Origin: Chitinophagales bacterium
Lineage (GTDB): Bacteria > Bacteroidota > Bacteroidia > Chitinophagales > JADIYW01
Direction: 5' to 3'
DNA: 64,000 nt
Assembly: GCA_019694955.1 (NCBI GenBank)
Contig: JAIBAX010000018.1
Span: 1 to 64,000 of the forward strand
Under the pieces are notes generated by a model that was not told where the DNA came from, searched no databases, and saw only the letters and a program-made list of their open reading frames with translations. Shown here in pieces: positions 1 to 64,000 of this stretch. Numbering within the stretch: position 1 is the stretch's first letter; every line of letters starts with the position of its first letter. Both the position numbers and the translations under genes were made by a program.

Positions 1-762
1 ATCATCTTTGCTGTCAGCAATGCCATCGCCATCTGTATCTGGGCAACCGTTGAATTGCTCAACACCTGCAACCGTAGGACAGTCGTCATCGATATCTGCA
101 ATACCGTCACCATCTGTATCGATAGGTTGAACAACTTCTACTACTGGCATTTCTTCTACTTTCTCACGTCTTTCTAAATCTGCAACAACACCGGCAGAAT
201 AGAAGATATGGTCTTCGAAATTATCAGTAATACCAAAAGTATAACCTGCTTGTGTTTGCAGTGCTACATCATCTGTTAATCTCCAGTTGATACCTGCTCC
301 AAGAGGAATACCTGCGCCCCATTTTTTTTCTGTATAGAAAGGACCATTTTCGATATAAGAACCCATTACCTGAGCAAATAAGTATGGTGCTACAGGCGTA
401 GTTTCTTTCATGATATAGCCATTATTCAGTTTATAAATAACGCCTAAAGCTGGATTGATAACATATTTATTGACAGCAGGTAAAGAAGCGTCCAGTTCTT
501 TTTTACCGAAAGCTGTTGATAAATCCAATCCTAATGATACTGAAGAATTAAAGTTCTTCCATACGGAAATTCTTGGTCCATAAAACAATGGGTTTTTGAA
601 TCCATAATCTATACCATCTTTTGGGGAATAAAGATCGATGGCATGGATGCCGCCACCAAAACTCCATTTAGCGTCCCCGACGTTGCTCTTTTGTGCAAAT
701 ATTGAACTCATAAAGCTCATAACGCACAAGATCAATAATCCGACTTTTCTCATATTATTCAT
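1..762 (-). CDS. OmpA-family outer membrane protein, N-terminal part (cut by window edge)
   Basis: The reading frame runs off the left edge, so 254 codons are visible without a stop. It begins [17 protein letters not shown], a signal peptide ending near FAQ, followed by about 190 residues that look like an outer-membrane beta-barrel (alternating aromatic strands, a GAGINWRL segment). Near the edge come Asp-rich repeats ([15 protein letters not shown], then [13 protein letters not shown]) of the thrombospondin type 3 calcium-binding kind. In this family such repeats link the barrel to a C-terminal OmpA peptidoglycan-binding domain, which would lie outside the window. ATG codons at 762 and 753 are both possible starts. 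A strong promoter match lies just upstream. Confidence 0.88.
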
Positions 763-782
763 AATTTTAGACAATAATTTGG

Positions 783-811
783 CAAAAATAGTTAAAAAAG
801 TTTAAATACAA
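783..811 (-). promoter_or_regulatory. Bacteroidota-type promoter of the OmpA-family gene
   Basis: Read on the minus strand there is a TTG (809-811), an 18-base spacer and TATTTTTG (783-790), a full match to the TTG/TAnnTTTG promoter of Bacteroidota. The start codon lies about 20 bases downstream. Confidence 0.75.
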
Positions 812-930
812 ATGTTCTGTGAAATTTTGTTGAACATAATCGCATTTTTTTATCCCTTTCCATATAGCTAATCGAAAAAAAGGGGTAAATGGTTGCATGG
901 GGAAAACTCAATTTTATCATTTAACTCCAT

Positions 931-938
931 TATCTTTG
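931..938 (+). promoter_or_regulatory. -7 element (TAnnTTTG) of the MarC-type gene
   Basis: TATCTTTG matches the Bacteroidota -7 element and ends 15 bases before the ATG at 954. It lies inside the longer open frame that could start at 897, which argues for the internal ATG. No TTG is at a good distance upstream. Confidence 0.55.
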
Positions 939-953
939 CATAAAGATATTAAA

Positions 954-1547
954 ATGGTCAATTTTAATGAGATACTTACTATAAGTTTGGTGTTATTTGC
1001 CATCATTGATGTTTTAGGATCAATACCCGTTTTGGTAGATATCAAGAAAAAGATTGGGTATATTCCGGCGGGTTCAGCAACTTTATTTTCTGGTATCATC
1101 ATGCTTTCGTTCCTATTTATCGGCAATGCATTGCTAAAGCTAATTGGTCTAGATGTGGCATCATTCTCTGTAGCCGGTGCAATTGTTATCTTTATTGTTG
1201 GGATGGAGATGGTGTTAAACCGCAATTTCTTTCGTGACCATGACACCGACCCAAAAGGTTCTGCCGTAGTGCCAATAGCATTTCCGCTTATTGCTGGTTC
1301 AGGAACCTTAACAACGCTAATTTCTCTTCGTGCTGATTATGAAGTCGTCAATATCATCATTTCCATTTTACTTAACTTAGCTTTGGTTTACCTAGTACTT
1401 AAATTCATTCCTACAATAGAGAAATGGTTGGGAAATACGGGCATCAGCATTCTTAGAAGGGTATTTGGCATCATTCTTCTTGCCATATCGGTAAAAATGT
1501 TTACGACCAATTTAGCGATTCTTTTCCATAATGCCATAACGTTTTAA
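954..1547 (+). CDS. MarC-family integral membrane protein
   Basis: A 197-residue protein with about six hydrophobic segments, starting MVNFNEILTISLVLFAIIDV and carrying the family's typical IDVLGSIPV, GMEMVLNR and PLIAGSGTLTTLI stretches. MarC/YchE-type proteins are inner-membrane proteins of unknown transport role; the original link to multiple antibiotic resistance was not upheld. The frame is open back to 897, but a promoter -7 element lies at 931-938 and the protein family starts near this ATG, so I chose 954. It stands alone, followed by pheS in the same direction 88 bases later. Confidence 0.85.
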   Translation: MVNFNEILTISLVLFAIIDVLGSIPVLVDIKKKIGYIPAGSATLFSGIIMLSFLFIGNALLKLIGLDVASFSVAGAIVIFIVGMEMVLNRNFFRDHDTDPKGSAVVPIAFPLIAGSGTLTTLISLRADYEVVNIIISILLNLALVYLVLKFIPTIEKWLGNTGISILRRVFGIILLAISVKMFTTNLAILFHNAITF

Positions 1548-1635
1548 ACATTTCTCCAGAAGAATTGGGAAAAAATTAAAGTCAAAATAACCCTGTCAGG
1601 CATTATTTTGCTAAATAAACAGCTATTTTTACGGC

Positions 1636-2673
1636 ATGAGCGAGATGAGTTTATTTGAGCAACCCTTGCATCTTCTGAACGAGGTACAAGATGCTGTTGT
1701 CAATGATGCAGAAAGTCTGGAAAAATTCAGGATACGTTTCTTAGGCACTAAGAATGTATTGAAAGACCTGTTTTCTGAGATAAAGAATGTTCCTAACGAG
1801 CAGAAAAAAGAATTTGGGCAACGTGTAAATGCCGTTAAGCAAGCTGCTGAGGAGAAATATAATTCCTTTAAAGAAAGTTTAGAAAGTGCTGTCGTAAAAG
1901 TTGCTCACGACCTCGACCTTAGCGCACCCGGAGATATGATGGCATTAGGTTCTAGGCATCCTGTTAGCATTGTTAAGAACCAGATTATAGAAATCTTTAA
2001 AAAGATTGGATTCTCAGTAGAAGAAGATAGAGAGATAGAAGACGATTGGCATAATTTCTCTGCCTTAAATATGCCGGACGACCACCCTGCAAGGGACATG
2101 CAAGACACCTTTTTTGTGCAACAGCATCCGGATGTAGTATTGCGTACACATACTTCTTCCGTACAAATAAGGGTATTGGAAAACACTAAACCACCTGTTC
2201 GTATTATTATGCCGGGCAGGGTTTACAGAAATGAAACCATTAGCGCTAGGGCCCACTGCTTCTTCCATCAAGTAGAAGGTCTTTATGTAGATGAAAAAGT
2301 GTCCTTTGCCGATTTAAAGCAAACTTTGGATTATTTTTCGAGAGAGATGTTTGGCGAAGGTACAAAAATAAAAATGCGTCCTTCTTACTTTCCGTTCACC
2401 GAACCTTCTGCGGAAGTAGATGTTACTTGTTTCCTTTGTAATGGAGCAGGGTGTAATGTTTGTAAACAAACGGGTTGGGTGGAAATATTAGGATGTGGAA
2501 TGGTTGACCCAGCCGTTCTCCAAAACTGTGGCATTGATCCGGAAAAATATAGTGGCTTCGCTTTTGGTATGGGTGTAGAACGCATCACCATGTTAAAATA
2601 CCAAATCAAAGATATACGCCTCCTTTCAGAGAATGACAGCAGATTTTTAAGTCAATTTAGAGCCGCTTGGTAA
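1636..2673 (+). CDS. pheS: Phenylalanine--tRNA ligase alpha subunit
   Basis: 345 residues, the usual length for PheS. It charges tRNA(Phe) together with PheT, which is not in this window. The N-terminal ~90 residues form the coiled-coil tRNA-binding arm. The class II core follows, with HPARDMQDTFFV, LRTHTSSVQIR, motif 2 (FPFTEPSAEVDV) and motif 3 (FGMGVERITML). A Cys cluster (CFLCNGAGCNVCKQTGW) precedes motif 3, as in many bacterial PheS proteins. The ATG at 1636 gives MSEMSLFEQP; a second in-frame ATG three codons later is also possible. A weak -7-like TATTTTTA ends five bases upstream. It converges on pdxH. Confidence 0.97.
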   Translation: MSEMSLFEQPLHLLNEVQDAVVNDAESLEKFRIRFLGTKNVLKDLFSEIKNVPNEQKKEFGQRVNAVKQAAEEKYNSFKESLESAVVKVAHDLDLSAPGDMMALGSRHPVSIVKNQIIEIFKKIGFSVEEDREIEDDWHNFSALNMPDDHPARDMQDTFFVQQHPDVVLRTHTSSVQIRVLENTKPPVRIIMPGRVYRNETISARAHCFFHQVEGLYVDEKVSFADLKQTLDYFSREMFGEGTKIKMRPSYFPFTEPSAEVDVTCFLCNGAGCNVCKQTGWVEILGCGMVDPAVLQNCGIDPEKYSGFAFGMGVERITMLKYQIKDIRLLSENDSRFLSQFRAAW

Positions 2674-2680
2674 CCAAGGA

Positions 2681-3331
2681 CTATGGTCCTAAACGTACCA
2701 TTTCCCATAGGTCACCTTGTTTGGTGTATTGTAATCTGTCGTGAAGTCTATTAGGTCTTCCTTGCCAGAATTCAAAAAGTGATGGACGGACGATATATCC
2801 ACCCCAGAAAGTGGGATAAGGTATCTTTTCTTCATTTTCAAAGGCTTCTGCTTTTTCTAAAAAAGCTTTTTCCAGCGTTTCTCGGGACACAATTTTGCTT
2901 TGTGGAGAGACACTTGCGCTAATCTGACTCCCTTTGGGTCTAAGATGAAAATAGGTTTGTGATTCTTCCGCCGAAACTTTTGAAACAATTCCTTCGATGC
3001 GCACTTGCCGCTCTTGCTCTCTCCACCAAAAGGACAAGGCTACACGGTCATTATCAGCCATTTGAAGACCTTTTTTGCTCTCGTAGTTGGTAAAAAAAAC
3101 AAATCCTTTGGAGGAAAAATTCTTTAATAAGACAATTCTGGTAGAAGGTTGACCCTGTGCTCCTACTGTTGCCAATGTCATCGCATTGGGCTCAAATATT
3201 TTTTCCCGGATAGCTTGCTCCATCCATTTTTGGAATTGCTTAAAAGGGTCTTTATCCATATCTTGTTCCAACAAAACATGTAACCCATAATTCTCCCTTA
3301 AATCTGCTAACTCGTGTTTATGTATCATCAC
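2681..3331 (-). CDS. pdxH: Pyridoxamine 5'-phosphate oxidase
   Basis: 216 residues, normal for PdxH, an FMN enzyme that oxidises pyridoxine/pyridoxamine 5'-phosphate to pyridoxal 5'-phosphate in the cytosol. Family signatures seen in order: LRENYG near the N-terminus, PNAMTLATVGAQGQPSTRIVLLK, GFVFFTNYESKKG, WWREQERQVRIEG, SPQSKIVS, PTFWGGYIVRP and the C-terminal FWQGRPNRLHDRLQY with the catalytic-site Arg/His. It starts with two consecutive Met codons; either could be used. Only seven bases separate its stop from that of pheS on the other strand. Confidence 0.97.
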   Translation of the reverse strand: MMIHKHELADLRENYGLHVLLEQDMDKDPFKQFQKWMEQAIREKIFEPNAMTLATVGAQGQPSTRIVLLKNFSSKGFVFFTNYESKKGLQMADNDRVALSFWWREQERQVRIEGIVSKVSAEESQTYFHLRPKGSQISASVSPQSKIVSRETLEKAFLEKAEAFENEEKIPYPTFWGGYIVRPSLFEFWQGRPNRLHDRLQYTKQGDLWEMVRLGP

Positions 3332-3483
3332 AACTGTGTTTTCATTTAATAACGCCTCTGCTTCCCAAATTATAAAGAAAAAAAACTTTATTTTGCATTC
3401 GGGATATCCAAAAGTAGTAATTTGGATGATTTTTTATAGAAAATAATGAATTTCTTTAATTTTATACCTGAAAGAAAAAGCAT

Positions 3484-4143
3484 ATGATTACGAAAGAAGT
3501 ATTTGATTTCTTAAGCGAATTAAGTCAAAATAACAATAAGGTGTGGTTTGATGCCAATAAACGGCGTTATGAGTCTGTACGAAAGCAATTATTAGATTTT
3601 GCAGGAAGTTGGATCATTAATTTTGGTAAAGATGAGCCTTTTGTGGTGGGCATGGATCCTAAGAAATGTATGTTTCGCATAAATCGAGATGTCCGTTTCA
3701 GTGCGAACAAAGACCCTTATAAAACGAATATGGGGACTTATCTATGTGATGGTGGCAAGAACAGTGAATTAGGTGGTTATTATCTCCATATTGAGCCGGG
3801 CAAATGTTTCTTTGGTGGAGGAATTTATATGCCTACAGCACCGCAATTAGAAAAAATTAGGCAAGAAATCGATTATAATTTGAATGAGTGGACTTCTATT
3901 GTAGCGTCTAAGGATTTTGTAGGTAATTTTGGGGAATTAAGCCGTGAGAATACTTTAAAGAAAGCGCCCAAAGGATATGAAGAATCCAATCCGGCGATTG
4001 CTTACTTAAAGCTGAAGAGTTTTGTTGCCAGCAAACCTTTAGACGACAAAGTGGTTCTACAACCAAATTTTTTGGAAACACTTATATCCTTGTCAAAATC
4101 CATACAACCGATGATTCATTTTTTGAATAGGGCTTGTGGGTAA
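3484..4143 (+). CDS. DUF2461 (TIGR02453-type) protein
   Basis: 219 residues beginning MITKEVFDFLSELSQNNNKVWFDANKRRY, the characteristic N-terminus of the DUF2461 family (FL..L..NN...WF..N...Y). It also contains FRINRDVRFSANKDPYKTNMG and the glycine-rich CFFGGGIYMP, both family hallmarks. The protein is cytosolic with no signal peptide; its biochemical role is unknown as far as I know. It is divergent from pdxH across about 150 bases that should hold both promoters, though I find no perfect TAnnTTTG there. It converges on the next gene. Confidence 0.85.
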   Translation: MITKEVFDFLSELSQNNNKVWFDANKRRYESVRKQLLDFAGSWIINFGKDEPFVVGMDPKKCMFRINRDVRFSANKDPYKTNMGTYLCDGGKNSELGGYYLHIEPGKCFFGGGIYMPTAPQLEKIRQEIDYNLNEWTSIVASKDFVGNFGELSRENTLKKAPKGYEESNPAIAYLKLKSFVASKPLDDKVVLQPNFLETLISLSKSIQPMIHFLNRACG

Positions 4144-4156
4144 GGTGAGATATCAT

Positions 4157-5287
4157 TTATTGATTTGCTCCATAACTGAACAAAAGAGATAGCATATTCA
4201 CTAAATCTGCATCGTCATCATTATTAAAAATTATTGCGCCAACATTCGTTTTTGGGTCATAAAACATTTCTGTTGTTACCCCTTTTTCACCACCACTATG
4301 TCCTAAGACAGTTCTGCCGTCAATATCGTCAAAATAAAATGACAGGCATTGCTCTGAGCTTCCAAACTGTAGTGTTTTCATTTCTGTAGCCCCTGCGGCT
4401 GATAGTATTCGGGTTCCATTTAAGGATCCGTTTAACATGAAAGCACTAAGAAATTTAGATAAATCTATAACATTGGTCCGCAATCCACCATTGGGATAAT
4501 CCGGGAAAGTATAATGTGGGTTGTTCGTGTTCTCAATATCATTGGAATATGGGATAGCTAATTCTGATAAAGGGGTTTTAGATAAGCGCCATTCTGTTTT
4601 ATTCATTCCCAAAGGAATAAAAATATTGTTTTCACAATAAACATCGAAAGGCATTTGAGCAATTCTTTCTACTAAATAGCCTACAAGTGCTAATCCCAAA
4701 TTGCTATACTCCTCTTTAGTACCGGGTCGTTTATTGATGAAATTATTTGAAGAATAGTACTCGCCAGTACTTAAGAAAACATCCTTAAAAAATTTATCTA
4801 AAGACATGGGGCAATCCACTCCATAACAATCTAAGTCAAATGAAAAGATATTATCGTCAGAAATGCTTGAAGTATGGCTGAGCAGCATTCTAAAGGTAAT
4901 GGCCTCATCCGGATATCTAGGGTTCCTGACTGAGAAAGGGAGATATTGATTGATATCATCATCTAAGGAAATTACATCCTGATCTACTAACTGCATCAGC
5001 GCCACTGCCGTAATAGTTTTGGAGATGGATGCAATCAAATATCTAGTAGAGTCCGTAGCTGGTATTTTGTTTTCATAGTCCGCATACCCCATGGCATTGC
5101 TATATAGTATTTTATCATTCTTAACTACACAATAAGATATTGAAGTAAGGTCTTCGTAGTCCATTTCTTCCTTCAAAGCCTTTTCAAGTTCTTCAATAGA
5201 AGTAATATTCGGTAGTGCTTCTTTTTTGCAAGAAACATTGCTAAGAAGTACTAAGCAAATGGTTAGCATAGAAATGGCATTTCTCAT
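4157..5287 (-). CDS. Beta-lactamase-fold serine hydrolase lipoprotein
   Basis: 376 residues. A lipoprotein signal peptide ends at Cys20 (LLSNVSC), so it is probably anchored in the envelope facing the periplasm. The class C beta-lactamase/D-alanyl carboxypeptidase fold is shown by SISK (nucleophile Ser87 and Lys90), an EEYSNLG box supplying the Tyr, the RMLLSHTSS segment and HSGG near the C-terminus in place of KTG. Such proteins include esterases, peptidases and penicillin-binding enzymes; sequence alone does not give the substrate and I would not call it a resistance gene. It is a single gene with its own upstream spacer. Confidence 0.88.
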   Translation of the reverse strand: MRNAISMLTICLVLLSNVSCKKEALPNITSIEELEKALKEEMDYEDLTSISYCVVKNDKILYSNAMGYADYENKIPATDSTRYLIASISKTITAVALMQLVDQDVISLDDDINQYLPFSVRNPRYPDEAITFRMLLSHTSSISDDNIFSFDLDCYGVDCPMSLDKFFKDVFLSTGEYYSSNNFINKRPGTKEEYSNLGLALVGYLVERIAQMPFDVYCENNIFIPLGMNKTEWRLSKTPLSELAIPYSNDIENTNNPHYTFPDYPNGGLRTNVIDLSKFLSAFMLNGSLNGTRILSAAGATEMKTLQFGSSEQCLSFYFDDIDGRTVLGHSGGEKGVTTEMFYDPKTNVGAIIFNNDDDADLVNMLSLLFSYGANQ

Positions 5288-5397
5288 GTATAAATCATTT
5301 TGTTGCTAAAATATATTTATTTTTTTGATGATTTTTGGACAAGTATCATAAAATTACTTAAACCCATAAAAAGTCAATAGAAGATAAGTTTAACCAT

Positions 5398-6282
5398 CTA
5401 ACCTCTGCTTGTAATCAGCACACCTGACATGATTAAGATTAATCCGGCGATATGTACTAATCCTAAGGTTTCCCCTGTTAATAATCCTATGACTACGGCA
5501 ACAACCGGGATAAGAAATGTAACGGTGCTGGCAAATAAGGCATTGGTGCGAATAACCAGGTGATTGAAGATAAATAATGCTGTAGCCGTTCCCAGAATTG
5601 CCAATATGGCTATATAACCTAAGCTTTCATATGCTTTAGGAGCGGTTTTTATGACAGTGATAAAATCGGTAGTAGCTAAATATACGCCGGCAATAGGGCC
5701 AATGAACATAAATGCCAACACAGACACCAAAAGTGGATGTTCTCCCTGTATATATTTCTTCAGCAAATTACCGCTCAATCCATAGCAGAAGGTGGCTATA
5801 ATGACCATAATGCCATACTTAAAATCAACATTCAACGAGCCGTCTCCAGTGAATATAATGATCATTACCGACCCTATCATTCCAAGTATTACGCCACTAA
5901 TTTTCTTGACATTTACGGCAATGCCAAAAAATAAGGCACCCAGTATCAACGCAAATACCGGCGTGGTACTGTTTAGAATTCCGGTTACCGAGCTGCTTAA
6001 GTTTTCCTCTGCTTTGGCAAAAAGAAATGGCGGCAATCCACTACCAAAAATACCCACCAGAATAATGGGAATAATCTTTTTCCACGGAATCTCCCATCTT
6101 CGGATAAACAAAAATGGAAAGAAGGCACAAAAGGAAATAAAAATGCGCAAGGCGCCAACTTGATAAGCGGAAAAACTCTCGAGACCCTTTTTAATGAAAA
6201 AAAAAGAAAAACCCCAAATAAAAGCAAGTAATGCTAATAAACCCCAGTCCGAAATACTATATCGCTGTTTCTCTTCTGACAA
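5398..6282 (-). CDS. EamA/DMT-family transporter
   Basis: About 294 residues with ten hydrophobic segments arranged as two EamA repeats: LLALLAFIWGFSFFFIKKGL at the start and TFCYGLSGNLLKKY at the start of the second half. The family exports metabolites or drugs across the inner membrane; the substrate cannot be told. There is no ATG near the N-terminus. TTG codons at 6300 and 6282 are candidates. The first overlaps a -7 promoter element (6298-6305), so a transcript from there could not include it; I therefore prefer the TTG at 6282, giving MSEEKQRYSISDWG. Confidence 0.88.
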   Translation of the reverse strand: MSEEKQRYSISDWGLLALLAFIWGFSFFFIKKGLESFSAYQVGALRIFISFCAFFPFLFIRRWEIPWKKIIPIILVGIFGSGLPPFLFAKAEENLSSSVTGILNSTTPVFALILGALFFGIAVNVKKISGVILGMIGSVMIIIFTGDGSLNVDFKYGIMVIIATFCYGLSGNLLKKYIQGEHPLLVSVLAFMFIGPIAGVYLATTDFITVIKTAPKAYESLGYIAILAILGTATALFIFNHLVIRTNALFASTVTFLIPVVAVVIGLLTGETLGLVHIAGLILIMSGVLITSRG

Positions 6283-6297
6283 TGACTTGTTTTTTTG

Positions 6298-6305
6298 CAA
6301 ATGTA
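6298..6305 (-). promoter_or_regulatory. -7 element (TAnnTTTG) for the EamA transporter
   Basis: Read leftward the sequence is TACATTTG, a full match. It overlaps the upstream TTG that would otherwise be taken as the start codon of the transporter. Confidence 0.6.
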
Positions 6306-6345
6306 TAATTAATACTATTCATTTCTTCATTTCTCGAATTCATTT

Positions 6346-6353
6346 TATTTTTG
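6346..6353 (+). promoter_or_regulatory. -7 element (TAnnTTTG) for the gene at 6369
   Basis: TATTTTTG ends 15 bases before the ATG at 6369 and overlaps a TTG at 6351 that could be mistaken for the start. With the leftward element at 6298-6305 it makes a divergent promoter region of about 55 bases. Confidence 0.65.
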
Positions 6354-6368
6354 CAGGAATATCCACGC

Positions 6369-7202
6369 ATGACCTTATACCAATATATCAGTGAAGAGAT
6401 TCTGAAAAAATCATGGGAGCAGTTGTTAAGGTCAATGTTTAGCAATAAGAAACTGCGTCAATTGCTCTCGCTCAAGCCGATAGAAATTTATAAATCTGCT
6501 ATACAATTAGACTTTGAAGGGTCGAAAGTAGATGTTCAAATTGAATCTCATGTGGAAAATATCATCGAAAAGCGACTGAGTAATCCGTTTCTATTCTTTG
6601 ATTTCTCGCAGTGGATGTCCAGAACGCCATTGTCTTATAATTTCCATGTGCATGCATTGGCGAAGATGGATTTTGCCAATGTTGCCAATTACCTCACTAA
6701 GCATTTTGTCAATATTGAATATGCTTTGGAAGAAGGCAAATATAAGTTTTCCATCCAAAAGATAGAATTAAGTCATGTCAGAAACAAATTACAGGTGCAT
6801 CTTCACATTCAAGGTCAGGCAAAATGGTGGCGGGTAACCAAAAAAGCGAAAGGCATATTGAAGATGGAAGGAAATCTTGCTTATAATCCTGTGAAGAAGC
6901 TTGTACATGCCATTGATGTTGATTACGCCATTGATGCCAATGATGCTGTTATAAAACTCATAGACAATAAATATCACCATGATTTCAAACAACAACTGAC
7001 ACGTTTTCTGCGCTTAAATGTGCGAGAAGAGTTGTTCAATGCAAAGATTGCAGCACAAGAAGAAATCAACAAAATACAAAGCAACCCTGAATTTTTTGTG
7101 AATGGTGCTTTGCTGGATTTAGAAATAGAAAGAATTTACGCTGATAAGGAAGGAATAAAAGCCACCTTGAAAGCAAGTGGTAAGCTACACCTGAATCGTT
7201 GA
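6369..7202 (+). CDS. Unknown protein, possibly related to DUF4403/TULIP-type proteins
   Basis: 277 residues from the ATG at 6369 (MTLYQYISEEILKKSW). No signal peptide or membrane segment is seen. The body alternates strands and amphipathic helices, and the C-terminus reads ALLDLEIERIYADKEGIKATLKASGKLHL, resembling the closing part of DUF4403 proteins, which are usually longer. That family link is a weak by-eye impression. The frame is open back to a TTG at 6351, but this overlaps the -7 element. It overlaps the end of the convergent hydrolase gene by 18 bases. Confidence 0.6.
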   Translation: MTLYQYISEEILKKSWEQLLRSMFSNKKLRQLLSLKPIEIYKSAIQLDFEGSKVDVQIESHVENIIEKRLSNPFLFFDFSQWMSRTPLSYNFHVHALAKMDFANVANYLTKHFVNIEYALEEGKYKFSIQKIELSHVRNKLQVHLHIQGQAKWWRVTKKAKGILKMEGNLAYNPVKKLVHAIDVDYAIDANDAVIKLIDNKYHHDFKQQLTRFLRLNVREELFNAKIAAQEEINKIQSNPEFFVNGALLDLEIERIYADKEGIKATLKASGKLHLNR

Positions 7203-8039
7203 TTGTATGAAAGCAATGGTGGCTGTGATGGCCGCCGCACACGGCTCCGGCAACACATCAGCCGTCCACGGATGACTACCGCCAAACGTATGGTCTCCAG
7301 AGGCAATAAAGACAAGTTGGCTCTGTGGTTGCCAACGGTGCAGTTCCTCGGCATCTGTCGGCAGAACGACATCGTCCTCCTGCCCGTGCAGGATGAGCCA
7401 AGGCTTTTCAATATTTTTTGCCGCTTGTTTCATATCAAGTCTAGCGTAATTGGCGATATAATCCTCATATAATTGATAGTATAAAGGCATTTTTTGATCT
7501 GTTCGTGCATTTATCGTGAAAAACACGTTTTCTACTTTCCATGCTTCTAATGGAATGCCGGCCATGAATTTATCGAAAGTAAGTACAGACCCCCAAGTAA
7601 TGATACCTGTAACACGCACGTCCTCAACGCCTTTTAAGAGGGTAATCCCGCCTCCACGACTGTGTCCAATCAAGAAAAGTTGCTTGTCCAGTTCTTTATC
7701 TAAAAGATAGGGTTGTTTTTCCAAAATATAATCCAATACCCTTCCCAAATCATCCATTTCAATGCTGTAATTATTATTGCCAAAAGCCTCTAAATCAACG
7801 AAGTCGATAAGGTGTTGTGGCGTGGTGCCATTATGGGAAAAGTTAAACTTCACAAAGACAAATCCTTGTTCTGCAAAGGTTTTTGCCACTAAATCATAAT
7901 GCCCCCAGTCTTTAAATCCTTTGAAACCATGTGAGAAAACAATAATGGGCTTAGCCTTTCCCGTTCTTTTATAGAAGATGTCTAAAGAAATGGGCAATCC
8001 TTTGCTACCTTTGACAATGATATTTTTGTGTATTTGCAT
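7185..8039 (-). CDS. Alpha/beta hydrolase
   Basis: 284 residues of the serine alpha/beta hydrolase fold. Visible are the oxyanion-loop segment FSHGFKGFKDWGHYD, the nucleophile elbow GHSRGGG, an acid-bearing strand (LILHGQEDDVVLP) and the catalytic His in GDHTFGGSHPW. It is cytosolic and its substrate is unknown; the nearest look is to dienelactone-hydrolase/acyl-peptidase-like enzymes. It begins 11 bases after the recG stop and is probably the last gene of the leftward mutY-ssb-gldE-gldD-recG unit. Its end overlaps the convergent gene by 18 bases. Confidence 0.88.
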   Translation of the reverse strand: MQIHKNIIVKGSKGLPISLDIFYKRTGKAKPIIVFSHGFKGFKDWGHYDLVAKTFAEQGFVFVKFNFSHNGTTPQHLIDFVDLEAFGNNNYSIEMDDLGRVLDYILEKQPYLLDKELDKQLFLIGHSRGGGITLLKGVEDVRVTGIITWGSVLTFDKFMAGIPLEAWKVENVFFTINARTDQKMPLYYQLYEDYIANYARLDMKQAAKNIEKPWLILHGQEDDVVLPTDAEELHRWQPQSQLVFIASGDHTFGGSHPWTADVLPEPCAAAITATIAFIQSTIQV

Positions 8040-8050
8040 ATATGTATGTA

Positions 8051-10153
8051 TTACGAAATTTTAGCCCAAATGCCCTTATCTGACGATTCCTCGGAGAGAT
8101 ATTTGTGCAACCCGTAGTTTTCTTGTTTTTGTAATAGAGGATCTTCTTCCAATGTTAAAATGGCGGCTTTTCTGGCTTCTTCCAGAATGGGCGTATCCGT
8201 AGCAAGGTTGGCAATTTTTAGGTTGTAACCGCCACTTTGCCGTGTGCCTTCCAGTTCGCCCGGCCCACGAAGTTGTAGGTCAACCTCCGCAATTTTGAAT
8301 CCGTCATTGGTGTCCACCATTGTTTGAATACGCTTTTTGCCATCTTGAGAAAGTTTATAACTCGTCATTAGGATGCAGAATGATTGTTCCGCACCACGCC
8401 CCACCCTACCCCGCAATTGGTGCAACTGCGAAAGACCAAAACGCTCCGCATTTTCAATAATCATCACACTGGCATTCGGCACATTTACGCCTACTTCAAT
8501 CACAGTAGTGGCCACCATGATATGTGTTTCTCCTTTTACAAAGCGCTGCATTTCTGCATCTTTGTCTGCGGATTTTAACTTTCCATGAACAACACTCACA
8601 CGATATTCTGGCAATGGAAAATTTGTTGAAATATGTTCAAATCCTTCCATTAGGTTTTTCATATCCGATTTTTCAGACTCTTCAATGAGGGGGTATACAA
8701 TATAAATCTGTCTGCCTAGCTGTATTTGTTCTTTGATAAATCCTAACACACGAAGTCGATGTGCCTCGCTATAATGAACGGTGGTAACCGGTTTTCTTCC
8801 CGGTGGAAGCTCATCTAAAACGGAGACATCTAAATCACCGTATAAAGTCATCGCTAAGGTTCTGGGTATCGGTGTGGCGGTCATTACCAATACATGCGGT
8901 GGGATGCTGTTTTTCTTCCATAGCTTAGCACGTTGGGCTACGCCAAAACGATGTTGCTCGTCAATGACGGCCATGCCGAGGTTAGCAAATTTTACGGTGT
9001 CTTCAATCAACGCATGGGTGCCTATTAAAATTTGAATTTCATTGTTCTCTGCTGCCAACAATATTTCTTTTTTTGCCTTAGCCTTTGTAGAACCGGTAAG
9101 CAACTCGACACGTATATCCATGTTTTGTAGAAGTCTGGAAACCTCATGGAAATGTTGCTGAGCGAGGATTTCTGTGGGTGCCATCAATGCCCCTTGATAA
9201 CCGCTGTCTACCACCATTAAAAGTGACAAGAGCGCTACCATCGTTTTACCACTACCGACATCTCCCTGTAAGAGGCGATTCATCTGATGTCCTGACAGGG
9301 TGTCTTTTCGAATTTCCTTTAGAACTTTTTTCTGTGCATTGGTCAGTTGAAATGGGAGATAGTTTTCATAAAAATCGTTGAAGCATTTCCCTAAACTCCC
9401 CAATACAATACCACGTCCTTTCTGTTTCAGAATTTTATTCTTAATCATTCCGATTTGGATGAGAAAGAGTTCCTCAAATTTCAGCCGTCGTATAGCCTGA
9501 TTTTGTGCTTCAATGGTTTTGGGGAAATGTATTTTTTGGATGGCTTCGTATCGCGAAATAAGCCTGTACGCTTGTATGATGGATTGGGGTAAGTTTTCGG
9601 GTAAGTGTTCTGGTCTCACTTGGAGAAAGAGTGTTTCTAATAACCTCGCAATTCCTTTGGAATCCAGGCTTTTATTCTTCATCTTCTCTGTGGTATTATA
9701 CAAAGCGCGAAAAATGCCGGAATGTTTATTTTCAAAAGTCGTGAACGGTTCTAATTCGGGATGTGAGAAGTTAAGCTTTTTGTTAAACTCTGTTGGTTTT
9801 CCGTATAACACATACGTTTCAGCAGGAGAAAATGCGCCTTCTAACCATTTAAATCCTTTAAACCACACCAACTCTATGCTCCCAGTATCATCTGTGAATT
9901 TTGCTGTTAACCGCTTGCTGGAGCCGTTTCCCACATAAGCCATTCCACTTATTTTTCCTTTGAGTTGCACATATGTTTGGGTATCGTAAATTTCAGTAAC
10001 AGCATAGAATTTTGTCCTGTCAACATATTTATAAGGGAAGTATTTGATGAGGTCGCCGAAAGTGAATATTTCCAATTCCTTTTTTAGCACGTTGGCTTTT
10101 TCCGGCCCGACGCCTTTTAAGTATTCAATCGGAGTGGATAAAAAGCTGGTCAT
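8051..10153 (-). CDS. recG: ATP-dependent DNA helicase RecG
   Basis: 700 residues, full length for RecG, which remodels stalled replication forks and Holliday junctions. The N-terminal wedge/OB domain (LKGKISGMAYVGNGSSKRL) is followed by the superfamily 2 helicase core: Walker A in LLQGDVGSGKTMVAL, DEQHRFG as motif II, TATPIPRTLAMT as motif III, and QLRGRVGRG as motif VI. The C-terminal QLRGPGELEGTRQSG segment is RecG-typical. It lies 22 bases downstream of gldD in the same direction and is probably cotranscribed. Confidence 0.98.
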   Translation of the reverse strand: MTSFLSTPIEYLKGVGPEKANVLKKELEIFTFGDLIKYFPYKYVDRTKFYAVTEIYDTQTYVQLKGKISGMAYVGNGSSKRLTAKFTDDTGSIELVWFKGFKWLEGAFSPAETYVLYGKPTEFNKKLNFSHPELEPFTTFENKHSGIFRALYNTTEKMKNKSLDSKGIARLLETLFLQVRPEHLPENLPQSIIQAYRLISRYEAIQKIHFPKTIEAQNQAIRRLKFEELFLIQIGMIKNKILKQKGRGIVLGSLGKCFNDFYENYLPFQLTNAQKKVLKEIRKDTLSGHQMNRLLQGDVGSGKTMVALLSLLMVVDSGYQGALMAPTEILAQQHFHEVSRLLQNMDIRVELLTGSTKAKAKKEILLAAENNEIQILIGTHALIEDTVKFANLGMAVIDEQHRFGVAQRAKLWKKNSIPPHVLVMTATPIPRTLAMTLYGDLDVSVLDELPPGRKPVTTVHYSEAHRLRVLGFIKEQIQLGRQIYIVYPLIEESEKSDMKNLMEGFEHISTNFPLPEYRVSVVHGKLKSADKDAEMQRFVKGETHIMVATTVIEVGVNVPNASVMIIENAERFGLSQLHQLRGRVGRGAEQSFCILMTSYKLSQDGKKRIQTMVDTNDGFKIAEVDLQLRGPGELEGTRQSGGYNLKIANLATDTPILEEARKAAILTLEEDPLLQKQENYGLHKYLSEESSDKGIWAKIS

Positions 10154-10175
10154 AACATGGTTAAAGGTTAAAACT

Positions 10176-10772
10176 TTATCTCCATTGGATGGTATTTACC
10201 AATTCCTGGACGTCTTTTCGGAAGAAATCGACACATGGCTGGAGAGAGTCCGCATTGGGTTCGCAGTTGAAATACAATGAACCTCTCACAAAATGCTGTG
10301 TGCTGTCTGTCGCAAAAAATTGTACAGCTGAAGCTGCATTTCCACCTACATCATAAATAAACCCAAAGACATTGTTTTGCTTGTTTTCAAAATATGTTTC
10401 ATCGATGAAATCAGCCTTGATGCTATGTTTAAAGGTTAGTCGGAATGCATCACCCACCAATTTTTCCAATGTGTTTCTGCCTTGGATATCCTTATAACTC
10501 ATAAATATGGTAGCATTATAGTCTTTGAACTTAACATTCAACCAGCAGGGATGTTCCGGTCGCTCATGGAAGAAAGACGTGTCGCGATCGATGGTGGCAT
10601 AATTGGGTACCATGAAGGTGTATGGGCAGGACACATCATCTAGCAGTCTGTATTTTTTTTCGGGGAATTCAATGTTATAATAACCTCTTGGTTTGGGCAC
10701 AAAGTCTTGTTTACAGCCTGATAAGCACATCAGCAACATACAAAACATGACCAGCCGTTTCATTAATTTCAT
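10176..10772 (-). CDS. gldD: Gliding motility lipoprotein GldD
   Basis: 198 residues with a lipoprotein signal (CMLLMCLSGC, lipidated Cys20) and the GldD hallmark PKPRGYYNIEFPEKKY just after it. GldD is needed for gliding motility in Flavobacterium and is associated with the type IX secretion machinery; its exact job is not established. The start codon overlaps the gldE stop (ATGA), indicating tight translational coupling with gldE. A second Met three codons in is also possible. gldE-gldD next to ssb and mutY is an arrangement shared by many Bacteroidota. Confidence 0.94.
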   Translation of the reverse strand: MKLMKRLVMFCMLLMCLSGCKQDFVPKPRGYYNIEFPEKKYRLLDDVSCPYTFMVPNYATIDRDTSFFHERPEHPCWLNVKFKDYNATIFMSYKDIQGRNTLEKLVGDAFRLTFKHSIKADFIDETYFENKQNNVFGFIYDVGGNAASAVQFFATDSTQHFVRGSLYFNCEPNADSLQPCVDFFRKDVQELVNTIQWR

Positions 10773-12124
10773 TTTTCAAAGGTAATCTTTACACGCAATA
10801 TTCTTGTGTTATTTACTTCTAAAACAGTAAATGTTTGCTGGTGATAGGTAACATGATCGCCTTCTATTGGGATATGCCCTTTTAATTCCAAGATAAGTCC
10901 ACCGAGCGAGTCTGACTCATCTCTTACCTCATCATAGAAATCAGAGGGAAGATTTAAGACATCACAGATATCATTTAGTGGTGTTTTAGCTTCGAAAATA
11001 TAGTTGTAATCATCTAATTTCTGGAAAGAAATCTCCTTTTCATCGTCAAATTCATCTTTGATATCACCAATGACTTCTTCTAAAACGTCTTCTAATGTAA
11101 CCAAGCCAGATGTTCCACCATATTCATCTACAATAATAGCGAGGTGGCTTCTTTTCAATTGAAATTCTTCCAGGAGGTCGTCAATTTTTTTATTTTCAGG
11201 CACAAATAAAGGATTGCGCATCAAAGTCTTCCAGTCAAAATGTGTAGGTTCTTTCAAGAATTTCAACAAATCTTTGATAAAAATAACGCCAATGATGTTA
11301 TCGAGGTCTTCTTCATAAACAGGAATTCTAGAATATCCCGACTCACGAACCACCTGTAAGAGTTGGTTAAAATCAATATCTTTATTTACTCCAACGATAT
11401 CCATTCGGCTTCTCATGATTTGTTTAGCAGAAATATTGCCAAATTTTACGATGCCTTTGAGGATTCTAGTATTTTTCAAATTGTCCACATCATCAATCGC
11501 CAAATCAATGGCCTGATCGATGTCTTTAGCGCTCACCCCTCGATTTTTTCCTTCCAGTTTTTTCTCCAAGTAGTTTGTCGACTTAGTAAGGATGCTCACC
11601 ACCGGGTTCAATAGCCACGCTAAGAAACGCAGCGGCGTGATGACAAACCTGCTAACGGAAAGATTATTGACGGAAGCATATACTTTTGGCAACACTTCAC
11701 CGAAAAGCAATAGGAAAAATGTTACCAACACCACTTGTATCAAAAATTCCAACACTTGATTTTGTGCAAAGAATTCCTGATTGAACCAGTCTTTGGTAAC
11801 TTTATAAAAAACAACAACAATGGAGATATTAAAGATATTATTGGCAACGAGTATGGTGCCTAATAATTTCCGGGGTTTTGAGATAAATTCCAAGATCTGC
11901 TTGTCAATAGGTTGGGTGCTTTCTTCTAAATCTTTTATCTGATTATTGTCTAAAGAAAACATGGCTACCTCTCCGGAAGAAGCAATACCGGAGCCTATCA
12001 CCAATAACAACATTATTAGGAGTTCAAAAGCAATTCCTGCATGGAATGGATTAAAGACATCACTCCATGAAATATAAGCAAATATTACATTTAATAAACC
12101 TGAGGATAAACTACCGTCTTCCAA
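10769..12124 (-). CDS. gldE: Gliding motility-associated protein GldE (CNNM/CBS/CorC domains)
   Basis: 451 residues. The N-terminal half is a DUF21/CNNM membrane domain with several transmembrane helices, including LLLFGEVLPKVYAS. Then come two CBS motifs (SRMDIVGVN.. and KRSHLAIIVDEYGGTSGLVTLEDVLEEVIGDI) and a C-terminal CorC/HlyC transporter-associated domain (VRDESDSLGGLILELKGHIP). The fold resembles magnesium/cobalt efflux proteins, but in Bacteroidota the copy coupled to gldD is called GldE. It starts 22 bases after ssb ends and its stop overlaps the gldD start. Confidence 0.93.
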   Translation of the reverse strand: MEDGSLSSGLLNVIFAYISWSDVFNPFHAGIAFELLIMLLLVIGSGIASSGEVAMFSLDNNQIKDLEESTQPIDKQILEFISKPRKLLGTILVANNIFNISIVVVFYKVTKDWFNQEFFAQNQVLEFLIQVVLVTFFLLLFGEVLPKVYASVNNLSVSRFVITPLRFLAWLLNPVVSILTKSTNYLEKKLEGKNRGVSAKDIDQAIDLAIDDVDNLKNTRILKGIVKFGNISAKQIMRSRMDIVGVNKDIDFNQLLQVVRESGYSRIPVYEEDLDNIIGVIFIKDLLKFLKEPTHFDWKTLMRNPLFVPENKKIDDLLEEFQLKRSHLAIIVDEYGGTSGLVTLEDVLEEVIGDIKDEFDDEKEISFQKLDDYNYIFEAKTPLNDICDVLNLPSDFYDEVRDESDSLGGLILELKGHIPIEGDHVTYHQQTFTVLEVNNTRILRVKITFEK

Positions 12125-12146
12125 TTAGTTGGTTTTTAGTGAGCAA

Positions 12147-12593
12147 TTAAAATGGCAAATCATCGCTGGCATCTTCAATGTCAAATGATTTTTCAGTAAC
12201 TTCATTGGCTTGTTGTTGTTGCGTTTGACTACTATTTGTATTGGTGTGTTCTTGGTCATTATTTCTACGCTCCAAAATAGAAAACATATCTGCAACTACC
12301 TCTGTCACATATCTTTTGTTACCATCCTTATCATCCCAAGAACGGGATCTTATCTTTCCTTCGATATAAATAGGCATTCCTTTTCTTAGGTCACGTTCTG
12401 CCCTTTCTGCTAACTGTCGCCACATGACAATGTTATGCCATTCAGTTTGCTCTGCCCAAGTGCCTTCTTTGGTTTTATATGGCTCTGTTGTTGCAAGGGA
12501 GAATTTGGCAACCGTTGTATTGGCATCCAACCGCTTCACCTCCGGGTCTCTGCCCAGATGTCCTATTAGAATTACTTTGTTGATACCTCTCAT
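12147..12593 (-). CDS. ssb: Single-stranded DNA-binding protein
   Basis: 148 residues. The OB fold begins MRGINKVILIGHLGRDPEVK and includes TEWHNIVMWRQLAE and KGMPIYIEGKIRSRSWDDKDG, all SSB hallmarks. A Gln/Asn-rich linker follows and the tail ends DDLPF, the acidic tip that binds SSB partner proteins. RecG, a known SSB partner in other bacteria, is encoded in the same leftward cluster. The gene lies 37 bases after mutY. Confidence 0.96.
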   Translation of the reverse strand: MRGINKVILIGHLGRDPEVKRLDANTTVAKFSLATTEPYKTKEGTWAEQTEWHNIVMWRQLAERAERDLRKGMPIYIEGKIRSRSWDDKDGNKRYVTEVVADMFSILERRNNDQEHTNTNSSQTQQQQANEVTEKSFDIEDASDDLPF

Positions 12594-12630
12594 AAATCAT
12601 TAGTTATTAGTGAAATAAACATCTAATATA

Positions 12631-13644
12631 TCAAATAATTTTATCTTTTAAAAATTCCCTTATGATTTTTGGAAAAGCAAAGGTATGAATTATTTCAGCA
12701 TCTATCCAGAATAAATCTTCTAATGTCTGCAAGAGTGGGTCTTCTTTTTCGATTTCTTGAAAAATGGCGCATATTCTTCTATGCGTCAATAATTGTTGAT
12801 AAACGACAGAGGATGTGCTGGCCGCGAATGTTTCGAAAGATTGCTTATCCATTATTTCCATCTTTGGCAATTGGTACAATCCTTTCCAGATATCTTCCTG
12901 TGTTCTTTTTTGCAACAGCACTTTATTGTCATCTTTAACCACTAAGAATCGGAAATAGCGGGTTTTCTTTTGCAGGCTTTTTTCTTTTATTGGAAGTTTT
13001 GATACTGCTTTATTATAGAGTGCTTGGCAGTTTATTTGTAATGGGCATCCCGCACAAAGTGGCAATTGCGGTTTGCAGACCGTTGCCCCAAAATCCATGA
13101 TGGCTTGATTATATATGGCAGGATGCTTCCGATCGAAACACGTTTCTGCCAATTCGCGGAAGTGCTTTTTTCCAAGTAGGGTATCTATGGGCGTTTCTAC
13201 CAGAAAGAAACGAGATAAAACGCGATAAACATTTCCATCAACAACCGCTTTCGGGTAATTATAGGCAAAAGAAGAAATGGCAGCAGCCGTATATTCGCCA
13301 ACGCCCTTAAGGGCAAGTATTTCTTCATAGTCGAAAGGAAAGACGCCGCTATACTTTTCAGTGATTATTTTGGCCGTTTCATGAAGGTTTCTGGCACGTG
13401 AATAATATCCCAATCCCTCCCAAAGCTTTAATACCTCATCAATAGAAGCATTTGCTAAATCTTGAACAGTGGGGTATTTTTCTACAAACCGCAAATAATA
13501 AGGCATTCCCTGTTCTACACGTGTTTGTTGCAATATTATTTCCGAAAGCCATATATAATAAGGATTTTTGGTGTCTTTCCATGGTAAGCGGCGGTTTTGG
13601 GTTTTATACCAATCTAAAAGAGCCTTTTGAAAGAATGTAATCAT
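12631..13644 (-). CDS. mutY: A/G-specific adenine glycosylase MutY
   Basis: 337 residues. MutY removes adenine mispaired with 8-oxoguanine. The helix-hairpin-helix GPD core shows LKGVGEYTAAAISSFAY followed by VVDGNVYRVLSRFF with the catalytic Asp. The [4Fe-4S] motif is C-x6-C-x2-C-x5-C (CKPQLPLCAGCPLQINC). The C-terminal ~100 residues form the NUDIX-like 8-oxoG recognition domain (VLLQKRTQEDIWKGLYQLP). It is the first gene of the leftward cluster and is divergent from the HU gene. Confidence 0.97.
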   Translation of the reverse strand: MITFFQKALLDWYKTQNRRLPWKDTKNPYYIWLSEIILQQTRVEQGMPYYLRFVEKYPTVQDLANASIDEVLKLWEGLGYYSRARNLHETAKIITEKYSGVFPFDYEEILALKGVGEYTAAAISSFAYNYPKAVVDGNVYRVLSRFFLVETPIDTLLGKKHFRELAETCFDRKHPAIYNQAIMDFGATVCKPQLPLCAGCPLQINCQALYNKAVSKLPIKEKSLQKKTRYFRFLVVKDDNKVLLQKRTQEDIWKGLYQLPKMEIMDKQSFETFAASTSSVVYQQLLTHRRICAIFQEIEKEDPLLQTLEDLFWIDAEIIHTFAFPKIIREFLKDKII

Positions 13645-13685
13645 TTTTTAATATAAAAAAAATTGAAATAAAGTGGATTATAGTT

Positions 13686-13714
13686 TTGAAATTCAATATT
13701 TTTTCTGATTTTTG
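13686..13714 (+). promoter_or_regulatory. Probable promoter of the HU gene
   Basis: TTG at 13686-13688, an 18-base spacer, then GATTTTTG at 13707-13714, one mismatch from TAnnTTTG. It lies about 38 bases before the ATG at 13753. Confidence 0.5.
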
Positions 13715-13752
13715 TAAATCGTTATTGATTTTTTTTGCAAAATATAAATATT

Positions 13753-14055
13753 ATGAGAAAAGCTGACATTATCACAAGAATTTCTGAAAAAACTGGCGTA
13801 CCTAAAGTAGATGTATTGGTTTCTTTGGAAGCATTCTTTAAGGAAGTAAAAGATTCTTTAGCTGAGGGGGAAAATATTTATGTCAGAGGTTTTGGCTCTT
13901 TCATTCGTAAAACGAGGGCTGCAAAGATTGGACGTAATATTAAAAAGAATGTTGCCATAGAAATTCCGGAGCACGATATTCCGGCTTTCAAACCTTCTAA
14001 GATGTTTTTGGAAGAAGTGAAGCAAGCGAGCATTGACCAACGCAAAGGGAAGTAA
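13753..14055 (+). CDS. HU/IHF-family DNA-binding protein
   Basis: 100 residues from ATG 13753, beginning MRKADIITRISEKTGVPKVD and containing the DNA-binding arm region VRGFGSFIRKTRAAKIGRN and IPAFKPSKMF, both diagnostic for HU. It bends DNA and compacts the nucleoid. The frame is open to a TTG at 13735, but the family N-terminus fits the ATG. A TPR protein gene follows after 14 bases and the pair is followed by the COX24-like and RNase E/G genes, an arrangement I associate with Bacteroidota. Confidence 0.93.
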   Translation: MRKADIITRISEKTGVPKVDVLVSLEAFFKEVKDSLAEGENIYVRGFGSFIRKTRAAKIGRNIKKNVAIEIPEHDIPAFKPSKMFLEEVKQASIDQRKGK

Positions 14056-14069
14056 AAACAGCTTCGTTT

Positions 14070-14906
14070 ATGGGTAAACCGCAATTCCTGGTAGTGCTAC
14101 TGGGAGTAGTTCTTGTGTTCGTACTATTTAAGTTTGGCAATACCATTCCACCTAAAAAGCAGGAAACACCTGTTGCTATGTCTATGCCATCAGGGTTGAC
14201 ATTTGATCAGTATGAGTCTATTCAATTGAAGACGGCACAAGATTCTATAAAGACCAATATCGGTATTGAGAAAAATAAACTTACGCAAAACGGCGTGACA
14301 ACGGAACAAAAAAGTGCCATCTATAGACGAATAGCAGATTTATGGCAAAAACAAGGAAATATCCCACTTACTGCGTACTATTCTTATAAGCTAGCACAGG
14401 AAAAAAGCACGAAAGAAGGCTATATAAATGCTGCTAACAATTTTTTCATAGCATTTACTGAACAAAATGATACATTAATTCAGCAAAATGTTATTAACTT
14501 TGCGCTCTCTTCTTACGAGGAGGCTCAAAAAAGGGGCGATACAGGCGATGACTTAAAGATAAAAATAGCGCGTTTGTATGTTCAAGGTACAGGTGAGCCA
14601 ATGAAAGGTATCGGGATTCTTAGGGAAATCATCCAGAAAGACTCAACAAATGTACCGGCTTTGGTGGAGTTAGGCAGGTTATCTATCATGTCAGGACAGT
14701 TTGAAAATGCTGTTCAGCGTTTAGAAGCCGCTATCCGTCTGGAACCACAGAATGCGGAAGCACTCTATTTTTTGGCGCTAAGTAATGAAGGGTTAGGGAA
14801 AAAGGATTTGGCTATAAAGCAATTAGAAATGTGTAAATTGTTAGTAGCTAATGAAGATTTTAACAGAGAAATAGACGAATATATTCTTACATTAAAGAAC
14901 AAATAA
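14070..14906 (+). CDS. TPR-repeat protein with N-terminal membrane anchor
   Basis: 278 residues. One transmembrane helix near the N-terminus (FLVVLLGVVLVFVLFKFG) is followed by a linker and then helical repeats; the clearest TPR units lie at about residues 195-265 (VPALVELGRLSIMSGQFENA, AEALYFLALSNEGLGKKDLA). It is probably a membrane-anchored scaffold; the function is unknown. It lies between the HU gene and the RNase E/G gene, and that neighbourhood is the only hint at a role in nucleoid or RNA biology. Confidence 0.8.
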   Translation: MGKPQFLVVLLGVVLVFVLFKFGNTIPPKKQETPVAMSMPSGLTFDQYESIQLKTAQDSIKTNIGIEKNKLTQNGVTTEQKSAIYRRIADLWQKQGNIPLTAYYSYKLAQEKSTKEGYINAANNFFIAFTEQNDTLIQQNVINFALSSYEEAQKRGDTGDDLKIKIARLYVQGTGEPMKGIGILREIIQKDSTNVPALVELGRLSIMSGQFENAVQRLEAAIRLEPQNAEALYFLALSNEGLGKKDLAIKQLEMCKLLVANEDFNREIDEYILTLKNK

Positions 14907-14917
14907 AAATATAAGTT

Positions 14918-15010
14918 ATGCCTTGCGGTAAAAAAAGAAAAAGACATAAAATAGCCACTCACAAGCGTAAAAAAAGATTGAGAAAAAATAGACATAAGAA
15001 GAAAAAATAA
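14918..15010 (+). CDS. 30-residue AURKAIP1/COX24-type basic protein
   Basis: A very short gene of 30 codons plus stop: MPCGKKRKRHKIATHKRKKR then ten more residues, nearly all Lys, Arg or His. It matches the small COX24/AURKAIP1-domain proteins of Bacteroidota, which sit just before the RNase E/G gene as here; the domain in mitochondria and actinobacteria belongs to small ribosomal-subunit proteins. A ribosomal role here is inference. It starts 12 bases after the TPR gene stop and ends 37 bases before the RNase gene, so it is probably cotranscribed. Confidence 0.85.
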   Translation: MPCGKKRKRHKIATHKRKKRLRKNRHKKKK

Positions 15011-15047
15011 TCTCCTTATTCGATTAATTCATTAAAATCTACTGATT

Positions 15048-16589
15048 GTGCTTAGAGACTTGATTATTCACTCTAGCACCACGGATGTAGAAATTGCGCT
15101 TTTAGAAGACAAAAAACTTGTTGAATATCATAAAGATAGCATAGATGGAAGCGGCTTTAATGCCGGAGACATCTTTCTGGGAAGAGTAAAAAAAATAAAC
15201 CCCGGATTAAATGCTGCCTTTATCGATATTGGACATGACAAAGATGCCTTTATACATTATACTGATTTGAGTCCGAACTTACTTTCGCTCAAGAAGTATA
15301 CTTCAGAAGTCATTAAGGGCAAAACAACACATCTCAGTGGTGATTTCCTACTTGAACCGGAAATAGAAAAAAACGGTTCTATAGAGCAGGTATTGTCTAA
15401 AAACGACCTCCTGATTTTCCAAATCCTTAAGGAAGCCATATCTACAAAAGGTCCGCGACTCTCCTGCGAAATAACTATCCCCGGACGTTATTTGGTCTTA
15501 GCTCCGTTTACCAATCATGTGGGCGTTTCCAAAAAACTTGAAAACAAAGAAGAACGCAAAAGACTTATTGATATTCTCCACGAAATCAAAGGTCCTAACT
15601 TTGGACTTGTTGCCAGAACAAACGCTGCCACTGTTTCTAAAGAGGAAATCATCAACGACAATAACGAATTGATGGCACGCTGGAAAAAAATGACCAGAAA
15701 TGCCGTCAAAGAATCGTTGCCGAAATTATTGCTCTCAGAAATGGATAAAACCCTCAGCATCATCCGTGATATCATCAATGATAGTTTTAACAGGATTGTT
15801 ACAGACGACCCCATGGTTTATCAGGGAATAAAAACCTATCTGGAGAAAAAAGCACCTAGCATGCTTTCCATCTTGTATCATCATGAAGGAGACACACCCT
15901 TGTTAGAAGAGTTTTCCGTGAGCAGACAGGTGAAAGGTGCTTTTGGAAAAACTGTTACCCTGAAAAGCGGTGCATACCTTGTCTTGGAAAATACAGAAGC
16001 ACTCAGCGTCATTGATGTAAATAGTGGGCCTAAAATTAATGCACAAGCGGATCAGGATTTAAACGCCCTGAATGTTAACCTTGAAGCAGTCAATGAAATT
16101 GCCAGACAAATGAGGTTGCGTGATATCGGTGGAATCATTGTAATAGATTTCATCGATATGAAATCGGCAGAATATAAAAATCGCGTATTAGAGGCGATGC
16201 ATGCGGCAATGAAAAATGATAAGGCTAAACACAGCATACTGCCCATCAGCAAATTTGGCTTAATGGAAATCACCCGACAAAGAGTAAAAGAACAAGTAAA
16301 TATAGATACGACTGAACCCAATCCCGCTAAAGATGATAGGATTGAAAGCAGCTTACTTTTGGTAGATAAAATAGAAAGAGAAATACTTTCTATCCCTAAG
16401 AATGGATTCAACAAATATCTGTTATACGTACATCCATTTGTGAAGGCCTATCTCAATCAAGGCATTTTTCCAACCCCGTGGAAATGGTATAGAAAAACGG
16501 GCATTTGGGTAAAAATTCTTCAGGACAGCAGTTTACACTTACATGATTATCAGATCATCAACAAGCAATCCAAGGAAAAAGTAAAGTGA
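15048..16589 (+). CDS. rng: Ribonuclease E/G family protein
   Basis: 513 residues, the RNase G size (no long C-terminal scaffold as in RNase E). An N-terminal S1 domain (FLGRVKKINPGLNAAFIDIG) is followed by the catalytic DNase I-like region with ENTEALSVIDVNSG and GGIIVIDFIDM, which carry the metal-binding Asp residues, and MEITRQRVKEQ. It cuts single-stranded RNA in rRNA maturation and mRNA decay. The start is GTG at 15048; no ATG fits the conserved N-terminus (LRDLIIHSSTTDVEIALLED). Confidence 0.95.
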   Translation: MLRDLIIHSSTTDVEIALLEDKKLVEYHKDSIDGSGFNAGDIFLGRVKKINPGLNAAFIDIGHDKDAFIHYTDLSPNLLSLKKYTSEVIKGKTTHLSGDFLLEPEIEKNGSIEQVLSKNDLLIFQILKEAISTKGPRLSCEITIPGRYLVLAPFTNHVGVSKKLENKEERKRLIDILHEIKGPNFGLVARTNAATVSKEEIINDNNELMARWKKMTRNAVKESLPKLLLSEMDKTLSIIRDIINDSFNRIVTDDPMVYQGIKTYLEKKAPSMLSILYHHEGDTPLLEEFSVSRQVKGAFGKTVTLKSGAYLVLENTEALSVIDVNSGPKINAQADQDLNALNVNLEAVNEIARQMRLRDIGGIIVIDFIDMKSAEYKNRVLEAMHAAMKNDKAKHSILPISKFGLMEITRQRVKEQVNIDTTEPNPAKDDRIESSLLLVDKIEREILSIPKNGFNKYLLYVHPFVKAYLNQGIFPTPWKWYRKTGIWVKILQDSSLHLHDYQIINKQSKEKVK

Positions 16590-16702
16590 TTGCATGTGCT
16601 TTCTCATCCAAGATTCCCAATAACTATCTTTAGTACGTCACACGAATCTGCTATGTGTTATCATGAAGACACGAGAACAAAAATGTATTACTTTATAAAT
16701 CA

Positions 16703-18334
16703 TCACTCTAAGTATTTCCCTACGATGGGCAACCTTCTACCCATACCGAAGGCTTTATGGGAAACCCTCAACATCGGTGGTGTTTGGTAGCGTTTGTACT
16801 CAGCACGATTTACTAATTTTAGCACGCGTTTCACCAATGCCTCATCATAACCTTTTGCCAAAATCTCGTCTAATCCTTGTTGATTTTCAATATATTCATA
16901 TAAAATTGGGTCTAAAATTGGGTATTCAGGAAGCGAATCAGAGTCTTTTTGTCCGGGGCGCAGCTCCGCAGAAGGCGGTTTTACCGTTACATGATGTGGG
17001 ATAATTTCTTTGTCTTTATTGACAATCTTGCAGACTTCATACACTTGTGTTTTGTACACATCTCCCAACACGCCAATACCACCACATAAATCACCGTAGA
17101 TAGTCCCATAGCCAACCGCTGCCTCACTTTTGTTGGTAGTATTGAGCAATATATAGCCGAATTTATTACTCAGCGCCATCAGGTAATTCGCTCGAATTCT
17201 AGCTTGCAGGTTTTCTTCTGTGACATTAAAAGGAAGTCCCTCAAAATGTGGCTGTAATATTTTATCGTATTGGTCAAAGACTTCTTTAATAGGAATAATT
17301 TTGTAGGGTGAACCCAGATTTTTCACCAGTTCCAAAGAATCGCTAACGGAATGCTCAGAAGAATACTGAGAAGGCATCAGTACAGATAGCACATTTCCTT
17401 TCCCTAGAGCTGCCACAGCTAATGCCACCGTAAGTGCTGAATCCACACCACCGGAGAGCCCTACAATAGCTTTGGTGAAGCCGAGTTTTCGAAAGTAATC
17501 TTTTATGCCGATAACTAAAGCATCATGCATCAATTGATATTTTTCTTTAGGCTGTTCTTTTTGCGGCATTAGATGGTCTGTATCAAATACTTCTACTCCT
17601 TCTTCAAAATAAGGCATTTCCCTGATGAGGTCTCCATTAGCAGCTACTACCAATGATCCACCATCAAAGATGACTTCCGTTTGTGCGCCTACCTGATTGG
17701 CATAAAAAAGTGGCAATCCATACCGTTTGGCGTTGGCTTTAGCAATATCAATGCGCTCGGCTGCATGGTTATATGAAAAGGGAGAGGCGGAAAGGTTAAT
17801 CATAATATCGGGTTGCTGCCCAATAAGTTCATCCATAGGACAAACCTTATATAATGGGTTCTCGTTGCCGATGTTCCAAATATCTTCACATACGGTTATT
17901 GCCAACCTTTTCCCATTAAAATCAATGGTTGAAAATTCATGTGCCGGTTCGAAATAGCGATATTCATCAAAGATATCATAGGTGGGCAAAAGGGCTTTAT
18001 GGCTGGTATGAATGATCTTTCCCTGATACAAAAGAAAGGCAGTATTGTACAAATCTTTCCCTTCTTTAGCAGGGTTGAAAGAAGGGGAACCAACGATGAC
18101 AGCTAGTTTATCTTTCCCGTATGCGGCTACTCTGTCTACAATGGCTAAGGAAGCCTTTGTAAAGTGCTTATAGTCTAAAAAGTCTCTGGTTGGATAGCCA
18201 CAAACGCTGAGTTCGGGAAATACTACCAAATCAGCCGAAAGGGCAAATGCTTTGTCTATTCCTTCGCAAATTTTGAGGAAATTGCCTTCAAAATCGCCGA
18301 TAAAGGGGTTGATTTGTGCTAATGCTATTTTCAT
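16703..18334 (-). CDS. nadE: Glutamine-dependent NAD+ synthetase
   Basis: 543 residues in two domains. Residues 1 to about 270 form a nitrilase-type glutaminase (FPELSVCGYP with the Glu, HKALLPTYDIFDEYRYF with the Lys, ITVCEDIW with the nucleophile Cys). The C-terminal half is the ATP-pyrophosphatase synthetase (GLSGGVDSALTVALA, LLNTTNKSEAAVGYGT). It makes NAD from deamido-NAD, ATP and glutamine. Its start is only a few bases beyond a terminator of the upstream gene, so it probably has its own promoter there. nadE near gldB is a common Bacteroidota neighbourhood. Confidence 0.97.
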   Translation of the reverse strand: MKIALAQINPFIGDFEGNFLKICEGIDKAFALSADLVVFPELSVCGYPTRDFLDYKHFTKASLAIVDRVAAYGKDKLAVIVGSPSFNPAKEGKDLYNTAFLLYQGKIIHTSHKALLPTYDIFDEYRYFEPAHEFSTIDFNGKRLAITVCEDIWNIGNENPLYKVCPMDELIGQQPDIMINLSASPFSYNHAAERIDIAKANAKRYGLPLFYANQVGAQTEVIFDGGSLVVAANGDLIREMPYFEEGVEVFDTDHLMPQKEQPKEKYQLMHDALVIGIKDYFRKLGFTKAIVGLSGGVDSALTVALAVAALGKGNVLSVLMPSQYSSEHSVSDSLELVKNLGSPYKIIPIKEVFDQYDKILQPHFEGLPFNVTEENLQARIRANYLMALSNKFGYILLNTTNKSEAAVGYGTIYGDLCGGIGVLGDVYKTQVYEVCKIVNKDKEIIPHHVTVKPPSAELRPGQKDSDSLPEYPILDPILYEYIENQQGLDEILAKGYDEALVKRVLKLVNRAEYKRYQTPPMLRVSHKAFGMGRRLPIVGKYLE

Positions 18335-18340
18335 AACCTG

Positions 18341-18380
18341 TAAAAATAAAAAATCCTGTTACAAAGTATGCAACAGGATG
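18341..18380 (-). terminator. Rho-independent terminator of the barrel gene
   Basis: An 8-bp inverted repeat (ATCCTGTT at 18353-18360 with AACAGGAT at 18372-18379), loop of 11 bases, followed in the leftward direction by a T-rich tract (18341-18353). It ends transcription of the gene at 18401-19138. A -7-like TATTTTTA (18341-18348) with a TTG 22 bases upstream inside the stem could serve nadE. Confidence 0.75.
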
Positions 18381-18400
18381 ATATAACGGAATATTTTTTG

Positions 18401-19138
18401 TTAAAATAAAACACCTATTCTGATGCCGAAATTGCGGGTAGCCACCCTTTCTTTGTCATCATCGTCCAACTGATTCACAAATCCATTGGTAAAATACAAA
18501 CCACCTACTAATGAAGTATTGTCAGAAACGGAATACTCCAATCCTGCTTCGAAATTCAACCCAAAATTAAATGGATTTACATTTTTAATAGTGTTCGGAT
18601 AGAAGGGAACATTTTTAAAATCATCATTATCTCCGGCGAGAACAGATACTCCATCTAAGGTTTTGTCGAAATCCACTCTTCTGCGAATGGTAAACGATGG
18701 AATTACACCAAAAGCACCATAGTAAGTAATATAACCGATTTCATTAGACCTTAATTTCAAGGTTAACGGAATTTGAATATGTTGCAATTTTCCTGTCAAT
18801 GCTACTTTTCCGGCTTTATATATCGTATCATCCGGCTCGCCTTCACCTTGTCCGGGAATAATTTGCATCTCTGTGCCTTCACTTACTAATTTGCCGCCAT
18901 CCAAAGTAAGGATAAGTCCCGTGCCAATGGCATATCTTTCGTTATTGCCAAATTTATAATCTAATAATACGCCATAATCTAAACCAAATCTCGCACCACC
19001 ACTGCTGTGTTGTGAGTTATCAGGTTTCCACCATGATATTCCGGGACTGGCAGTAAAGCCAAAACGCAGGTTCTCTGCTTGTGAAAAAACGTCAACAATT
19101 GAAAAAACAATCAGACAAAAGATAAGAATTCGTTTCAT
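18401..19138 (-). CDS. Outer membrane beta-barrel protein (PorT-like type)
   Basis: 245 residues. A signal peptide ends near VFSQA, and the rest alternates short amphipathic strands with Gly/aromatic pairs, ending in a C-terminal Phe (FGIRIGVLF), typical of outer-membrane barrels of the PF13568 kind. The N-terminal LRFGFTASPGISWWKPDN resembles PorT-type proteins of the type IX secretion system, but I cannot assign it as PorT by eye. It is divergent from gldB, which supports an envelope role. It has its own promoter element and a clear terminator. Confidence 0.75.
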   Translation of the reverse strand: MKRILIFCLIVFSIVDVFSQAENLRFGFTASPGISWWKPDNSQHSSGGARFGLDYGVLLDYKFGNNERYAIGTGLILTLDGGKLVSEGTEMQIIPGQGEGEPDDTIYKAGKVALTGKLQHIQIPLTLKLRSNEIGYITYYGAFGVIPSFTIRRRVDFDKTLDGVSVLAGDNDDFKNVPFYPNTIKNVNPFNFGLNFEAGLEYSVSDNTSLVGGLYFTNGFVNQLDDDDKERVATRNFGIRIGVLF

Positions 19139-19164
19139 ACCACTAAATTTGTAATTTAATAGGT

Positions 19165-19172
19165 CAAAAATA
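19165..19172 (-). promoter_or_regulatory. -7 element for the barrel gene at 18401
   Basis: Read leftward the sequence is TATTTTTG, a full TAnnTTTG match, 26 bases before the start codon. No TTG is at a good distance upstream. Confidence 0.55.
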
Positions 19173-19238
19173 GAAAAATTATGGAATATTTATTTGAAAA
19201 TCATCCTATAATAGTTTCTTAATAAAATAGTTAACAAA

Positions 19239-20285
19239 ATGAATGTGAAAAACAAAGTAATACAAACCCTAACAATGGTGGCGATATTATTGGCCATTGG
19301 TAGTTGTCGCAATAATAACAATCATCGTGTTGCCACAACTAAGGCTGAGGAAGTGGAGGATGTGCATATCATAAGGTTTGAGCAAGAATTGTTTAATATC
19401 CCTCCTACGGCGATGGCAACCGGTTTGCCAAAGTTGGGCACAAGATATCCTGATTTCTATTCAATTTATGTTGAGCGGGTATTAGGCGCTACTGCAAACT
19501 ATAAAGAATATGCCAGCTATGCCAACCTCATGACAGATTTTGTAACAAATCCATATGTGAGAGGGTTATACGATACCGTGCAAACACATTTTCCTGATTT
19601 AAAGCCTGTAGAAAAGGAGTTAAAAGTAGCTTTTAAGCATTATAAGTCCTTTTTTCCGGATAGCACATTACCACAAGTATATTCGTTTATCTCAGAATTC
19701 TCGAATGGTGCTTTTACTTTTGAAAATAATATTGGGATTGGTTTGGATATGTATTTAGGAGAGCAATATCCATACTATAAATCTGAAGACTTGGGTTTTC
19801 CTGCATTTATGATTAAACGCTTCAAACCTGAAAACATTACCTTGAATGTTATGAACGTTCTCTCGACAAGTATTATTCCGGAGTTACCGCAAAACGCCAA
19901 CCTGCTGGATCATATGCTTTACTATGGTAAATCATTGTATTTTATCCAACAAATGTTGCCCTCGAAGAAAGCACATGACATCATTTATTATTCCAAAGAA
20001 AATTGGCAGTGGTGTAAGGAGAATGAAGTAAATATTTGGCAGTATTTTATTGAAAGGAATTTGCTATTTGATAGTGGTATGTTAGATTTCCTGAAATATG
20101 TTCAGGATGCCCCTTCAACGTATGGGATGCCGTCGGGTGCTCCCGGAAAAGTAGGTGCTTGGATTGGCTGGCAAATCGTGGATCATTACATGGAGCAAAA
20201 TCCTGATGTTACCTTAGGACAGCTATTGGTGAATACCAATGCTCGTGAAATCCTCGAAAAGAGTGGGTATAAACCAAAGAAATAA
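19239..20285 (+). CDS. gldB: Gliding motility lipoprotein GldB
   Basis: 348 residues with a lipoprotein signal (LLAIGSC, lipidated Cys23). The mature part begins VHIIRFEQELFNI and shows FPDLKPVEKELKVAFKHYKS, GIGLDMYLGEQYPYY and PGKVGAWIGWQIVDHYM, features of GldB, which has a DUF2268-like peptidase-related fold. It is required for gliding in Flavobacterium and is tied to the type IX secretion apparatus. gldC, often next to gldB in flavobacteria, is not here; the next gene is a different protein about 30 bases downstream. Confidence 0.92.
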   Translation: MNVKNKVIQTLTMVAILLAIGSCRNNNNHRVATTKAEEVEDVHIIRFEQELFNIPPTAMATGLPKLGTRYPDFYSIYVERVLGATANYKEYASYANLMTDFVTNPYVRGLYDTVQTHFPDLKPVEKELKVAFKHYKSFFPDSTLPQVYSFISEFSNGAFTFENNIGIGLDMYLGEQYPYYKSEDLGFPAFMIKRFKPENITLNVMNVLSTSIIPELPQNANLLDHMLYYGKSLYFIQQMLPSKKAHDIIYYSKENWQWCKENEVNIWQYFIERNLLFDSGMLDFLKYVQDAPSTYGMPSGAPGKVGAWIGWQIVDHYMEQNPDVTLGQLLVNTNAREILEKSGYKPKK

Positions 20286-20288
20286 TCC

Positions 20289-20296
20289 TATTTTTG
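20289..20296 (+). promoter_or_regulatory. -7 element for the protease cassette
   Basis: TATTTTTG, a full match, lies between the gldB stop and the ATG at 20316 (19 bases away). It suggests that the two-gene cassette can be transcribed separately from gldB. Confidence 0.55.
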
Positions 20297-20315
20297 TCAA
20301 CGAAATTTCCGATAG

Positions 20316-21500
20316 ATGAATAAGAATTTTACATTCCATCCTACTTTAGTAGATAGCGTTTCAAGCAAGTGCGATATAGCTAAGTGGGATGAAGTAATGG
20401 CTGCTTGGGAGAAGAAAGAATATTTGCAATCGCTGCAAAGTTTGTTCGATTATGTAGACCCTGAGTTGGCAAAAAAATATGCAAATGTGGAAAGAACCTT
20501 GTGGAAAGTGCCGCATGGGTCGGTAATCGTTCAAATGGAAATTACCGCAGAGTTGTTTAAAGTAGAGGCACCCTTTTTGACTATCACGGGTGCTAAGAAA
20601 ATTCCTTTGCTCAGACAAGTGGCGCAGTTGAATTTTCACCCACTGACCATTACCAAAATTGACATGAAAGAGGATTGTCTTTATTTTAGGTTTGCTTGTC
20701 CTTTGGAATTATGTGAACCCTATAAAATATACGATGCCTTAAGAGAAATTTGTATCAATGCTGATCAGTATGATGATGCGTTTATCAAAAAATTTGATGC
20801 GAAGAGGATTCAGGAACCAATCATAACGCCATATAGTCAGGAGACAAAGCAGAAGGCTTGGGACTACCTGCAATTATATCTAAGTGAGGCAGATGAAGCT
20901 TTCAAATACTTCGAAGAACGTCGATTGTCGGGCTTTGAATGGGATGTTATCATGATTACCCTCATGAAATTGGAATACCTAATATCGCCACAGGGCAACC
21001 TCAGAAATGACATAGAAAAGCAACATATTGACATGGGCACCAATGAGGATATTGCCACAAAAGTGCAACGTGGGAAAGATTTCTTACGCCAACTCCGCAA
21101 TATGAGTCGTACTGAATTTGATGCTGACTTATATAAAATTGATACACTCATACAATATAAGTTTAGAGCAACTTTACCGAATATAAAACAAAACCTACAA
21201 GGAGCATTGGATCAGGCAAAGAAAGAAATAGAAAACAAAGACTATATTGGCGCAATGCTTACTTTGGAGTACAATTTCTTCAATATGTATTATTTCAACC
21301 ATGTTGGAGATGAAATAGATGCTTTGGTACGGCCTTCTTTAGAAAATGCTTCCGGCAAACCTGTCGCTGAAGCAGCAGATATCCTATATAAAGCAATGGA
21401 AGATCTGATAAACGGAAATATTCCCGTTCAAAGGGCGGCACCACCACAAGGAAGAAAGGAAGAAAAGAAGGGATTTTTTGCAAAATTATTTGGTAATTAA
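20316..21500 (+). CDS. Unknown protein, possible type III chaperone/YbjN-like domain plus helical region
   Basis: 394 residues, no signal peptide or membrane segment. Residues ~60-175 alternate strands and helices (VIVQMEITAELFKVEAPFL, LLRQVAQLNFHPLTITKIDM) in a pattern I associate with the type III secretion chaperone/YbjN-like fold. The middle (~180-350) is helical, partly coiled-coil-like. The C-terminus is a charged linker ending KKGFFAKLFGN, a short amphipathic tail. It lies 14 bases before a protease gene whose C-terminal domain looks similar in type, so the two probably act together. The fold assignment is inference. Confidence 0.6.
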   Translation: MNKNFTFHPTLVDSVSSKCDIAKWDEVMAAWEKKEYLQSLQSLFDYVDPELAKKYANVERTLWKVPHGSVIVQMEITAELFKVEAPFLTITGAKKIPLLRQVAQLNFHPLTITKIDMKEDCLYFRFACPLELCEPYKIYDALREICINADQYDDAFIKKFDAKRIQEPIITPYSQETKQKAWDYLQLYLSEADEAFKYFEERRLSGFEWDVIMITLMKLEYLISPQGNLRNDIEKQHIDMGTNEDIATKVQRGKDFLRQLRNMSRTEFDADLYKIDTLIQYKFRATLPNIKQNLQGALDQAKKEIENKDYIGAMLTLEYNFFNMYYFNHVGDEIDALVRPSLENASGKPVAEAADILYKAMEDLINGNIPVQRAAPPQGRKEEKKGFFAKLFGN

Positions 21501-21514
21501 CCCAAAAGAAAATC

Positions 21515-22594
21515 ATGATGAATCAACAGGAATTAAAAGATGCAGTATTTAAGATAAATACGGCTACAGGAAGTGGAACAGGGTTTTACCTAAAGAACTA
21601 TGATGTGTTTGTTACCAACCACCATGTAGTAGATGGCAATCATCTTGTTTCTCTTGAAAACCAACAACAGGAGCGGCATTTGGCGAAAGTAGTCTTTGTA
21701 AATCCTGATGTGGATATTGCCTTGCTAAAAACAGACACCAAAATATGTCATGCTGAAATTCCTTTTAATGAAGTCTTGGAAGTACAAAGTCGTGACAAAG
21801 TGTGGGTACTTGGGTTTCCTTTTGGCATGCCCTTTACTGTTACCGAAGGTATTGTTTCCAACAACAAGCAATTATTGGAAGGGAAGCACTACATACAAAC
21901 CGATGCTGCCGTCAATCCCGGCAATAGTGGAGGGCCTGTTGTTGACGCCAATGGAAATTTGGTAGGTATAACGAATGCTAAATTCAATAATGCGGACAAT
22001 GTAGGGTTTGCCATTCCGGCACAAGTGCTGAGAGAGGAATTAAATACGTTGGCAAAGAACCCTAATAACCAATTTTCGGTGAAATGCCATTCCTGCAAGA
22101 ACCTGATTTTTGAAAAAACAGAATACTGCCCAAACTGTGGTGCCAATGTGGATGTAAAGCAGTTTGAAGAAAGAAAAGGCGACTATTTTGTTGCATTTGT
22201 AGAGTCTGCCATTCAGGAAATGGGTATCAACCCGGTTTTAACCCGCAGTGGTACTGATTTTTGGGAATTTCATAGTGGGAGTTCTCTGGTGCGTATTTTT
22301 GTTTATAATCAGAGTTTTATGTACGCCACCTCACCGATGAATGAGATGCCGACGGAAAATATAGAACCTTTACTGAATTATGTTTTATCCAATCCGGTGG
22401 AACCTTATCAGTTAGGTATATATAATAATCAGATATTCCTTTCTTACCGGATACGAATGACAGACATAACCTCTTCAAAACAAGGGGTATTAAAATCCTT
22501 GCTGACCAACTTAATTCTCAAAGCAGATGAAATGGATGATTTCTTTGTTCAGCAGTATGGTTGTCCAAAGACCAATTTTGCAAGACAGGTGTGA
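21515..22594 (+). CDS. Cytoplasmic trypsin-like serine protease with zinc ribbon and YbjN-like domain
   Basis: 359 residues without signal peptide. Residues ~8-180 form a trypsin-like/Do-type protease with the triad His37 (TNHHVV), Asp67 (NPDVDIALL) and Ser138 (NPGNSGGP). A zinc ribbon follows with Cys191, 194, 205 and 208 (CHSC and CPNC). Residues ~220-350 look like a YbjN/type III chaperone-like domain (DFWEFHSGSSLVRIFVYNQS, LKADEMDDFF). No PDZ domain is seen. Do-type proteases are usually exported, so a cytoplasmic form with these extra domains is unusual. Two Met codons in a row open the frame. Confidence 0.8.
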   Translation: MMNQQELKDAVFKINTATGSGTGFYLKNYDVFVTNHHVVDGNHLVSLENQQQERHLAKVVFVNPDVDIALLKTDTKICHAEIPFNEVLEVQSRDKVWVLGFPFGMPFTVTEGIVSNNKQLLEGKHYIQTDAAVNPGNSGGPVVDANGNLVGITNAKFNNADNVGFAIPAQVLREELNTLAKNPNNQFSVKCHSCKNLIFEKTEYCPNCGANVDVKQFEERKGDYFVAFVESAIQEMGINPVLTRSGTDFWEFHSGSSLVRIFVYNQSFMYATSPMNEMPTENIEPLLNYVLSNPVEPYQLGIYNNQIFLSYRIRMTDITSSKQGVLKSLLTNLILKADEMDDFFVQQYGCPKTNFARQV

Positions 22595-22598
22595 TGTC

Positions 22599-23597
22599 AT
22601 GTACACGAAAGGGCTTCTATTCTTCTATTTTTTTATCTTTTTGTCTGTTGAAATTAGCGCCCAAACCAGCCCAACAATTGAAAAAGAATTAGCATCAACG
22701 TTATCCTATCCAAGAATATGGTGGGAGCAAAATATTGAAGTAAGCCTTCTTTATCAGGTTATTAATGAAGGCGATTCCTTACAAGTCATGCTTATCTCGA
22801 ACACTAGAGACCTTTACACAGCAAGTATAGAATATTCGTTAAAACATTTGCCAATATCATTATTTGAAAAAGGCGAACCATATTATCTGCTTTTAAGGTT
22901 TGATGACCTCACATATATTGGTGATAGCACCCTATTTAACATATCAATACCTGACAATATTTCTGAAAGTCAATTAATAAGAATGGATATTACCTATGGG
23001 GAGTCTATAGTAGGAGAGATAGATAGCATTATCGCTTTGATAGATACTAACCCAAACCTAATATGGGAAATGGAAAAAAAACCGTTGGATGATGATTTTT
23101 ATTCTGAATTTCCCCAAATAAAGAAGTTTTTTAATAAGAGAATTGAAAAAGGTATTTTTTTAAAGACAAACTATGGATATTGCTCATTCGCAAAAGTAAC
23201 TATTAAAAGAGGAAAGGAACATCATGAAACTTTAGTACTACCAACCGACTTGGCATATTTAACAAAGAAAGGTACATTAATATACGGAAACAATGAAAAA
23301 TATTCCTTTAGTCATCCAAAATCATTGACAACCGAATCATTTTTACGACTGTTTGAATCAATAAAGGAAACACCCATCCTGTCAAATAATCTATTCAATG
23401 AACAAAAATCAGATGGAATATCAAATATGGTTTATGTTTTTGAGGACGGTTATTATAAATGCATTCCTATAAAAAATATGGAAATCGATGTTACGCTGTA
23501 CGGTTCAGAATTATTAATTTTAAATAGAGAAATACTAAGGAGTTTTAATGATTTTTTACATTCTTGTATTTCAATTATTCTTATAGAAAGTAAGTAA
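22599..23597 (+). CDS. Secreted protein of unknown function
   Basis: 332 residues from the ATG at 22599, beginning MYTKGLLFFYFFIFLSVEIS with likely cleavage after SAQ. The frame is open further upstream inside the protease gene, but the signal peptide fixes the start. The mature protein has mixed strands and helices with no recognised motif. It starts five bases after the protease stop, so it may be the third gene of that cassette, though its AT-rich codon use looks a little different and its export makes a shared task uncertain. Confidence 0.7.
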   Translation: MYTKGLLFFYFFIFLSVEISAQTSPTIEKELASTLSYPRIWWEQNIEVSLLYQVINEGDSLQVMLISNTRDLYTASIEYSLKHLPISLFEKGEPYYLLLRFDDLTYIGDSTLFNISIPDNISESQLIRMDITYGESIVGEIDSIIALIDTNPNLIWEMEKKPLDDDFYSEFPQIKKFFNKRIEKGIFLKTNYGYCSFAKVTIKRGKEHHETLVLPTDLAYLTKKGTLIYGNNEKYSFSHPKSLTTESFLRLFESIKETPILSNNLFNEQKSDGISNMVYVFEDGYYKCIPIKNMEIDVTLYGSELLILNREILRSFNDFLHSCISIILIESK

Positions 23598-23620
23598 TCT
23601 AAATCAATTTCTTCAAGGCA

Positions 23621-24097
23621 CTATTTCTTAAAAAACCGACCAGAATACCTTCGCATCATTATGCTACCAATTATTGCTACGGCCGTTGACAATCCAATAG
23701 TTAGGACAATGATGGCCACAGGATTCTTTAATGTTCTAAAAGTGGCCTCTACAAAGAAAGCGGCATAAAGCCCTATTACTGCTCCATTGATACCGTAATA
23801 GTGTTTGCGCAGCCAATCTTTATCTTTTCGCCGTATGACCGGTATCATACCACGGATTAGTGAAACTAAACTTACCATTGTAAGTATGTGAAATGGACCA
23901 AGCTTGCCGTTATTCTGCATCATCACTCCAAAGGAGCTGATATTGAGTATCAACATATTTATCACAAAAAAATAGCCGACACGTTTATGTTGTACTGTGC
24001 CTTTCTTCCAAGCATAGATAAACCAAGTACTCACAATGGCCAGCGAGGCACTTACCAAGTGGATACCACCATAGATATTGTGTATTTTCCATTCCAT
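23621..24097 (-). CDS. DUF2306-like membrane protein
   Basis: 158 residues with about four transmembrane helices. The N-terminus HNIYGGIHLVSASLAIVSTW and the following HKRVGYFFVINMLILNISS fit the DUF2306 family of bacterial membrane proteins with conserved His residues. Function unknown. It is the last gene of a leftward group with a winged-helix regulator (ends 11 bases upstream) and a six-helix membrane protein. Confidence 0.72.
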   Translation of the reverse strand: MEWKIHNIYGGIHLVSASLAIVSTWFIYAWKKGTVQHKRVGYFFVINMLILNISSFGVMMQNNGKLGPFHILTMVSLVSLIRGMIPVIRRKDKDWLRKHYYGINGAVIGLYAAFFVEATFRTLKNPVAIIVLTIGLSTAVAIIGSIMMRRYSGRFFKK

Positions 24098-24107
24098 ATT
24101 CGCTGTT

Positions 24108-24398
24108 TTATATATTTAAATATTTTCTTAATGAAAGAACATAAGTATTAAAGGCTTCCTTCCCCAAAGGAGAGATTTTGCATGTAGTATGGGGATAATT
24201 GTTTTTATACGACTTAATTACCTCAATATAATTGGCTTCTTTTAGTTTGTTGATTTGAACACTTAAGTTTCCGGATGTTGCACTTGTTTTCTCTTGCAGA
24301 TAGGAGAAGTCAGCTTCCTCCACCTGCATAAGTAAAGACATGATGGCCAAGCGCAATTGCGCATGTAATAATGGATCTAAATCATTTAACGGCGCCAT
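24108..24398 (-). CDS. Winged-helix transcriptional regulator (HTH_34/MarR-like)
   Basis: 96 residues: LLHAQLRLAIMSLLMQVEEADFSYL, then the recognition region TSATSGNLSVQINKLKEANYI and the wing SYKNNYPHTTCKISPLGKEAF. This is the small winged-helix type (PF13601). It is usually encoded with a membrane protein in Bacteroidota, as here: its start overlaps the upstream membrane-protein gene by 17 bases. It probably represses its own operon; that is inference. Confidence 0.85.
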   Translation of the reverse strand: MAPLNDLDPLLHAQLRLAIMSLLMQVEEADFSYLQEKTSATSGNLSVQINKLKEANYIEVIKSYKNNYPHTTCKISPLGKEAFNTYVLSLRKYLNI

Positions 24399-24966
24399 TA
24401 GATTGTCTTTTTAGTATGAATCCCGGAATAACATAAGAAAACAATAATGAAACCGATAACATCAGCAACAATTCTGAACCCTGAATAAACAATGAGATAA
24501 ATGCACAGCAAAACGCGACCAAACTACCATAGATGAGTGGTTTGAAATCCAAAACTTTCCCTGTGGCAAAAGTACCCATTCCATATATCAGCATAAATAT
24601 TGGAAAGCTAACTTGAAACCCGAAACGATTTCCTACCACTATCAAGAATATCATGCCAATTCCAAATGGAATCCATATGGCTTGCATGGCCTTGTCTACG
24701 AATGATTTCGCTTTTCTACTTTTGCTTCTTTTGGAAACATCTACCACCGTAATTATGGCACCAACAATCATCAGAAGCCAAGCATAATGGCCATAGGGAA
24801 AGTCGAGCTTGATACAGATGTATTGAATCAGCGATGCGAAAATTGTCAGAAAACCCCATGTTAGGAACAAAAAACTATGTCCCCTTAAATCTGCCTTGCT
24901 ATTCTCAATCATGGAGAGTATTACCTGCATACCCTCTTGTGGATTGTTCAATTGTTTGTCTTCCAT
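24382..24966 (-). CDS. Six-helix membrane protein linked to a winged-helix regulator
   Basis: 194 residues with six hydrophobic helices (from FLFLTWGFLTIFASLIQYIC to LLLMLSVSLLFSYVIPGFIL) after a 28-residue cytosolic N-terminus. No enzyme motif. It overlaps the downstream regulator gene, and this pairing recurs in Bacteroidota genomes. It is first in its operon, behind the best promoter match in the window. Confidence 0.78.
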   Translation of the reverse strand: MEDKQLNNPQEGMQVILSMIENSKADLRGHSFLFLTWGFLTIFASLIQYICIKLDFPYGHYAWLLMIVGAIITVVDVSKRSKSRKAKSFVDKAMQAIWIPFGIGMIFLIVVGNRFGFQVSFPIFMLIYGMGTFATGKVLDFKPLIYGSLVAFCCAFISLFIQGSELLLMLSVSLLFSYVIPGFILKRQSNGAVK

Positions 24967-24987
24967 TTTAATTCTTTAAATATATTG

Positions 24988-25018
24988 CAAATATAAACTA
25001 CTTTATTTTATAAAGCAA
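24988..25018 (-). promoter_or_regulatory. Promoter of the membrane protein/regulator operon
   Basis: Read leftward: TTG (25016-25018), a 20-base spacer, TATATTTG (24988-24995), a full match in both boxes and spacing. The start codon is 21 bases downstream. Confidence 0.78.
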
Positions 25019-25034
25019 ATTTATTTTAAAAAAA

Positions 25035-26408
25035 CTAATAAAACGCTTTTCTTCTTATTCTGATATTTAGTGTTTTTTTGCGGTGTTGATATTTTTGTTT
25101 TATATATCGAATGGGTATTTGTCTTTCTTTACCTTGGGTAAGATACCCAATAGGAGTTACACCAAACAATGGCTTTTTGCCTTTATATTGATGATTAGAA
25201 ATTTCCTCCAAAGGAATTAAAACCTTAAAGGGTGGAATTGTATATCCTATGGTGTCAACTGTTACATTTTTTGGCAATCTTAGTTTAGTGATGGTGTCTG
25301 AGAAATAGAGGTGATGTAAATTTGATTCTTTCAAATGGTAGCTTATGTCATGATAATAGTAAACTCTATTGATATCTTCTTTAGATTGCATTAATATGGT
25401 GTCAAAAGGCAGTTTATTTAAGTAATCATAATAATAAAGCCCGGAGTCTGAAGAATACCAAAGGAGTTTGACCATAGAATTAGGGGCAGTCATACGAAAT
25501 CTAATTTCTTGGTCTTCAGTTGCCAATACTTGTTTTTTGTTTTCATATAGTAGCTGAAAATTTTTCTCTAATTTATCAATCACTAAATAGTGTGCGTAAA
25601 TTTTTACCTTTTTTTTGTCGCTATTGACAAAATCATATGAAGAAGTCGTTTCAATACAGCCATTGGAATCAACTTTTGAGAATAATTGATCTGTTTCTTG
25701 CCAGATTATTCTTTCGGCTACCTTCATAGGTGTCCATAATCCTGCTTGTTCAACCATATTAACATTACAAATCTTAACCTTGCACAAGGGTGGTTTTTTA
25801 CCATTACAAGAGTTGAATTCAACCTTTGCCATTCCACAGGTAACCAATTCTTCTCCATTTGTAGAGACAAGATCAATATTTTCCCTACTTATTTCCTCTT
25901 CTGTATCAATAAATTTGAAAACCGGTGGATTTTTACATATCTGACACTCTTTGTAGTAATCAATAGGAATCTCAACAGAAGCATTGTCATCAGATAATTT
26001 CAAGTAACCGTTGGTTATTGGAATACTATTGATTTCGACTCTTCGCTTAATAGAATCTGCTTTGCTTCCAGAACCATCTTCTCCAATAATGAACTCTTTA
26101 AAAACCAGGGAGTCGTGATAATTTTGAGACATCCATCGTTTGACAGTTTCCAGTCTTTGCTTTGCTAATGTTTGATTGAAACTTACTGTATTAAATGTAT
26201 CTGTATATCCATACAACTCAACCAGTACCACACCGTTTAGAGAAGCTACAAAAGCGCTAAGGTCTTGTTGTTCTGACAATGAAAGTTGACTGCTGCCATA
26301 ATCAAAATAAACCCTTTCCTTTTGACAGATTGGCTGTCCTTGCACAGATATTGCAAGAAATATTAGAATAAGGAGAAATACCTTTTTAAAACGGCAGATC
26401 ATCCTCAA
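25035..26408 (-). CDS. Secreted protein with N-terminal OmpA-like domain
   Basis: 457 residues with a signal peptide ending near SVQGQ. Residues ~30-130 form an OmpA/MotB-type domain (RVYFDYGSSQLSLSEQQDL, VELYGYTD, FNQTLAKQRLETVKRWM, KRRVEI). It sits at the N-terminus, whereas OmpA domains usually close a protein. The remaining 320 residues are strand-rich with several Cys pairs (CQIC, CGM, CKVKIC) and end in a very basic tail (RKKTLNIRIRRKAF). No function can be assigned beyond probable peptidoglycan contact. Its start overlaps the upstream DUF3127 gene by 23 bases. Confidence 0.72.
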   Translation of the reverse strand: MRMICRFKKVFLLILIFLAISVQGQPICQKERVYFDYGSSQLSLSEQQDLSAFVASLNGVVLVELYGYTDTFNTVSFNQTLAKQRLETVKRWMSQNYHDSLVFKEFIIGEDGSGSKADSIKRRVEINSIPITNGYLKLSDDNASVEIPIDYYKECQICKNPPVFKFIDTEEEISRENIDLVSTNGEELVTCGMAKVEFNSCNGKKPPLCKVKICNVNMVEQAGLWTPMKVAERIIWQETDQLFSKVDSNGCIETTSSYDFVNSDKKKVKIYAHYLVIDKLEKNFQLLYENKKQVLATEDQEIRFRMTAPNSMVKLLWYSSDSGLYYYDYLNKLPFDTILMQSKEDINRVYYYHDISYHLKESNLHHLYFSDTITKLRLPKNVTVDTIGYTIPPFKVLIPLEEISNHQYKGKKPLFGVTPIGYLTQGKERQIPIRYIKQKYQHRKKTLNIRIRRKAFY

Positions 26409-26727
26409 ATGGAGGTTCCTCTGTTGGAAAAGGGGCTACTTCTCTGGCAGGGGTTGGCTGTTGTCCATCTACATCAACTTTCCATGCCCTTGCTTCGGTG
26501 TACCATCTGCCATTATACTCTCTGCTTTCTAAATCGATAGAAAGTGTGAGTTGATTTCCAATTACTAACTGGCTACTGTTAATTTTGTCGCCCCAGATAG
26601 AAACACAAATCTTTTTTGGGTATTGAGCATTTGTTTCAATAATGACTTCTTGCTTTTTCCAAGTGCCATTTTTCCCTTCTCCCGTTACCAATGGCAACAA
26701 TTGCAATAATTTTCCTTTTACTTCCAT
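26386..26727 (-). CDS. DUF3127 OB-fold protein with SSB-like acidic tail
   Basis: 113 residues starting MEVKGKLLQLLPLVTGEGKNG, with KKQEVIIETNAQYPKKICVSIW and GRWYTEARAWKV, the DUF3127 pattern, an OB-fold family of Bacteroidota. After a Pro-rich linker it ends PPFEDDLPF. The last five residues, DDLPF, are the same as the tip of the SSB protein encoded at 12147-12593. This suggests an SSB paralogue or a protein joining the same partner network. It overlaps the downstream OmpA-domain gene. Confidence 0.82.
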   Translation of the reverse strand: MEVKGKLLQLLPLVTGEGKNGTWKKQEVIIETNAQYPKKICVSIWGDKINSSQLVIGNQLTLSIDLESREYNGRWYTEARAWKVDVDGQQPTPAREVAPFPTEEPPFEDDLPF

Positions 26728-26783
26728 GATGTAAAATTAAAAATTAATGGTTAAAAATTAATGGTTTCCATATAAAAAAGTAA

Positions 26784-27380
26784 TCAACTTCCGAGGTTGG
26801 ATTTATTATTGTCTTTCAACCAGTTTTTTGTTATTTCTTCCATCGCTTTTACTTTATACTCAAAATCTCCTTTGAGTTGATTCCTGATTTGTTGAAGGTC
26901 GTTTATTATCTGCTCCATGGAGTCGGGGATTATCTCTTCAAACATTTGGCGAAGGCGTTTAGCAAGGGTAGGCGATTTTCCGTTTGTAGAGATTGCTATT
27001 TTTAAATCCCCTTTTGTCACGACTCCTCCGAGATAAAAATCGCATAATTCCGGCGTGTCTGCTACATTAACAAGTATCTTTTGCTTCTTAGCCTCTTGAG
27101 CCACTAATAAATTCAAGGTCGTATCTGCTGTACCGGCTATACATAATTGATAGCCGTTGATATCTTCCGGAGTAAACGGCTTTTCAATAATGGTTAACTG
27201 AGGATGGTTACTTCTTAGCGCATAAATTTCCTCAGAAACTTCCTTAGCCAAAACGGTTACTTGTGCAGAGGGTGAATTTTTCAGCAGAAAAGACACTTTC
27301 TCCGTACCAACATTACCACCGCCAACGATGAGTATTCTTAAAGATGCTGTTTTAAGAAATATCGGATATAGTGTATTCAT
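26784..27380 (-). CDS. Precorrin-2 dehydrogenase/sirohydrochlorin ferrochelatase (CysG N-terminal type)
   Basis: 198 residues with a Rossmann fold start (LRILIVGGGNVGTEKV), the VNVADTPELCDFYLGGVVTKGDLKIAISTNGKSPTLAKRLR stretch typical of Met8/CysG N-terminal enzymes, and no methyltransferase domain. It oxidises precorrin-2 with NAD and inserts iron to make siroheme for sulfite or nitrite reductase. It follows the methyltransferase gene by six bases; together they make the siroheme pathway from uroporphyrinogen III. Confidence 0.92.
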   Translation of the reverse strand: MNTLYPIFLKTASLRILIVGGGNVGTEKVSFLLKNSPSAQVTVLAKEVSEEIYALRSNHPQLTIIEKPFTPEDINGYQLCIAGTADTTLNLLVAQEAKKQKILVNVADTPELCDFYLGGVVTKGDLKIAISTNGKSPTLAKRLRQMFEEIIPDSMEQIINDLQQIRNQLKGDFEYKVKAMEEITKNWLKDNNKSNLGS

Positions 27381-27386
27381 GCTGTT

Positions 27387-28121
27387 TTATTTAAAATTTC
27401 CCCATTTCACTACCTCGCCAATAACAATAAGCGCTGGCGATCCTATTTTCTCATCGATTGTTTTTTGAACAATATCGCCAATAGTTGCAACAACGGTTCT
27501 TTCATTGTCGAAGCTTCCATTTTGAATAATGGCTACAGGCGTTTGAGTGTCCCTATGTTCTTTAAATATCGTGATGATATTTTCCAATTGGTTCATGCCC
27601 ATGACGATGACCACTGTTGCTTTTGATGCGGCGGCAATGGCGATATCTTCAGATAATTTACAAGAAGCCGTGGTACCCGTTACAATCCATAAGCTTTCAT
27701 TTGTTCCACGTTTTGTTAGAGGAATTTGATGCAGAGCAGGTATGCCCGTGACAGATGATATGCCGGGAATAACTTCTACTTCAATATTATGTGGCAAGAC
27801 ATAATCAATTTCTTCTTGCCCTCGACCAAAAATAAATGGATCGCCTCCTTTAAGGCGCACCACCTCTCCGTACTCCAAAATTTTTTGAAGAATAAGGGCA
27901 TTGATTTCTTCCTGCTTGGAATAATGTTGTCCGGCGCGTTTGCCAACATATATCTTTTCAGCGTTGGGAGCATAATTTAATAGAGCGGGATGTACCAATG
28001 CGTCATAGAGGATTACGGGGGTATTTTTCAACGCCTTCATTCCTTTTATCGAAATCAATTCAGGATCTCCCGGGCCTGCACCAACAAGGATGAGCTTGCC
28101 ATTTCGCTTATTCGTCTCCAT
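27387..28121 (-). CDS. cobA: Uroporphyrinogen-III C-methyltransferase
   Basis: 244 residues of the tetrapyrrole methylase family: KLILVGAGPGDPELISIKG, VRLKGGDPFIFGRGQEE, VIPGISSVTGIPALHQIPLTKRG and TVVIVMGMNQL are all SUMT hallmarks. It adds two methyl groups from S-adenosylmethionine to make precorrin-2. It is a stand-alone domain, not fused to uroporphyrinogen synthase or to CysG, and its partner enzyme is encoded immediately downstream. A weak -7-like TATTTTTA lies at 28129-28136. Confidence 0.95.
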   Translation of the reverse strand: METNKRNGKLILVGAGPGDPELISIKGMKALKNTPVILYDALVHPALLNYAPNAEKIYVGKRAGQHYSKQEEINALILQKILEYGEVVRLKGGDPFIFGRGQEEIDYVLPHNIEVEVIPGISSVTGIPALHQIPLTKRGTNESLWIVTGTTASCKLSEDIAIAAASKATVVIVMGMNQLENIITIFKEHRDTQTPVAIIQNGSFDNERTVVATIGDIVQKTIDEKIGSPALIVIGEVVKWGNFK

Positions 28122-28174
28122 CGTGTGGTAAAAATAATTGAAATCTTCATATGAAAACTAAAAACTACATAAAA

Positions 28175-28211
28175 GGCAAAAAATAGCAAAGGCTGCCAAA
28201 AAAGACAGCCT
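28175..28211 (-). terminator. Terminator of the nrdBA operon
   Basis: Stem AGGCTGCC (28190-28197) with GACAGCCT (28204-28211) around an A6 loop, followed leftward by a T-rich tract (28176-28184). It lies 27 bases after the nrdA stop. Confidence 0.82.
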
Positions 28212-28237
28212 CTGCGTTGATTATCGGTTTATTAACT

Positions 28238-30697
28238 TTATGATCCGCACATTTCACAACCTTCCGGATTGTCTAATGAACAGGAAATTTGTTGTTCTGC
28301 CGTATAAGTAGGTTTTTCTTCTTTTACGCCGTTTTCTGCTTGTTGAAAGATTTCAGGTTGTACCGTACTCAATGCAGTAGTTCTGGTGGCCATCATTTCT
28401 TTTGCTTTGATGCCTGCATTTTTTGCTTTTGACATATCAACAGTAAATTTGATTGGGTCAACAGCAGGACGTGTACGCAAGTAATACATACCGGTTTTTA
28501 GTCCTTTTTCCCAGGCAAAGAAGTGCATAGATGAAAGTTTACCATAGTTGACATCTTCCATAAATGCATTCAAACTTTGGCTTTGGTCAATAAATGCACC
28601 ACGGTCGGCCGCCATTTCTATTAATGACTTTTGCTTAATCTCCCATGCTGTTTTATATAATTCCTTAATTTCATCAGGAATTCCATCTATAGGTTGAATG
28701 GATCCATTATTGGCGATTAACGCATTTTTCATATCATCGCTCCACAATCCCAAATCATTGAGGTCTTTGAGCAAATGCTTATTTACTACAATAAAGTCAC
28801 CACTTAATACTCTTCTAGAGTACACATTGGATGTATAGGGTTCAAAACATTCATTGTTGCCGAGGATTTGCGATGTAGATGCCGTAGGCATCGGCGCTAA
28901 TAACAAACTATTTCTAACGCCGTGTTCCATCACTTCTTTTCTGAGGGTTTCCCAATCCCAACGATCGGTTGGTTGTACATCCCACATGTCGAACTGGAAT
29001 ATACCCTGACTTATCGGAGAACCAGGATATGATTCATAATGCCCATGGATTTTTGCCAAATCTTTCGAAGCACAAAGAGCCGCATAATAGATTGTTTCAA
29101 AGATATTCTTGTTTAGAATTCTAGCCTCTTCGCTGTCGAATGGGTGGCGCAACATTAAGAATGCATCCGCCAATCCTTGCACACCTAACCCAATCGGGCG
29201 ATGTCTCATGTTGGAGTTGCGTGCTTCCGGAACAGGATAGAAATTGATATCAATAACCTTGTTCAGGTTTTTTGTAACGATATAGGTAATCTCATATAAT
29301 TTTTGGAAGTCGAAGGTTTTCTCTTCGGTATCGACAAATTTGCTGAGATTGATAGAAGCAAGGTTACATACTGCCACCTCATCTTTTGAGGTGTATTCCA
29401 TTATTTCTGTGCAGAGGTTGCTGGAACGAATAGTACCTAAGTTTTTCTGATTGGACTTGCGGTTGACATGATCTTTGTACAACATATAAGGTGTACCTGT
29501 TTCAATCTGACTATCGAGGATATGAAACCAAAGCTCTTGTGCTTTTACCTTTCTTCTTGCTTTACCTTCTTTTTCGTAAGAAAGGTATAGTTTCTCAAAC
29601 TCCTCACCAAAGGTATCACATAATCCCGGTGCTTCATTAGGGCAGAACAAAGACCATTCCCCGTTTTCTTTTACCCGCTTCATAAATAAATCCGGTATCC
29701 AAAGTGCAAAGAATAAGTCTCTGGCACGCATCTCATCTTTTCCATGCGGTCTACGCAATTCGAGAAACTCAAATACGTCTGCATGCCAAGGTTCTAAATA
29801 TATTGCGAATGCTCCTTTTCTCTTTCCACCTCCTTGATCTACATAACGTGCTGTGTCATTGAATACTTTCAGCATGGGAACGATACCATTGGAAGTTCCG
29901 TTGGTTCCTTTAATATAGCTTCCAGTAGCCCTGATGTTGTGGACACTCAAGCCAATACCTCCCGCAGATTGAGAAATTTCTGCACATTGCTTTAAGGTAT
30001 TAAAAATTCCGGGAATGCTATCATCTTGCATCGTTAAGAGGAAGCAGGATGAAAGTTGTGGTTTTGGTGTTCCGGCGTTAAATAATGTTGGAGTAGCATG
30101 AATAAACCACTTCTCAGACATGAGGTTGTATGTTTCAATGGCTGCATCAATATCTTCTCTATGTATGCCAATAGCGACACGCATGAGCAAGTGCTGAGGG
30201 CGCTCAACAATGATGCCGTTCATTTTCAATAAATAAGAACGCTCTAATGTTTTGAAGCCGAAGTAATCAAAATTAAAATCACGCTGATGAATAATGGCGG
30301 CATCCAGGCGATATTTATGTTCCTGAATGAGTTCATAGATGTCATCTGCAATTAAATTTGCTCTTTCTTTTGTTTTCGGATCTATATAATTGTATAGCTC
30401 GTGGATGGTTCTGGAGAAAGATTTTTTGGTGTTTTTATGGAGATTGGATACCGCAATTCTTGCCGCCAAAATTGCATAGTCAGGATGTATAACGGCCATA
30501 GATGCTGCTGTTTCAGCAGCAAGATTGTCTAAAGCTGTTGTAGTAACACCGTCGTAGAGCCCCTGAATAACTGATTGTGCTACTTTTATGGGTTGCACAT
30601 AAGTATTATTCAATCCATAACACATCTGCAATATTCTGGATGTGATCTTGTCAAAATGTACGGGTTCTGTTTCTCCGCTTCTTTTTACTACGTACAT
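28238..30697 (-). CDS. nrdA: Ribonucleoside-diphosphate reductase alpha subunit (class Ia)
   Basis: 819 residues. The N-terminal ATP cone ([20 protein letters not shown]) is the allosteric activity domain. The core shows [20 protein letters not shown] with the first active-site Cys, [23 protein letters not shown]-type region with the radical-site Cys, and [23 protein letters not shown]. The C-terminus ends CEMCGS, the redox-active Cys pair reloaded by thioredoxin. It reduces ribonucleotides to deoxyribonucleotides. It lies 21 bases after nrdB. Confidence 0.97.
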
Positions 30698-30718
30698 ATT
30701 ATACTTTTTTATATAAAA

Positions 30719-31717
30719 TTAAAAATCGTGGTCTGTGCTAAATTTCTGGTCTTCCATTTTCATTCCTACACCTGTTTTCTTGTATTCAGAGACCCTGTTT
30801 TCGAAGAAATTTGTTTTTCCTTGCAGTGATATCAATTCCATCCATGGGAATGGATTTTCGGTATTATACACTTTGTTATATCCGAGTGCAAGGAGCAATC
30901 TGTCTGCAACAAATTCAATGTATTGACTCATCGTATCTGCATTCATGCCTATTAATGAAACGGGCAGTGCCTCACTCACAAATTCTTTTTCACAAGCTAC
31001 TGCGTCACAAATAATTGCTCTGATTTCTGCTTCTGAAAGTTTGTTTTGGAGCATTGAGTATAACAGACATGCGAAATCGCAATGCAAACCTTCGTCACGT
31101 GAGATGAACTGATTGCTCAGTGCCAATCCTGGCATAAGACCACGTTTTTTCAACCAGAATATGGAACAAAAGCTACCACTGAAGAAGATACCTTCTACTG
31201 CGGCAAAAGCTACCAGCCTATGTGCAAAAGATGGAGCATCTTCAATCCATCTTAACGCCCACTCTGCTTTTTTCTTTACACAGTCTAACGTATCTATTGC
31301 ATGAAAGAGTTTATCCTTTTCAGAAGGATCTTTTATATAGGTATCTATTAAGAGGCTATATGTTTCTGAATGGATGTTTTCCATGGCGATTTGAAATCCG
31401 TAAAAACAACGGGCTTCAGGAATGGTAACATCTTGCATGAAGTTTACTACGAGGTTCTCGTTAACAATTCCGTCACTGGCAGCAAAGAATGCTAAAACAT
31501 GTTTGATGAAATGGCGCTCGTCATCAGTCAAGCGATTCCAGTGAATCATATCCGCACTCAAATCAATTTCTTCTGTTACCCAGAAGCAATTGACCGCATT
31601 TTTATACATCTGCCAAATATTATTATACTGTATTGGAAACAGTACAAATCTGTTGTCGGATTCTTGTAAGATAGGTTCCAATGCGTTTGCTGTGTAATTG
31701 TGTTTAACTGAACTCAT
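30719..31717 (-). CDS. nrdB: Ribonucleoside-diphosphate reductase beta subunit
   Basis: 332 residues with the diiron-site helices: [54 protein letters not shown] and [15 protein letters not shown] carry the Glu/Asp/His ligands, and the radical Tyr lies in the [11 protein letters not shown] helix region as usual. It makes and stores the tyrosyl (or metal) radical needed by NrdA. It is first in the operon; a 300-base intergenic region precedes it. Confidence 0.97.
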
Positions 31718-32018
31718 TTTTTGTTATTTTTTAGTAAAAAACTTGGAGCATACTTCACTATGAAATTATGTCATATTGCAAATATGGTTCTCGAAAATTT
31801 TTTAAAGATTTACCCCTTGATATCAAAAGAACGTCAATAAAACTACTTCAAAGAAAATTAAAAATCAGGTGTTAATTTTCCACATCATGTTAACACAGAT
31901 GTTAGTTTTGAGAGGAAGTATTGATTTTGTTGCTTTTTAGACAAATTAACAAAATTTCCACATTTGCGTATAAATTATGTGTGTAAGTATTGTGTCTTTT
32001 TTTTGAATATTTCGATGT
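31718..32018. other. Upstream region of nrdBA with DnaA-box-like sites
   Basis: About 300 bases without a gene between nrdB and dtd (both leftward). It is AT-rich. TTTTCCACA (31876-31884) fits the relaxed DnaA box TTWTNCACA; ATTTCCACA (31954-31962) is one mismatch away. A CATATTTG (read leftward) near 31780 is one mismatch from the -7 element. DnaA control of nrdAB is known in Escherichia coli; here it is only suggested. Confidence 0.35.
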
Positions 32019-32471
32019 TTACTCAAGGTTTTGAGAATCAAGGAAAATGGTTACCGGCCCATCGTTTTCGAGTTCAACTTTCATGTCTGCGCCAAACATA
32101 CCTCTTTGAATATTTTTGTCGGAAATTTTTGCCAAATATTCAATAAAGGCATCATACATTTCTTGTGCCTTATCGGGTTTTGCTCCTGATAAGAAACTGG
32201 GTCTGTTTCCTTTCTTAGTACTCGCAAAAAGGGTAAATTGACTTACAACCAATAGACCACCATTGATGTCTGCAACGGAGAGATTCATCTTGCCTTCAGC
32301 ATCTGAAAAGATACGCATACCAAAGATTTTTTTTGCCAGCCACTCCATATCCTGCTGTGTATCTGCCTCGTGGATACCTAAAAGAATCAAGAGTCCTTGT
32401 TCAATGGCTCCCGTAACGGTAGTGCCAACGGTGACTTTGGCATACCTCACTCGCTGAAGAATGGCCCTCAT
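32019..32471 (-). CDS. dtd: D-aminoacyl-tRNA deacylase
   Basis: 150 residues, the standard length: MRAILQRVRYAKVTVGTTVTG, GLLVVSQFTLFASTKKGNRPSF with the SQFTL active-site motif, and NDGPVTIFLDSQ with the cross-subunit GP motif. It removes D-amino acids from mischarged tRNA. Its start overlaps the rsgA stop by four bases (ATGA), making it the last gene of the GGGP synthase-rsgA-dtd unit. Confidence 0.97.
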   Translation of the reverse strand: MRAILQRVRYAKVTVGTTVTGAIEQGLLILLGIHEADTQQDMEWLAKKIFGMRIFSDAEGKMNLSVADINGGLLVVSQFTLFASTKKGNRPSFLSGAKPDKAQEMYDAFIEYLAKISDKNIQRGMFGADMKVELENDGPVTIFLDSQNLE

Positions 32472-33412
32472 GGATTCAGTCTCTTTTGATATGATTTAAT
32501 TTCTTTGATATTTTCCAACATCTGCAAATAACTACTGTATCTGTCGGCATGAATTTCTTCTTCTTCTACGGCACGAGTAACAGCACAACGTGGCTCATTT
32601 TCGTGAAGGCAATTATTGAATTGGCACTGCGACATTCTTTGATATATTTCAGGGAAATACCCGCCCAACTCTTCTGGTTCAACATCCGTTAATGCAAATT
32701 CTTTTATTCCGGGTGTGTCGATAATTTGGGTATGATCGTTTAATTCGTGCAACATGGCAAAGGTGGTTGTATGCATTCCCTTGTCCCAACGGGAAGAAAT
32801 CTTTCCTGTTTTTATATTAAAGTTGGGGTGTAATACATTTATCAAGGAAGATTTCCCTACTCCGGAATGTCCTGCTATCAAAGTACATTTCTCGTGCAGT
32901 AACTGTTTTATTTCATCCAGTCCTTTGCTTTCTAATACAGAAATCAAATGAATTGGATATCCCAAGTCTTTATAGATAAGATACAGTTCTTGGAGTTTCT
33001 TATTATCTTTCTCTGATAACAAATCGGCTTTATTTACAACTATGGTTACCGGAATATGATAACAGGCTGCGGCGGTTAGAAACCTATCCATAAACCCGAA
33101 GGATGTCCTGGGTTTAGATATCGTAACCAATAGAATGGCTTGGTCGATATTAGAGGCGATGATGTGATCATGGAATTTTTGTCTTGGAGATTGACGGATG
33201 ATATAATTATCTCTTGGATAAATGTGTCCGATGACTGTATCACCACTGTCCATTTCATTTTCTATCTCCACCCAATCTCCAACTACGACGGGGTTTGTTA
33301 ATTTAATTTCTTCTAATCGCATCTTCCCTTTTAGGCGACATTCTACATAATGCCCTTCGACCGTTTTGGCAGTATACCAGTTGCCTGTTGACTTGATTAT
33401 TTTTCCTTTCAT
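32468..33412 (-). CDS. rsgA: Ribosome small-subunit-dependent GTPase A
   Basis: 314 residues. An N-terminal OB fold (KIIKSTGNWYTAKTVEGHYVEC) precedes a circularly permuted GTPase: NKAD (G4) comes before GHSGVGKSSLIN (G1) and DTPGIKEF (G3). A C-terminal zinc site is supplied by CQFNNCLHENEPRCAV. RsgA checks maturation of the 30S decoding centre. It overlaps both neighbours by ATGA, so three genes are coupled. Confidence 0.97.
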   Translation of the reverse strand: MKGKIIKSTGNWYTAKTVEGHYVECRLKGKMRLEEIKLTNPVVVGDWVEIENEMDSGDTVIGHIYPRDNYIIRQSPRQKFHDHIIASNIDQAILLVTISKPRTSFGFMDRFLTAAACYHIPVTIVVNKADLLSEKDNKKLQELYLIYKDLGYPIHLISVLESKGLDEIKQLLHEKCTLIAGHSGVGKSSLINVLHPNFNIKTGKISSRWDKGMHTTTFAMLHELNDHTQIIDTPGIKEFALTDVEPEELGGYFPEIYQRMSQCQFNNCLHENEPRCAVTRAVEEEEIHADRYSSYLQMLENIKEIKSYQKRLNP

Positions 33413-34164
33413 GGTGTAGGTTGTTCAGCAGACTGGATGGCTTCGGCAATGCCGACCAAGACGTTTTGCTCTTTTTCGATGGCGTTTCCAACAACAATAA
33501 TATCTGCACCGGCGACAGCCATTTTGTAGGCTGTTTCAGGAGAAGAAATCCCTCCACCGACAATAATAGGTACATCAATATTGGCGCGAACTTGTTGTAT
33601 TGTTTCTATACTTATTGGATGTAGGGCGCCGCTTCCTGCTTCTAAGTAAATGTTTTTTAGTCCCAACATTTCTCCGGCCATGGCTGTACAAACGGTGATT
33701 TCAGGTTTGTTTGCCGGAATTGGGGTTGTACCACTCATGTATGAAACAGAAGTTGGCACGCCACCATCAATGAGTATGTAGCCAGTTGGCAATATTTCTA
33801 AGCGACTTTGTTTAAGTGTAGGAGCAGCAACTACGTGATCGCCAAATAACAAATTTGGATTTCTTCCGCTAATGAGTGATAGCAGTAAAATTGCATCTGC
33901 TTTGTCATATATCTGATGGTGCTGCCCGGGAAAGATTACGACAGGAATCGGTGTATTTTTTTTTAGGTAATCTATGGTTCGTTCTAAAGATCCTTTTACC
34001 AATAGACTTCCGCCAACAAAAAAATAATCCACGGGTCCAGCCATGGTGAGTTTTAATAATTTTTCAAGATAGGCTTCATCTGCTTTATCCGGATCGATAA
34101 GGATAGCAAATTTCTTATACTTTCGGTTCTTAGCGTCGACAAACGCTTGTTGAATATTATTCAT
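33409..34164 (-). CDS. Geranylgeranylglyceryl phosphate synthase family protein (PcrB-like)
   Basis: 251 residues of a TIM barrel: FAILIDPDKADEAYLEKLL, VDYFFVGGSLL, VVIFPGQHHQI, YLEAGSGALHPIS and VPIIVGGGISSPETA are the GGGPS/PcrB phosphate- and substrate-binding segments. Family members join a polyprenyl diphosphate to sn-glycerol-1-phosphate, the first ether-lipid step in archaea; Bacteroidota carry a bacterial group whose product role is less clear. It is first in the unit with rsgA and dtd. A CATTTTTG at 34168-34175 (leftward) is one mismatch from a -7 element. Confidence 0.88.
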   Translation of the reverse strand: MNNIQQAFVDAKNRKYKKFAILIDPDKADEAYLEKLLKLTMAGPVDYFFVGGSLLVKGSLERTIDYLKKNTPIPVVIFPGQHHQIYDKADAILLLSLISGRNPNLLFGDHVVAAPTLKQSRLEILPTGYILIDGGVPTSVSYMSGTTPIPANKPEITVCTAMAGEMLGLKNIYLEAGSGALHPISIETIQQVRANIDVPIIVGGGISSPETAYKMAVAGADIIVVGNAIEKEQNVLVGIAEAIQSAEQPTP

Positions 34165-34213
34165 AGAACAAAAATGAGGATTTTTTTTGAAGAAATTGAT
34201 AAGATTGAGCGGA

Positions 34214-34247
34214 TTGTGGTTTCGTTATATAAAAAGGATTACTTTTG
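34214..34247 (+). promoter_or_regulatory. Promoter of the membrane protein gene at 34254
   Basis: TTG at 34214-34216, 23-base spacer, TACTTTTG at 34240-34247. The -7 element ends only six bases before the ATG, so the transcript would be almost leaderless. The element overlaps an upstream TTG (34245) that is therefore not the start. Confidence 0.6.
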
Positions 34248-34253
34248 AGGCTT

Positions 34254-34748
34254 ATGAATCATCGCAAGACATCTTTTCAAATTGCTTTTGAAATTTTAGG
34301 CTTATTCCTCTCTTTTGCTATCGCATTTTTAATACTTTCTCCGTATCAGGCATTAGTGAGCAAAGAATTCTTTTCTTTTTTCTTCCTCTGCATTTTCCTG
34401 ACAACAACTTATTTTAGGTGGGCGTGGTTAATCAAAAATGGATTGATGGGTTTCTTTTGGACAAAGCTGGTCATATTCCTTTTACAAATCCCATTATTCT
34501 TCTTCCTGATAAAGAGTTTCCAATATTATCAGCAAGCCTTTGAGGCATTTAACTATACAATTGACATAAATGGAACGCAACATATTCAGCAAAACATACA
34601 TTACAAAACATTAGACAGTTTGCGGTCGATATGTTATACAAGTGGGACAATGGTTATCATTGGTTTGGTATTGGTAGAGCTAAGAATTATTTATTCCATT
34701 TTTAAGTATAGAGAAATTCCAACATCGTTTATAAAAAATGAAGGCTAA
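34254..34748 (+). CDS. Four-helix membrane protein of unknown function
   Basis: 164 residues from ATG 34254 (MNHRKTSFQIAFEI). Four hydrophobic helices; between the third and fourth is a loop of about 50 residues (FEAFNYTIDINGTQHIQQNI) probably outside the membrane. The layout resembles the small DUF4199-type proteins of Bacteroidota, but I see no decisive motif. Its stop overlaps the stop of the convergent nuclease gene by four bases. Confidence 0.68.
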   Translation: MNHRKTSFQIAFEILGLFLSFAIAFLILSPYQALVSKEFFSFFFLCIFLTTTYFRWAWLIKNGLMGFFWTKLVIFLLQIPLFFFLIKSFQYYQQAFEAFNYTIDINGTQHIQQNIHYKTLDSLRSICYTSGTMVIIGLVLVELRIIYSIFKYREIPTSFIKNEG

Positions 34749-36058
34749 TCGTTTAGAGGAATGATGTGTAGGTATTTTTTATTTTTCCTTAAATGATGTA
34801 ATATAACCTTTCTAATATCTGGTGTCTCAGTTTGCTTTTTTACGACGGATTTTAAGACTTCAAGATTGCCACCAATAATCTCCGGAGAAAAATAACCGTA
34901 GCCCTTATACGCTCCATTTGCAAAGAGGATGACACATTTCTCGTGTATTCCTCTTCCTTCCTCTAATAATAAGAAGTCTACATATGGATATGTGTACAAT
35001 TCTACCACCCTATTAACGCGTTGGTTAAAGACTTCTTTTGAAATGATGGTTTTCAAAGAAGGTTGAATATCATATTGCGCTAAAATGTTTTCAAGTATTC
35101 GGGTGGCTCTTTCCTTCGATGGGAATTTTATCAAAGGTTGTTCGACATCATTCAATATTTTTACCTTTAAATCAAGTATGCCATCAGGTTGAGGTGTGAC
35201 GAAAATTCCATACCTAAGTTTTGTCTTCCTTTGTGCGCGATTGTATTTGGGCATCCATCTTTTAATCTCATCGGCTTCCATGAGTAGTGCCACTAATTCA
35301 TTACCAGTAGCTTCCCATTGGATATCGGCAATTTCGGCTTTCATTTCTAAAATTTTCTGATTATTGAGGTCGGCAGAAAAATGAGAAAGCACCCTTTCTT
35401 TGATATTTTTACTTTTACCTACATAAATAACCGTACCTTTTTCATTCACAAAATAATAAACGCCTATTTCTTCCGGTAGCATGTCTACCATTTCTCTGGT
35501 GATGAGAGGAGGCAGGTTCTTTTTGTTGAGTTCGTCTTTTAGTGCTGCTTTTATTAATTCTTTTCTGTCGTTAAACAAGAGCTTTTCCAACAGTAAGGTC
35601 GTTGCCGCCGCATCGCCATAGGCTCTATGCCGAAAGTTGAGTGGAATTGATAAATCGCGGCACAGGTTTCCAAGGCTATAGGAGGGCATATGTGGAAATA
35701 TATGACGGGAAAGACTTACTGTACAAATATGCTTCCTATTAAAGGAATGTCCGATTCGTTTAAATTCTGTTCTTAGAAAGCCGTAGTCAAACCTTGCATT
35801 ATGTGCTACAATGATTCTATTCTCTGTCAGTTCGATAATTTTTTCTGCTACTTCTTCAAACATTGGGGCATCTTCTACCATTTCATCAGAAATTCCGGTT
35901 AATGCTTTCACAAAAGGTTGTATAGGGCGTTTAGGGTTAACCAGTGTAGAATACTCTTCGGTTACCTTTTTTCCGTCATGAATGATAATAGCGATCTCAA
36001 TAATGCTATCCTGCTTATAATTCCCTCCGGAAGATTCTATGTCAATTACTGCAAACAT
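34745..36058 (-). CDS. DnaQ-type 3'-5' exonuclease fused to a UvrC-type GIY-YIG nuclease domain
   Basis: 437 residues. Residues 1 to ~170 are a DEDDh exonuclease: Exo I FAVIDIESSGG, Exo II HNARFDYGFL, Exo III HRAYGDAAATT. Residues ~195-280 are a GIY-YIG domain of the UvrC/Cho kind (GVYYFVNEKGTVIYVGKSKN). A ~150-residue C-terminal part (LLLEEGRGIHEKCVILFANG) resembles the tail of Cho-like proteins. The combination of proofreading exonuclease and excision nuclease suggests DNA repair; similar fusions occur in other bacteria. It converges on the membrane protein gene. Confidence 0.88.
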   Translation of the reverse strand: MFAVIDIESSGGNYKQDSIIEIAIIIHDGKKVTEEYSTLVNPKRPIQPFVKALTGISDEMVEDAPMFEEVAEKIIELTENRIIVAHNARFDYGFLRTEFKRIGHSFNRKHICTVSLSRHIFPHMPSYSLGNLCRDLSIPLNFRHRAYGDAAATTLLLEKLLFNDRKELIKAALKDELNKKNLPPLITREMVDMLPEEIGVYYFVNEKGTVIYVGKSKNIKERVLSHFSADLNNQKILEMKAEIADIQWEATGNELVALLMEADEIKRWMPKYNRAQRKTKLRYGIFVTPQPDGILDLKVKILNDVEQPLIKFPSKERATRILENILAQYDIQPSLKTIISKEVFNQRVNRVVELYTYPYVDFLLLEEGRGIHEKCVILFANGAYKGYGYFSPEIIGGNLEVLKSVVKKQTETPDIRKVILHHLRKNKKYLHIIPLND

Positions 36059-36163
36059 ATCGTGTTAGCAAACTTTCGGATGACTGTATTTATTTGGCAT
36101 ACTTCAACAAAACACACAAAAATACTACTAAAACAAGCAATTTATGTTAAAAAACTTAGCAAA

Positions 36164-37957
36164 CTATTGCTTTTCAAAAGTTTTAACGGCTACTTGTTGA
36201 TCTGCTTCAATGATGAGGAAATAACTACCTTTTGCCAAACCACTGGTTTCAATATTATATGTACCAAAGTCTTTAGAAGAAACCGGAAGGTTGTACCGCT
36301 TCCCATCCACACCAAGAATCACAAAGTTGATTGCTTTTTTTGAAAATGGTGCCGCAATCAAAACATTCAAGGTTTTATCAACAGGATTGGGATATAAATG
36401 CGACCAATCTGCATCGATGGTATTCAAGGAAATACCGGTTGGAATTGATTTTGAAGGAATGGTCATGCAAGAGATAACATTTAGGTATTCGTCAATGACA
36501 CACGCTTTCATGGAATCAGCACCAAAAAATTCTAAAGTCGTATAGGCATCGTTATAGTTATTATTTCCAACGCCATTGCCGCCTTGATTCCAAAGGAAAT
36601 CTTTCACACCGATACCCAACCCTAATGAATTCAATAGAGAATCAATGGTACCATTTAAATATGCTTCATTATTTGCCGACCATCCGCTGGTGCTTATCTC
36701 TGGAAGTCCGGCATTTTTGCCGTCATCCATCATACAACTATGGGTATCTCCGCTCACTACTATAACATTTTTCACATCCTGATCTTTGATAAAGCTCAAT
36801 AGTTCATTTAAATCCTTTGGATAACCACCCCACATATAGGCAATGGTAGCAGCATATTCTATCAAACTTCTATCTATCAATTGTCCGGCGAGTACAAGGG
36901 GCAACAGTTCATTCATTTTTTTATTAAAAACAACCCCGGAAACAATAAGTTTCCAATCGGCAGTAGAATTTTTAAGTCCCTCCTTTAGCCAATCCATCTG
37001 AGGTCTTCCAAGTGTCGAATGCAATTGGTTGGGTACAAAAGAGTATGTATTTAAAAATGAATTGTACTTAAAAGGTTCATGTACCGGCGACTTAATCCCT
37101 CGGGTGTCTAACATAAATATATCAATATTCCCTAAGGAGAATTTGTGGTAAATTCCGCCGGTATCTTGCTGTGGGTAGCCCGGAAAATTATCGAAATAGC
37201 CTTTGACCGCACCTTCTCTCACACCATCTGGCAGTGGCAAGTCTTTTAATTCATATTTTATTTGACCACCACCAATAGGCACCTCATTAATTATAGGATA
37301 TGTCCAACCTGCATTGCCGTTTTGTGTATAATCATCATCATAAATATAATCGATGGGTATATTTGGCATAACATAGGTTAACATGTTATAATCTTTATAG
37401 CGCAATTTAAAAGACGTCGCTCTTTTTTCTGGATCTGTATTATAATATGCGCCCAATTCGGAAGGAGGATAGCCCCAATCTCCTAAATGCAAAACAATAT
37501 TGGGATCAAAATCAACCATACTCTGAAACATGAGGTCGTTTTTATAATTGGGGTTATTCTGTCCACCCCCTGGCCCGGGATTATAATTACATGACCCGGC
37601 AACAATTCTATAAATTCCTTTCTCTCCTTTTACTGGGAAAGTTTTAAAGGTAAAAATACTTGAATAGACACTACCGATTTTAATTCTGTAATAATACCTT
37701 GTATTTGCTTGCAATCCGGAAATTGGTACAATTGTGCATAAGAATGAGGTATCAAAAGTTTCTCCTTGTGTTTCATCATAACTGATAAAATTGGAGTCCA
37801 AAGCATATTGCAATTCGAACCTAATTGGAACATCCGTGGCAATATATACCCTTGCCGATTGCTCTGTAACGCCACCAACTAATGGCCCGTGCGTAATTTG
37901 CTGACCAAATGCTTGAACTCCGATAAAAGCCATCAGGCTTAAAAGAAAATTTCTCAT
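36164..37957 (-). CDS. PhoD-type alkaline phosphatase with type IX secretion sorting domain
   Basis: 597 residues. A signal peptide (SLMAFIGVQAFGQQ) leads into a PhoD-like N-terminal fibronectin-type domain (ITHGPLVGGVTEQSARVYIA, GLQANTRYYYRIKIG). The metallophosphatase core has VAGSCNYNPGP, IVLHLGDWGYP, YIYDDDYTQNG and VVSGDTHSC, which supply metal ligands. The last ~80 residues (LYPNPVDKTLNVLI to KGSYFLIIEAD) are a type A T9SS sorting domain, so the protein should cross the outer membrane by type IX secretion. This ties it to the gld genes in the window. Confidence 0.9.
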   Translation of the reverse strand: MRNFLLSLMAFIGVQAFGQQITHGPLVGGVTEQSARVYIATDVPIRFELQYALDSNFISYDETQGETFDTSFLCTIVPISGLQANTRYYYRIKIGSVYSSIFTFKTFPVKGEKGIYRIVAGSCNYNPGPGGGQNNPNYKNDLMFQSMVDFDPNIVLHLGDWGYPPSELGAYYNTDPEKRATSFKLRYKDYNMLTYVMPNIPIDYIYDDDYTQNGNAGWTYPIINEVPIGGGQIKYELKDLPLPDGVREGAVKGYFDNFPGYPQQDTGGIYHKFSLGNIDIFMLDTRGIKSPVHEPFKYNSFLNTYSFVPNQLHSTLGRPQMDWLKEGLKNSTADWKLIVSGVVFNKKMNELLPLVLAGQLIDRSLIEYAATIAYMWGGYPKDLNELLSFIKDQDVKNVIVVSGDTHSCMMDDGKNAGLPEISTSGWSANNEAYLNGTIDSLLNSLGLGIGVKDFLWNQGGNGVGNNNYNDAYTTLEFFGADSMKACVIDEYLNVISCMTIPSKSIPTGISLNTIDADWSHLYPNPVDKTLNVLIAAPFSKKAINFVILGVDGKRYNLPVSSKDFGTYNIETSGLAKGSYFLIIEADQQVAVKTFEKQ

Positions 37958-38086
37958 TGCTAAAAATTAATGATTCGAAAATATCTAATTAAAACAAAAT
38001 CATCCTATAAAATTACTAACAATAAATGGTTAGAATCTCCGTTATAGGGATGAAGGGGAGATTTTTCACAAAAAAATAGAAAAAAA

Positions 38087-38956
38087 ATGAAAAAATTTGT
38101 TGCAAAACTCAAAGCCGGATTCTGGTTCGATGAACTGGACGCAGAAAGAAATGAAATTGTGTTTTCGGAAAGGAACAAGGCATATGGTGCTTTTGTACTG
38201 AGGAAATCTTATGATGAAAGCATGTTGAAAGCCCTAGGTGTCACCGCCCTTTTTGTTCTATCGTTGGTGTTATTGCCGTTTATCTTACAAGGTAAAGAAG
38301 TGGCGAAGACGAGCCCGCCCAATGATGCTCCGCCTACAATTATTGAGCGACACATACCACCAGTTATTCCAAAAATAGAGCAAAAGGAAGTAAAGCTGCT
38401 TACGTCGAAAGGAAATACTTTTATTGCGCCAAAAATTACTACAAACCCTGAACAGCAAGATGATTTTGAAGAAGTAAGTGACGATCTTTCACAACCATTT
38501 ATTCCCGGAAATGAAGAAGGCGAAGAAGGTCAGCAACCGGCCGCCTATGAGACAACTGAGACAACGGGTCAAGAAACGGTCTCCAATTCTGAACAACAGG
38601 ATGAGGAGGAGAGAAAGGAGGTGGTCAAAGATATCCAACCATTAACTTTCGCACAAGTGATGCCGCAATTTAAAGGAGGCGAAACGGCCATGAAAGCATT
38701 TTTAGCAGAAAACCTCAAATACCCTAGAAGAGCGCTGGAAACAGGTACTCAAGGAAAAATTTATATTTCTTTTGTGGTCAATACTGATGGCAGCATCACT
38801 AAAGTAAAAGTAGTGAAAGGAGCCTTAGGTTTTGGATGCGAAGAAGCAGCATTAAAAGTCATAGAAAAAATGCCCAATTGGAATCCCGGACAACAAAACG
38901 GCATTAGTGTTCCGGTACAAATTACCCTTCCTGTAAGCTTTGCGATCCAGCCCTGA
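38087..38956 (+). CDS. TonB-family energy transducer
   Basis: 289 residues. The N-terminal segment FDELDAERNEIVFSERNKAYGAFVLRK is characteristic of Bacteroidota TonB proteins. One transmembrane helix (ALGVTALFVLSLVLLPFIL) is followed by a Pro/Glu-rich periplasmic spacer (~85-190) and the TonB C-terminal domain (FKGGETAMKAFLAENLKYPR to PVQITLPVSF). It couples proton motive force to outer-membrane receptors. No exbB/exbD is nearby. A strong terminator follows, so it is a single-gene unit. Confidence 0.92.
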   Translation: MKKFVAKLKAGFWFDELDAERNEIVFSERNKAYGAFVLRKSYDESMLKALGVTALFVLSLVLLPFILQGKEVAKTSPPNDAPPTIIERHIPPVIPKIEQKEVKLLTSKGNTFIAPKITTNPEQQDDFEEVSDDLSQPFIPGNEEGEEGQQPAAYETTETTGQETVSNSEQQDEEERKEVVKDIQPLTFAQVMPQFKGGETAMKAFLAENLKYPRRALETGTQGKIYISFVVNTDGSITKVKVVKGALGFGCEEAALKVIEKMPNWNPGQQNGISVPVQITLPVSFAIQP

Positions 38957-38996
38957 AATAAACAACCACTTAACCAAATTAATCCAGTCTCTTTCT

Positions 38997-39029
38997 GTGC
39001 CAATAGCGAAAGCTGTTGGCACTTTTTTT
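38997..39029 (+). terminator. Rho-independent terminator after tonB
   Basis: An 11-bp stem (38997-39007 with 39012-39022, one G-U pair) capped by a GAAA tetraloop and followed by seven T. It is the clearest terminator in the window. Confidence 0.93.
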
Positions 39030-39103
39030 CAACGTAGGTTGAAGGCATTTTTGATGAATACTTCTGCTCCTCATGTTGAAAATCAATTTCTTATATGATT
39101 TAG

Positions 39104-40636
39104 GTGAAAAAATCAACCTCGGAGGTTATATTTGCCAAAAAAAAGTTGAGTCTTCTTAAAAAATTAGCTTCAGACACAGCCGCATATGGATTAAGCAGTA
39201 TTCTCGCCAGATTGATTAATTTCCTGTTCGGGTTTCTCATCATCAACTATATATCTACCGCAGAATATGGCATATACGGTCAGTTTTATGCATATGCCGG
39301 ATTCATCCTAATTCTCCTCACCCATGGCATGGAAACTACCTATTTTAGGTTCTTCAATAAATATGAAGACAATAAAAAAGTTTTCGCCACAACTTTCTTT
39401 TCCATTTTTTTTGTCAGTGTATTATATGTATTGATATCCATAGTATTTGCTCCAAAAATCGCATCTATTGCGGAACAACCGGAGCATAAAGAATTTGTTT
39501 ACTATTTTACCTGTATGATGTTTTTTGATGTTATGACGGCACTTCCTTTTGCATCGCTAAGAGCCAAAGGAAAATCTGCACAATTTGCGCTGTTTAAAAT
39601 CATCAATATACTCATTTACATTGCTTTAAATATTCTTTTCTTCATCATACTGCCAAAGACAACTATTGGAAAATCGCTCAATGATATGTTCTTTGACAAT
39701 AAAGTTGCGTATATCTTTCTTGCCAATGTTTTCGCCAGCTTTCTCACCTTTGTTTTGTTGATAAAAGAGTTAAAGCAGTTAAAATATGGGATTGATTTCA
39801 ACATGTACAAAAAGATGCTCCCTTATGCATTGCCGATTATGTTAGTGGGATTTGCCGGGATGATCAATGAAATGTTGGATCGTGCACTCATGATTAAGTT
39901 GTTGCCCTTCGACCATCAAACAAACAATGAACAATTGGGCATATATACGTTCAATTATAAATTTGCCATGCTCATGACATTGTTCTTGCAGGCGTATCGT
40001 TATGCTGCCGAACCTTTCTTCTTTGCGCAGGCTAAAAATAAAGACAGCAAGCGTATATATGCTGAAACGATGAGAATTTTCGTAATTGGAGGATGCTTTA
40101 TTTTTCTGGCAATTACCCTGAATATTCCCATCATTCAAACGATATTCGTTGCATATTCTGCCAATGCAAAGGTACTTTTTCAAGGAGTACATATTATTCC
40201 GATATTATTATTGGCCAATTTATTTTTGGGAATTTATTTTAATGTCTCTACATGGTATAAAGTTACCGACAAAACCTATTTCGGTGCCATCATCTCAGTA
40301 ATTGGGGCATTGGTTACCATTGTTCTGAATGTAATCTGGGTGCCTACTTATGGCTATACCGGTGCTGCATGGGCAACACTCATCTGCTATATGGTAATGG
40401 TGATCATTGGATATCTCTTAGAACTTAAATACTATCCCATTTCATATGACTTGGGAAGAATCTCTTTTTACATCCTGATAAGTGGTGTCATTTATGGACT
40501 GATTTGGTATGCAGATAAACATTTTGCCCCTGATTTGGTACTTCATACTACGTTTGCACTGATGGGAATGGCATCATTTCTGCTATGTGTTTTCTTGAGT
40601 GAAAAAAAGTTAAGGAAAACCGTAGATAAGGCATAA
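39104..40636 (+). CDS. Polysaccharide/lipid-linked oligosaccharide flippase (MOP superfamily)
   Basis: 510 residues with about 14 hydrophobic helices. The start region LASDTAAYGLSSILARLINFLFGFL and the interior YALPIMLVGFAGMINEMLDRAL are typical of Wzx/MurJ-like polysaccharide biosynthesis proteins in Bacteroidota. It should flip lipid-linked sugars across the inner membrane. The start codon is probably GTG at 39104; a TTG at about codon 15 is an alternative. It precedes dut and a sugar nucleotidyltransferase in the same direction. Confidence 0.86.
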   Translation: MKKSTSEVIFAKKKLSLLKKLASDTAAYGLSSILARLINFLFGFLIINYISTAEYGIYGQFYAYAGFILILLTHGMETTYFRFFNKYEDNKKVFATTFFSIFFVSVLYVLISIVFAPKIASIAEQPEHKEFVYYFTCMMFFDVMTALPFASLRAKGKSAQFALFKIINILIYIALNILFFIILPKTTIGKSLNDMFFDNKVAYIFLANVFASFLTFVLLIKELKQLKYGIDFNMYKKMLPYALPIMLVGFAGMINEMLDRALMIKLLPFDHQTNNEQLGIYTFNYKFAMLMTLFLQAYRYAAEPFFFAQAKNKDSKRIYAETMRIFVIGGCFIFLAITLNIPIIQTIFVAYSANAKVLFQGVHIIPILLLANLFLGIYFNVSTWYKVTDKTYFGAIISVIGALVTIVLNVIWVPTYGYTGAAWATLICYMVMVIIGYLLELKYYPISYDLGRISFYILISGVIYGLIWYADKHFAPDLVLHTTFALMGMASFLLCVFLSEKKLRKTVDKA

Positions 40637-40681
40637 TATGTGATTATTTAGCTTTTTTCTTAATTTTGTCATCCAAATTTG

Positions 40682-40689
40682 TATATTTG
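40682..40689 (+). promoter_or_regulatory. -7 element upstream of dut
   Basis: TATATTTG, a full match, ends 27 bases before the dut ATG. The nearest TTG (40666-40668) is only 13 bases upstream, shorter than usual. Confidence 0.45.
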
Positions 40690-40716
40690 AAACAAGCTTG
40701 AAAAACAAGGTACTCT

Positions 40717-41151
40717 ATGAAAATGCGCATTATAAATAAATCTGACAATCCTTTGCCGGAGTATGAAACAGAAGGTTCAGCAGGGCTCGATTTAAGGGCT
40801 TTTCTAAAAGAACCCATCATGCTAAAGCCATTACAACGTGCTTTGATACCAACGGGATTGTTTATTGAACTTCCGGAAGGCTTTGAAGCACAAGTTCGCC
40901 CAAGAAGTGGTCTTGCGCTAAAGAAAGGACTGAGCATCCTTAATTCTCCCGGCACCATTGATTCTGATTACAGGGGCGAAATAAAAATTATTGTCATCAA
41001 TCTATCCAACGAAACGGCGATTTTAAATACAGGTGAAAGAATTGCACAAATGGTCATCTCCGAAGTAGAACGCGTCGTGTTGATAGAAGTAGAAGAACTT
41101 TCTGAAACACAAAGAGGTGAGGGCGGATTTGGTCACACCGGTATAATTTAA
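40717..41151 (+). CDS. dut: dUTP diphosphatase
   Basis: 144 residues with all five trimeric dUTPase motifs: [36 protein letters not shown] and the C-terminal [10 protein letters not shown]. It hydrolyses dUTP to dUMP, keeping uracil out of DNA. The sugar nucleotidyltransferase gene starts five bases after its stop, so they are cotranscribed. Confidence 0.97.
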
Positions 41152-41156
41152 TTTAA

Positions 41157-42161
41157 ATGAAGATTATTATTCCAATGGCCGGAAGGGGTACAAGACTCCG
41201 ACCACATACACTTACAACACCAAAACCTTTAGTTCCTGTTGCAGGAAAACCTATCATCGACTGGCTGGTGACAGACATCATTAACATGTGTCCTGAACCA
41301 GTTGAAGAAATAGGCTTTATTATTGGTGATTTTGGCAAAGAAGTTGAAGACAACCTAATTCAAATTGCACAGGCACATGGTGCTAAAGGCAGCATACACT
41401 ATCAGAAGCAAGCGTTGGGAACGGCTCATGCCATCCTTTGTGCGAAAGAATTGATGGACGGAAAAGTTATCGTTGCCTTTGCGGATACGCTTTTTAGAGC
41501 AGAACAGAAAATTGACACAGAAAAAGATGGGGTAATCTTCGTACAAAAAGTTGAAGACCCTTCTGCATTTGGCGTGATAAAAATGGATGAACAAGGAAAA
41601 ATAACAGCATTCGTCGAAAAACCGCAAACCTTTGTTTCCGATTTAGCTATCATTGGTATCTATTATTTTAAAGATGGTCCGTATCTACGTAATGAACTTC
41701 AATACCTCATTGATAACGACTTAAAAGAGAAAGGAGAGTTTCAACTGACCAATGCGATGGAGACGATGAAACAAAAGGGGTATAATTTCTTCCCGGGTGA
41801 GGTGGCGGAGTGGTTGGACTGTGGCAATAAAGAAGCTACTGTTTATACCAATCAGCGTGTTTTAGAATTCAATCAGCATAAAAACTTAATCAGCCCTAAT
41901 GCGCGAATTAATCAATGTGTGATTATCCCTCCATGCTATATTGGACATGGTGCTGATATTTCTTTTAGTGTAATCGGACCACATGTTTCCATTGGAGAAA
42001 AGTCAAAAATTAGGGGTTCAGTAATACAAAACTCCATTGTTTTAAACAATACAACAATAATTAACTATAATTTGCGTAACTCGATGATAGGAAATCACGT
42101 TAAAATGAATGATACTTCCAGAAGTGTGAGTATCGGTGATTACACAAATCAATCGCATTAA
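41157..42161 (+). CDS. Sugar-1-phosphate nucleotidyltransferase
   Basis: 334 residues. The N-terminal nucleotidyltransferase signature PMAGRGTRLRPHTLTTPKPL and the VAGKPIIDWLV region are followed by an FVEKPQ segment and, from about residue 245, left-handed beta-helix hexapeptides (ISPNARINQCVIIPPCYIG, ISFSVIGPHVSIG). Members make NDP-glucose, NDP-mannose or UDP-amino sugars; the exact substrate is not determined. The kinase-RapZ fusion at 58617-60056 could supply its sugar-1-phosphate, but they are not adjacent. Confidence 0.88.
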   Translation: MKIIIPMAGRGTRLRPHTLTTPKPLVPVAGKPIIDWLVTDIINMCPEPVEEIGFIIGDFGKEVEDNLIQIAQAHGAKGSIHYQKQALGTAHAILCAKELMDGKVIVAFADTLFRAEQKIDTEKDGVIFVQKVEDPSAFGVIKMDEQGKITAFVEKPQTFVSDLAIIGIYYFKDGPYLRNELQYLIDNDLKEKGEFQLTNAMETMKQKGYNFFPGEVAEWLDCGNKEATVYTNQRVLEFNQHKNLISPNARINQCVIIPPCYIGHGADISFSVIGPHVSIGEKSKIRGSVIQNSIVLNNTTIINYNLRNSMIGNHVKMNDTSRSVSIGDYTNQSH

Positions 42162-42162
42162 C

Positions 42163-43929
42163 ATGAATAAAAAAATACATATCATCACTTTTCTGACAGC
42201 GTTATTAATACTATCAGTTAATCCTGTATTTAGCCAGAAGAAAAGCAAAAAAGATAAAGGTGCTACCACCTCTCCAAGCACCTCCACCGCTTCTGTTTCA
42301 ACAGATAAAAGAATATATCTGGAGGGCATATTCATGGAAGGTGTGCAGGCGAGGATATTAGGCAATGATGAAGATGCCATCCTCAAATTCAAAGAAGTGC
42401 TAAAAGCAGACCCCAAGAACGCGGCAGCATGTTATGAGTTGACACGCGTCTATTTTGAAAGCCAAAATTTCGACGAGGCCGAAAAGTACGCTACACTTGC
42501 CCTTAAACAAGACCCTACAAATGAATGGTATTATATCTATCTTGCCGAAACAAAAGCAAAGATGGGTGACTTTGAGGGAGCCTCAAAAGTATATGAAAAC
42601 CTAACGAAAGCAAAACCCAACGATTTTGAATATTATTACGATTGGGCGTATATGCTGGCACAGCAAAACCAACTCGCCAAAGCACTGGAAGTTTATTCAA
42701 CCCTAGAAAAGAAACTTGGGAAAGTTGACCCTGATTTGGTTTTTCAAAAAGTGACCATGTTGCTTTCCATGAATAAGCTGGACGAAGCGACTATTGAAAT
42801 CAGAAAACTCATTAAAGATGACCCCAAAGAATTCAACTACTATGGAATGTTGGCAGAGATCTATACCGAGAAACAAGATTATGATGATGCCCTGCAAGCA
42901 TATGAGGATTTATTAAAACTTGATCCAGAAAACACAGAAGCTATTATTGCATCAGCTAAACTGTACAAAATCAAAGGAGACAAGACGCGATATAACGAAA
43001 TTGTAAAACAACTATTTGGCAACAAATCATTAGATATTGACACAAAAATTTTGGCATTCATCCCTTTTATTGAAGATTTGGCCGGTGATTCTACATTGGG
43101 TGCTGAAACTTTGGAAATGGCCGATTTAATTATCGCCAATCATCCGAATGATGCCAAGGCGCTTACCGCTAGAGCAGATGTCCTTTTTAATATGAATAAA
43201 AAGGAAGATGCTAAAGCGGCATACATCCAAGCAACAGAAACCGGAGATTGTCCTGCGAACGTATATTACCAACTCATGATTTTATTGTCACAGATGAACG
43301 ACAATAAAATGTTGATGGAGCAAGGAAAAAAGGGTATGGAGAAGTTTCCGGAAGATGCGCTGATTAAGTTTTATTTTTCTTTGGGTGCTGTCCAGGAGAA
43401 AGATTACAATGCCGCCGTTGAAGCCTTGGAAGCTGCTGTTAAACTAAAAATTCGCAATCCTGAGTTGTTAACGCAAATGCTCACCAGTTTAGGAGATGCT
43501 TACAGCGAATTAAAACAATACGATAAGTCTGATGATGCCTATGAGCGCGCATTGGAAATAGATCCGAACAATCCTACAGTACTAAACAATTATGCCTATT
43601 TCTTATCTGTGAGAGGAGAAAAATTAGACAGAGCCGAAAAGATGAGCGCCCGTTCCAATATCCTTGAACCCAATAATGCTGCCTTTCAGGACACATATGC
43701 TTGGATTATGTTCCAGCAAGGGAAATATAAAGATGCAAAGCTATGGATGGAAAAAGCATTGGCTCAAGGCAATAACAGCGACAGACCAGTATTATTGGAA
43801 CACTACGGTGATATCCTATATAAATTGAATGATATCGAAAAAGCAGTAGAGTATTGGAAGAAAGCCTTAGATGCAGGAGGAGAAAAAGATTTGCTCCAAC
43901 AAAAAATCGAAAAAAAGCAAATTCCTTAA
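42163..43929 (+). CDS. Large periplasmic TPR-repeat protein
   Basis: 588 residues from ATG 42163, with signal peptide MNKKIHIITFLTALLILSVN and cleavage near FSQ. A Ser/Thr-rich linker precedes roughly a dozen TPR units, for example AAACYELTRVYFESQNFDEA, NEWYYIYLAETKAKMGDFEG and PTVLNNYAYFLSVRGEKLDRA. It is probably an envelope scaffold. It is followed by a DUF4292 lipoprotein and an EnvC-like protein in one unit, an arrangement suggesting a shared cell-envelope task; the start overlaps the end of the upstream frame closely (one base apart). Confidence 0.87.
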   Translation: MNKKIHIITFLTALLILSVNPVFSQKKSKKDKGATTSPSTSTASVSTDKRIYLEGIFMEGVQARILGNDEDAILKFKEVLKADPKNAAACYELTRVYFESQNFDEAEKYATLALKQDPTNEWYYIYLAETKAKMGDFEGASKVYENLTKAKPNDFEYYYDWAYMLAQQNQLAKALEVYSTLEKKLGKVDPDLVFQKVTMLLSMNKLDEATIEIRKLIKDDPKEFNYYGMLAEIYTEKQDYDDALQAYEDLLKLDPENTEAIIASAKLYKIKGDKTRYNEIVKQLFGNKSLDIDTKILAFIPFIEDLAGDSTLGAETLEMADLIIANHPNDAKALTARADVLFNMNKKEDAKAAYIQATETGDCPANVYYQLMILLSQMNDNKMLMEQGKKGMEKFPEDALIKFYFSLGAVQEKDYNAAVEALEAAVKLKIRNPELLTQMLTSLGDAYSELKQYDKSDDAYERALEIDPNNPTVLNNYAYFLSVRGEKLDRAEKMSARSNILEPNNAAFQDTYAWIMFQQGKYKDAKLWMEKALAQGNNSDRPVLLEHYGDILYKLNDIEKAVEYWKKALDAGGEKDLLQQKIEKKQIP

Positions 43930-43951
43930 TAGGGCTTCAAATCTTATCCAG

Positions 43952-44728
43952 TTGATACAGGCGAAAAAATATATTTATTGGTGGTGCTACATCCTTATCT
44001 TCTTAAGTAATACTGCGTGTAAGCATTCTAGGCAGTTGTCTCAAACAGCTGTAAATATCCCTTCAACTACGGTTTCTACATTTGCGGAAATAGACTCTAA
44101 TTCACTGTTTTTCAGCGAATTGTCTGCAAAAATGAAAATTGATGCGACATTAGATGGTCGCAAGCAATCTTTCAATGCTAACATGCGGTGGAAAAAAAAC
44201 CACCACATCTGGATTTCCTTTAATATCTTGGGCATCGAAGGGATGCGTGTGTGGATAGATAAAGACAGCATTCGCATTATTGACCGATTGAATAAAAGAT
44301 ATATCGCCAAGCCATATACCTATCTTAATGAGGTGGCATCCATAGATATTCCTTTTAATCAGTTGGAAAATTTATTATTAGGCAAATTAATCATGATGGT
44401 TCCGGAAACAACCACTTATTATGTAGAAAATAATCAGATTGTGCTAAAATCTGGTCAAAATAACTATCAATATGAGGCAAAACTGGATAGCTTGCACTAT
44501 CTTCCCAGCCTTATTACTATTTCCAATCCACTTTTTGGTAGGAATTTAAAAGCCACTTTCTCTGACTTTCGATCCATTGGAGATGGTTTTTTTTCATATA
44601 AACGCAGTATTATCGCCAGCGATCCGTTGCATAATATGATACTGGATGCCACCTTTGAACAAGTTGAATTACAAGAAAACCTCAGCTATCCATTTCAGGT
44701 TAATTCAAATTACAGTCGTGAGGAGTAA
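43952..44728 (+). CDS. DUF4292 lipoprotein (LolA-like fold family)
   Basis: About 258 residues. No ATG fits. A TTG at 43952 gives a lipoprotein signal ending at Cys23 (ILIFLSNTAC), 22 bases after the TPR stop. The body has SAKMKIDATLDGRKQSFNAN, MRWKKNHHIWISFNILGIEG and IRIIDRLNKRYI, the DUF4292 signature; this family resembles the LolA/LolB lipoprotein carrier fold. It may handle lipoproteins or lipids in the periplasm, but this is inference. Its stop overlaps the start of the EnvC-like gene. Confidence 0.82.
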   Translation: MIQAKKYIYWWCYILIFLSNTACKHSRQLSQTAVNIPSTTVSTFAEIDSNSLFFSELSAKMKIDATLDGRKQSFNANMRWKKNHHIWISFNILGIEGMRVWIDKDSIRIIDRLNKRYIAKPYTYLNEVASIDIPFNQLENLLLGKLIMMVPETTTYYVENNQIVLKSGQNNYQYEAKLDSLHYLPSLITISNPLFGRNLKATFSDFRSIGDGFFSYKRSIIASDPLHNMILDATFEQVELQENLSYPFQVNSNYSREE

Positions 44729-46037
44729 ACATTACATATGCTTATTATTGTTGTTCTTATGCACATTTGCACAGGCACAAACAAAAAAAACGCTTGAGGA
44801 TAAACGCAAAAAAATTCTGGATGATATAAAAAATACGCAGAAATTGCTCAATCAAACAAAAGCCACAAAAGAAGAATCTCTATCCGAGCTCAGCACACTA
44901 GAAAAGCAGATAGAACTTCGCGAATCCCTGATTACCAATACGGAAGGCGAAGTGATGATTTATGATAAGCAAATTACAAAAAAGGCTAAAACCATAGAAT
45001 CATTGAGTGATGACCTGTCGATGCTCAAAAAGGAATATGCCGAGACCATTTATAAATCTTATCGTTTCTTTAGAGTTAAAGATCAATTATTATTCTTAGC
45101 AAGTTCAAAATCCTTTGGCGATGCCTTCCGAAAGTTTAATTATCTGAGGAAATATGCCGCTTTCAGGAAAACACAGGCAGAAAGTATAAAAATGGCAAAA
45201 ATTACTATTGCCAGAAACATTCAGGAAATCGACAATAAGAAAAAGGGAAAAGAAAAATTATTAACAGAGCAAAGCCAACAGAAGCAAATATTGGATAAGG
45301 AGAAAGGAAAAAAGCAACAGTTGGTGGAGCAGTTGAAAACGAAAGAAAAGGACTTAGCGGCTACTCTGAAGAAAAAACAAGATGAGGCCAATAAATTGAA
45401 TGCACAAATTGAAGATGTCATCAAAAAAGAAATCGCCCTTGCTAAACAAAAGGAACTCGACAAGCAAAAAGAATTGGCGAAACAAAAAGAATTAGAAAAA
45501 CAAAATGCCAACAAACCAATTTCCTCTAATAATAGCAATACAGAAAAACCGGTTACCAATAATAAAACGAATGTGAACACACCCGTAAAGCCTATTACAA
45601 CAACACCGGAAGAAAAAACAATTGCTTCTTCTTTTTATCTCAACAAAGGAAAATTGCCGTGGCCGGTTGAAAAAGGCGTTATTGTAAAAGGATTTGGCAC
45701 CTACTCCCATCCGGAACTCAAAAATGTCACCTTTGAAAACAATGGAATCGATATCAAAACGGAAAGCAACTCCTCCGTTAGATGTGTTTATGAAGGGAAA
45801 GTGGTAGGTATCATTTCCAATCCTGTTTATAAGACAGCCGTTATTATTAGTCACGGAGATTATTTTACGGTATATTCAAAGCTCAGCAGCGTATTTGTTA
45901 GCAAAGGAGAAACGGTTAAAACGAAGCAAAGTATTGGTACTGCTTTTAATGATGAGAATGGAAATACCGAGGTGCATTTTGAGGTTTGGAAGAGCGAAAC
46001 AAAGCTAAATCCCAGTGAATGGATAGTTAAAAGATAA
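44718..46037 (+). CDS. EnvC-like murein hydrolase activator (degenerate M23 domain)
   Basis: 439 residues from the GTG at 44718, which overlaps the previous stop; the signal peptide reads MRSKHYICLLLLFLCTFAQA. A long coiled coil (residues ~25-270, rich in Lys/Glu/Gln) leads to a Pro/Thr/Asn linker and a C-terminal LytM/M23 domain (WPVEKGVIVKGFGTYSHPEL to VHFEVWKSETKLNPSEW). The usual zinc His of the HxxxD motif is replaced (NNGIDI), and the HxH motif reads VHFEV. The protein therefore probably activates amidases at the septum rather than cutting peptidoglycan. Confidence 0.9.
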   Translation: MRSKHYICLLLLFLCTFAQAQTKKTLEDKRKKILDDIKNTQKLLNQTKATKEESLSELSTLEKQIELRESLITNTEGEVMIYDKQITKKAKTIESLSDDLSMLKKEYAETIYKSYRFFRVKDQLLFLASSKSFGDAFRKFNYLRKYAAFRKTQAESIKMAKITIARNIQEIDNKKKGKEKLLTEQSQQKQILDKEKGKKQQLVEQLKTKEKDLAATLKKKQDEANKLNAQIEDVIKKEIALAKQKELDKQKELAKQKELEKQNANKPISSNNSNTEKPVTNNKTNVNTPVKPITTTPEEKTIASSFYLNKGKLPWPVEKGVIVKGFGTYSHPELKNVTFENNGIDIKTESNSSVRCVYEGKVVGIISNPVYKTAVIISHGDYFTVYSKLSSVFVSKGETVKTKQSIGTAFNDENGNTEVHFEVWKSETKLNPSEWIVKR

Positions 46038-46092
46038 TATTACATACTTGATTATACCAATTAATGGTTAGTTTAATACGGGTTTTTAGCAT

Positions 46093-46100
46093 TAATTTTG
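46093..46100 (+). promoter_or_regulatory. -7 element for the PCMD lipoprotein gene
   Basis: TAATTTTG, a full match, ends two bases before an upstream ATG (46102) and 31 bases before the ATG at 46132. The distance supports the second ATG as the start. Confidence 0.55.
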
Positions 46101-46131
46101 TATGTTTTTTTATAAAGAAGTAAAAATAAAG

Positions 46132-46884
46132 ATGAGAATCAAAACCTTGAACATATTAATTTTGTTATTTGTTTCCTCTATCATGTTATTAATAGCATGT
46201 AAAAAAATAGAGATACAAGAACCGGATCCAAATGCTAATATCGATTACAAATGTAAAGACATTGACACTTTCCCGGAAGTACCGAATCTCGACTTTGAGA
46301 GTTGGACATTGTCAACTACCAGAAAATACTATATTCCGGATCCTGAATGTTTTTGGACAACCCCTAATAAAAGTGCAGATTTAATCATTGGCAATATTCG
46401 TCCTCCGGTGACTACATTCCGTGTGGGACATGATAGTGCCTACGAAGGGAAGTATGCCGTAATGATGAAAACAGGTACATTTAAGTTGGGCGGTTCTACG
46501 CTCATCACCAGTGGCACTGTTGCTACGGGAACATTTAAGCCAAATGTTAATGATCCACTTAACTCTATTCGATTTGGGCAACCTTTCAGTAGGAAGATTA
46601 AAAAAGTGACAGGCATGTATAAGTACATTTCTGTACAAGGAGATAGCTGTGGCATGTATTGCTTCCAAATGAAAGATAAAGACACCATCTGTTTCGACAG
46701 ATTTATTTCTAGTGAGACGAAGCGGAACTGGACAGAATTTACCCTAGAACCGGTATATCAATCAGACCAGATTCCGGATAAACTTGTGCTCTATTGGGCT
46801 TCCAGTGAAAATGGTGACGAACTCGAAGGACAGAAAGGCTCCACTTTATATATTGATGCAGTTAAAATTGAATATTATCCATAA
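46132..46884 (+). CDS. PCMD-domain lipoprotein
   Basis: 250 residues. From ATG 46132 a clean lipoprotein signal runs to Cys23 (SIMLLIAC). The mature part has PNLDFESWTL, FWTTPNKSADLIIG and GHDSAYEGKYAVMMKTGTF, fitting the putative carbohydrate-metabolism (PCMD, PF13201) domain of Bacteroidota surface lipoproteins, a beta-sandwich that probably binds glycans. An ATG at 46102 would add ten residues but is too close to the -7 element. An outer-membrane barrel gene follows after 11 bases. Confidence 0.78.
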   Translation: MRIKTLNILILLFVSSIMLLIACKKIEIQEPDPNANIDYKCKDIDTFPEVPNLDFESWTLSTTRKYYIPDPECFWTTPNKSADLIIGNIRPPVTTFRVGHDSAYEGKYAVMMKTGTFKLGGSTLITSGTVATGTFKPNVNDPLNSIRFGQPFSRKIKKVTGMYKYISVQGDSCGMYCFQMKDKDTICFDRFISSETKRNWTEFTLEPVYQSDQIPDKLVLYWASSENGDELEGQKGSTLYIDAVKIEYYP

Positions 46885-46895
46885 AGAATAATCAT

Positions 46896-47654
46896 ATGAA
46901 AAAGGCATTTTTTTTATTTACACTCGCTTGTTGTACGCTCTTGGTGCGTGCTGGTGGACATAGTGAGTATGGGCTTAAACTTGGATTATCATTTGGGGCG
47001 CCGCTAGGGCCACTAGTGGAAGGATCTAAAGGAAAACCGGGACTTTACCCTGCCGCATCAGCCTATTACGAATACAAATTCACACCAAAATGGGGGTTGT
47101 TGGCAGAAATCAATTACCATGGCATGAATGCAGGTTTTGAAACACCCTACGCAGATTTTTTCGGAGACGGCACACTTATCAGAACAGACCCAAAAACGGG
47201 TGTTCAAACCACTGAGCCGATTAAGGATTTTTATATCTACTATGCTTATGTAAAAGGTGGTAGAATGAAAAACGGGTATCTTTCCGTACCCATCTCTGCC
47301 GTTTACCACCTCAGAAGAGGATGGAGATTGAATTTTGGCAGCCATATCAATTTCAGGCTAAAAGGTGAAATGACCGGATTGGCAACAGATGTTTACTTAG
47401 GAACACAAGGACAAGGTGGTGTCGTTAGTGCTTATGATTTTAATGAGAGTGACGAATTCGCCAAAATTACTGCCGGATTAAACGCCGGAGTACAATATCA
47501 GCTTAAAATGGGGTTGAATTTTGATGTGAGATTTACCAACGATTTGACGAGCTATTTCAAACAAACCTTCGACGCAGCACCCGGAACATATCGGTTAATG
47601 ACTGTACAAACAACTGTAGGATATAGAATCGGTGGCGGAAAGGAACTGAAATAA
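46896..47654 (+). CDS. Outer membrane beta-barrel protein
   Basis: 252 residues with a signal peptide (FFLFTLACCTLLVRAGG). The rest is strand-rich with alternating hydrophobic residues (YGLKLGLSFGAPLGPLVEG, WGLLAEINYHGMNAGF, LTAGLNAGVQYQLKMG-type strands), as in PF13568 barrels. It probably forms a unit with the upstream PCMD lipoprotein. It is not obviously similar to the barrel at 18401-19138. A terminator follows. Confidence 0.76.
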   Translation: MKKAFFLFTLACCTLLVRAGGHSEYGLKLGLSFGAPLGPLVEGSKGKPGLYPAASAYYEYKFTPKWGLLAEINYHGMNAGFETPYADFFGDGTLIRTDPKTGVQTTEPIKDFYIYYAYVKGGRMKNGYLSVPISAVYHLRRGWRLNFGSHINFRLKGEMTGLATDVYLGTQGQGGVVSAYDFNESDEFAKITAGLNAGVQYQLKMGLNFDVRFTNDLTSYFKQTFDAAPGTYRLMTVQTTVGYRIGGGKELK

Positions 47655-47678
47655 ATCATTCATCCTTTTAAAAGATAC

Positions 47679-47714
47679 ATCCTGATGGAAAAATGTTCTA
47701 TCAGGATTTTTTTT
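47679..47714 (+). terminator. Terminator after the barrel gene
   Basis: Stem ATCCTGAT (47679-47686) with ATCAGGAT (47700-47707), a 13-base loop and a run of eight T. Confidence 0.85.
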
Positions 47715-47785
47715 GATTAATTGAAATCCATTTATAGTTACTAAATAAATTGTTTTTTTTACTTTCACACGTAATATTAACATTT

Positions 47786-48433
47786 ATGGAATTAAAACTA
47801 TATGATTTCTTACTTGATTTCCAAACATTCATCATTGAGGAAGAAGGCGTTAGAGTAGTTAAAAAAGGTATATCTTCAAGATCAGAGTCATTTATTGAAT
47901 TTGAGTACATCGGTTCTACTATAAATTATAAAAATTCAAGCAAATTATTTTGGTTGTTGATATCAATTCTCTTCTTTCTAATTGGAATATTAGTATTAAT
48001 TGATCGTTTAAAAGGTGGAGAAGTTGGTGACAATGCAGAGTTATTTCATTTTGTAACAGCTTCCTTTTTTTTGAGTGTTTTTTTAATAACTAAAAAGAAT
48101 GTAATCTCTCTAACACTACCTGACAGCTCAAACGCAATTGATTTTATTGGTGCGAGAAGAAATAAAATTAAAATCAACAACTTTATTCACACTTTAATTC
48201 AAAAGCGCAATGAATTCATGGTAAAAAAGTATTCAAATATTGACAATCTTTTACCCTATAATCAACAATATAACAATCTCATAATGCTTTATAACTTGCA
48301 ACTTCTTTCTAAATTGCAATTACAAGATAAAATCAATGAATTAAATGACACTTTTGCTCAAAAGGACATAGGCATTTCACAAAACGCTTCTCCAATAAAA
48401 ATCATTGGATTTAATAATTCTAATGAAAACTAA
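47786..48433 (+). CDS. Unknown protein with two central transmembrane helices
   Basis: 215 residues from ATG 47786 (MELKLYDFLLDF). A strand-rich N-terminal part (FIIEEEGVRVVKKGIS) is followed by two hydrophobic helices (LFWLLISILFFLIGILVLI and HFVTASFFLSVFLI), then VISLTLPDSSNAIDFIGARR, which looks like the second half of a bacterial PH-like domain split by the membrane hairpin. Function unknown. The gene is notably AT-rich next to its neighbours and stands alone after a terminator. Confidence 0.62.
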   Translation: MELKLYDFLLDFQTFIIEEEGVRVVKKGISSRSESFIEFEYIGSTINYKNSSKLFWLLISILFFLIGILVLIDRLKGGEVGDNAELFHFVTASFFLSVFLITKKNVISLTLPDSSNAIDFIGARRNKIKINNFIHTLIQKRNEFMVKKYSNIDNLLPYNQQYNNLIMLYNLQLLSKLQLQDKINELNDTFAQKDIGISQNASPIKIIGFNNSNEN

Positions 48434-48495
48434 AGTTATTAGAATCACCTGTATCCAAGGTAAAAGCATATAAACTAATTAAAAGTGATCTTGAG

Positions 48496-49164
48496 CTAGC
48501 TCCATTCGCCGACAACGGTGATGCCGCCTTTTACTTTTTGTCCCAATTTCACATTGATTTGGGTATCTAACGGCAAGAATAAATCCACGCGCGAGCCAAA
48601 TTTTATGAATCCAAAGTCTTGTCCTTGGGCAACCTCAGCGCCTTCTTCCAAATTATAAACGATGCGTCTGGCAACTTTACCGGCAATTTGGCGGAGCATC
48701 ACTTCCACGCCGTCATTTTCTATGACGATGGTAGTTCTTTCATTTTCGGTAGAAGACTTCGGATGCCATGCCACCAAATACTTACCGGGATGGTAAGCGG
48801 TATATTTCACTTCTCCGGCAATAGGTGTTCTGTTAACATGCACATTGGATGGAGACATAAATATAGACACCTGAATCCTCTTTCCGGAAAAATACTCTTC
48901 TTCCTCCACTTCTTCTATGACCACTACTTTTCCATCTGCGGGAGCAATAATTTTATTATCGTCCGTTATGATATTTCTTTTGGGATTGCGAAAGAAATAC
49001 AAAACAAAAAAGAAAAACACACCACTCAGAACCAGAAAAGGTTTACTCAACCATCCACTGGGTTCGATGATATCCAGAATAATATAATTGATGACAATTA
49101 AAACCAATAATACGGTGGCGATAATCTTACGTCCTTCTTTATGTATATAGCGTACATTCATCAT
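48496..49164 (-). CDS. psd: Phosphatidylserine decarboxylase family protein
   Basis: 222 residues of the short (PSD-related) type. An N-terminal membrane-associated segment (TVLLVLIVINYIILDI) is followed by NKIIAPADGKVVVIEEVEEE, VSIFMSPSNVHVNRTPIAG, KYTAYHPGKYL, NERTTIVIENDGVEVMLRQIAG and FIKFGSRVDLFLP. The Ser of FGSR is the predicted self-cleavage site that yields the pyruvoyl group. It makes phosphatidylethanolamine. cdsA, the CDP-diacylglycerol synthase, lies 5.4 kb away beyond the accessory island. A -7 element lies immediately upstream. Confidence 0.92.
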   Translation of the reverse strand: MMNVRYIHKEGRKIIATVLLVLIVINYIILDIIEPSGWLSKPFLVLSGVFFFFVLYFFRNPKRNIITDDNKIIAPADGKVVVIEEVEEEEYFSGKRIQVSIFMSPSNVHVNRTPIAGEVKYTAYHPGKYLVAWHPKSSTENERTTIVIENDGVEVMLRQIAGKVARRIVYNLEEGAEVAQGQDFGFIKFGSRVDLFLPLDTQINVKLGQKVKGGITVVGEWS

Positions 49165-49165
49165 G

Positions 49166-49173
49166 CAAAAGTA
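49166..49173 (-). promoter_or_regulatory. -7 element abutting the psd start
   Basis: Read leftward: TACTTTTG, a full match, ending one base before the first of two Met codons. If active, the psd transcript would start at or near the second ATG (49161), making it leaderless. Confidence 0.5.
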
Positions 49174-49395
49174 ATTGAATTCTTATTATATAGTGCTTTC
49201 TGTACTTTAAAGAAACTATATTTTTAGATGAATATTGTTTCATGTGATATTTTATTAAACCAAAATTATGCATTAGGCTAAAAGTCTTAAAAAATGTTGG
49301 GTTTACAAACAGATTTTAGCCGTTAGGTAAACTCCGAATGTTATCTGAGTCTTTTGGCTCAAAGACGGTAATCTACCATGCCTAGAACTTATTCA

Positions 49396-50310
49396 CTAAG
49401 AACTTCTAAAAATGCTTTTTTCAAAATTTTCTACGGACAATAGCCATTCCTTAGGAATTTTATTTGGAGCATACATGGCGGTAATTCCGCCCACCATAGC
49501 ACAAATTGTATCTCTATCACCTTTTATGGATACTGCTTTCCAAAGGGCATCAACAAAACTAGTTAAATTATGTGCCACACACCAGATAACAAATGGAACG
49601 GTATCCTGCGCCGTCATTTGGCTACCATTTCCCAAAATCTGTCGGACGGTTTCAATATGATAAGTATAAGGTAAGGTTATAGATTTCTTTATCTTCGCAC
49701 GTGTGTCTGAATCTGGAACTTCTGCTAAAACGGTTTCTATAAATTTCAGGGGAGAAATCATAAAATTTTCTATCCTCAACTTAGTTGTGATGGATGTAGC
49801 AATGGCAATGGCTACTGCACCAGCAATCGCTTCATTATTGGTGTGTGTAACGGTGGCAGACGATATAGCAAGTTCCTTTACTTTTTTGAAATCATCAAAA
49901 TAGTATGCTCCTATCGGACATACACGCATGGCAGCACCATTTCCCATTGAACCCTGACCATCAAAAGCATTATTGGCAATGGTCTTCCAATCACCCCCTT
50001 CGCTTATCTCTCTTAAAACTCTTCTTACTGTAGCGCCGTACCCTCTATTTATGTCTTTATCGTGGTTTGTGCAGAACTTATGTATCAATCGATCCTGATT
50101 TATCTGCCCATCCATTTCCAATTCTTCAAAAACGGCCAATGTCATGATAGTATCGTCGGTAAATTCCCATTTAGTTGGGGGTATTTGTCTATGTGCAATA
50201 CATTCATTTATAAGATCCTCCTTTCCAAAGAAACTATCTCCAAAAGCATCTCCAATCGAAGTACCCATTAATGCAGTTTTTGCAAGCGCTATTCTATTAT
50301 TCAATTCCAT
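49396..50310 (-). CDS. ADP-ribosylglycohydrolase family protein
   Basis: 304 residues. It shows the DraG/ARH metal-site motifs: GTSIGDAFGDSF near the start, TDDT at residues 51-54, GNGAAMRVCPIG, VTHTNNEAIAGAVA and the C-terminal GDRDT (264-268). Such enzymes remove ADP-ribose from proteins or nucleic acids, or cleave related nucleotides. It follows the putative toxin/immunity genes in the same direction, but has its own -7 element. It could be an independent gene or a protective member of the locus; sequence alone does not decide. Confidence 0.9.
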   Translation of the reverse strand: MELNNRIALAKTALMGTSIGDAFGDSFFGKEDLINECIAHRQIPPTKWEFTDDTIMTLAVFEELEMDGQINQDRLIHKFCTNHDKDINRGYGATVRRVLREISEGGDWKTIANNAFDGQGSMGNGAAMRVCPIGAYYFDDFKKVKELAISSATVTHTNNEAIAGAVAIAIATSITTKLRIENFMISPLKFIETVLAEVPDSDTRAKIKKSITLPYTYHIETVRQILGNGSQMTAQDTVPFVIWCVAHNLTSFVDALWKAVSIKGDRDTICAMVGGITAMYAPNKIPKEWLLSVENFEKSIFRSS

Positions 50311-50347
50311 GTCAATCAGGCGGTTTTTGTTTAGTTATTTATTATGG

Positions 50348-50355
50348 CAAATATA
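50348..50355 (-). promoter_or_regulatory. -7 element for the ADP-ribosylglycohydrolase gene
   Basis: Read leftward: TATATTTG, a full match, 37 bases before the ATG. No TTG is well placed upstream. Confidence 0.5.
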
Positions 50356-50479
50356 CAAGTGGTTTTGCTTTTACTTCAGTTTTTCAAATATATAAGTGCT
50401 TGTGCTGCGTTGCCTACTTTTAACCATTGAATTACAAACCCCCTTATGTTTGAATTTATGGAAAATGACTCGCTGACGA

Positions 50480-50704
50480 TTAGTTAAAACCCTTTTTGGT
50501 TCTTAATTTTTGAACATAGGCTTCAAATTCTTCCTTGTTGACTTCTTCTACGTCACCTGAAGGATCAAAATTGATTTGATGGGCGTATCTGAAATTTTCC
50601 TCAAAAACGGTTGTATCCCAATTCATCGCTAAATAGTCCCTATGTGTTTTATAAATTTCTACAATCACGGGTCGCTGTCCACATATATAATATTTTCTTT
50701 CCAT
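50480..50704 (-). CDS. Small paralogue B, candidate immunity protein
   Basis: 74 residues, acidic, no signal peptide: MERKYYICGQRPVIVEIYKT with the shared pattern FEENFRYAHQI, DPSGDVEEVNKEEFEAYV and a KKGF end. About a third of positions match the neighbouring 75-residue protein, including YY, RP, FEE, RY, SG and KEEF. The pair arose by duplication. Its position after a large putative toxin gene suggests an immunity or inhibitor role; no family is recognised. Confidence 0.7.
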   Translation of the reverse strand: MERKYYICGQRPVIVEIYKTHRDYLAMNWDTTVFEENFRYAHQINFDPSGDVEEVNKEEFEAYVQKLRTKKGFN

Positions 50705-50768
50705 TTTAATAAAAGCTTAAAATAATTTCTTTTTCTATAAAAATTACCTTTTGCAGTTTAAAGTTGCA

Positions 50769-50996
50769 TTATTTTAAACCCTTCCTATCTTTGATTTCTT
50801 TTACATATGTATCAAACTCTTCTTTAGTTATTTCTTTTCCTTCTCCTGATGTATCGTGAAATAACTTTAATCTATATCTTATGTCTTCTTCAAATTCTCC
50901 AGTATTCCATTGAAAAGCATAATATCTAACAATTCCTTTCGGTTTTTCTTCTGAAAATATAGGTCTTTCGCCGTATACATAGTATTTTTTTTTCAT
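50769..50996 (-). CDS. Small paralogue A, candidate immunity protein
   Basis: 75 residues, no signal peptide: MKKKYYVYGERPIFSEEKPK, then FEEDIRYRLKLF, DTSGEGKEITKEEFDTYV and RKGLK. It starts one base after the stop of the 917-residue gene, so the two are translationally coupled, the classic position of an immunity gene behind a polymorphic toxin. The second copy follows 64 bases later. Confidence 0.72.
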   Translation of the reverse strand: MKKKYYVYGERPIFSEEKPKGIVRYYAFQWNTGEFEEDIRYRLKLFHDTSGEGKEITKEEFDTYVKEIKDRKGLK

Positions 50997-50997
50997 C

Positions 50998-53751
50998 TTA
51001 TTTGTTTTTAATTTTAAAATATTTTTCCCATGCGTTGTTATGAATTCTTATCTGTTCATCATCTAAGAAATTCATTCTTTTTAATTCTACATCTGTTAAT
51101 GCTCTTTTTTTAGATAAACTTTCTAGTGTTCGATATTCTTCATAAAGTGGATGAGATAAATTACTTGCTTCGTCCATTGCTTTTAAATGTAATCTAAATT
51201 CAACAATATGTCCGTTGCTCATCTTTATATTCATTAGTATATCTCTATATCTACTTGATAAGACATTAAGAAACCGATCTTTAATTCGCAAGATTGTAAC
51301 TTCGTCCTTAATAACATTTAATGCTTCATATACTTCATCTAAGTTATTATATACAATTTTACTTCCGGCTATGTCTAAAATATTGTTAGCACTTTCATTC
51401 TCATATTCACTTAATTTTTCAAGAACTCTTTTTTTATCTTTTAAACCATTATTAACATCCTCGCGTCTAAAACCAGCCTTACCTTTTGTCTTTATAGCCA
51501 ATTTTTCTGTTAGTATTTTTAATTCGCCATTTGCTACCTCGGCAGCAGCATATAATTCATCTAAGTTTGAAGTGTTTTGGAGGACGGGTTTCCCTTTAGT
51601 TAAACCTATTATCTCTTTACTAATCTTGAAATAATTTTCAAGAACCATCTCCTCCAACGCCACCTTCGTGCCGTTGACAGATTTACTCCAAAACCGCCTC
51701 AGCCAAGCAAACATCTCTTTGGCACTTCCGCTGAAAATTACCTCACCCTTGTAAATTACTGCATAACCCTCTTGTACAGCTTTGCCTACTTTTAGCTCGC
51801 CTTTTACCATCAACACACCTATCTGATACAATCTATTTAATGGTCCCGCTAATGTTATAAAATAATTTCGGCTAACTCTATATACCTCTTGGACAGACTT
51901 TAAAAGAACTTCTGTTGTAAAATTAGGAATTTTTATTCCATTCTTCACAGCATTTTCTATGGCTTTTCCAATAAATGCCGTTGCTTCTATGCCTAAATCT
52001 CCAGCTTTTACGGCCAATCCATACAGTTTCGGGCCATTTGTGAGAATTGTTTTAGCTAATAACGGCAAACAAACACCTCCATTCACTACCATATTGATGG
52101 GTTGCCAATACTTTTGAAATGCTCTTTTCTCTTCGCAATCTGGAATACCGATTAATATTGTATCTATGGCTCCTGTTACAATCATTACATAATCGGCGAT
52201 GGCAACCAAACCTGTTGCACCGGCACCCAATGACCCTACTGACAATGCTATCATACTGATATAAAACACCAACTCCGCCCGCTGCTTTACCTGTTTCCAT
52301 TCTGCCTGTTCTGCCATACACATGATATATAGTGCAGGCACTAATGTTGGAAGCTCATCTCCTTCAAAATGAAAACTCACCATATCCAGCGGATTGTAAT
52401 AAGCACCTTCTCCATCATCGATGATTACATCTTTTTGTATGGTTGTTGGTGTTGAGTAATAGTTGATAGAAGTGAATATCTTTTGTTCCCGTGTTTCTGT
52501 CTTTTGTTGTTGCAACCATATTTTTTGTTCACTTTTCTCCTCTTTATCTTTAAAAAGAATATTGGCATCTACGCGATGATTGGCATCTATCTTAAATAAC
52601 GTATTTTTTACTTGGAGTCCTTTTCCGGCATTAGCGGCTCCCGTCAACATCATACAGAATAATTCCTTATTGGACAATTCAAATCCTGCCATTTCCTCGG
52701 CGGCACCATCAATTTGGCGATAAGTTTCTAACAATAAAGCACTATTGTCTTTAAATTTATCGATAAGATAAGTTGTTTGCGACAGAGCAGAAAAGATTTT
52801 AAGGACAGCCATTGTTGAGTCAACGAAAGGATTTCCCTTATCCGCTTTTAGCAAAGTTAAAAAATCTTTCCATAAGCTGTTGACATCACGTTTATCAATT
52901 ATCCACTGTGGTGCTTGTGCGTATAATGCCTTTAACATTGCGCCGTTTCCATTATATTTATCCCACCACTTGTTGAACTGATCAGCAATCCTAGTTTTAA
53001 AAAAAGTTAGAAGTGACGCATCGGCATATTCAACAATAGCAAACAAATCTTCTGCATTATTTGCCGTAATTATCCAAGCCAAATATTTATCATTGATAGA
53101 AACTAGAGAGTAATCATCATCCTTTGTATTCACATCACCTTCAACAAATTCTTCTTTGGTTACATATTGATCGGTATCTTGAAAGCGACACCTCCAAGAA
53201 AACGATACTTTGCCTTCATCATCAATGCTACTACTTAGGCTATATCTTCCTGTATAGTACTTAACTGTACTTAGTTTGCCTGATAGTATAATTTTGCGGT
53301 TCTCCTTTGTTATGAAGTTTCTATCTACTTCAATAGATTTTGCCACATCTTGGATGTGTTCAGGGTCTCGTATCTCAATCGTTTTTTGAAGCGATGATTT
53401 ATATTTTTCGTAATCGAAAAGGAACTCATTATTTAATCTGTTTTGCTGGATATCTGATAATAATTTTGCAAAATCAATTGGATCTGTATAGAATAAGTCT
53501 TTGCTATCAAAATCTTCCTTTGCAGGTGGTGGCTTTCGATAAAAAATGCTCTTTTCTCCAAAGGGGCTGGTTTCGGCTATGGACTGCCTGACGGCGTTGA
53601 GGTCTTCACCGAAGGTAATGATTTCTTTTGTATTCATATCCTTGAAGATAGGTTTGCCATTGTGTAGAAATGCATCCCCATATAGTCGCTTTTCTTCTTC
53701 AAGATCCCAATACAATGGAAAACCATCTATGTATCCTACAATTGTTTTCAT
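50998..53751 (-). CDS. Putative polymorphic toxin with C-terminal RelA/SpoT-like domain
   Basis: 917 residues, no signal peptide. Residues 1-470 have no recognised motif. Residues 493-536 are strongly hydrophobic (AELVFYISMIALSVGSLGAG and onward), with a second hydrophobic patch near 553-570. A pretoxin-like segment (VIFSGSAKEMFAWLRRFW, 671-688) precedes the C-terminal domain (~740-880), which reads as a divergent RelA/SpoT-like synthetase: LDIAGSKIV, LRIKDRF (~822), YRDILMNIKMSNGHIVEFRL (835-854), then HPLYEEYRTLE. The likely product would be a nucleotide alarmone or a pyrophosphorylated purine, as for the T6SS toxin Tas1. The Arg usually found in the GxR motif is Lys here. The fold and toxin role are inference. 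Confidence 0.7.
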   Translation of the reverse strand: MKTIVGYIDGFPLYWDLEEEKRLYGDAFLHNGKPIFKDMNTKEIITFGEDLNAVRQSIAETSPFGEKSIFYRKPPPAKEDFDSKDLFYTDPIDFAKLLSDIQQNRLNNEFLFDYEKYKSSLQKTIEIRDPEHIQDVAKSIEVDRNFITKENRKIILSGKLSTVKYYTGRYSLSSSIDDEGKVSFSWRCRFQDTDQYVTKEEFVEGDVNTKDDDYSLVSINDKYLAWIITANNAEDLFAIVEYADASLLTFFKTRIADQFNKWWDKYNGNGAMLKALYAQAPQWIIDKRDVNSLWKDFLTLLKADKGNPFVDSTMAVLKIFSALSQTTYLIDKFKDNSALLLETYRQIDGAAEEMAGFELSNKELFCMMLTGAANAGKGLQVKNTLFKIDANHRVDANILFKDKEEKSEQKIWLQQQKTETREQKIFTSINYYSTPTTIQKDVIIDDGEGAYYNPLDMVSFHFEGDELPTLVPALYIMCMAEQAEWKQVKQRAELVFYISMIALSVGSLGAGATGLVAIADYVMIVTGAIDTILIGIPDCEEKRAFQKYWQPINMVVNGGVCLPLLAKTILTNGPKLYGLAVKAGDLGIEATAFIGKAIENAVKNGIKIPNFTTEVLLKSVQEVYRVSRNYFITLAGPLNRLYQIGVLMVKGELKVGKAVQEGYAVIYKGEVIFSGSAKEMFAWLRRFWSKSVNGTKVALEEMVLENYFKISKEIIGLTKGKPVLQNTSNLDELYAAAEVANGELKILTEKLAIKTKGKAGFRREDVNNGLKDKKRVLEKLSEYENESANNILDIAGSKIVYNNLDEVYEALNVIKDEVTILRIKDRFLNVLSSRYRDILMNIKMSNGHIVEFRLHLKAMDEASNLSHPLYEEYRTLESLSKKRALTDVELKRMNFLDDEQIRIHNNAWEKYFKIKNK

Positions 53752-53921
53752 AATCTAAGTTTTGAGTGGTGAGTAATTTGTTTTGAGTTCTTTGATTGAA
53801 AATTATTTGTTTGCATAAAAAAGGTTTTGGTTCAAAAAATGGTTTTTAGGGCAAAACTTCTCCCTTGCGAAATTTTGCTTCGCTTTAACTAGTTTGTTTT
53901 CAATTGGTTAATAAAATAAGA

Positions 53922-53941
53922 TTGCCACTGATGCACGAATG
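53922..53941. repeat. 20-bp repeat, copy 1
   Basis: TTGCCACTGATGCACGAATG; differs by one base from copy 2 at 54028-54047, 106 bases away in the same orientation. Confidence 0.8.
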
Positions 53942-54027
53942 AGTTATTAGTACAGCGATGTTCGTAACGCGTATTGCGACTTTTTTCGAATACTCTATGA
54001 ACTGTCAACCGTGAACTGTGAACTTTT

Positions 54028-54047
54028 TTGCCACTAATGCACGAATG
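54028..54047. repeat. 20-bp repeat, copy 2
   Basis: TTGCCACTAATGCACGAATG; 19 of 20 bases match copy 1. Sequences of this GTGCAT/ACGAAT type recur between genes in many bacterial genomes, to my recollection. Confidence 0.8.
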
Positions 54048-54483
54048 TTTCTTTTGAAATCAACCCGGGCTTCTTATTCTTATATTATTTTGCACTGTTT
54101 CCATGGTTTTATTTTTTTGACAAAAATTCCTTGTATGGCATCGCTGCCATTATTTTGAGGGTGCTCAAAAATGATGATTTGGTCTAGGTGATAATTTATC
54201 TAATTCATGCTGTTATTTTCTTTATTCAACGTAAACTTAATTTATTCATTTTATTTAAGCACAACCATTAAGATATCTTTGGTTAAAAATGGCATTCTTT
54301 AACTTTTGATATCTTGCCATAATTGATAATACAAATATACGCTTTATTTTTGTAAATTCAAATATTTTTACAAAAATTATTTAAATTAAATTTTAAATAG
54401 CAAATCCGTTGTTTCGAGGAGACACGGAAGTGGGGAAACAAAACCATTAAACTTGAAGGATAGAATGCAGTTTTTGTCAATCA

Positions 54484-54499
54484 TCCCGATGATTCGGGA
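54484..54499. repeat. GC-rich palindromic hairpin
   Basis: TCCCGA-TGAT-TCGGGA forms a perfect 6-bp stem with a 4-base loop, 76 bases after the cdsA stop. No T-run follows on either strand, so it is not a classical terminator, though it may mark the 3' end of the cdsA transcript. Confidence 0.6.
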
Positions 54500-54574
54500 G
54501 ACGACAAGAATAAGGAAGGGTGCAAAAAAAATTATTTTTTTCGTCCTTTTAGGCGTAATCCGAGTTAACTATTA

Positions 54575-55420
54575 TTATAAATGGAAAATCGTTATGTAGA
54601 GCGTATTGGCAGGTAAAGCGAATAGCAATCCATCAAACCTGTCTAAGAACCCGCCATGTCCCGGCAATGCGGAGCCACTGTCTTTGATTTCTAGGTTTCT
54701 TTTAATCATAGATTCTGCCAAGTCCCCATAGGTGCTAAGTACCGAAGTAATGACGGCCATAGCAACATAATGAATAATATTTACGTCTTTTTGTCCAATT
54801 GCCGGCATCAACCAATCTACTAAAAAGGCAAACAGTATCGTAAATACAAACCCTCCAGCAAAACCTTCCCATGTTTTCTTAGGGGAAATTCTTTCAAAAA
54901 GCTTGGTCTTGCCAAAATATTTTCCAATTAGATATGCCCAACTATCATTTGCCCATGCAAAAAACAAGATGGCCAACAAATATTTATACTCATAACCGCC
55001 GCCTCTGAACACAAGAAAACTTGCAGAACTGAGTGGAACGGCCAGGTAAAACAAACCCATAGCGTTATAACAAGTATTGGTAAAAGGCGTAGGTGCTTTG
55101 GAATACATCTCTATTACAAACCACGCCAAAGGGAATGCCGCCACAAGAGACATATATACCATTGGCACCCAACCGGAAGAAACAAGAAAAATGTCTCCAA
55201 AAATAAACAGGCTAAAAACGACATTTAGAATGCGGTAGGCTTTTTTCCAATTATCAGACGAGTTCAATCTTGAATCTATCAATTTTTGATACTCCCAAAT
55301 ACATAAAACGATGATCAATGTGAAAAGCACCATATATGAATACTCATTCCATACCACCGCTCCAATGATAAATGCAACGAAAAAAATGCCTGTAATCAGT
55401 CGTTGGGTAAGGTTACTCAT
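54575..55420 (-). CDS. cdsA: Phosphatidate cytidylyltransferase (CDP-diacylglycerol synthase)
   Basis: 281 residues with about eight transmembrane helices. The C-terminal part carries the CDS signature: FAWANDSWAYLIGKYFG, RISPKKTWEGFAGGF and GDLAESMIKRNLEIKDSGSALPGHGGFLDRFDGLL. It makes CDP-diacylglycerol from phosphatidate and CTP at the inner membrane, the precursor used upstream of the psd step. It begins 59 bases after the CPBP protease gene in the same direction. Confidence 0.96.
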   Translation of the reverse strand: MSNLTQRLITGIFFVAFIIGAVVWNEYSYMVLFTLIIVLCIWEYQKLIDSRLNSSDNWKKAYRILNVVFSLFIFGDIFLVSSGWVPMVYMSLVAAFPLAWFVIEMYSKAPTPFTNTCYNAMGLFYLAVPLSSASFLVFRGGGYEYKYLLAILFFAWANDSWAYLIGKYFGKTKLFERISPKKTWEGFAGGFVFTILFAFLVDWLMPAIGQKDVNIIHYVAMAVITSVLSTYGDLAESMIKRNLEIKDSGSALPGHGGFLDRFDGLLFALPANTLYITIFHL

Positions 55421-55479
55421 AGCGGAAAATTATATGCCTTTCAAAAATTGAATCGGTAAAATTAGCGAATTATCGTTTA

Positions 55480-56412
55480 TTATTCTAATAGGTGTTCATC
55501 CGATTCTATTTCAGACTTGTTGGCAATCTTAAAAAAGGTATATGAAAGAAATAAGAACAACGCCATTGAAAGAAGAATAGCATTTTTCGAAAGTCCTTCG
55601 TATGAATCCGGCTCTATTGGTTGATTTTGGATGGCTAACACATACATCCCAATCGCTTGAATGCCATTGAATAAAAAGTGCGCCCCCACGGAATACCAAA
55701 TGCTTCCTCCCCAATAAACTAGATACCCGAATAAAATTCCTAAAAATGCCCTCGGCAAAAAACCGTACACATCGCCATGAATGATACTGAAAGCAACACC
55801 GGAAATAATGATAGCAACATGAAAATTTTTCGTACACTCTGTCAAAATTCGTTGCAACGCCCCTCTAAACAAAAATTCTTCACACAACGCCGGAAGTATC
55901 GCCAACATGAGAAAATTAATAGCAAAACCAAGTGGACTTTCGTCTTGCATAAACTTTTGCATCAGTGATTCACTATTCTTATTCATCTCTATTAGCTTAG
56001 CTTCTACATCGGGCCATGGAATGTGTATCTGTTGATTTATTTCATGGACGATGTATATCATCGGAAAAAACGAGAAGAGAATTCCCGGCACCAACGTCAA
56101 TAACATGAAATTTGGTTTCCTTTCACCAACATTATAAACAACGGCACTGCCGGATTTCATTCTACTAAAAATAAAGGCTGGCAACAAAAAGCCTCCGATG
56201 GAATACATCATCTGTAAAAACTTAAGTGGTATCAGCTCCAGAGGGGAAAATTTTAGCAAATAACTTATATCACTGATATTGCCATTGGTATAAATCTGGC
56301 TGGCTATCAATCCAATTAACAATTGTATGCCAAAGATACATCCTACTACAATTGCTATGAGGATAATTAATTGTTCTGTTAAACTCTTTTTAGATAAGTA
56401 TGCTTCGCTCAT
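55480..56412 (-). CDS. CPBP-family intramembrane metalloprotease
   Basis: 310 residues from ATG 56412 (MSEAYLSKKSLTEQLIILI). About eight hydrophobic helices; the Abi/CPBP motifs are EEFLFRGALQRI and FSIIHGDVYGFLPRAFLGIL with the zinc-binding Glu and His. The family includes CAAX-like prenyl-protein proteases and bacteriocin self-protection proteins; the substrate is unknown. The frame is open to 56505, but a -7 element at 56430-56437 lies within that extension and the added sequence shows no family resemblance. Confidence 0.88.
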   Translation of the reverse strand: MSEAYLSKKSLTEQLIILIAIVVGCIFGIQLLIGLIASQIYTNGNISDISYLLKFSPLELIPLKFLQMMYSIGGFLLPAFIFSRMKSGSAVVYNVGERKPNFMLLTLVPGILFSFFPMIYIVHEINQQIHIPWPDVEAKLIEMNKNSESLMQKFMQDESPLGFAINFLMLAILPALCEEFLFRGALQRILTECTKNFHVAIIISGVAFSIIHGDVYGFLPRAFLGILFGYLVYWGGSIWYSVGAHFLFNGIQAIGMYVLAIQNQPIEPDSYEGLSKNAILLSMALFLFLSYTFFKIANKSEIESDEHLLE

Positions 56413-56419
56413 TTGATTG

Positions 56420-56437
56420 TATATTTGCACAAAAATA
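56420..56437. promoter_or_regulatory. Two opposed -7 elements, two bases apart
   Basis: TATATTTG on the plus strand (56420-56427) points to dusB, and TATTTTTG on the minus strand (56430-56437) points to the CPBP gene. Each transcript would start inside or beyond the other promoter's -7 element, so the two cannot be bound by polymerase at once. Confidence 0.6.
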
Positions 56438-56453
56438 CCATTTTTTTTAAGCT

Positions 56454-57443
56454 GTGGTAAAAATCGGACATATTGAACTGGGGGAATTCCCATTATTGCT
56501 GGCACCCATGGAGGATGTCAGCGACCCGCCTTTTCGTGCCGTTTGTAAAAAAAATGGTGCCGACTTAATGTATACTGAATTTATTTCTTCCGAAGGGTTG
56601 ATCAGAGATGCGCATAAGAGTAAACAAAAGTTGGATATTTATGATGAGGAGCGCCCCATAGGCATACAATTATTTGGTGGTGAGCTGGCATCCATGAATA
56701 ATGCGACAGAAATTGCAGACCGCGCTCAGCCGGATTTAATAGATATCAACTACGGCTGTCCGGTGAAGAAGGTCGTATGCAAAATGGCAGGCGCCGGTAT
56801 TCTAAAAGACATACCTTTGATGATAAAACTCACCGAAGGTGTCATCAAGTCCACTAACAGACCCGTTACGGTGAAAACACGGTTAGGGTGGGACGACCAT
56901 AGCAAAAATATTGTAGAAGTAGCCGAAAGATTGCAAGACATAGGCGTGAAAGCCATTTCCATACACGGGCGCACGCGCATGCAAATGTACAAAGGAGAAG
57001 CCGACTGGACGTTGATTGCCGCAGTAAAGAACAATCCGAGAATGCACATACCGGTATTCGGCAACGGCGATATCGATTCTCCACAGAAGGCATTAGAATA
57101 TAAAAACAGATATGGCGTAGATGGCATCATGATTGGCAGAGCCAGCATCGGCTACCCATGGATATTTCGGGAAATAAAAGCATTCTTGAAAGACGGCACC
57201 CTCCTTCCGCTACCAACCATTGAAGAAAGAATTGATGTTGTCAGAGAACATTTCCGAAGGAGCATTGCTTGGAAAGGGGAGCGTGTGGGCGTTGTGGAAA
57301 TGAGACAACATTATGCCAATTATTTGCGTGCATTACCTAATATCAAACCGTTTAGGCAAAAATTGGTGACCACATATGATGTGAATGAAATTGAAGATGT
57401 ATTATCTGAAATTCTAGAGACTTATGTCAACATAGAGGTGTGA
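56454..57443 (+). CDS. dusB: tRNA-dihydrouridine synthase B
   Basis: 329 residues. FMN-dependent TIM barrel with PLLLAPMEDVSDPPFRAVCK-type start (LLAPMEDVSDPPFRAVC), the catalytic Cys in DINYGCPVKKVV, KTRLGWDD, ISIHGRTRMQMYKGEADW and FGNGDIDSP, and a C-terminal helical tRNA-binding domain (RQHYANYLRALPNIKPFRQK). It reduces uridines in tRNA D-loops. The start is GTG at 56454, 26 bases after the -7 element. Confidence 0.95.
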   Translation: MVKIGHIELGEFPLLLAPMEDVSDPPFRAVCKKNGADLMYTEFISSEGLIRDAHKSKQKLDIYDEERPIGIQLFGGELASMNNATEIADRAQPDLIDINYGCPVKKVVCKMAGAGILKDIPLMIKLTEGVIKSTNRPVTVKTRLGWDDHSKNIVEVAERLQDIGVKAISIHGRTRMQMYKGEADWTLIAAVKNNPRMHIPVFGNGDIDSPQKALEYKNRYGVDGIMIGRASIGYPWIFREIKAFLKDGTLLPLPTIEERIDVVREHFRRSIAWKGERVGVVEMRQHYANYLRALPNIKPFRQKLVTTYDVNEIEDVLSEILETYVNIEV

Positions 57444-57500
57444 ATCTATCATTCTATATAACATGAATTCTGGAACGCAGAACGATTGCCCGAACGGATT

Positions 57501-57550
57501 TTAACCGCCGAGGCGCAGAGAAATGCACAAAGTTTGCAGAGGTTTCTTTG
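57501..57550. repeat. Fragment resembling CGCAGAG-type intergenic repeats
   Basis: GCCGAGGCGCAGAGAAATGC followed by ACAAAGTTTGCAGAGG. Only one copy is in the window; the repeat-family link is from memory of similar sequences in other genomes. Confidence 0.4.
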
Positions 57551-57717
57551 CAACCAAAATCTTACAAAAATCCATTTTTTACAAAGTTTCACACATTGCA
57601 GTAGGAGGCAAGCTGGCCCACAAATCATTCGATAACAACTGCTGCGACGTGGAATAATACCTGAAATTTAACAATTTTAACCAGAAATTAACAGGATTTT
57701 AAGAAATCAGCTATAAA

Positions 57718-57744
57718 TTGTCAAAACAATTATATATATTTTTG
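57718..57744 (+). promoter_or_regulatory. Promoter of the L,D-transpeptidase-like gene
   Basis: TTG (57718-57720), 16-base spacer, TATTTTTG (57737-57744). The ATG is 45 bases further on. Confidence 0.7.
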
Positions 57745-57788
57745 CAACGGACTGAAAATTATTATATCACCCAATTTTTGTTTTTCGT

Positions 57789-58583
57789 ATGAAAAAACTG
57801 GGCATACTTTTTTGCGTTTTGGCAATAACCTTGTATGGATTCGCACCTGCGCCTTCAAAAGGCAACAGCATGTCTGAGACTATTGACGAGCATACTGTTC
57901 AAATGGTTGCATCTGATTCCGTAAAAATTCAAAATAATTGTCCTACCATTAGAGAGTTTTATAATTCTTTTGACACAAAAGGACTAAGCTATGAAGCCTT
58001 CTATTATGCGGTACATGGTTTTTACCAATTATCTCAATCAGGAAAATTGGAAAAAGAGCACCTTATCACCATTTTTGATTTATCTAAACCTTCTAAGGAA
58101 GAGCGCATTTTTGTAATAGACTTGCAAAAGAAAAAAGTGCTGATAAAAAGTTTGTGTTCGCATGGAGGCAATTCCGGTGAAATGTATGCACATTCATTTT
58201 CCAATGATGTAAGCTCACACATGACAAGCCTAGGATTTTATATCGCTGCCGAAACGTATACCGGAAAAAATGGTTATTCATTAAAATTAGATGGTTTAGA
58301 ACCCGGCTTCAATGACAATGCTCGTGCACGTGCTGTCGTAATACACGGTGCGGATTATGCTGAATACTCTTTCTTACAGGGGAATGGCTACTTAGGCAGA
58401 AGTCAAGGATGTCCGGCACTTCCTCGTGGCAACACGGATAAAGTAATCAATCTGATGAAAAACGGCTCTTGTTTGTTCATTTATGCACCAAACAACAATT
58501 ATTTAAAGAAAAGCGCATTTCTAAGAGTAGAAACCAATCTTGTTGAAGACTTCCTCAACAATAGATATCATCAGGCAGTATAA
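57789..58583 (+). CDS. L,D-transpeptidase-like protein (YkuD_2 type)
   Basis: 264 residues. A signal peptide (LGILFCVLAITLYGFAPA) is followed by IREFYNSFDTKGLSYEAFYYAVHG, characteristic of the murein L,D-transpeptidase catalytic-domain family PF13645. The catalytic region has FVIDLQKKKVLIKSLCSHGG, VVIHGADYAEY with the His, and LGRSQGCPALP with the nucleophile Cys. It probably crosslinks or modifies peptidoglycan in the periplasm. It has its own promoter. Confidence 0.88.
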   Translation: MKKLGILFCVLAITLYGFAPAPSKGNSMSETIDEHTVQMVASDSVKIQNNCPTIREFYNSFDTKGLSYEAFYYAVHGFYQLSQSGKLEKEHLITIFDLSKPSKEERIFVIDLQKKKVLIKSLCSHGGNSGEMYAHSFSNDVSSHMTSLGFYIAAETYTGKNGYSLKLDGLEPGFNDNARARAVVIHGADYAEYSFLQGNGYLGRSQGCPALPRGNTDKVINLMKNGSCLFIYAPNNNYLKKSAFLRVETNLVEDFLNNRYHQAV

Positions 58584-58616
58584 GCACCTTTGAACAGCAA
58601 AATCTTCCAAACGAAA

Positions 58617-60056
58617 TTATCTCACCCAGTTTGTCTGGTTATTATGCAATAGCACTGTTTCTACCCCAAATTTCTGTTGCAAATATTTTTGGATCGTTTC
58701 TGCTGCAAAAACGGAGCGGTGTTGCCCGCCGGTACAACCAAAATTTACCATTAGGTTGCCAAAATCCCTTTCCAAATAATCTTTTATGCTGATATCTAAT
58801 ATTGCCTTCACATGTTCTAAAAACTGAGGCATTTCTGTTTTCGTCAACAAAAACTCTTGCACTGCCTTATCTTGCCCACTCAACTTCTTATACTCCTCAA
58901 ATCTACCGGGATTTAGTATTCCCCGACAATCAAAAACGAAACCTCCACCGTTGCCACTTTCATCTATGGGAATACCTTTTTTATACGAAAAACTGGAGAT
59001 ATAAACGACAAGCTTTGATGTCGCCTTCGCCTTGATGGTGACAAACTTTTGTATAAACTCGTCTTGAGTAAATTTGCGCAGAATGCTAATAATTTCAGGA
59101 ATGTCTATCGTTATAGGGCATGCTTCCAACCACGATTTCAAATTCTCCAATGCCAACGGTATGCTTTCTATAAAATGCTGTCTTTTTTCAAACAATCCTC
59201 TAAAACCATATGCTCCCAAAACTTGCAATAAGCGGATAAGCACAAATCCATTGTAGTAGTCTTTCAATTGACATACATCTAAAGAATTGGGCAAATATTT
59301 TTGCAATTCCTTGCAATATGTATCAAAAAGGCTGTTTTTCCAATCTAAAGGCAAAGCCGCTTTCGCTTGCCACAGCAATGATGCAATATCATATACGAGT
59401 GGTCCTTTTTTGCCTCCCTGGAAATCTATGAAATAAGGCTTCCCTTCGTTTACCATTATATTGCGCGCCTGACAATCTCGCAACATAAAAAAATTGAGTG
59501 GAAACTTAACCAGCCACTCTGCCAAAGTATTAAAATCGCGGTTCAATTGCTCTCCATCATAAACAATCTTTTGCGCACGCAGGAAATAGTATTTGAAATA
59601 GTTAAGGTCGGCAATGATGGCGTCTTTGTCGAATTGACTTCCCGCATAACAGTAACTATAATCCAGTCCTTCATCCGAAACAACCTGTAGTTTTGCTAAA
59701 TTCTTAACCGTTTCCTGATAAAGAAGGTACGTATCTTCATTTAGTCCTTTCTCTGTCAAAACATCTAATAAAGCTTGGTTTCCAAGATCCGTTTGGATAT
59801 ACATGGTTTGGTCGGCATACACAAATAGCACTTCCGGAACGGGTAATCCTTTCTCTCGAAATACTTTTGAGAAATAAATAAAAGCCTTGTTCTCCGGTAC
59901 AAATGGATTGTATGTGGCAATAAAAGATGCGCCATTGATACTAAATCTACCATACCTACGGTCAGAACCTGCCAAAGGCAAAACAACAAAATCTTGTGGT
60001 TCTTGTTGAAAAACCGTTTTAATGAATGTCAATATCGGTGTTGTATCCCATTTCAT
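58617..60056 (-). CDS. Amino-sugar kinase-like domain fused to RapZ C-terminal domain
   Basis: 479 residues. Residues 1 to ~320 are an aminoglycoside phosphotransferase-fold kinase similar to AmgK: LAGSDRRYGRFSI as the nucleotide loop, LRDCQARNIMV as the catalytic loop and PYFIDFQGGKKGPLVYDIAS as the metal-binding DFQ. Residues ~340-479 match the RapZ C-terminal domain (SKLVVYISSFSYKKGIP, GFVFDCRGILNPGR, NFGCTGGQHRSVFAAETI), which in E. coli RapZ binds glucosamine-6-phosphate. The Walker domain of RapZ is absent. It may phosphorylate cell-wall amino sugars under metabolite sensing. A small conserved gene lies nine bases upstream. Confidence 0.88.
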   Translation of the reverse strand: MKWDTTPILTFIKTVFQQEPQDFVVLPLAGSDRRYGRFSINGASFIATYNPFVPENKAFIYFSKVFREKGLPVPEVLFVYADQTMYIQTDLGNQALLDVLTEKGLNEDTYLLYQETVKNLAKLQVVSDEGLDYSYCYAGSQFDKDAIIADLNYFKYYFLRAQKIVYDGEQLNRDFNTLAEWLVKFPLNFFMLRDCQARNIMVNEGKPYFIDFQGGKKGPLVYDIASLLWQAKAALPLDWKNSLFDTYCKELQKYLPNSLDVCQLKDYYNGFVLIRLLQVLGAYGFRGLFEKRQHFIESIPLALENLKSWLEACPITIDIPEIISILRKFTQDEFIQKFVTIKAKATSKLVVYISSFSYKKGIPIDESGNGGGFVFDCRGILNPGRFEEYKKLSGQDKAVQEFLLTKTEMPQFLEHVKAILDISIKDYLERDFGNLMVNFGCTGGQHRSVFAAETIQKYLQQKFGVETVLLHNNQTNWVR

Positions 60057-60065
60057 GTACTACTA

Positions 60066-60242
60066 TTAACCGCCACAACCTAATAACCTGTTCTTATCCT
60101 TTTTCACCAACTCATCCCACGCTTCATTGAGGCTATTTCCATAAGAAGGTTCCACCGAGGGAAATAATTCTTCCTTTAGCTGTTGTTCGGTGATTTCACG
60201 CACATTCTTTTTCTGTTTCTTTTTCGTTACTTTGTTCTTCAT
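60066..60242 (-). CDS. 58-residue charged protein upstream of the kinase-RapZ gene
   Basis: 58 residues from ATG 60242: MKNKVTKKKQKKNVREITEQ, then LFPSVEPSYGNSLNEAWDEL and a LLGCGG end. The N-terminal half is Lys-rich and the C-terminal half acidic. It starts divergent from the dioxygenase and is followed nine bases later by the kinase-RapZ gene, so it is probably cotranscribed. No known family. Confidence 0.68.
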   Translation of the reverse strand: MKNKVTKKKQKKNVREITEQQLKEELFPSVEPSYGNSLNEAWDELVKKDKNRLLGCGG

Positions 60243-60273
60243 AAGAAAAATATCAGCTAAAGTTAGCAAAAAA

Positions 60274-61263
60274 GTGAAGTGGTTAAACAGATACAAAGGT
60301 TTTTTAAGAGAAATAAAATGGTTTTATGTTCTAAATAACCTCTTTTTCAGGGATGGGCTGAGGCATAATAAAAAATTATTCTCCAAATTCGGTATAAAGA
60401 AATCTATCTATGCCCCGCTCAGCGCTAAGGATTTCAAAGGCATCGCCCATAGTGAAAGAAGTTGGGCAGACCAATCCCAGACTATAGACGAGATTAGAAA
60501 GGATGCAAAATTTCTTGCCTTTTCAGAAGAAATACAAGAAAAAATCATCTCCTTTAGAGAAGAAGGCTATATGATCCTGGAAAAATTTATGGATGCAAAA
60601 GACGTTGATGGCATCAATGAGGAGATAGATGCTTTGGTTCTGGAGGGGAAATTGGCATTTAATTATACGAAGACAAAGATTATGCAGAGTTATAAGTACG
60701 CTGCAACTGTAAAAAAGACCTTTCAGGATGAAAGGTTATTGTCAATCCTTAAATTTCTGTTGGGAAGAAATGTTATTCCATTCCATACGATTAATTTTTT
60801 TACCGGAAGTCAACAAAAACCGCATTCTGATGCCTACCACATGAGTACATTTCCTGAAGGGTTTCTCATTGCTGTATGGATTGCTTTAGAAGATATTGAT
60901 ATGGAACAAGGACCAGTATCCTTTTATCCGGGGTCGCATCGATGGAAACAGATTACCAATGAAGACTTGCCTTTAGATCAAAGTGCATGGCGATTGGATG
61001 GACAGGCGAATGAAAAATATGAAACATATTTAGCGAATAAGATTGCTGCATCACATATTCAACCAAAAGTATTTTTAGCGAAAAAAGGCGATATATTGAT
61101 ATGGCATAGCAACCTCATACATGGTGGTCTTCCGATGAAAGATGCCGAAATGAGTCGCAAAAGCTTGGTAATGCATTATTTTGCAGAAAATGTCATTTGC
61201 TATCATGAAATCAGTCAGCGTCCTGCTATTTTCGATCCAATATTGAGGAATATTTATCCTTAA
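60274..61263 (+). CDS. Phytanoyl-CoA dioxygenase family protein
   Basis: 329 residues from the GTG at 60274 (MKWLNRYKGFLREIKWFYVL). The jelly-roll core shows the Fe(II) ligands in QKPHSDAYHM (HxD) and WHSNLIHGGLP (distal His), with the 2-oxoglutarate-binding Arg in SRKSLVMHYF. It hydroxylates an unknown substrate in the cytosol. The frame is open to 60190 but that part is antisense to the small charged gene, has no family resemblance and would overlap its start. The start assignment is moderately sure. Confidence 0.85.
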   Translation: MKWLNRYKGFLREIKWFYVLNNLFFRDGLRHNKKLFSKFGIKKSIYAPLSAKDFKGIAHSERSWADQSQTIDEIRKDAKFLAFSEEIQEKIISFREEGYMILEKFMDAKDVDGINEEIDALVLEGKLAFNYTKTKIMQSYKYAATVKKTFQDERLLSILKFLLGRNVIPFHTINFFTGSQQKPHSDAYHMSTFPEGFLIAVWIALEDIDMEQGPVSFYPGSHRWKQITNEDLPLDQSAWRLDGQANEKYETYLANKIAASHIQPKVFLAKKGDILIWHSNLIHGGLPMKDAEMSRKSLVMHYFAENVICYHEISQRPAIFDPILRNIYP

Positions 61264-61380
61264 AAAAAATTATATCATTTTATGAAGTGCCAGGTTTTTT
61301 AGGTATTGTGTATCACCATTGCTGTGGAAAACTCATGTTTTGCACTAAGCGATAGTTTATCTTTATTTGTGTAAAAAAAC

Positions 61381-61911
61381 ATGCGTCAGGAATTAGCCAT
61401 TGGATCCAAGGTAGAGCATCCTAAGTTTGGTGCCGGAGTTATTATCGATGATAGTAACATTCAAACATATACGATATATTTTCCGGAGAAAGGAGAAGTA
61501 GACATTTCGAAAGATTTTGATGGGTTAGTGATTGTTAAGTTGGTAGAAAAAGATCCGGATGCTGTATCGCTCGACGATGTTAGGAAAATACTTTCGAAAA
61601 TCATCGAACCATTGGTAGCACCTTTAGAAAAAGTTGCCATTGCCGACAAGTGGATTGGTGGAACCCTGGTATTCAACCCCGGAAAAAGAGATTTACAGTC
61701 CAAAGAAATGCCTATTGATCAATTTTTTCACAAGATTGTTATGACAAGAGATCGCCTACGGGTGATGGAGCAAAAAATCAATGCCTCCAATCTAGCGGAC
61801 GATGAAAAGGTTGATTTACAACAATATATTACCAGAATTTATGGTTCGCTGACATCTTTTAATATCTTATTCAGGGATAAAGAAGACCACTTTAAAGGTA
61901 CTGGTAGCTAG
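61381..61911 (+). CDS. Unknown protein with N-terminal SH3-like (KOW/Tudor-type) segment
   Basis: 176 residues. The N-terminus LAIGSKVEHPKFGAGVIIDDSNIQTYTIYF resembles the small SH3-like domain found at the end of UvrD/PcrA helicases. The remainder is helical (VRKILSKIIEPLVAPLEKVA, QFFHKIVMTRDRLRVMEQKI). A role in nucleic-acid or polymerase binding is a guess. Its stop directly abuts the stop of the convergent phosphatase gene with no bases between. Confidence 0.7.
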   Translation: MRQELAIGSKVEHPKFGAGVIIDDSNIQTYTIYFPEKGEVDISKDFDGLVIVKLVEKDPDAVSLDDVRKILSKIIEPLVAPLEKVAIADKWIGGTLVFNPGKRDLQSKEMPIDQFFHKIVMTRDRLRVMEQKINASNLADDEKVDLQQYITRIYGSLTSFNILFRDKEDHFKGTGS

Positions 61912-63144
61912 TTACCAAAACTTACACGCCAACACACTGATATCGTCATTAAACAACATATTTCCTTTAAATTTGGAAATATGGTCGTACAGGATTTTTA
62001 TAAATATATCGGGGCCTAGTTTATAGTTTTTCTCACAAAAGGTAGCTAGATTTTCCATTCCGTATTGTTCTCCAGAAGGGTTTTCTAATTCTGTCAGGCC
62101 ATCTGTAAATGCGAGGATGGTCGTGTTGTTTTGAATTTTTATATACCCTTCCGAAACACTAGGAAGGTCTTCGAACACACCTAAGATGGTGCATCCTTCT
62201 GTTAACATCTGTTGCGTTCCATCAGGCTGGATAAGTAGTGGGGGATTGTGACCGGCATTAATGTAATAAAGTTCTTTTTTTAGGAGGTTATATTTCCCAA
62301 TAAAAAACGTAATGAAATTTTCTCCTTTGGTGATAGAGTAGATTTTTTGGTTTAATCGGGCTACCAAATCCTTGGTGGTGAGATTCAAGCTTACCATCGA
62401 ATTAAGCGAAGCTTGTAGGTTGGCCATTACTAAAGCGGCAGCAACGCCTTTGCCGGAGATATCTGCAATACAAAACAAGAACTCATTTTTATTGATATGG
62501 ATTACATCGTAATAATCTCCGCCGATGCCTTTAAAAGGCAGGTAAAATCCTGCAAACTCATATAAATTATTTTTTGGCAATTTATTGGGAATCAGCATAT
62601 TTTGAACCTTAGACGCCAGTTCAAGTTCTTTATCAAATTGCTTCTTCTCCATTTCTCTTTTAAACAATCGTTTGTTCTCAATGGCAACGATGATGATATT
62701 GGAGAGTGTCTGCAAATAACTCAATATTTCCTGTGTGTCTGTGGCCAATGTTGCTGCAAATTCTCCTACAAGAATATATGCCAATGCTTGTGATTTATGA
62801 TACACTGGAATGACATATTCAAAACCGGGAAAAGCACTTACTTCTTTGGAATCCAAAGGGCTTGGCGCTAAGTAAGTGGACAAATGTTTTTCTACCTGTG
62901 TGGAGCTCGGCTCCGGTACTTCTTCTACATCAACCAACTCTTTTCTCCAAGCCTGATCAAAGACGAAGATGGCAAAATTCTTTATACCCAATTGTTCTTG
63001 AAGGATTTCTTTAAAGTACTGATATAAGTCAGGAGCATGCACATTCTCATTGATAGACTTTGTGAGTTGGAGGATGGTATCCAACTGCAATTCTTTGAAT
63101 TGCAAAACAGCCTGATGGTGAGTTATTGCACTAAATTCTGACAT
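61912..63144 (-). CDS. GAF-domain SpoIIE/RsbU-type protein phosphatase
   Basis: 410 residues. Residues ~25-165 form a GAF-type sensor (LTKSINENVHAPDLYQYF, IIIVAIENKRLFKREM). After a short helical linker, a PP2C-like SpoIIE domain shows LELASKVQNMLIPNKLP, GIGGDYYDVI with metal-binding Asp, IADISGKGVAAAL, YYINAGHNPPLL, FTDGLTELEN and FNDDISVL. Such enzymes dephosphorylate anti-anti-sigma factors. No kinase or STAS partner is seen nearby, so the target is unknown. Confidence 0.9.
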   Translation of the reverse strand: MSEFSAITHHQAVLQFKELQLDTILQLTKSINENVHAPDLYQYFKEILQEQLGIKNFAIFVFDQAWRKELVDVEEVPEPSSTQVEKHLSTYLAPSPLDSKEVSAFPGFEYVIPVYHKSQALAYILVGEFAATLATDTQEILSYLQTLSNIIIVAIENKRLFKREMEKKQFDKELELASKVQNMLIPNKLPKNNLYEFAGFYLPFKGIGGDYYDVIHINKNEFLFCIADISGKGVAAALVMANLQASLNSMVSLNLTTKDLVARLNQKIYSITKGENFITFFIGKYNLLKKELYYINAGHNPPLLIQPDGTQQMLTEGCTILGVFEDLPSVSEGYIKIQNNTTILAFTDGLTELENPSGEQYGMENLATFCEKNYKLGPDIFIKILYDHISKFKGNMLFNDDISVLACKFW

Positions 63145-63235
63145 TTTACCCTTTCAATAAACAACTAATATACGGCATTGGCAGGTATAAACAAGCATCT
63201 ATTATAAAAATTAATATTAGCAAGACCTTATAATA

Positions 63236-63265
63236 TTGATTTTCAGTTTGGATGAATTATTTTTG
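63236..63265 (+). promoter_or_regulatory. Promoter of the gene at 63342
   Basis: TTG (63236-63238), 19-base spacer, TATTTTTG (63258-63265), a full match. Confidence 0.72.
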
Positions 63266-63341
63266 TATAAGAGAAAATTAAAATAAAACTACCTGAAGTT
63301 TAATAGACAGATGAATACAAATTTAACAAAAATTCCAAAAG

Positions 63342-63833
63342 ATGACCTTCCTTACAAGAATCAACATACATACGAATGATAAAACACTAATTGAAAATGA
63401 CGTTGTTTTCATTTATCATTGCACCGATGGGTTTAATAGACGGGGCTTGAGAGTTACACTTGTAGTAAGAAGTGATTTCAAATTTCAAATGTGCATGAAG
63501 TCCTTTGAAAATCAATCTTCAACAGGAAAGCCATTCGAGTTCATCTTAAATGGGAACTTGCCAATTGAGATCTGGAACAGCATCAACTTTCTTTGTAATC
63601 AAAAAGGAATAGAAAAGTATATAAAACATGGATATGGAAGATACTTCCAAAATGCGGGAGACAGTACTTTCAAACTTAGGTCTTCTAATAAGTTTATTGA
63701 AACCCGAATACACCTAATTGATATTGAGGTATTCGAAAAAGTTGCTAATCCAGCAGAAAAAGAACTTATCAAACTTTATGACCTATTAAACGATTGGATA
63801 AAATCCTTATATACAACATTGATGGCAAAATAA
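63342..63833 (+). CDS. Unknown protein
   Basis: 163 residues starting MTFLTRINIHTNDKTLIEND. No signal peptide or membrane segment. Aromatic and charged residues (GYGRYFQNAGDSTFKLRSSN) suggest a soluble alpha/beta protein. No family recognised. A second ATG at 63312, in another frame, opens a 22-codon stretch that ends at 63380 and overlaps this start; either the leader is noncoding or the N-terminus carries a frameshift. A strong promoter lies 76 bases upstream. Confidence 0.6.
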   Translation: MTFLTRINIHTNDKTLIENDVVFIYHCTDGFNRRGLRVTLVVRSDFKFQMCMKSFENQSSTGKPFEFILNGNLPIEIWNSINFLCNQKGIEKYIKHGYGRYFQNAGDSTFKLRSSNKFIETRIHLIDIEVFEKVANPAEKELIKLYDLLNDWIKSLYTTLMAK

Positions 63834-63914
63834 CTTTTAGCAATTGAAAATAAGAAATCAAAAAAAACAAATTCTCATTTTTAAGATATTTTTCTCGTTT
63901 ACTGAGAATGATTG

Positions 63915-63922
63915 TATTTTTG
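63915..63922 (+). promoter_or_regulatory. -7 element for the gene at the right edge
   Basis: TATTTTTG, a full match. It ends four bases before a GTG (63927) and 47 bases before an ATG (63970). Confidence 0.55.
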
Positions 63923-63926
63923 CGCC

Positions 63927-64000
63927 GTGTCATATTTTCAGGAAATAAACAACAAGAATTGGTCGACATATGCTGCTATTCAAATTGCCATTATTTATCT
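63927..64000 (+). CDS. Start of a gene cut by the window edge
   Basis: From the GTG at 63927 the frame stays open to the edge: MSYFQEINNKNWSTYAAIQI followed by AIIY. An ATG at 63970 in a different frame (MLLFKLPLFI) is equally possible as a signal-like start. Too little is visible to name a product; the promoter element just upstream is the main support for a gene. Confidence 0.35.
   Translation, partial: MSYFQEINNKNWSTYAAIQIAIIY

Follow-up and report, generated by a model that had tools for sequence, protein, structure and literature searches.

An HtrA-like protease with a zinc ribbon and a TY-chaperone/YbjN-like domain and its co-inherited partner protein in Bacteroidota: a candidate cytoplasmic proteolytic pair

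HtrA proteases are classic quality-control enzymes; those of bacteria act for the most part outside the cytoplasm and recognise their clients via PDZ domains. Here we describe a pair of genes, p1 and p2, in a Chitinophagales bacterium (assembly GCA_019694955.1; the window, i.e. the whole stretch of DNA analysed, comprises positions 1 to 64,000 of contig JAIBAX010000018.1). The catalytic domain of p2 is about 25-33% identical to those of the HtrA/Deg family (DegP, DegQ, DegS, HTRA1, HTRA2; MEROPS S1C), has the same fold and retains the catalytic triad. In contrast to that family, p2 has a short N-terminus and is devoid of PDZ, signal peptide and transmembrane segment, carrying a zinc ribbon and a TY-chaperone (TY) domain instead.

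The TY domains of p1 and p2 resemble the YbjN family (YbjN of E. coli, AmyR of Erwinia, DR1245 of Deinococcus and Tll0839/2plg) in fold and sequence profile. The members of that family are, however, stand-alone single-domain proteins, whereas here the domain is fused to a protease (p2) or to a helical domain and a tail (p1). Proteins of the TY-chaperone/YbjN family dimerise and the T3SS members wrap client peptides; AmyR and YbjN act through undefined protein-protein contacts (PMC5398634). The fold of p1 also matches that of the class I T3SS chaperones (SycN-YscB, ExsC, SicP, SpcU), the SycN-YscB heterodimer being a model for the pairing of p1 with p2; unlike in those systems, there is no T3SS here, and the coupling is to a protease. 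A further relative, the TY-Chap1 domain (PF22551), belongs to ADP-ribose-linked conflict systems (PMC9503650), from which the present locus differs by the coupling of the domain to a protease: the text of PMC9503650 mentions no trypsin, protease or HtrA, and its sole “peptidase” is a phage-capsid one. An HtrA-type protease with a zinc ribbon and a TY-chaperone domain, paired with a second TY-chaperone protein, is not described in the openly readable full-text literature that we searched. If our interpretation is correct, the combination of a cytosolic HtrA domain with a different module for reading clients and with a second, near-obligate component would represent a new solution to substrate recognition, and YbjN/T3SS-chaperone-like domains outside secretion would gain a testable enzymatic output, namely the feeding of peptides to a protease.

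The gene pair and its promoter region

The original prediction of a two-gene cassette was borne out, both open reading frames being present on the same strand, separated by 14 bp.

20289..20296, + strand: TATTTTTG, candidate Bacteroidota -7 element (TAnnTTTG scan; weak, without a -33 TTG)
20316..21500, + strand: p1, partner protein of 394 aa, TY-chaperone/YbjN-like domain, helical domain and tail (ORF, AlphaFold model, Foldseek, Pfam)
21515..22594, + strand: p2, HtrA-like protease of 359 aa with zinc ribbon and TY-chaperone domain (ORF, Pfam, model, Foldseek)

In the whole window TAnnTTTG occurs 120 times against about 86 expected, a number that none of the shuffles reached, which is consistent with Bacteroidota promoter usage; sigma-70-type sites, sought by consensus scans, are not enriched (19 versus 22.9 expected). 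The -7 element reported to precede the pair thus exists as a motif, but as one of 120 window matches it is weak by itself, and the sequence as read contains no -33 TTG at a suitable distance from TATTTTTG. Since gldB ends, in this genome, merely 30 bp upstream of the start of p1, read-through from gldB is as likely as transcription of the pair from a promoter of its own. On the other side of the pair, a gene for a predicted secreted protein of 332 aa with no Pfam match (22599-23597, + strand) begins 4 bp past the p2 stop codon; it may be co-transcribed with the pair in this genome only and is not conserved beside the pair elsewhere.

Domains of p2 and p1 and the p1 tail

The domain composition of the two proteins is as follows.

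20379..20810, + strand: p1 TY-chaperone/YbjN-like domain, residues about 22-165 (model secondary structure, Foldseek, hhalign to the p2 C-terminal region)
20838..21413, + strand: p1 all-helical domain, residues about 175-366 (model secondary structure)
21432..21473, + strand: p1 disordered linker, residues 373-386 (pLDDT <50)
21465..21497, + strand: p1 tail KKGFFAKLFGN, conserved short motif, putative docking peptide or membrane-binding helix (homologue conservation)
21515..22060, + strand: p2 trypsin-like catalytic domain, residues 1-182, His37/Asp67/Ser138 (Pfam, homologue alignments, Foldseek)
22070..22150, + strand: p2 zinc ribbon, Cys191/194/205/208 (weak Pfam zinc-ribbon matches; four invariant Cys)
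22178..22564, + strand: p2 C-terminal TY-chaperone/YbjN-like domain, residues about 222-350 (hhalign with p1, 2plg, helix/strand order)

The catalytic domain of p2 matches Trypsin_2 of Pfam (E=1e-26), and its closest relatives by both sequence and fold are HtrA1, HtrA2 and DegS (HTRA1 and DegS by Foldseek; pLDDT of the AlphaFold model 90.1). His37, Asp67 and Ser138 are invariant in sets of 20 and 31 homologues, and so are the four cysteines of the zinc ribbon, a domain which was predicted at the outset and to which the Pfam matches are weak. The designation “Do-type” is correct as far as the HtrA-like trypsin domain with its intact triad is concerned; it is nevertheless a loose label, because p2 scores 137 bits against the model that defines the HtrA/Do family (TIGR02037), under the cut-off of 416 bits, and thus has an HtrA-type catalytic domain yet stands outside the Do family proper. 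The Pfam scan of p2 returned no PDZ, and none of the 25 families most frequent in its homologues is a PDZ. In agreement with the predicted lack of a signal peptide, the protease domain sits at the very N-terminus; neither a leader nor a transmembrane segment was seen in p2, the homologues of which likewise start straight at the protease domain. Judged by these sequence features, p2 appears to act inside the cell.

The AlphaFold model of p1 (pLDDT 89.9) consists of a chaperone-like domain followed by an all-helical one, both of which had been predicted. Foldseek aligned the p1 fold with probability 1.00 to 2plg, ExsC, SycH and YscB and with 0.99 to YbjN (6vu7), SycN-YscB being matched as well, and a p1 profile search also retrieved the YbjN-like structure 2plg. 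PF22551 (TY-Chap1) is matched, weakly, by 18 of 26 p1 homologues (best 2e-6), p1 of the window itself remaining at 11.9 bits, below the gathering cut-off of 27 bits. The YbjN-like domain proposed for p2 was recovered as well: the C-terminal region of p2 aligns to p1 by hhalign (97.2%) and to 2plg (E=4e-6), and in the AlphaFold models its helices and strands follow one another as they do in the p1 domain. The p2 domain is assigned by sequence profile and by the order of secondary structure elements in the model, the Foldseek evidence for the fold being that of the p1 domain. From the match between p1 and p2, the matches to 2plg and the common helix/strand order, it follows that p1 and p2 carry homologous TY-chaperone domains, and the alternative that their folds lie outside the chaperone/YbjN class is not borne out.

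The KKGFFAKLFGN tail of p1, singled out in the original prediction, proved to be a conserved motif. The pattern x[FLIW][FWL]x[KRST][LI]F-(G/S) forms the p1 C-terminus in 30 of the 35 short-clade homologues, and its columns (entropy of 0-1.3 bits, 2.6 for the central x) are far less variable than those of the preceding linker, most of which are at about 3. A similar motif is found at the N-terminus of most long-clade p1 proteins (e.g. MGFFDDLFNR); in f67 and G268 the pair is kept and the p1 tail is absent. In the p1 model a short helix (residues 387-392) follows the disordered linker, and the GFFxKLFG stretch presumably resembles the tail of MinD. The membrane-targeting sequence of MinD is a short C-terminal helix beyond the folded core (PMC8155659); the p1 tail is likewise modelled as a short helix after a folded core, but p1 is not an ATPase and its membrane binding is putative.

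A motif of this kind was also sought genome-wide with one DNA pattern for KGxFxxKxxF-type residues, on which the count rests; it matched twice in 4.1 Mb, once in p1 and once at the C-terminal end of DnaJ. This DnaJ ends in EDKGFFGKFF (L167:1498-2655, - strand; genome C37:59813-60967), and in relatives many DnaJ proteins end in related aromatic motifs (KGFFDKFFH, KSFFEKMKDYF), with or without the pair in the genome. Two roles may be considered for the p1 tail, that of a membrane-binding helix like the one of MinD and that of a docking peptide shared with DnaJ. Neither role is established, because the helical moment of the tail core in the window (0.47) is not significant (p=0.08 against its own shuffles); on this measure the tail is a candidate and not a proven amphipathic helix. 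The tail as a ligand of the p2 TY domain is disfavoured, as f67 and G268 retain the pair without it.

Co-occurrence and co-inheritance of p1 and p2

The genomic survey argues against the possibility that the two genes rarely co-occur. Counting full-length p1 and p2 signals, with weak matches of small proteins set aside, 17 of 392 Bacteroidota genomes carry p1 and p2, and the presence sets are identical (Fisher p=4e-30). Co-occurrence is near-obligate among 100 closer relatives too: p1 stands without p2 in G001 alone and p2 without p1 in G012 alone, two incomplete genomes in which the gene lies at a contig end. In family f19 (n=80), both genes are present in 57 genomes, p1 alone in four (G508, 99% complete; G528, 94%; two below 90%), p2 alone in one and neither in 18. 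As to adjacency, p2 is immediately downstream of p1 in 31 of the 34 named genome contigs with p1; of the others, L037 stops 141 bp past p1, and for L038 and L060 p2 is elsewhere in the genome. The genes are non-adjacent in 22 of the 57 pair-bearing f19 genomes; most of these have them on separate contigs, and the single-contig genome G553 has them at distant places. Such retention without linkage is stronger evidence for joint function than adjacency.

The p1 and p2 trees (34 pairs) show the same split into a short and a long clade (rho 0.88). This correlation is supportive but not proof of contact, because shared species ancestry contributes to it and to the co-inheritance of the genes. G084 contains one short-form and one long-form pair (L014, L030) with matched partners; G519 and G550 have three copies of p1 and three of p2 each. 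As far as comparison of genomes can tell, p1 and p2 very probably act as one machine. The genomes lend strong support to the predicted coupling of a cytoplasmic protease to a chaperone-like partner, but do not support the defence role that was attached to it (see below).

A proposed mechanism and its alternatives

We propose, as the best explanation overall and one that we consider somewhat better than even, that p1 and p2 are the two components of a proteolytic machine in the cytoplasm, in which TY domains take the place of PDZ and p1 is an adaptor or regulator. In this machine p2 would supply the HtrA-family catalytic domain, with the zinc ribbon and TY-chaperone domain standing where a PDZ is usual, and p1 would supply the second TY-chaperone domain together with a helical scaffold. 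The TY domains of p1 and p2 most likely associate with each other, as do the subunits of T3SS chaperones and YbjN proteins, which are homo- or heterodimers; the paired domains would form a groove holding an unfolded segment of the client, and this groove would present the client to the p2 active site, or gate it. In the short-form clade, the flexible linker and the KKGFFxKLFG motif of p1 would serve as a tether of the complex, either at the membrane or on a common partner. We infer the complex itself, client binding, proteolysis, tethering and a role in proteostasis or regulated proteolysis. Counting against this explanation are the four p1-only genomes and the p2-only genome of f19 and, regarding the tether, the tail-less clades f67 and G268 and the lack of significant amphipathicity of the window tail. 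Furthermore, peptide binding as chaperones is not proven for proteins of the YbjN fold (PMC5398634), which goes against the client groove. A more elaborate version, which we regard as improbable, would make the pair a cytosolic counterpart of DegP, where a T3SS-chaperone-like heterodimer in place of PDZ domains recruits clients to an HtrA protease and the C-terminal FF-x-K-[LF]-F docking tail of the adaptor, shared with DnaJ, leads to an Hsp70 (DnaK-DnaJ) triage path.

The tight pairing of p1 and p2 would also be expected if p1 were a substrate or an inhibitor of p2, e.g. if cleavage under stress near the flexible linker released or inactivated p1, and the disordered, lysine-bearing linker before the conserved tail would be an exposed cleavage site. 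However, some pair-bearing clades have neither linker nor tail, there is no conserved cleavage site, and the occurrence of homologous domains in p1 and p2 favours pairing over substrate recognition; we consider this alternative unlikely, although it is, with the defence role treated next, one of the two main rivals.

The original prediction envisaged a stress or defence response. In an anti-phage or conflict system, p1 would sense a viral protein and trigger proteolysis by p2, leading to cell death or arrest. Trypsin-like domains are indeed effectors in defence systems, PMC9503650 describes the TY-Chap1-3 families from ADP-ribose conflict systems, and the pair is patchy over the phylum (17 of 392). 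The PADLOC matches of p2 (RT-Protease, LmuA, HamA, Avs1b) are, however, generic and cover the protease domain alone; p1 has no match, and PADLOC gave no match specific to a defence-system protein beyond the generic trypsin domain. Around the pair, the window contains housekeeping genes, a mutY-type glycosylase, rng, nadE, gldB, nrdAB and rsgA (named from Pfam matches, nadE from reading the sequence). The PADLOC matches among them (REase_II, PDC-M71B and LmuB) look generic and were discarded, the proteins being by Pfam an HhH-GPD/NUDIX glycosylase (MutY-type), a TPR protein and RsgA. No third gene recurs beside the pair across the clades examined, there is no island, and the pair was not found in the plasmid, phage and viral-contig collections at the sensitivity used. 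It is moreover present in 10 of 10 high-quality genomes of one genus and in about three quarters of one family. Near-core presence within clades, housekeeping surroundings and absence from the mobile collections point to a stable cellular function instead of a fast-turnover defence cassette. The defence claim is thus not supported and we hold it to be improbable; a role in stress or in proteostasis would be plausible, and protein disposal or processing is most likely, rather than an antiviral role.

The T3SS-chaperone fold of p1 and the proximity of gldB would fit a secretion or gliding accessory, a chaperone-like pair handling export clients of, e.g., the gliding/T9SS pathway. The upstream neighbour, however, differs in every other clade examined, and no secretion role is known for YbjN-fold proteins outside T3SS (PMC5398634), making this very improbable; a functional link to gldB was dropped, as the adjacency is not conserved. 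That p1 and p2 are ordinary neighbours without joint function, short operons arising by chance and relatedness inflating co-occurrence, is hardly credible and is refuted, as far as genomic evidence reaches, by the identical presence sets, the retention of unlinked genes and the matched paralogous pairs.

The proposed proteolytic pair is found in Chitinophagales, Flavobacteriaceae and Fulvivirga and is sparse elsewhere; cultivable members of Bacteroidota clades in which it is near-core include Allomuricauda, Maribacter, Aureibaculum and Fulvivirga. Transfer or mis-binning may explain why the pair also occurs in one Spirochaetes-labelled MAG (L048, JAHITG010000006.1), where the two reading frames overlap and p1 lacks the tail.
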